IMG/VR virus record: IMGVR_UViG_3300028840_001741
Span: 1 to 20,283 of that record
Direction: 5' to 3' (one strand)
Length of the DNA: 20,283 bases
Source of the DNA: a virus
Part shown: one piece after another, positions 1 to 20,283 of the stretch
Layout of the letters: each line of letters begins with the position of its first letter
Position numbering within the stretch: position 1 is the stretch's first letter
Notes under the pieces: model-generated
Seen by the model: only the letters and a program-made list of their open reading frames with translations
Databases searched by the model: none
Told to the model about the DNA's origin: nothing
Made by a program: the position numbers and the translations under genes

Positions 1-144
1 TGCCACTATCTCCCGACGTTGAAGTGCCACTATCTCCCGACGTTGAAGTGCCACGGTATCCCGACGTTGAAGTGCCATAGTCTCCCGACGTTGAAGTGCC
101 ACTATCTCCCGACGTTGAAGTGCCGTAGTTGCCCGACGTTGAAG
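1..144 (-). repeat. 24-bp tandem repeats, six copies, continuing off the left edge
   Basis: Six perfectly phased 24-bp units begin at 1, 25, 49, 73, 97 and 121. Seventeen of the 24 bases are identical in all copies; changes are confined to repeat bases 5-11. On the minus strand each unit encodes G-T-S-T-S-G plus two variable residues: NY, DY, YR or DS (DS in three copies). The invariant part also uses nearly the same synonymous codons in every copy, which points to recent duplication or gene conversion. The array lies inside the partial coding region and is a coding repeat, not a CRISPR. Confidence 0.95.
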
Positions 145-511
145 TGCCGCCAGCAATGGCGCGGCCAGCCCCGCCATGCGCCATCAGGTACTCAGTAGCA
201 CTCGCTCTCGTACCGCAATGCACAACCTCGCCAGCGGGGAACTTCACTTTACCCGAGCTGATGGGGATAATGCTATCGGCAGGTACTCGCACTACTATCC
301 AGCGGGTATTTCTCATCCAATTCAGCTGTGTGCCGTCACCTTCGCCCCATAACAAACCATGCAGGCCGCCGCCGCATTGCGGCGTTGCATCCCAATCGTC
401 GCATTTGACTGGCCCGCTGTTCGGCCACACAAAACCATTGCGCGAAGTCATGTCAGCTCTGCACGTGCGCAGTACCAGGACTGTGTCGTTGTTCTTTTTT
501 GTCGTGTTCAT
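1..511 (-). CDS. Partial phage protein with octapeptide (GTSTSGxx) solenoid repeats
   Basis: This reading frame starts at an ATG at 511 and is still open at the window edge, so at least 170 residues are visible and the C-terminus is missing. The start is supported by an AAAGGA ribosome site about 8 bases upstream. Residues 1-121 form a globular N-terminal domain rich in Cys, Trp and Gly, including CGGGLHGLLWGEGDG near 46-60 and GKVKFPAGEVVHCG near 87-100. From residue 122 the chain becomes tandem octapeptides of the form G-T-S-T-S-G-x-x. From memory, this two-part design resembles a widespread phage and bacterial family of unknown function, with GTATAGxx-type repeats that probably fold as a beta-solenoid. 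It could be a surface, adhesin or stabilising protein; this is inference from the repeats. It is separated from the zinc-ribbon gene by 321 bases and may have its own promoter. Confidence 0.8.
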   Translation of the reverse strand, partial: MNTTKKNNDTVLVLRTCRADMTSRNGFVWPNSGPVKCDDWDATPQCGGGLHGLLWGEGDGTQLNWMRNTRWIVVRVPADSIIPISSGKVKFPAGEVVHCGTRASATEYLMAHGGAGRAIAGGTSTSGNYGTSTSGDSGTSTSGDYGTSTSGYRGTSTSGDSGTSTSGDSG

Positions 512-832
512 GATTTTCCTTTCGATGCAGCTTATCTCCTATCAACTATATGTATTAGGGGATATTATCGGTAACACGGCAAATGAAAAATAAATTTTTT
601 TTTGGCGAACTGCCAGTCGCCGCAGCCCAAATATCGGCAAGGATTAAATGGCTTGTACCGATTGATTCTAAGCAACTTTCTCGGCAAAATAGGGGTATCG
701 GTAGGTGTTTATTGGGGATGGAGTTAGGGCAAAACGGCGCATTTTGGGTAAATAATAGACATACAGTACGGGTACGGAAAATCGCATTTTGCAAGTATAG
801 TGTTTTCAGGGGGTTACGATAGGCAAAATCGG
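512..832. other. 321-base non-coding gap with AT-rich tract
   Basis: This is the only gap above 300 bases. It separates the zinc-ribbon gene (stop at 833) from the solenoid-repeat gene (start at 511). It contains an A/T run around 585-604 and two promoter-like pairs for leftward transcription: one at 562-589 and a weaker one with a TATTAT box at 752-757 and CGGAAA (read as TTTCCG) at 775-780, spacer 17. Short open frames exist on both strands (583-822 plus, 555-794 minus), but they lack good ribosome sites and convincing protein composition. No strong terminator was found. Confidence 0.6.
562..589 (-). promoter_or_regulatory. Possible sigma70-like promoter for the solenoid gene
   Basis: On the minus strand TTTTCA (589-584) is followed after 16 bases by TAATAT (567-562). 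Each box matches four of six consensus positions. An A/T-rich stretch lies directly upstream, like an UP element. The predicted start near 555 would leave a leader of about 44 bases before the ATG at 511, with AAAGGA in it. The match is modest and was made by eye. Confidence 0.3.
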
Positions 833-1129
833 CTAAACCGTTACGCGCCGCCCGTCACGCTTTGCGCGGCGGGCTTTTCTGGCGGATTTTGCCCTTTTGC
901 GGGCCGCGCAGTCAGGGCAATAGCGCGCGCCAGTCGCCCTCGGCTGCCCGCACAAAGCGCACAGCTTGACTTCCGGCGGGGCTATCGTACCCGCTAAAGT
1001 ACACCGCCAGCAGAGTGAGGCTGTTACATTTTCGGGGGCGGGGGTTTCGCGTCCGCAGCGGGAGCAAAATATACCGGACGGGCGAGCGTGCATCCATTCA
1101 CGATTCAATTTTCGGACTTCCGTGCCCAT
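833..1129 (-). CDS. Small double zinc-ribbon protein
   Basis: This 98-residue protein carries four CxxC knuckles: C22-C25 with C40-C43, and C57-C60 with C71-C74, so two four-cysteine zinc sites are likely. Residues 76-95 are a strongly basic tail rich in Arg, Lys and Ala, which suits nucleic-acid contact. The ATG at 1129 has an AGGA ribosome site about 9 bases upstream. It follows two helix-turn-helix genes in the same direction, after a 70-base gap containing a hairpin. Zinc-ribbon proteins of this size are common in phage genomes, usually without a known role; a DNA- or RNA-binding regulator is a reasonable guess. I do not recognise a specific family. Confidence 0.75.
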   Translation of the reverse strand: MGTEVRKLNREWMHARPSGIFCSRCGRETPAPENVTASLCWRCTLAGTIAPPEVKLCALCGQPRATGARYCPDCAARKRAKSARKARRAKRDGRRVTV

Positions 1130-1151
1130 GGTAAGATTCCTGTAAAATCGC

Positions 1152-1186
1152 CCCGGCGGGCAGAAAGGCGAAAAACACCCACCGGG
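1152..1186 (-). promoter_or_regulatory. Intergenic hairpin upstream of the zinc-ribbon gene
   Basis: On the minus strand CCCGGTGGG (1186-1178) pairs with CCCGCCGGG (1160-1152) across a 17-base loop, giving nine pairs with one G-U. It lies 22 bases upstream of the zinc-ribbon ATG and just downstream of the 59-residue gene's stop. The following bases, CGATTTTA, are too weak a T-tract for a confident intrinsic terminator. It may act as an attenuator, a processing site or an end-of-transcript stabiliser. Confidence 0.4.
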
Positions 1187-1199
1187 ACTTGGCTAGACC

Positions 1200-1379
1200 T
1201 CATCGAGAGGCCACGGAATTATTTTGACGTATCTGTCGCATTGCATCGGCAAACGAATATCGCACAATTCGACCGCGATGGACTACGGGCTGGATATTCC
1301 ACCGCCGTATCGTCTTTGCGGATACGTGCATCTTGCGCGCCAGTTCAGCTATCGTCAGCAGTTTGGTTTCGTCGCTCAT
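1200..1379 (-). CDS. Short helix-turn-helix protein (excisionase/MerR-like), 59 aa
   Basis: A 59-residue frame starts at an ATG at 1379 and stops with TGA at 1202-1200. It begins with MSDETKLLTIAELARKMHVS followed by AKTIRRW, a clear helix-turn-helix of the kind found in excisionase and MerR-like DNA-binding domains. A short wing (HRGRIVRYSFADAM) follows. Its start lies inside the 3' end of the IF2N-HTH gene, a 35-base overlap, with AAGGGCGG as a possible ribosome site. The layout of its domain matches the C-terminal half of that upstream protein (KL-T....LA..., wing, then D(K/A)-A(R/M)-Q-I-R), so the two may be related by duplication. It probably binds DNA as a small regulator; the target is unknown. 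Confidence 0.75.
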   Translation of the reverse strand: MSDETKLLTIAELARKMHVSAKTIRRWNIQPVVHRGRIVRYSFADAMRQIRQNNSVASR

Positions 1380-1734
1380 GTGCCGCCCTTATTTGTTCGC
1401 GCGCCTTGTCGGGTTCAAATAAGATTCGCCGCGGATTGTCAGTGTCGGGCCGTCCGGTTATGACCCCGGTGTTCAGCAATTCTAAAATATATCTCTGTTT
1501 TGTGTGTAACTGCGCCGCCAGTACCCCGGCGGTTACTAATTTAGCGCTCGGTTTCTTCACGTCGCCAGGTCTGGCATCTTCCGTCCGCGAGCCGACGAGC
1601 TTCCGTAGATGCTCAGCCTGCACTTCCGACACGGACGCAAAGTGATTCTCCGCCGCAATAGAGTTTTCGCGGCATACGTCAAGAAGTTGCGCGGTCGGCA
1701 TCTTTAGTTCGTTGGCCAATTCATAAACTCGCAT
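1345..1734 (-). CDS. IF2 N-terminal-like domain fused to a helix-turn-helix
   Basis: Residues 1-46 begin MRVYELANELKMPTAQLLDV and closely resemble the small N-terminal domain of bacterial translation initiation factor IF2 (IF2_N). Residues 65-117 look like a winged helix-turn-helix of the excisionase/MerR type. No GTPase domain is present, so this is not a translation factor. The start at 1734 is preferred over an in-frame ATG at 1761, because AAGGAG lies 8 bases upstream and the IF2_N motif begins exactly there. The stop of the upstream gene is one base before this ATG, so the two are probably translationally coupled. The protein has 129 residues. A DNA- or RNA-binding regulatory role is inferred; what the IF2_N module does in a phage is unknown. 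Confidence 0.8.
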   Translation of the reverse strand: MRVYELANELKMPTAQLLDVCRENSIAAENHFASVSEVQAEHLRKLVGSRTEDARPGDVKKPSAKLVTAGVLAAQLHTKQRYILELLNTGVITGRPDTDNPRRILFEPDKAREQIRAAHERRNQTADDS

Positions 1735-1735
1735 A

Positions 1736-2347
1736 TCACATCTCCTTAATCTCAAAATCAATATCCAATAGATTCAAAGTCTGCAATAGAGATAAATAGT
1801 ACGTTTCGTATTTCTCGGTTTTGTGCGTACCCCATCGCCCGCCGTAGTATTGCCGCAGGTGTTTTGACCAGTTCGTGGAACGGAACCCGACGCCGATTAT
1901 TTTATCCGCACCCAAAACAGCCGCCAAGTGCGCGGCAGTCTCGCCGGAGCCGCCGCCTAAATACAGTTCGTCCGGCGTGCGGCGGGTGTCCAATACATCT
2001 ACGTTACGCACGCCCCGGAAACTAACGCAGTTAGCGACCGGCCCGATTAGCGTATCGCCCGGCTTGTCGGTGCCCATCGGCTTGCGAAACACCCCCATCA
2101 TCTCGCCCGACACGCAACGGGCTAAAGTTTCGTTCCATGCGCCCGGCTGTTCCGTCTTCCAAACATAATCCCTGACCAGCCAGTACGTCTTGCCGGGTAC
2201 GGTCGGGAACGGCCCCATCGCCGCGCGGTGAATATAAATGCGCGGCGCATCCCCCATCGACGCAAAATCAAACCCGTCGAGCGATTCGCCGGTTCCGATG
2301 ATATAAACGTCGCCGCTATGCTTCCCTGCAAGGTCGGCCAGACTCAT
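1736..2347 (-). CDS. DUF115/GT42-like nucleotide-sugar or Rossmann-fold protein
   Basis: This 203-residue protein starts with a beta-strand and glycine loop, VYIIGTGESLDGFD (residues 14-27), like the GNGPSL loop of DUF115/MptE-like proteins and GT42 sialyltransferases. A second glycine-rich patch, GGGSGETAAHLAAVLGADKI, lies near residues 131-150 and is followed by GVGF, as in those families where a second Rossmann strand follows. The start at 2347 has an AAAGGA ribosome site. It lies 43 bases downstream of the glycosyltransferase-like gene, so the two could act on the same glycan. The match is by motif and layout only; activity and substrate are unproven. Other Rossmann-fold enzymes remain possible. 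Confidence 0.55.
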   Translation of the reverse strand: MSLADLAGKHSGDVYIIGTGESLDGFDFASMGDAPRIYIHRAAMGPFPTVPGKTYWLVRDYVWKTEQPGAWNETLARCVSGEMMGVFRKPMGTDKPGDTLIGPVANCVSFRGVRNVDVLDTRRTPDELYLGGGSGETAAHLAAVLGADKIIGVGFRSTNWSKHLRQYYGGRWGTHKTEKYETYYLSLLQTLNLLDIDFEIKEM

Positions 2348-2390
2348 ATCAAATCCTTTCGCCGCTATTATCTACACGCCGAAATAAATG

Positions 2391-3050
2391 TCAAACACTA
2401 ATTTTTCGCAAACTTTTTCGGCCTGCCTGATGCTGACGAATTACCACGTCGCTCACCAGCGGCATTACTTCATAGCAGAGCGAGCCGCCCTGGTTGACCG
2501 GCTCGATGTAAGCATACCCGTAAGGCAGTTGCCGTGTCACCACGTTAAAGTCGGCCAGCACGTCCTGTAAAACCTGTTGATCCCAAGCCTCGCGATAAGG
2601 GTATTTATACTGCCCGTTTCGCATCCGTAGAATACGCCGCTCCTGCTCTATCTTCCATACCTTTACTATCTCGCGCGTTATACAGCTACCGTCAAAATAC
2701 AGGGTGTTGCTCATTAGACGATTTTTTACCCGTGTATTATTCAGGACGGGGTAGGCGACCTGGACTTTTGCCCAGCTATCATCGGTCAACAAAGACGGGA
2801 ATCGCAGCATTTCGGCATCGGCATCGAGGTATAATATAGCTGTTTCGGGATGCGTAACCATCGCCATCAAAATTACTGCCGGGCAATAGGCACAATGTGC
2901 CACCCATCGCATTGCCAGTTCCGCGTAGCCCCGGCAAGTCGGCATGGAATATATCCGGCTATCCAGCCCCTGCGCGGCCACCGAACGCCTCATACGTTCC
3001 GCCATTGCGGGATAATCGCCGTCCGGCGTATAGTACCCGACGACTATCAT
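2391..3050 (-). CDS. GT-A-type glycosyltransferase-like protein with DxD motif
   Basis: The 219-residue protein opens with MIVVGYYTPDGDYPAMAERM and has ILYLDADAEML near residues 72-82, where D76 and D78 form a DxD metal and nucleotide-sugar motif. WDQQVLQDVL (156-165) and a late histidine (H207) also fit small GT-A transferases of the nucleotide-diphospho-sugar group, in which a WxDQ-type motif follows the DxD. The start overlaps the previous stop as TAATG and has GGAGG just upstream, so translation is coupled to the tail gene before it. It may glycosylate a virion protein, DNA or a host surface component; the substrate cannot be read from the sequence. Confidence 0.65.
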   Translation of the reverse strand: MIVVGYYTPDGDYPAMAERMRRSVAAQGLDSRIYSMPTCRGYAELAMRWVAHCAYCPAVILMAMVTHPETAILYLDADAEMLRFPSLLTDDSWAKVQVAYPVLNNTRVKNRLMSNTLYFDGSCITREIVKVWKIEQERRILRMRNGQYKYPYREAWDQQVLQDVLADFNVVTRQLPYGYAYIEPVNQGGSLCYEVMPLVSDVVIRQHQAGRKSLRKISV

Positions 3051-3859
3051 TATGCCTCCGATGCGCTGCCGTAGATTATGCCGGAGGCATAGAAAAAGTA
3101 TCCGTTTGTATCGCGGTGAACAATCACGCTTTGCCCCTCCGGTACTCTAGTGGTTATGCCACTCATCGTTAACGGGTCGAACTCCGGCGGGTCGCGTTCC
3201 CACAAATTAACCGCCGTATAACTGCCGCCTATATCCAGCGTTACCGTGTAGTTCGGGGTCGTAAGCTGCGCAGCTACAACGGCTCGAAACGTTGGGTACA
3301 TCCCGCCGACTCCGGCGATTGCGGGAGCCGAAGTATCTATTACGCACATCGCGCCGCCGGTAACGATTTCCAGCACTTCCAGTATTTTATACGGCCCGTA
3401 ATCATCGTCGGCCTCGTAAACCCCGTCAGATGCAAGCTTGCATTTTTCGGAATCGTTATCGGCGTCACGGACGAATACGCCCCTGACCGACCCGGCGCGT
3501 CCGCCGCCTATTGATATGCGCCCGATATCGTTATTGGCAATCACTTGCTCGCATATCGCCGTCGTGCCTGCACCCGTGTAAGCGTCTAAATCATATACCT
3601 GCCCGTCGAACTCGTCGCCCGCCAGAAACTCGCCCAGGTCCATCGCCTGCCCTCGCTCAAGCGTAGAACCCGTATCATTACGCCCCCAAAGCCCTGCGCG
3701 GTTTACATCGCGAGCCGGTGTTATCGTGCCGCCCAAGCCGACTTTTGGCTCGCTGCCCTCCTGGTCGGCTGCATCGCACCACGCATTATGATTTTGCGCG
3801 CTGATGGTAAGCCGCTGCCCGTCCCTCGCCCGAAAACCGTCTGTCTTTTGCCTGGCCAT
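3050..3859 (-). CDS. Unrecognised tail-tip or virion protein, 269 aa
   Basis: I do not recognise the family. The N-terminus is basic (MARQKTDGFRARDGQRLTIS), followed by a long Gly-, Asp- and Thr-rich region with many short predicted strands and no membrane segment or signal peptide. The C-terminal part (about 190-269) has alternating hydrophobic residues, as in beta-sandwich domains. It begins immediately after the stop of the preceding gene (TAA then ATG). Position downstream of the tape measure suggests a tail-tip, baseplate or fibre component. This is inference from gene order only. Confidence 0.6.
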   Translation of the reverse strand: MARQKTDGFRARDGQRLTISAQNHNAWCDAADQEGSEPKVGLGGTITPARDVNRAGLWGRNDTGSTLERGQAMDLGEFLAGDEFDGQVYDLDAYTGAGTTAICEQVIANNDIGRISIGGGRAGSVRGVFVRDADNDSEKCKLASDGVYEADDDYGPYKILEVLEIVTGGAMCVIDTSAPAIAGVGGMYPTFRAVVAAQLTTPNYTVTLDIGGSYTAVNLWERDPPEFDPLTMSGITTRVPEGQSVIVHRDTNGYFFYASGIIYGSASEA

Positions 3860-4795
3860 TTAACTTGACGTTCCAAACACATCATCCCAGCTCACCTCGT
3901 CGTACACCCTGACGACATAGGCGCTGGTAATCCGCATCTTGACAGGTACGTTAGACGCCGACTGGTAATGCCTGCCCCTAAACCACAGCACGTCATGCGC
4001 GTACATGATTATTTCTTTTCCGGTCTCAGTAAAGTCGGGGTGTTCTACCGGGCTAGCTTCGGGAAAATTAGGCTTAATCAGCATCGAGCAGTTAACGAGA
4101 ATATCACCGTTAACGTTGGTGTCCGCCGGAACGTCAACTCTCTGCATTAGAGCAGCATAAGCCTCTACCGTTTTAGTTCGCCCGGTGCGCGCGTGCCGCA
4201 ACGTAAACTGGTTAGTGTTAACCGTATCTACCAGCGATTCAACGTCCGCTGCCTCAAAATCGCTGTCGCCATTCAGTACCATCGACACGGTGACCTGTTC
4301 CGCCGATACCTGAATCGTAGTCCCCTCGATGGAATCGTTTGTCACGTTTATATCCGCGCCGTGGTCTGTGTTATCGCTTACGTCGTCGCTATCATACTTA
4401 GCCTTTTGCTCCTTGCCCGTTATGATATGAGCCGTACCCGACGCCGTACTAGTAGCAAATACCATCTCGTCAGCGGTCAGCTCCCGCGATGGCGCTGCAT
4501 AGCTGACGGTAACTTTGTGGTAACCATTCGTCGCGTCGTCAACGTCGGGGTTATAAACGGCCTTGACAGTAATGTCGGTCTGTGACATGCCATCTATTTG
4601 CAGCGGGAAAGTATCGGTATCGCCATGGACGGCCTCGACAACCGCCTGTGAGTTTTTGTAGCCGTGAGCATGCGCGACCTTCGCCAAAGATACCAGCCGG
4701 TAGCGTGTCTGCATTTCCTCGGCAGTTTCGTTCCAATAGTTTTCCACAACGCCGTTGGCGTCGCCCGACTCCAAGTTCACCCGCATATAAGCCAT
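3860..4795 (-). CDS. Unrecognised tail protein downstream of the tape measure, 311 aa
   Basis: The protein has no motif I can name. It is acidic, rich in Asp, Thr and Val, and looks mainly beta-stranded after a short helical start (residues 20-55). There is no signal peptide or transmembrane segment. The ATG directly follows the tape-measure stop (TAA-ATG), with AAAGGG about 10 bases upstream. In long-tailed phages this slot usually holds the distal tail protein or a hub component, so that is the most likely role. The sequence itself does not show the usual distal-tail signatures clearly. Confidence 0.6.
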   Translation of the reverse strand: MAYMRVNLESGDANGVVENYWNETAEEMQTRYRLVSLAKVAHAHGYKNSQAVVEAVHGDTDTFPLQIDGMSQTDITVKAVYNPDVDDATNGYHKVTVSYAAPSRELTADEMVFATSTASGTAHIITGKEQKAKYDSDDVSDNTDHGADINVTNDSIEGTTIQVSAEQVTVSMVLNGDSDFEAADVESLVDTVNTNQFTLRHARTGRTKTVEAYAALMQRVDVPADTNVNGDILVNCSMLIKPNFPEASPVEHPDFTETGKEIIMYAHDVLWFRGRHYQSASNVPVKMRITSAYVVRVYDEVSWDDVFGTSS

Positions 4796-7165
4796 TTAAT
4801 AGCCCTTTAAGTTGCCGGCGTCCGCGTTGGTATTACGCCCGCCAAATACCAGTGTCGGCGGCTGCTTTTGGTTTGCCGGGTCGGTATTTTCGGCAATCTC
4901 TTTCGTGTTGTCGGCGGTTTCCTCCGCCGCACTGCCTAGCCGGGCCATCAAGTCTGTTGGGTTGCGAGCCTGGTTCGATATGCCCTGCATCGCCGCAACC
5001 TGCGCGTCGGCGAGAAAAGCGCCGGCCTCGCGCCTGCCGAGGTCGAGTAAACCCCCCATGTCGCCCGCGCTTTTTTCTTTTTTGTTACCCGGATAATGCC
5101 GCAACCATGTCAGTCCGCCCGTCGGTATACTATCCTCGACCGACTCCTTGAACGCCCCGGCAAACTCCTCGCCCGCCTTTTTCCCCGCTTTGCGATGTTC
5201 CTCCGGTACGCCATATATTTCTTCCCAGTCGATTGCTAACTTGACCTCGCCTAAACTTTCGCCCAATTCGACTATTTTCGGCCTCCCGCCTTTATCCCCC
5301 ATTAGGCTTGCCCGCCGGTTGCGCTCGATTGCAGACGCGCCATCGGACAGTATAGCCCCGCTCGGCATATTGGTCATTTGGTTTATTCGCTGTCTGATTT
5401 TTGCTTGTTCGTCCAGCAGGTCGGCCCGGCTATCCAGAAGCCGACGACGTTCCCTCCAGCCGAAGTGCGTACCCCATACGGAGCTTAGAGATTTGTCTAT
5501 GCGTTCCTGCACCTTCTCGATTTGCTCGTCCAGGTCGCGTACCTGGCTTTCCATTTCCAGGATAAGCCCTTGCTGCATTGTGTCAATCAGCCCGCTAAAC
5601 GCGCCTGCCATCGCCTCGACCTCGCCGGTCGCCGCGTTTATGCTAACTCCAAAATCTCCATACTTACCCGTCAAGTCGGCCAGCAACGCTCGCGCCTCGG
5701 AAAGCTGCTCGTTATTCAACTGCCCGGCTTCCGCCAACTGCCTTAATCGACGCGCCTTTTCCATATCGGCGCTAGCTGCCGCTTCCGTTTCTGCGCGGGC
5801 GTCCTGCAAAGTCGCAATATACTCTTGCTGCTGGTCGGCAAGCTCGCCGACGCTCGTGGTATTGCGGTCGATAACCTCACGCAGCATAAAGAACGCGCCG
5901 ACGGCCAGCGCTATCACACCAGCAGGGCCGCTCAGCAGGCTTAACGCAACGCCCAGCGATTTCACTGCGGCAATCACCTTGCCGAACATCATTACCAAGC
6001 CGCCCGCCCCGATGAGCAGCGGGCCCAGGACTATCAATGCGCCTGCCACTACGGTTAAGGATTTTGCCAGCCATTGATTTTGCTTGAGCCATTCGGTTAA
6101 CGGGCCGAGAACGCCGGTGATAAACTTGGCCGCCGATTCCAGCACAGGAGCAAGACCCTCGCCAAGCGCAATAACTACGCCCTCGACGGCAGACCATAAG
6201 CGCCGCAACGTCCCCCCGATTCCGGCGTCCATCTTTGCGGCAGTTTCCGCCGCCCGCCCGTCGGCGTTTGCGATAGCATCGGTCAACGCATCAAACGATC
6301 CGCTCGCCAGTTTTGCGCCACCGGCAATAGCCCGCTGGCCGAACAATTCCTTCATCTTCGCCAGGCGTTCCGGCGCGGTGAGTTTTGCCGCCTCGATTCC
6401 AAACTCCCGCATAATATCTGCCAGCGGCCTGAACTCCCCGGTTGCATCCGTGACGGCAACGCCCATCTCGCGCATTGACTCCTGCACCTTGGTATCGGCT
6501 AGCTGCGTCATTATCCGGCGCAACATTGCACCCGCCTGCGAACCTTTTATCGAAAAATTGGCAAGTATGCCGATAGTTTCCGCCGTCTGCTCAAGCGACA
6601 GCCCCATCTCGTCCGCAACCGGCCCGGCGTAGGTCATAGCTTCGGCCAGATCGTCGATAGTCTGAGCCGATGAATTAGCCGTCGCGACAAGTACATCGGC
6701 AATCCGTGTCACGTCCTTGGCCTCAAGCCCGAAAATGCGCATTGTCCCCGCAGCGATTTCCGAGGCGCGAGCCAGCTCGATGCCCGTCGCCCTAGCCAGA
6801 TTAAGCACATCGGCGGTCGAGGCCAGTATTTCCGTCGTCTGGAAACCCGCCCGGCCCAACTCCGTCATGGCCCCCGCCACCTGCGAAGCTGTAAACGATG
6901 TGGTGCGCCCTAGTTCTTTTGCCTGTTCCGTTAACGCCTCAAACTGCTCTCCGGTAGCGCCCGTAACCGCCTGCACCGTGCGCATCTGGTCGTCGAATGA
7001 CGCAAACTTCATCGTGATTCCGGCGATTGCCGCGCCAGCAACCGCCCCGATTCGCGTTAGCGTCGCCCCAAAGTTGCGCATCGCGCGGCCCGCCCGCTGG
7101 AGCTTCGCCTGAAAACCCGTATCGTCGAGTTCCATGCGATAATATATATTCGCGGCTGTGCGCAT
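4796..7165 (-). CDS. Tail tape measure protein (TP901 family)
   Basis: At 789 residues this is the longest gene of the window. Residues about 54-330 match the TP901-type tape-measure core, with FDDQMRTVQAVTG (57-69), TSFTASQVAGAMTELGRAGF and the SIKGSQAGAMLRRIMTQLA patch (205-223). A strongly hydrophobic stretch at about 368-428 is the usual membrane-active segment. Residues 440-560 are coiled and Ala/Glu/Gln-rich. The protein sets tail length and may help DNA entry. At roughly 0.15 nm per residue the tail would be near 120 nm, a rough estimate. The start overlaps the chaperone T-frame stop as TAATG with AGGA upstream, the standard arrangement. Confidence 0.93.
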   Translation of the reverse strand: MRTAANIYYRMELDDTGFQAKLQRAGRAMRNFGATLTRIGAVAGAAIAGITMKFASFDDQMRTVQAVTGATGEQFEALTEQAKELGRTTSFTASQVAGAMTELGRAGFQTTEILASTADVLNLARATGIELARASEIAAGTMRIFGLEAKDVTRIADVLVATANSSAQTIDDLAEAMTYAGPVADEMGLSLEQTAETIGILANFSIKGSQAGAMLRRIMTQLADTKVQESMREMGVAVTDATGEFRPLADIMREFGIEAAKLTAPERLAKMKELFGQRAIAGGAKLASGSFDALTDAIANADGRAAETAAKMDAGIGGTLRRLWSAVEGVVIALGEGLAPVLESAAKFITGVLGPLTEWLKQNQWLAKSLTVVAGALIVLGPLLIGAGGLVMMFGKVIAAVKSLGVALSLLSGPAGVIALAVGAFFMLREVIDRNTTSVGELADQQQEYIATLQDARAETEAAASADMEKARRLRQLAEAGQLNNEQLSEARALLADLTGKYGDFGVSINAATGEVEAMAGAFSGLIDTMQQGLILEMESQVRDLDEQIEKVQERIDKSLSSVWGTHFGWRERRRLLDSRADLLDEQAKIRQRINQMTNMPSGAILSDGASAIERNRRASLMGDKGGRPKIVELGESLGEVKLAIDWEEIYGVPEEHRKAGKKAGEEFAGAFKESVEDSIPTGGLTWLRHYPGNKKEKSAGDMGGLLDLGRREAGAFLADAQVAAMQGISNQARNPTDLMARLGSAAEETADNTKEIAENTDPANQKQPPTLVFGGRNTNADAGNLKGY

Positions 7166-7440
7166 TACAGTCCTGCCATCAATTCTTCGGTACTCATTCG
7201 CTCGTACTTATCGCCGTCCGACGATTCGGCTCCCGCAAACGGGCTGAGCTTATCCAGCAGCGGGGCAATCTTTCCCGGCTTGATACCTTGTATTGACGCT
7301 TCGTACATCATACTCATGCACTCCCGATGCCAGGCGACCTTCGCCTTTTGCTGCAACGCATACAACGTGTACGGCCACGGCTCTACCCCGGCAATTCCGG
7401 CGTAGTATCGCCGGATGTCGGCAATGGTGATGCGGCTATC
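7165..7440 (-). CDS. Tail assembly chaperone second frame (gpT-like, made by frameshift)
   Basis: This frame overlaps the end of the gpG-like gene and runs to the tape-measure start, ending in TAATG. From about 7440 the peptide looks real: ITIADIRRYYAGIAGVEPWP followed by YTLYALQQKAKVAWHRE, as in gpT-type domains with a PW motif. Upstream of that the same open frame (to 7602) is low-complexity Gly/Asp and reads like a shadow. No convincing start codon or ribosome site lies near 7440, so expression by a -1 shift from gpG is most likely. One possible slip is at GGG before the gpG stop (CCG GGG TAG, 7391-7383), giving a 259-residue fusion. The exact slip point is not established; the start given here is where the domain appears to begin. 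Confidence 0.65.
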   Translation of the reverse strand, partial: DSRITIADIRRYYAGIAGVEPWPYTLYALQQKAKVAWHRECMSMMYEASIQGIKPGKIAPLLDKLSPFAGAESSDGDKYERMSTEELMAGL

Positions 7441-7943
7441 TGCTGTTCTGTCGCCTCTATCGCCGGTTCGATTTCGGCCTTCAACCTCGCGGTCACAGCC
7501 GTCTGTATTCGCGGAACAATGCCCAGTACACTCTCGGCCATCGCCCGTATCGCCGCCGCCGCCTTCACCCCCGTGTCCGCCGCACCTTCGGCACTTGACC
7601 ACAGGGGCATTACCTCGAAAAAAGCCGACAGCCCATTAACAAACGCCTCTTTAATCACACTGAACTCGCCGGGCTGTAAAGCTTCCAGGTCGAGACTGAA
7701 CTCCGTATCACTCGCCGCCGTCCACCGGCCCTTGCTGTTGACTTCTATCAGGCCAAAGGTTTCTTCGGCAAAACGCCTGCCGGGTTCGATTAACGGCGCT
7801 ATTTGTGTGAGCAACTCGTCTATCGTTGCGGTTTCCAGCTTCGCTCCGAACGGCGTCTGTCGCATCGCGCCGAAGCTCATATTGAACCGATACAAATTAT
7901 TGCTTAACCGAAACTCGCCGTTAGCTAATGCCTGCGCGCTCAT
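7383..7943 (-). CDS. Tail assembly chaperone (gpG-like)
   Basis: The 186-residue protein lies just upstream of the tape measure, between the major tail protein region and the overlapping T frame, which is the classic gpG position. The N-terminal half is a compact mixed domain (LYRFNMSFGAMRQTPFGAKL, then alpha-rich); the last 25 residues (SPLPTSGDTTPELPG) are a Pro/Thr linker-like tail, as expected upstream of a frameshifted extension. The start overlaps the previous stop as ATGA. It is expected to coat the tape measure during tail assembly and to be absent from the finished virion. Function rests on position and the overlapping frame, not on a sequence motif. Confidence 0.7.
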   Translation of the reverse strand: MSAQALANGEFRLSNNLYRFNMSFGAMRQTPFGAKLETATIDELLTQIAPLIEPGRRFAEETFGLIEVNSKGRWTAASDTEFSLDLEALQPGEFSVIKEAFVNGLSAFFEVMPLWSSAEGAADTGVKAAAAIRAMAESVLGIVPRIQTAVTARLKAEIEPAIEATEQQIAASPLPTSGDTTPELPG

Positions 7944-8359
7944 ACTGGTCTCCCTTCGCTGGTCGGCTGTATCCTCAACGCCGCAAAAGCGGAGTTAAAG
8001 GCCGTCGCCGCCGCGTTTTTCAAAGTCACTATCTGGTCAACGGTCGGCTCGCGCCTAACCGTACCATCCATATCGTCGCCCTTCGGCCAGAGTAATTCCC
8101 GCAATCCGCTCACGTCGTCGCCTCTCGCGGACATTACCGCCAGGACAAAATCCGCCAACCTATGCAGGTCTCGACATAACAGGTGATACACCTTGGTAAT
8201 CTTACCGGCATCTTTACCCGCCAGGTCATAACCTTGCGGATATTGCGGGATTAAGCCCTGCGATACGGCCAAAAACACTCGCCGTATCGTCGATATATCG
8301 CAGCGCAGCGCTTCGTACCGCTCGCCGCCAAGCGAAAACTGGCCCGTAAAATAAAACAC
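7940..8359 (-). CDS. Hypothetical protein between major tail protein and chaperone
   Basis: This 139-residue protein starts with GTG, supported by GGAGA about 10 bases upstream, and ends in an ATGA overlap with the gpG-like gene. It is mostly helical (ISTIRRVFLAVSQGL, then KVYHLLCRDLHRLADFVLAVM) with no motif, signal or membrane segment I recognise. Its place between the tube protein and the chaperone suggests a tail-assembly role. Confidence 0.6.
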   Translation of the reverse strand: MFYFTGQFSLGGERYEALRCDISTIRRVFLAVSQGLIPQYPQGYDLAGKDAGKITKVYHLLCRDLHRLADFVLAVMSARGDDVSGLRELLWPKGDDMDGTVRREPTVDQIVTLKNAAATAFNSAFAALRIQPTSEGRPV

Positions 8360-8380
8360 GGTTGTCTCCTTGCCTGCGCC

Positions 8381-8881
8381 TTACGAACCAGCCGGGCGCG
8401 GGTCGGTTGTGTTAGAGGCTATCGAATAGGCATCTTCCAGCGTAAACGTCCATTGATACACATGCGCCTCGGACGAACCGGCGTTGCCCATGCGCGTCGC
8501 CTGTTGCAAAGACAGCTCGCCAATCCAGCCATCGCATTTCGCGTCGGCGTCCTCGCCCGTTCCGATAGCGCCACGCACAAACGCAGCCGTCAGGCGCGCG
8601 CCGTCGGTGCTGGCCGTGTCGTTGAAAAGCTGCCACTCGGCTTCGTTGGCAGTCTCGCCTTCTCGCCGAATCATGTTAATCGTGCCTGTATAGGTTTTCG
8701 GCCCGTAGGTCACGACGCCGCCGGTGTCCGACGTTTGCTGCGTATGGTAACGGTTCTCGTCCTGCTCGACTCCGAACTCGAAATCGGTCACGTCCTTGGC
8801 GATTGCGAGGTCGTCAAAGTCGTCGTCGGCAGTCGCGCCAATCCACAGCTTGTAATCTTTTTGCATCGTTATGTCGCTCAT
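8381..8881 (-). CDS. Major tail (tube) protein
   Basis: The 166-residue protein has the composition and layout of a phage tail tube subunit: an N-terminal strand with an exposed loop (KLWIGATADDDFDDLAIAKD), a central KTYTGTINMIRR strand pair, and a C-terminal HVYQWTFTLEDAY strand. Tube proteins usually have this beta-sandwich fold and sit upstream of the chaperone and tape measure, as here. The ATG has AGGAG upstream. Hundreds of copies per particle would be expected. The assignment combines fold-like pattern and gene order. Confidence 0.75.
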   Translation of the reverse strand: MSDITMQKDYKLWIGATADDDFDDLAIAKDVTDFEFGVEQDENRYHTQQTSDTGGVVTYGPKTYTGTINMIRREGETANEAEWQLFNDTASTDGARLTAAFVRGAIGTGEDADAKCDGWIGELSLQQATRMGNAGSSEAHVYQWTFTLEDAYSIASNTTDPRPAGS

Positions 8882-8893
8882 GTCACACTCCTA

Positions 8894-9517
8894 TCAGTAA
8901 ACAACCTGTCTAAGCAGCCTGTCCACTTCGGGCTGCATCTTTCGCTTCGTCGGCGTCACGAAATCGCGAGCCGCTATTTTTACCTGTTTTTCATATCGTT
9001 CCAGCATCCGCGCTCCACCAATATCTATATGGGCCGTCCTGTGCTTGCGCTGCCCGTTGCGCGTATATATCAATGCCGTTATTCGATTGGCGGCCTCGGC
9101 CTGTTTCTTGGTTTTTAAGCGGGTCATAATAACCCGATTGTTTCGTAACGCTACCGGCCCGCGCATACCCGGCTTGTACGTTTTAGGCCGTCGAAACTTG
9201 CCCGTGCGCGATATCCCCCATTGCAGAACATCGCCGTAAAACGCCCGGCCTGTTTTCGCGGGGTAAACGTGCGCGCTGTTTTCGTCCGCCTTGTAGCGGA
9301 TAGACCGTTGCAGATTGCCGCTCTGTCGATACGGTGGCTGGCCCGGCCGGCTATGCCGCCCTTCGCCGCCCTGCCTGCCCAGCACGTCCTGCATCACCTG
9401 CCGACCGCGATACCCTATGCGCTTTACTACTTTACGCTCGTTTGATTTGACGCGGCTCATAAACTTCTTGGTCTGTGCTGTCGCCGTCGGGCCGACTTGC
9501 TTTATCGAAAACTTCAT
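8894..9517 (-). CDS. HK97-gp10-like tail completion protein
   Basis: The protein has 207 residues, is very basic, and carries RPGQPPYRQSGNLQRSIRY at residues 57-75. The xPGxPPxxxSGxLxRSI pattern is the hallmark of the HK97 gp10 / minor tail component group, which joins the neck and tail. The basic C-terminus (160-207) is helical and longer than is usual for the family. The start overlaps the preceding stop as ATGA. Its place between the terminator-like gene and the major tail protein fits neck and tail completion. Confidence 0.75.
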   Translation of the reverse strand: MKFSIKQVGPTATAQTKKFMSRVKSNERKVVKRIGYRGRQVMQDVLGRQGGEGRHSRPGQPPYRQSGNLQRSIRYKADENSAHVYPAKTGRAFYGDVLQWGISRTGKFRRPKTYKPGMRGPVALRNNRVIMTRLKTKKQAEAANRITALIYTRNGQRKHRTAHIDIGGARMLERYEKQVKIAARDFVTPTKRKMQPEVDRLLRQVVY

Positions 9518-9972
9518 AGCGAACTCACCGCCCCCCCAGTCAATGTCGCTGTAAAGCCCGCGTGATAAACCTGGAGATTCCTGGCGGCGTCAGCCGCCAG
9601 ATAAACCGTCGATTCCAGCACCATTAAATGCGCACCATACGAATCTTCCATGCCCAAAACGGCGAAGGCTATAGCGTCCATCGCGTTATCATAATCGGCG
9701 ACCGCCGTATTAACCGCGCCGTCGAGTTTGCCGACAAGCTCTATTTCTACATTTGTGTTGACAAAAGCCGTGCCTTCCTGCGTCTGCAAGCGCCACGTCT
9801 GCCGTTCCGCTGGCGACGGACTGACGATAACCTGCGGCGTCATATCCTGTCCGTAAGAACCAGGAAAAGGCAAGCTCTGCGCAACCGCCGTTATCGCGTG
9901 TCCGTCAACGGTTATGCCCGCTGCGGTTATCGCCGCAGCTATATCGCCGCAGATTGTGCCGGCTACGCTCAT
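9514..9972 (-). CDS. Tail terminator-like protein
   Basis: This 152-residue protein is an alpha/beta candidate: an N-terminal helix (AGTICGDIAAAITAAGI), then alternating strands such as TPQVIVSP and VNTNVEIELVGK, and a C-terminal beta-hairpin (LQVYHAGFTATLT). That arrangement and its place just upstream of the gp10-like gene suggest a gpU/gp17-type terminator that caps the tail tube and meets the neck. Both ends overlap neighbours as ATGA. No specific motif was seen. Confidence 0.55.
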   Translation of the reverse strand: MSVAGTICGDIAAAITAAGITVDGHAITAVAQSLPFPGSYGQDMTPQVIVSPSPAERQTWRLQTQEGTAFVNTNVEIELVGKLDGAVNTAVADYDNAMDAIAFAVLGMEDSYGAHLMVLESTVYLAADAARNLQVYHAGFTATLTGGAVSSL

Positions 9973-10322
9973 CGCTGTAATACTCCCCTGACGCGCACAC
10001 TCGCGCCAATCGGGTCATAATCCTCTCCGGCGTCGGCGGGTACGGCATAAGTCCTGCTGGCAAAAGTCAGCACGTCACCGTCACGCGGATAAAACCAATC
10101 GCCGGAAACGTCGGCGGGCCGAATCAACCAGGATTGCCGTACTTCACTTATCACCACGCCCTCGCTCTCATTGACCGTTTCGGGGATTTCCGGTATAGCC
10201 AGCGAATAAGACCAAGACTCCGCACCGCGCGTACACGTCAACTCGCCGACTCCCATCGTGCCTTTTTGCCGGCCATGAAGCGTCTCGGACAGCGAATCAA
10301 ATGTAGGCGGCGTGCGCGTCAT
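9969..10322 (-). CDS. Head-tail stopper-like protein
   Basis: The 117-residue protein has a beta-barrel-like C-terminal half: SWLIRPADVSG, then FYPRDGDVLTFASRTYAV ending with a conserved-looking DYDPIGASVRVRGV. A Gly-Asp turn before a hydrophobic strand is typical of head-closure (stopper) proteins. It lies directly before the terminator-like gene, as in lambda-like neck modules. It overlaps both neighbours by ATGA. The assignment is based on layout and order. Confidence 0.55.
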   Translation of the reverse strand: MTRTPPTFDSLSETLHGRQKGTMGVGELTCTRGAESWSYSLAIPEIPETVNESEGVVISEVRQSWLIRPADVSGDWFYPRDGDVLTFASRTYAVPADAGEDYDPIGASVRVRGVLQR

Positions 10323-10510
10323 ATTACAGGCTTGCCTCCGTCGGATGCTACGAGGAACGCGCCCAGCGCCGGGGCAAGATATTTAACAGCCTCGGCCACC
10401 CATCCGAAAGCGGAAGGCGCTTCCTCACCGCCGCCGAAACCCGTGGTCACTACGGCCAGCGCCGCAAGAATAAGGCCGATTCCTGTCCATGTCGATTTTT
10501 GCAGTTTCAT
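10319..10510 (-). CDS. Small two-segment membrane protein, holin-like
   Basis: The best start is the ATG at 10510, with AGGAG 8 bases upstream; a longer in-frame start at 10666 would only add a shadow of the neighbouring frame. The 63-residue product has two hydrophobic stretches, TGIGLILAALAVVTTGF (9-25) and VKYLAPALGAFLVA (42-55), linked by a short acidic turn (GGGEEAPSAFG). Such a hairpin suits class II holins and other small phage membrane proteins. It follows the lipoprotein/frameshift gene after a 26-base gap, so it may belong to the same lysis or envelope cassette. No endolysin is present in the window, so the lysis role is inferred. Confidence 0.6.
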   Translation of the reverse strand: MKLQKSTWTGIGLILAALAVVTTGFGGGEEAPSAFGWVAEAVKYLAPALGAFLVASDGGKPVI

Positions 10511-10536
10511 TTTCAATCTCCTGTCGGGAAACGGCA

Positions 10537-10701
10537 TTACCCGCTTCCACGGCTCTTGCGTTTTGTAAATATCCTGTGTAGGAACCACGTCAGTAGGCCG
10601 ATACCCAAAGCGGCCAGCCCGCCGAACCCTGCGGCAGCCGCTATTCTGGCTGCTGTGATTCCCCATTCTGCGGAGCCGTTGGTTCCGACTCCGCAGATTG
10701 G
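10537..10701 (-). CDS. -1 frame transmembrane extension of the lipoprotein gene
   Basis: This frame opens at a TGA just upstream of the A AAA AAC heptamer and ends at TAA 10539-10537. It has no ATG, GTG or usable TTG near its beginning, yet encodes 54 residues that look like a real membrane anchor: a short polar lead (PICGVGTNGSAEWG), about 22 hydrophobic residues (including FGGLAALGIGLLTWFL), and a basic end, HRIFTKRKSR. The positive-inside rule puts the C-terminus in the cytoplasm. Added to residues 1-80 of the lipoprotein it gives a 134-residue protein with an outer-membrane lipid and an inner-membrane helix, like unimolecular spanins such as T1 gp11. Translation by programmed -1 frameshift is strongly suggested but unproven. 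Confidence 0.72.
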   Translation of the reverse strand, partial: PICGVGTNGSAEWGITAARIAAAAGFGGLAALGIGLLTWFLHRIFTKRKSRGSG

Positions 10702-10940
10702 TTTTTTAGTACATCAGTTCCACCGTCGTCGGCGTTATTGATTACAACAGCGGCATTGCCGCCCGCCACTTCACCGGTCTGTAAGTCCTCGGCCCGCGTC
10801 TCGCCTATGCTCGCTGCGCCCGAAGGACCGTCCTGGTCGATAAAAGTAATGTACGCCTGCCCGCCGACGCCGGCACAGCCGACCATCGCCGACAACAACA
10901 CGGCCAATAACGTCCAGATTAGTAATCGCATCGCGCTCAT
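10641..10940 (-). CDS. Envelope lipoprotein, spanin-like, with programmed frameshift site
   Basis: The 99-residue zero-frame product starts with MSAMRLLIWTLLAVLLSAMV and a lipobox-like MVGC; C22 would be lipidated by the host. The mature part is short, acidic and Gly/Asp-rich, without further motifs. The start at 10940 has AGGGAG about 7 bases upstream. At codons 78-80 the gene contains A AAA AAC, followed by a stem-loop (separate entry), so some ribosomes should switch into the -1 frame and add a transmembrane helix. The unshifted product would be a free outer-membrane lipoprotein (o-spanin-like); the shifted one would be a u-spanin-like protein. Lysis is the likely role, but no endolysin gene lies nearby and the lipobox is not ideal. 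Confidence 0.75.
   Translation of the reverse strand: MSAMRLLIWTLLAVLLSAMVGCAGVGGQAYITFIDQDGPSGAASIGETRAEDLQTGEVAGGNAAVVINNADDGGTDVLKNQSAESEPTAPQNGESQQPE
10667..10707 (-). promoter_or_regulatory. -1 ribosomal frameshift signal: A AAA AAC plus stem-loop
   Basis: The heptamer A AAA AAC lies at 10707-10701 in the correct phase of the lipoprotein gene (CTA AAA AAC). Three bases later TCTGCGGAG (10697-10689) pairs perfectly with CTCCGCAGA (10675-10667); the stem can grow to 12 pairs with one G-U, leaving a 7-base loop. A slippery heptamer followed by a stable stem is the classic -1 signal (for example MMTV, dnaX and IS elements). The loop bases GGAACCA (10686-10680) are complementary to TGGTTCC at 10587-10581, so a long-range pseudoknot is possible but speculative. 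The 3-base spacer is shorter than the usual 5-9, which partial melting would correct. Confidence 0.78.
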
Positions 10941-10949
10941 AACATCTCC

Positions 10950-11219
10950 CTATGTTGCCGCAGCTATCGCCCTGGCGATTTGCTGCGCAGTTAACATGCC
11001 CGCGCCGAACCCAAAACCTATCGACGCGCAAATCAAACCGACCGTCCAGTATTTAGCCTTGGCAACCCACTTAACCGCAGGACACCGCATGTAATAGTTA
11101 TACATCCACGCCTCCAGCGTTTTCTGTGCCGCTATCTCGGCGATTTGACTAATCACCGCCTTCTGGCCTTCGGTAAACTCGCCGTATTCCTGCAATTTGC
11201 CGGGATATTCTTCGTTCAC
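10950..11219 (-). CDS. Small single-span membrane protein, 89 aa
   Basis: The gene starts with GTG overlapping the preceding TGA, with GGGAG upstream. Residues 1-45 are polar and helical (MNEEYPGKLQEYGEFTEGQK...), then a basic patch (VKWVAKAKYW) leads into one transmembrane helix, TVGLICASIGFGFGAGMLTA (59-78). This suggests N-terminus inside. It is immediately upstream of the lipoprotein gene and could be part of a lysis or superinfection-exclusion cassette. I cannot name a family; an XhlA- or holin-like role is possible but unsupported by motif. Confidence 0.6.
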   Translation of the reverse strand: MNEEYPGKLQEYGEFTEGQKAVISQIAEIAAQKTLEAWMYNYYMRCPAVKWVAKAKYWTVGLICASIGFGFGAGMLTAQQIARAIAAAT

Positions 11220-12418
11220 AGCCCGACTCCCGTTAATGTTCGATACGTTCCTTGGCTAACCTCACTCGCAAACGCCCCCACATTCGGCGGGCTTTTGTAC
11301 GCAACGCCCACACAATCCTCCGTAACGTCCGTATCCGTACTACCAGCGCCCCTCAACGTCGCGCCCTCCTTTAGCCGGTGATTAGTGTCGCTTGTAATTT
11401 CATCGGCCACCGTCCTGCTTGCCAAAGTTCCCGAAGCACTACCGTTATCAAAACTCAACGCCGCTATCGAATTATCGTTGTCGGCGTTGTTTGCGAAAGC
11501 GCCCGTTATATTCAGGGCATACGTCCCATTGTCATTGTCAATTCTTTCCCATGCGGTACTGCTTCCGCCGTTGGCAAAGGCAATGTTGTTGTATACCTTA
11601 TTCAGATATATCGTTGCCTCGTCGCCCGCCTGCCCCCCGGCAAGGAGGAAGGCTATAAGCCGTGAGGTCGCCGCTGTCCACAGGCAACGCACCGAATTAT
11701 GCTGCATTGAATCGACGTACAGATGTGCCTCACGCGAACCGCTCGGGCTGGCAATCCGCCCGTACAGCAGAATCGCGTACAGGAAGCCCCCGTCGCTGCT
11801 CCCCCCGTAAATATCATTGGCATCTATCAGGACATGTGGAAGCGCCCGCGAACCGCCCTCATACCCACAGGTGCGGAGATTGAACGCCCCCGCGTGATCG
11901 CTGTCGGCCACGATGTTGAAGATGTTATCGGATGCGTAAAGGTAAAGGTCGCTCGCATCCGTTCTGGCCAGCAGATTATCCAGCGTGATACCCCATGCGG
12001 CGTTGGAGCTGTTCGTCGAATCTATGTTGAACCGCAGGCCGCGAATGTCCCAGCAAGTGCCTTTGACTGCTATTCCATGAACCTGACTGCCCGCCTCCGT
12101 AACATTGACATACGCGCCTTGTGCAGTGTCCGTCGGGTTGCCGTTATGTTCATAGCCAGAGTCGGGATAGACCCGGATACGATTGGTGGTAGTGGGGGTA
12201 ATCACCCAATCACTCGAAGCGTCACGGTCAACGGGAGTAACCAAAGTGCCGAGGTCGCCTTGACAGACAAAATCGACGCCCCCATAAGAGGTAAAATCAG
12301 TATCGTCGATGTTCGCCTTGGCCCAGTCGGCGGCATCTTGCAAGCACGTTCCGCCCGTGGTCTCGGTGCGCAGAACCGCGCCCGTATCATGGCGTTTAAC
12401 TTGTACCTGTCCGGCCAT
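11216..12418 (-). CDS. Right-handed beta-helix (pectate-lyase-like) protein
   Basis: The 400-residue protein shows repeated short strands with Asn, Asp and hydrophobic positions (for example IRGLRFNIDSTNSSN, VLIDANDIYGGSSD, IYLNKVYNNIAFANGG, YALNITGAFANN), typical of a parallel beta-helix. The end (GVAYKSPPNVGAFASE) resembles the closing strand of such repeats. No catalytic residues can be assigned with confidence. The N-terminus has no signal peptide. The start overlaps, as TAATG, the +1-frame stretch downstream of the decoration-like gene. Beta-helix proteins in phages are usually tailspikes or glycan-degrading or -binding fibres; here the position between head and neck genes is unusual, so a head fibre or depolymerase is possible. 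Confidence 0.65.
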   Translation of the reverse strand: MAGQVQVKRHDTGAVLRTETTGGTCLQDAADWAKANIDDTDFTSYGGVDFVCQGDLGTLVTPVDRDASSDWVITPTTTNRIRVYPDSGYEHNGNPTDTAQGAYVNVTEAGSQVHGIAVKGTCWDIRGLRFNIDSTNSSNAAWGITLDNLLARTDASDLYLYASDNIFNIVADSDHAGAFNLRTCGYEGGSRALPHVLIDANDIYGGSSDGGFLYAILLYGRIASPSGSREAHLYVDSMQHNSVRCLWTAATSRLIAFLLAGGQAGDEATIYLNKVYNNIAFANGGSSTAWERIDNDNGTYALNITGAFANNADNDNSIAALSFDNGSASGTLASRTVADEITSDTNHRLKEGATLRGAGSTDTDVTEDCVGVAYKSPPNVGAFASEVSQGTYRTLTGVGL

Positions 12419-12490
12419 TACACAGTTCCGATGTTATAAGTAAAATTATCCGTACCTGGTCCTATTGACGGTAAATTAAAGCCACCGCTA
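12418..12490 (-). other. Coding-like +1 frame stretch after the decoration gene
   Basis: After the TAG stop of the 122-residue gene (12490-12488) the +1 frame reads SGGFNLPSIGPGTDNFTY followed by NIGTV and ends in TAATG, overlapping the beta-helix start. It looks protein-like and has no usable start codon. Immediately upstream is GAGGAG CAA TAG C, reminiscent of a +1 shift with a Shine-Dalgarno-like stimulator, although the spacing is tighter than in prfB. A short decayed coding remnant or a sequence error would look the same. Confidence 0.35.
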
Positions 12491-12856
12491 TTGCTCCTCG
12501 CGGTAGGTCACCTGCCCACCGACCTGCACGGCGCTGTCAAGCAATAATGTAAACGCCTCGCCCTCGGCGGTTAACAGGCGGGCCGAAAACTCGCGGTCGA
12601 AATTAAATCCGCCGCCCTGCGTGAAATAACACGGCCCCATCAGCACCGTACCCGTATCCGCTGCCCCGCTATATAGCGTCATGGTTACTGCGTCTGCTGC
12701 TACCAGCGTCAGGCTGTAAATGTGAATCTCACGATTCGCCACCGCCGCTATCAGGGTGTTGCCCGCCGCATTATCGCTCGAAGCGTTTATCGCCGCCCGC
12801 TTCTGGCCTAGTTCCGGCTGATAATATTCGCCGCTCGTTGGTATCGTCTGACCCAT
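12488..12856 (-). CDS. Small beta-rich head decoration-like protein, 122 aa
   Basis: The start at 12856 (MGQTIPTSGEYYQPEL) is chosen because GGAG lies about 8 bases upstream; a longer frame to 12907 would run through the hairpin. The product is beta-rich, with alternating hydrophobic strands such as IHIYSLTLVAADAVTMTLYS and a closing VQVGGQVTYREEQ, like compact beta-sandwich head-decoration or fibre-base domains. It follows the preceding small gene across a strong hairpin. I do not recognise a named family. A +1-frame extension may exist at its end. Confidence 0.6.
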   Translation of the reverse strand: MGQTIPTSGEYYQPELGQKRAAINASSDNAAGNTLIAAVANREIHIYSLTLVAADAVTMTLYSGAADTGTVLMGPCYFTQGGGFNFDREFSARLLTAEGEAFTLLLDSAVQVGGQVTYREEQ

Positions 12857-12876
12857 TTCATTTCTCCACAAGAACC

Positions 12877-12914
12877 CGCGAGGGTGGGCAAGGAGACCAA
12901 ACCCCACCCTCGCG
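12877..12914 (-). terminator. Perfect 12-bp hairpin, terminator- or attenuator-like
   Basis: CGCGAGGGTGGG (12914-12903 on the minus strand) pairs without mismatch with CCCACCCTCGCG (12888-12877) around a 14-base loop. It lies between two head-region genes, 20 bases upstream of the next ATG. The bases after it on the minus strand, GGGTTCTTG, hold only a short T-rich run, so full intrinsic termination is doubtful; attenuation, processing or 3' end protection of the capsid message is plausible. Confidence 0.6.
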
Positions 12915-12931
12915 TCCTGGCAACCAACCGC

Positions 12932-13336
12932 TTACATATACTCCGTTACCGTCAGGCTAACGCCCGACGCATCTACCACGCTGTCGTCCGCCGTCGCCTT
13001 TACGCGGATATACCGCGAAGCGCTAACGTGCGGAACGGCAAACTGGCAACTGCCGGCAGCCAGGCCCGCCGTCGCGCCGGTCAGGACTTTAATTGACGGA
13101 TAAAGCGTCTCCCAGGCGGAGTCGTCCGCCGACTGTTCGACGCTTAATGTCACTGTCGCTTCGTTCGGCAAATCAGCAGCCTCGATAAGCGACCAGCTGA
13201 CGTCAAATTCTACGGGGTCAATCCGCGAGCCACCCGCCACTAACGCGAAATCAAAAGATGCGCTCTGTGACGTGCCGGACGCCTCGGAAGGCAGAGCAAA
13301 ATCCGCCGTGCTTTGTTGTATGCGATTCATAGTCAT
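12932..13336 (-). CDS. Head decoration-like or minor capsid protein, 134 aa
   Basis: This protein directly follows the major capsid gene, with 14 bases between them. It is beta-rich: VTLSVEQSADDSAWETLY, then VPHVSASRYIRVKATADDS and a closing VSLTVTEYM, a pattern typical of single-domain beta-sandwich proteins that sit on capsids. The start at 13336 has AGGAG 8 bases upstream. No catalytic or membrane features are present. The decoration role is inferred from fold pattern and position. Confidence 0.6.
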   Translation of the reverse strand: MTMNRIQQSTADFALPSEASGTSQSASFDFALVAGGSRIDPVEFDVSWSLIEAADLPNEATVTLSVEQSADDSAWETLYPSIKVLTGATAGLAAGSCQFAVPHVSASRYIRVKATADDSVVDASGVSLTVTEYM

Positions 13337-13350
13337 TGTCTGCTCTCCTG

Positions 13351-14313
13351 TTAGACGACCGGAAAATCGGTCGGCATATTACGAGTAAAGGCGGCCTGGA
13401 AAACATCACCCTGCGCCGAAACGCCAAGCTGACGCATCCATTCGGGCATCGCGCCGGTTTCATCCGCAGTCAGGCCGTACTGCAAAACGCGCAGCGTTGA
13501 CGGGCAATCGCGGTGAATTAGAACCGCATTAAACGCCCGGCCCGTCGGGGCCTTGCGGAACAGCGTATTGAGCAATGCATCGGTCAGGACATGCGTTGAG
13601 TCGATGTTCTGCACGCATCCCACGCAATACATGTCCGCTGGCACGAGACAATGCTGGCCTAACAGATAACTCAAATATCCGCAGGTCGTGCCCGTACCGT
13701 CCGACAGGTTATCTTTCCACACGTTACGCGCAACCTGGAAACCTTCGTCGCCTACCGGAAAACCCCAGTTCAGGCCGTTGCGCAGATTCCAGCGTATCGC
13801 ATAAGCGCGGTAAGTATCGCCGCTTCCCGTTGCCCCGGCATCAACCGTTATCGGATTTTCCTGGAGAGCCAAAATCGCCTCCAGTCCATCAGGAGCCTTG
13901 GCGTTGACGTTACCCGCTCCCACCGTAGCCGCAGCAGCGCCGCCGGTATAGAAGTCTTTGCAGATACTCTGCATACCGTCCTCGACTACGGCGTCAAACT
14001 CGCGTTCGTGCATCGCCTGAACCGTAGCGCTTCGATGTCCGCTCCACGGCGTCATTGCCCGCAGCTCCAGCGGCGCAACGCGCCACTCGTTGGAGCCGAA
14101 GCTCACCGTGCGATATGCGCTATACCCGCCTCGCTCGATGTACGGCGTTGTTGAATCCCGCCCAACTCGCGTGCCGACAACGAAATCAATATCGTCGTTG
14201 GTAATGACGGTCAGGTTAGGGCTGTTAATTTCAGGGTGATCCTCCATAAACGGATCGAGAATCATTCCTGCCGTCGCATTTTCTTCCAAGATGTAGTCTG
14301 CTATGCTAGGCAT
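13351..14313 (-). CDS. Major capsid protein
   Basis: The 320-residue protein follows the prohead protease immediately, the normal capsid position. Its N-terminus, MPSIADYILEENATAG, has no signal or membrane segment, and the body has the mixed alpha/beta composition of HK97-fold capsids, ending in QAAFTRNMPTDFPVV. The size is near lambda gpE (about 340 residues), and the neighbouring terminase, portal and protease are lambda-like, so a gpE-type subunit is likely. A sequence-level family match could not be confirmed by eye. Several cysteines (including C220 and C228 region, CVGC) are unusual for a capsid. Confidence 0.8.
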   Translation of the reverse strand: MPSIADYILEENATAGMILDPFMEDHPEINSPNLTVITNDDIDFVVGTRVGRDSTTPYIERGGYSAYRTVSFGSNEWRVAPLELRAMTPWSGHRSATVQAMHEREFDAVVEDGMQSICKDFYTGGAAAATVGAGNVNAKAPDGLEAILALQENPITVDAGATGSGDTYRAYAIRWNLRNGLNWGFPVGDEGFQVARNVWKDNLSDGTGTTCGYLSYLLGQHCLVPADMYCVGCVQNIDSTHVLTDALLNTLFRKAPTGRAFNAVLIHRDCPSTLRVLQYGLTADETGAMPEWMRQLGVSAQGDVFQAAFTRNMPTDFPVV

Positions 14314-15456
14314 TTACGCACCCCGTTTCTTGTCCAGCGCCTCAGCGGCTGCAAGCTGCTCGCCCCGGCCCAATTTTTTGTTATTACGAATGTCCTCGAC
14401 CGTTATTTCAGGCTCGTCCTGATCCTGCTCTACGGCTTCGGTCTTGGTTTCCAGGGCGGCTATCAGCTTTGCCTGCGTCGCGTCCAGCTTGCCCTTTACG
14501 TCGGCCAGTTCGGCTTTCGTCGCCTCAAAGTCGGCGAGTTCGGCCTGAACGCCCGCCTCGATTTTGTCGATTAAAGCCTTGGCCTTTTCGGTGTCGGTAA
14601 CTCCGGCCTGCATCAGAGGCAGCGCCAGCGAGCCGGCGACCTCGTTCATTTCCGAAAGCAGGGACAGTTGATCCGCCCCGCCTTCTGGCGGAGTATTTTC
14701 GTTGCCCGTTTCGACCTCAACGACTTCGTCGGGCTTCTTTTTTTGCTTACCCAATCCAAACATGGGCTTAACTCCTGCCCCATCGGGGCGGTTCGTGTGA
14801 CGTTCACACATCGCGGCGACCGCCGCCGCGTCCATACTAATATCAAAGTTTTTCCACGCCTCGGCGCGTTGCAGTTGATCCTGTGCGGCACTTGTCTTGC
14901 CGGTGGCGAACCCTTTTTCAATTGCGGCGTCCGCCCCCATGTATGTAGTATCGAGAAGCATCTGCCGGATTTCGTCGCGCCCCAGTCCGGTTCGCTGTTC
15001 GTATATATCAATTAGCCCCTCGGTCGTTTTGTCCAGGTAAGCCGCGTATTGCCTCAATTCCTCCGCGTCGGCGTACACGGATATTAGAGGGTCATGCAGC
15101 ATCATTTCCGTGCCGCCGCCCATCAATATCTCGTCCCCGGCCATTGCGATCACCGACGCCGCCGAAGCCGCCAAACCGTCCACGCGAGTAATCACCTTGG
15201 CCGGATGCTCTTTTAGAAGGTTATAAATCGCAACGCCCTCATACAAATCCCCGCCCGGCGAATTGATGCGCACCAAAATAGTTCCCACTTCCCCCGCGCC
15301 ATCAAGCGTACTGGCGACCATGCTGGAGCTAACGCCGCCAAACAATCCAGTCCATGTAGTAATCACGTCATAGATGCTGATTTCTAAATCGTATTTTGCT
15401 CCGGCCGCTACCTGATAGCTGCCTGTGCCGGTTTTAAGACTCGCTCTGATTTCCAT
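14314..15456 (-). CDS. ClpP-like prohead protease with scaffold-like tail
   Basis: Residues 58-170 carry a ClpP/S49-type serine protease core: VRINSPGGDLYEG (62-74), GLAASAAS with likely nucleophile S98, and MMLHDPL with H121. The C-terminal third (about 280-345) is Ala/Glu/Lys-rich coiled-coil, as in lambda gpC/Nu3-type proteins where the same gene supplies scaffold. The 380-residue length fits a protease-scaffold fusion. Its start overlaps the portal by 23 bases. It should mature the prohead and then be lost. An internal start giving scaffold alone is possible but was not found with confidence. Confidence 0.88.
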   Translation of the reverse strand: MEIRASLKTGTGSYQVAAGAKYDLEISIYDVITTWTGLFGGVSSSMVASTLDGAGEVGTILVRINSPGGDLYEGVAIYNLLKEHPAKVITRVDGLAASAASVIAMAGDEILMGGGTEMMLHDPLISVYADAEELRQYAAYLDKTTEGLIDIYEQRTGLGRDEIRQMLLDTTYMGADAAIEKGFATGKTSAAQDQLQRAEAWKNFDISMDAAAVAAMCERHTNRPDGAGVKPMFGLGKQKKKPDEVVEVETGNENTPPEGGADQLSLLSEMNEVAGSLALPLMQAGVTDTEKAKALIDKIEAGVQAELADFEATKAELADVKGKLDATQAKLIAALETKTEAVEQDQDEPEITVEDIRNNKKLGRGEQLAAAEALDKKRGA

Positions 15457-17080
15457 TGTCTTTTCCTGCGATTACAGCGGCCTCGGTCTTGCCAATCGCC
15501 GTTCTAAAATAAGGACTCATGTTAATTGCGGTCATAGTTCCGATGTCTATGCCGCGCGCTTTTAGCTCATCAAGAATGCGCTGGTCTAGCGCAACGTCCT
15601 CGACGATTTCCCCGGCCAATACCTGTGGGTCTATATTGCGCGAACGCCGCGTATAGCCTTTGGATTTTAGACCTAGTTCAATGTCGAGCTGGTCGGTTTC
15701 CGTCGCCTCTTTTGCGTTCACTGTCGGCGTTTGCAGTATCCATTGCCCGCACTCCATCGCCCCGAACATAGTCTGTGTTTGCAGGGGAACGGGCAAGCGA
15801 CCGGCGGCCATCTCGCCCCGCAAGTGCCAACGCTGCTGCGGCAATAAAAGATTAGACAGCACAAGCGGCTGCCACACTTCGGCGGCGTTACGCTTCATAT
15901 CGTTTGCCGCCCGCGCCGCGCTATAATTTACGTCCGTAAAATCCGCCATCACCCCGCTGGCCGCGTCGATATGCAACGGGCATAATGCAATTCGAATCAG
16001 GGCCATAAGGTGTTCGGCAAGTTTGTCGTTGGGTATGTCGTTTTTACCCAGGTGCTTTGCCGTCATGCCGCTGTGCAAGACCAGGGTCTGCCCCGCCTCG
16101 TCCTCGATAACCTCTCGATATGCCGGGGGGGTTTCACCCGCGTCCTCCGCCTCCTCTACTGCTGCAAGCTGCCGCACCTTTTCCGCTTCGGTTATAGGTT
16201 CGGCCGCGCCAATCGACCGCGCTACGCTCTGCGGGTCGGTCGCATTTTCAATTGCCATTACATATCGGTTAGCGGCATCCCAGCACGCCGTGGACGATTC
16301 GATAATCGCCGCGATATCCTGGAAAACATGCAGGGAACACCACAATATACCGTTGCCCCTTAATTGGTCGGGTTCGTCGCGGTGGCATAACCATATCGCC
16401 GAACTCGCAGGAATCTTAACCTTGTTCTTGCGCTCAAGCCCCTGGATAAACAGGCCGTACACCAGGCGGATTTTCGGGTTGTGCTTGTATTTCTTTTTTG
16501 ATACCCAAAATGCTTTTATCGCCCCGTACTTATCGCGCTCTACGTCAATCACCCGCTCTCGCGGAACAAACTGCAAGCCCCTGCTCGTCTTAATAAGCAG
16601 CGCTTCGCCGGTATTAAATAACTCACGTAAGACCAGGCGATTAAGCTCCATCACATTCATGCGCCCGGAAATATCCCTGCTGTGCCGTAGCTGTTTTACC
16701 CCTTCCTGCAAACCTCTGGTATTAGTCAGCGCCGCATAAACCTTGTCGCGTAATTCCCCGACATCTATCCCCGTTTCGGCAGCCCATTGGATAAGCCCGC
16801 CGTCGGCGGTCGATATCTCAAAATTGCCCCCATCCGAGCCGAGAACAGCGTCGAGCATCACCTTGATTATCGCCCTATAAAGCGGGTCGGTACGGTATCG
16901 CTCGCGGGCAAGGGCGGTCATGGATTCGCCGTCGCTGGAGATTTCGTCGAACGTAACGGCTGACGTGCCCAATACGGTATTAGCCCAATAAGCGGCGGCC
17001 TGCACCCTCTCGCCGTTGACCTGCGCTAGCACCGTCATGGGCCTGGTCTTTTTCTTACGCGGCTTGCCGATAGCTATCAC
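15434..17080 (-). CDS. Portal protein (lambda GpB-like)
   Basis: The 548-residue protein fits the lambda-type portal family in length and place, between the connector-like gene and the protease. Signature regions include LIKTSRGLQFVPRERVIDVE near the middle N-half and a late SRNIDPQVLAGEIVEDVALD, which in lambda-like portals precedes the final helices. Its twelve-fold ring would form the packaging channel. The start at 17080 overlaps the upstream gene's stop as ATGA. No truncation or internal stop was seen. Confidence 0.88.
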   Translation of the reverse strand: MIAIGKPRKKKTRPMTVLAQVNGERVQAAAYWANTVLGTSAVTFDEISSDGESMTALARERYRTDPLYRAIIKVMLDAVLGSDGGNFEISTADGGLIQWAAETGIDVGELRDKVYAALTNTRGLQEGVKQLRHSRDISGRMNVMELNRLVLRELFNTGEALLIKTSRGLQFVPRERVIDVERDKYGAIKAFWVSKKKYKHNPKIRLVYGLFIQGLERKNKVKIPASSAIWLCHRDEPDQLRGNGILWCSLHVFQDIAAIIESSTACWDAANRYVMAIENATDPQSVARSIGAAEPITEAEKVRQLAAVEEAEDAGETPPAYREVIEDEAGQTLVLHSGMTAKHLGKNDIPNDKLAEHLMALIRIALCPLHIDAASGVMADFTDVNYSAARAANDMKRNAAEVWQPLVLSNLLLPQQRWHLRGEMAAGRLPVPLQTQTMFGAMECGQWILQTPTVNAKEATETDQLDIELGLKSKGYTRRSRNIDPQVLAGEIVEDVALDQRILDELKARGIDIGTMTAINMSPYFRTAIGKTEAAVIAGKDNGNQSES

Positions 17081-17439
17081 CTAACACCCCCGTAGCGTAT
17101 CTGCGCAATTTTGCTCGTCGATGGTATCACGGCTACTAAAGCCTCGGTGCTGTCCAGTCGCGATTCCAGCCGGGCCAACTCGTCCCGCGCGTTGGCAAGC
17201 AGTTCGTCGATTTCGTATGCCGTGTAGGATACGCCCGCCTGCGATTGCGAAACTAACCCGCCCTTGGCATTTTCCAGTTCTTCGACGTGAAGCAATAACA
17301 GCGTGTATTTAATTAACGTGCGGTCTGTTTCCTCCACGTCAAAGGCTGTCGCTAGTTCCGAAAGCAACGCAGAGGCGGTCGCGTCCCCGACGGGCATGAT
17401 TCCGCGCCGCCAAATCGAGTAAGTCCAGTCGCTTGACAT
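17077..17439 (-). CDS. Small coiled connector-like protein (gpW position)
   Basis: The 120-residue protein lies between terminase and portal, the slot of lambda gpW, though it is longer. Residues 60-100 form a helical stretch (YEIDELLANARDELARLESRLDS), suggesting a coiled coil. The ATG at 17439 lacks a clear ribosome site; an in-frame ATG at 17397 (MPVGDATAS) has only a weak GGA. The true start is therefore uncertain. No specific motif supports a function; head-tail joining is inferred from position. Confidence 0.6.
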   Translation of the reverse strand: MSSDWTYSIWRRGIMPVGDATASALLSELATAFDVEETDRTLIKYTLLLLHVEELENAKGGLVSQSQAGVSYTAYEIDELLANARDELARLESRLDSTEALVAVIPSTSKIAQIRYGGVR

Positions 17440-17500
17440 GCTACTATTGTAACCGAGAATTGCGGCCCAACGCGTTTACGGCCATACGCGCCCCGCAAAT

Positions 17501-17531
17501 GTCCCCCTGTGACCCCCCGCGTCCCCCTGTG
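17501..17531. repeat. Direct repeat GTCCCCCTGTG, two copies, 20-bp period
   Basis: Identical 11-bp copies lie at 17501-17511 and 17521-17531, in the 135-base gap between the large terminase stop and the next gene. The stretch is G-rich on the transcribed strand. Such phased repeats next to packaging genes could be protein-binding sites, but no known cos or pac signature was recognised. Confidence 0.6.
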
Positions 17532-17574
17532 GCCGTTAATTTTTTTTACTTTCTTGGTGAAAAGTTCTTGCAGC

Positions 17575-19614
17575 CTATCTTCCGGTAGCACTTTTCGGCA
17601 GCCGTCGCCTGTGCCTCGCGTTCCTGATGGGCGCTTTGACCTTCATCGGCGGTGGCTGTTCCGCCTTGCGTTTTTCGGTTAGCCTTTGCCTCGCCTTTTT
17701 AAGCGCCGATTCGCTGCGGTTAATAAGCTTGTCATATTCATCTCGATGGTCGTGCGCGTAAATCGACGCCTGCAATATGCCCATCGCGTAAGCATAAGTC
17801 AGGCAATCCCATAAGTGATTAACCCCGTCGGCCTTCCATAATAGTTTCCCGTCCGGCATTTCTGTCGGATACTCGCTCGTCAGGTGGCGGGTGATGGCTA
17901 TCGAATTGGCGGTTAGCGCATTGGCCGGCAGGTGTATCTGATTGCCCGGTGTAGTCCGCAACACGGCCCGCGCCAGTCGCGTCTTGACCTCGTTAACATA
18001 CACGTTCAATAGCTGCCGCCCGCTACTCTCCGTCTGCTGCATATACTCACAGGCAGGGGACGGGATAATCGGCGGCTTGCCGTAGTTCCGCGTCGGCGTC
18101 TTAACGCCCCGAACGCCTATAATACCCGAAGTGCTATTCGCCCAATTCGCTACGCAGTCGCGGTCAGGATTCGCGCCCGTCTTTTGCTCCGCGTAATACT
18201 CATAATTCACGTCGATTGCCGTCTGTACCGGCGAGACTGCCGCCACCATCCGGGCGTGTACGTTATCCAGAGACTCTAATAATCGTGCCGCCGACGGCAG
18301 GGGCGTAAAATACTTACCCGCGTCAGAATCATATGCCCGGCGCGTCATGATAAACCGCCCGTAATTCAGCACGGCTAAATCATTATTGTGCAGCAAATAC
18401 GCCGCCGTCAGCCACCATAAATCGTATTTACCTACGTCAATAGCCCCGACGACGATAGCGGTTTCCGGCCAGGCATTTTCGTTAAACCGATACGATTGAT
18501 CCTGTAGCGCCACGATGTTTTCCTTGTGCAACATCGGCAAGGCCATATCCCCTGCGGCCTCGATACGCAAATCGGTCGGCTCGGCCAGAAAATCATTATA
18601 CAGCTTACGGACATAGGTCGGGTGTCTATCCGACGCCTCGGCCTTGGCGTACCACAGGGCTTCGCCGCACTGGGCAAACGTCTTTATCGAGTGGAACCAA
18701 TTCACCGTCACCGATAATATATCTCGCCCCGCGTGCTTATGTTTGAGCGTTGCCGCTGCCTGCATGTCCAGCCGGTGCTGTTCCCCTATCCGTTTATCGC
18801 ACTTCGGACACGCCATGAAAATATTCGTAACCGCATCTTCCGGCGTATCAACATCCCAGCCCTTGAGCGTATCAAGCGAACCGGCCTCGAACATCTCGCC
18901 GCAATGCGGGCAGGGGCAGACGATAATAGAGCATGTTCCCGCCGCCATATCCCTCGCGTGCCGCGATTCCGCATTGCGCGGCGTAGACTCAAAGATCCCC
19001 CGCCAGCCTCCCTTGTACCCGTCGGCCCTCGCCCGCAACTGGTCTGTCATATCGCTGGAATCCGCAAGCGACGGCATCTGCGCATGTTCCGTGCCGATAG
19101 TCACCCGCGCGGGATAAGACACCATCGAATCGCCGGAAAAGGGGAACGCAAACATCCCGCCGTTCGGACAGCGTATGCGAAAATCGGGTTTTTTGTTCGT
19201 TACCTTGTATTTGTTCGGAAAGAGCCTCGCCGCCAGCCGGGGGTTTGCCACAATCATCGGCTCCAACTTGCCCTTAATTACTGACGTGCAAGTTGTTTCC
19301 GAGGGGGCGGCTATCTGGACGGAATCGCCCAACTCATCTACGCAATACACCCCGTAGGCGGTCGCTAAAAATGTTTTGCCGGTCTGCGAACCAGCCGCGA
19401 TAATCACCCGATTCCAGCCGCCAGGTCGAATAGCGTCGGCAATCAGCCTTTGCCATGGCCGGCGGCCCCAATCAAACCGCTGCCCCTTCTGGTCACCTTC
19501 GGGTAAAATAATCTCCTGCTCCATCCACTGAATAAACGACCTGGGCGGCGTGAACCGGATAAGCGCCTTCATGGCATCGGCCAGCGCCCGGATACCGTTC
19601 GGATTATTGAGCAT
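17575..19614 (-). CDS. Terminase large subunit (GpA family)
   Basis: At 679 residues this matches the GpA-type large terminase. The ATPase part has a Walker A, AGSQTGKT (74-81). A zinc-ribbon of the family sits in the middle: CPHC (C235, C238) with CPKC (C269, C272). The nuclease part shows acidic residues in AIDVGKYDLWW (D393), TAIDVN (D468) and the late KADGVNHLWDCL (D596, D603). It cuts and pumps DNA into proheads through the portal. Its start overlaps the small terminase end by 11 bases, so they are likely co-translated. GpA-type enzymes suggest cohesive-end (cos) packaging, but no cos site was identified here. Confidence 0.93.
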   Translation of the reverse strand: MLNNPNGIRALADAMKALIRFTPPRSFIQWMEQEIILPEGDQKGQRFDWGRRPWQRLIADAIRPGGWNRVIIAAGSQTGKTFLATAYGVYCVDELGDSVQIAAPSETTCTSVIKGKLEPMIVANPRLAARLFPNKYKVTNKKPDFRIRCPNGGMFAFPFSGDSMVSYPARVTIGTEHAQMPSLADSSDMTDQLRARADGYKGGWRGIFESTPRNAESRHARDMAAGTCSIIVCPCPHCGEMFEAGSLDTLKGWDVDTPEDAVTNIFMACPKCDKRIGEQHRLDMQAAATLKHKHAGRDILSVTVNWFHSIKTFAQCGEALWYAKAEASDRHPTYVRKLYNDFLAEPTDLRIEAAGDMALPMLHKENIVALQDQSYRFNENAWPETAIVVGAIDVGKYDLWWLTAAYLLHNNDLAVLNYGRFIMTRRAYDSDAGKYFTPLPSAARLLESLDNVHARMVAAVSPVQTAIDVNYEYYAEQKTGANPDRDCVANWANSTSGIIGVRGVKTPTRNYGKPPIIPSPACEYMQQTESSGRQLLNVYVNEVKTRLARAVLRTTPGNQIHLPANALTANSIAITRHLTSEYPTEMPDGKLLWKADGVNHLWDCLTYAYAMGILQASIYAHDHRDEYDKLINRSESALKKARQRLTEKRKAEQPPPMKVKAPIRNARHRRRLPKSATGR

Positions 19615-20233
19615 TTTGCCTATCCAGTTTTTTTAAGTCGCTCGCCGCCTGTGCCTTGGTCTGCCCCTCGACATCTACGAATTGCGACACGATACTTTCC
19701 ACCGCCTGCTCAAAATTGGTCTGTACCTCATTCATTTTCGTAACGTCCTGGCCCTCGCGCGTCATATCGGCCAGCGCGTCACGCAGTAACCTACTAGCAG
19801 CACCAAGGCCGTCGGCTACGATATGACTTGCGGCCTCTACTGGTATCAGCCCGCCTTCGGCTACTTCGTTAATCCGCTCCCGCGCCCGGGCGCTCGCCTG
19901 CTTATCCCGGACCTGCGCCTTTTTGAGTTCGATTTCGATCTGCGCCCGCCCCATCGAATCCAGCCCGTCGCCCTGCCCCGTCTTGACATCTCCCCCCCGA
20001 TAGATAAACGCCATCGCCCAAGCCAGCAGCTCCCACGAATTATAGCGATAGCGCTTGCCAACCTTTTTTCGCGGCGCAGCAGACCGCTCTAGCCCCTTGC
20101 GTATCGTCTGATAATATGGGACTTTAATACTCGCGCCCAACTCGTTAGCGCGTTCGCCAGCTGAGGTTATCTGGCGATACGCCTCTGCCAACGTAACATA
20201 CTCCACCGCCGATGTTTTCTGATTCTTAGACAA
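19604..20233 (-). CDS. Terminase small subunit (Nu1-like)
   Basis: The 209-residue protein has an N-terminal helix-turn-helix region (YVTLAEAYRQI through LLAWAM, about 12-73), then a long helical part (RAQIEIELKKAQVRDKQ, 96-112) as in lambda Nu1, where HTH, linker and assembly helix follow in that order. It would recognise the packaging site and recruit the large subunit. The start is TTG at 20233; an in-frame stop lies four codons upstream, and no ribosome site precedes it. A later TTG (residue 15) has GGTGGAG upstream but would cut into the HTH. A TAATAT box 6 bases before TTG may give a leaderless message. Confidence 0.75.
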   Translation of the reverse strand: MSKNQKTSAVEYVTLAEAYRQITSAGERANELGASIKVPYYQTIRKGLERSAAPRKKVGKRYRYNSWELLAWAMAFIYRGGDVKTGQGDGLDSMGRAQIEIELKKAQVRDKQASARARERINEVAEGGLIPVEAASHIVADGLGAASRLLRDALADMTREGQDVTKMNEVQTNFEQAVESIVSQFVDVEGQTKAQAASDLKKLDRQNAQ

Positions 20234-20239
20234 ACGGTA

Positions 20240-20245
20240 ATATTA
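20240..20245 (-). promoter_or_regulatory. Possible -10 box upstream of the terminase operon
   Basis: TAATAT on the minus strand ends 6 bases before the TTG of the small terminase, which would place the transcript start at or near the start codon. The surrounding 50 bases are strongly A/T-rich, unlike the genes. No good -35 box lies 16-18 bases upstream (TCAAAA at best), so the call is weak. Confidence 0.25.
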
Positions 20246-20283
20246 GATAAATTGTTAAACTTTTTTGATTTAGTGCAAGTCGG

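Follow-up and report, generated by a model that had tools for sequence, protein, structure and literature searches.

A candidate −1 frameshift site in a phage lipoprotein gene and a spanin-like fusion as its possible product

Spanins and chaperone frameshifts

Phage infection ends with the fusion or disruption of the outer membrane by spanins, proteins whose amount and timing have to be regulated. The u-spanins, of which 13 unrelated families are distinguished, carry by definition a lipoylation signal at the N-terminus and a membrane helix at the C-terminus (PMC6139136). One u-spanin, the 133-aa T1 gp11 (phrog_1804), is encoded by a single uninterrupted ORF next to the holin and endolysin genes; its N-terminal lipobox contains Cys22, and a basic tail follows its C-terminal membrane helix. 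The known two-component spanins are encoded by separate genes, which are embedded, overlapped or separated (PMC6139136). Kongari et al. (2018) suggested, speculatively, that u-spanins may derive from o-spanins by extension past the stop codon, with gain of a C-terminal membrane helix (PMC6139136).

The lambda G/GT tail chaperone yields long and short products from one start codon by means of a phased AAAAAAC or GGGAAAC heptamer and a hairpin. This −1 frameshift in phage tail-assembly-chaperone genes was reportedly described by Xu and colleagues in 2004 (cited in PMC3556154 and PMC3483164). The chaperone frameshift of phage phiCbK uses AAAAAAC (PMC3556154). Known links between frameshifting and lysis include the MS2 lysis gene and a Lactococcus phage lysin encoded by overlapping genes (cited in PMC10885494); these are different mechanisms or genes. 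The publications examined that join spanins and frameshifting concern chaperone frameshifts or overlapping separate spanin genes. In agreement with the preliminary description of this locus, which knew of no described spanin made by frameshifting, none was found in the open-licence literature searched, an absence that is no proof.

The material analyzed here, referred to as the window, is the full 20,283-base IMG/VR virus record IMGVR_UViG_3300028840_001741, which may be a fragment; the virus appears to infect bacteria. The minus strand carries a densely packed late operon for the terminase subunits, portal, a ClpP-like protease, a probable capsid protein, a 400-aa protein and an 89-aa membrane protein, followed by a lipoprotein gene, a gene for a 63-aa membrane protein, the head-tail and tail genes, and the tape measure gene. 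The capsid and head-tail names are given by position, without family match. From its sequence, the lipoprotein gene very probably undergoes programmed −1 frameshifting. The features of the locus, in the direction of the minus strand, are as follows.

10950–11219, minus strand: upstream neighbour, encoding 89 aa with a single candidate membrane helix at the C-terminus
10641–10940, minus strand: 0-frame gene for a 99-aa lipoprotein with signal peptide and lipobox MVGC (Cys22)
10719–10727, minus strand: weak anti-Shine-Dalgarno complement (CGGTGGA region), about 11 nt 5′ of the heptamer, a possible stimulator
10701–10707, minus strand: slippery heptamer A AAA AAC, in phase
10667–10697, minus strand: 12-bp hairpin, 3 nt past the heptamer
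10537–10701, minus strand: −1 frame continuation, 54 codons and TAA (PICGVGTNGSAEWGITAARIAAAAGFGGLAALGIGLLTWFLHRIFTKRKSRGSG), with a transmembrane helix and a basic tail
10319–10510, minus strand: downstream neighbour, encoding a small membrane protein of 63 aa that resembles a holin in appearance only

The lipoprotein gene and its slippery site

The lipoprotein gene is preceded by a GGGAG Shine-Dalgarno-like sequence and begins with the signal peptide MSAMRLLIWTLLAVLLSAMVGC. Residue +2 of the lipoprotein is Ala, which is compatible with outer-membrane sorting in Proteobacteria. The lipobox agrees with the published pattern of the CPT spanin finder, [ILMFTV]-[not REKD]-[GAS]-C (PMC7660901). 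The mature 0-frame product would comprise 78 aa and has an acidic, Gln/Pro/Ser-rich end (NQSAESEPTAPQNGESQQPE); the AlphaFold model is of low confidence except for the signal peptide, beyond which the protein is mostly unstructured. This product resembles o-spanins such as lambda Rz1: it too is a short lipoprotein, and its tail contains some Pro. Unlike in two-component spanins, no partner resembling Rz, with a membrane helix at the N-terminus and a coiled coil, was recognized.

The codons at the slip are CTA AAA AAC (L78, K79 and N80). The 3 nt spacer (10700–10698) is shorter than usual for a canonical site and leads into stem arms at 10697–10686 and 10678–10667, which pair with one G-U around a 7 nt loop, the outer 9 bp being perfect Watson-Crick. 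Thus, the phased heptamer at 10707–10701 and the 9-bp stem, extendable to 12 bp, that had been reported 3 bases downstream of it were both confirmed. The 61 nt segment containing the hairpin has a minimum free energy of −28.2 kcal/mol (z = −6.95). The 35 nt hairpin itself has an energy of −23.4 kcal/mol, and none of 5000 dinucleotide shuffles was as stable. It is the strongest of 6741 minus-strand positions in the window, none of the others reaching −23.4 kcal/mol. In-phase XXXYYYZ heptamers occur 22 times in all genes of the window and lead beyond the 0-frame stop in three cases: the lipoprotein site, a tail-chaperone candidate, and an AAAGGGC with a weak hairpin.

Other roles for these elements were considered. 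The hairpin was rejected as a terminator because no U-run follows the stem, and the only Rfam match, an antisense one to RybB, was sub-threshold (19.8 bits versus a cut-off of 40). An internal Shine-Dalgarno stimulator was also rejected, as the pairing of the complement is equalled at 13% of coding positions and is not significant. By eye, complements of the loop are seen downstream, with which a pseudoknot could form.

For comparison with other sites, we screened 87 records blind (5673 ORFs in 1.09 Mb): the window itself, loci from distantly related phages, and a single MAG contig from Thermoplasmatales. Phased heptamers whose −1 frame extends at least 90 nt past the stop were collected and ranked by hairpin strength. 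Among the 145 heptamers with such a long extension, the lipoprotein site ranked fifth. Seven other sites had hairpins of −21.8 kcal/mol or better, four of them with the AAAAAAC heptamer, and five of the seven are tail-assembly-chaperone sites: L075, L013, L041 and L059 match phrog_313, and L044 is assigned by its near-identity to L041. Since most equally strong sites belong to this known class of frameshifts, we count the lipoprotein site as supported. The remaining two, L081:19481 and L016:17996, are themselves strong candidate −1 sites with AAAAAAC and hairpins of −23.3 and −21.8 kcal/mol; their genes matched no PHROG or Pfam family and are probably tail chaperones, by position.

The lipoprotein cassette shares with lambda G/GT the phased heptamer and hairpin and would likewise give long and short products from one start, but it differs in gene, position and product, and the window has a candidate chaperone site of its own. 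This candidate lies at 7165–7943 on the minus strand, where a chaperone frameshift is expected, with the heptamer T TTT TTC at 7623 in phase in a 186-aa gene, a hairpin of z −2.6, and a 150-codon −1 frame running up to the start of the tape measure gene. It has no family match and is named by position.

The −1 frame and the predicted fusion protein

The first codon of the −1 frame is CCA at 10701, whose C is read twice, and the frame ends with TAA at 10539–10537. A TGA closes it three codons upstream of the slip; therefore, the slip lies inside the stretch of about 24 codons where it can work. The frame contains no ATG, GTG or TTG start, and a separate start was rejected, as it could use non-standard codons only. 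These results bear out the earlier account of a −1 frame without a start codon that encodes a transmembrane helix and a basic tail and ends at 10537, as well as the lengths given there for the lipoprotein (99 aa) and the fusion (134 aa).

A membrane helix of this kind is rare in shuffled sequence. The best 19-mer of the fusion helix has a KD value of 1.85, and when the −1 tail was shuffled, only one of the 3357 stop-free versions reached 1.8; a hydrophobic stretch together with a basic tail was found in none of these open shuffles. A lipobox, a phased heptamer and a −1 membrane helix coincided in one other case in 1.07 Mb, a junk ORF. AlphaFold without an alignment predicted the −1 piece to be helical at residues 12–24 and 26–48 with modest confidence (mean pLDDT 65).

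Codon usage was compared in the two frames. From the slip to the 0-frame stop, the 0 frame is coding-like (2.9% of off-frame pieces score as high) and the −1 frame is atypical, falling below 99% of coding pieces; the weight of this test is limited, since the sequence is also under constraint from the stem. Past the 0-frame stop, the codon usage of the −1 frame is intermediate. Codon usage thus neither proves nor excludes −1 coding. That ambiguity past the stop leaves some room for chance: the lipoprotein gene could be an ordinary one, the stretch behind it non-coding or expressed separately, and the heptamer, hairpin and hydrophobic −1 frame coincidental. We regard this as most improbable, as several rare features coincide, the blind screen places the site among mostly known ones, the hairpin lacks a terminator U-run, and the −1 frame has no usual start for separate expression. 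An assembly or sequencing error is also quite improbable. In that case the true run would consist of seven A's, and a single 134-aa u-spanin-like ORF would be read with no frameshift at all. A six-A homopolymer in an uncultivated-virus contig is a typical place for such errors, but the codon content from slip to stop favors the 0 frame over the −1 frame, opposite to what an error predicts, and the hairpin, which is the best on its strand, would have to be a coincidence.

The +1 frame is also open across the cassette. This ORF of 115 codons (10319–10666, minus strand; ATG at 10666) merges into the 63-aa gene and is probably spurious, as AGGAG precedes the inner ATG at 10510.

In the predicted 134-aa fusion, K79-N80 is followed by P81. 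Behind the Cys22 lipobox lie about 76 acidic residues, predicted to be periplasmic, then the helix at about 99–121 and a basic tail, the last 16 residues carrying a net charge of +5. The helix is alanine/glycine-rich and moderately hydrophobic, and its approximate insertion energy of +0.55 kcal/mol is borderline, versus −3.6 kcal/mol for T1. Cys83, in the putative periplasmic part, is encoded only past the slip. A periplasmic Cys occurs in none of 58 surveyed u-spanins, which is an observation and not part of their definition (PMC6139136).

The fusion resembles T1 gp11 in size, in the position of the lipobox Cys and in the order of lipobox, membrane helix and basic tail. In contrast to T1 gp11, it needs a −1 frameshift, its helix is weaker on two scales, it has the extra Cys83, and a truncated lipoprotein form would exist beside it. 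No T1-family homology was detectable with the HMM, as 1196 of 2000 shuffles scored as high, and a weak T1 similarity (E 0.45) was rejected because it failed this test. Nor was there a PHROG or Pfam spanin match, the T1 family alone having been tested in detail. Homology to a known u-spanin family is not required, because the u-spanins comprise unrelated families.

By analogy, a spanin-like role of the fusion is probable. With moderate confidence, we suggest that it works like a u-spanin; we do not file it as a member of the class because of the missing homology, the weaker helix, the extra Cys and the lack of a recognized endolysin. The spanin-like fusion put forward in the preliminary description has fared unevenly: its frameshift part is supported by the anatomy, the chance tests and the blind screen, while for its spanin part it is topology and size that speak, and the lack of T1-family homology, the lack of an endolysin in the window and the additional periplasmic Cys speak against it.

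The same observations bear on a rival, in which a real −1 frameshift yields a lipoprotein tethered to the envelope with a different task; it may serve in superinfection exclusion, control a neighboring holin-like protein or provide a second membrane anchor. The evidence for frameshifting is stronger than that for function, the missing spanin homology and endolysin, the weak helix and the extra Cys would all fit, and the adjoining genes encode small membrane proteins of unassigned function. We nevertheless consider this unlikely, because an N-terminal outer-membrane lipid and a C-terminal inner-membrane helix in about 134 residues correspond to the definition and size of u-spanins (PMC6139136), and because its neighbors in the late region encode small membrane proteins, a setting in which lysis genes are often found.

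For a spanin-like fusion made by frameshifting, the following course is conceivable. From one start codon in the late operon, most ribosomes would reach the 0-frame stop and produce the 99-aa (78-aa mature) outer-membrane lipoprotein. A minority would be held up by the hairpin while Lys- and Asn-tRNAs occupy A AAA AAC, slip one base back and add 54 residues to give the 134-aa protein. In this protein, Cys22 would be lipidated in the outer membrane and the C-terminal helix would sit in the inner membrane with its basic tail in the cytoplasm, so that the fusion could bridge the envelope as a unimolecular spanin and aid outer-membrane disruption at lysis. The short form may dilute the fusion or pair with it. 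Taken whole, the explanation that a frameshift makes both the lipoprotein and a membrane-bridging, spanin-like fusion is modestly favored; that this constitutes a one-gene spanin system, with a free lipoprotein and a unimolecular bridging form in a set ratio, is favored by only a little. The explanation draws on a single genome and assumes a host with an outer membrane.

Genomic setting and relatives

Small membrane proteins flank the lipoprotein gene on both sides, and neither the 89-aa nor the 63-aa neighbor matched any of the families searched. With the −1 frame, translation would end just ahead of the next gene, whose AGGAG Shine-Dalgarno sequence directly follows the −1 frame stop. Without it, a gap of 130 nt would remain where most neighboring genes abut or overlap; the gap alone is no proof of −1 coding, because the window contains another of 135 nt (17440–17574). 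No endolysin was recognized in the 20 kb of this possibly fragmentary record.

Relatives were sought with scans that need short exact peptide matches, so moderately diverged ones can be missed, and near-identical records may not have been returned. IMG/VR was scanned with the fusion, the capsid, portal, terminase and protease proteins, the 400-aa protein and a 311-aa protein from the tail region. The terminase and protease also served as queries against GTDB genomes, and INPHARED was searched with these two, the fusion, the tape measure and the tail-tube protein. No relative of the lipoprotein gene was found in these three collections, and the searches gave only distant matches, at about 20–44% identity, for the terminase, portal, protease and tape measure. 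Its terminase, only about 20–28% identical to anything found, marks the virus as an orphan. The gene order around terminase, portal and protease is similar to that of Akkermansia phage Moulinsart, in which no comparable lipoprotein was found.

If the proposed explanation is true, the ratio between the bridging and the non-bridging form would be determined during translation by frameshifting, a kind of spanin control that was not described in the open-licence literature searched. The locus would then represent a frameshift-controlled lysis component in a tailed phage and a new way to make outer-membrane-bursting proteins. It would also provide a natural intermediate for the route from o-spanin to u-spanin that Kongari et al. 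could not document (PMC6139136), and spanin finders that consider single ORFs would miss a class.

Two further observations lie elsewhere in the window. About six 24-bp units (TGCCACTATCTCCCGACGTTGAAG) are repeated in tandem at the extreme end of the record (1–148). At 1345–1761 on the minus strand, a 138-aa protein weakly matches IF2_N (E 2e-5, slightly below the curated cut-off), the N-terminal region of translation initiation factor IF-2.
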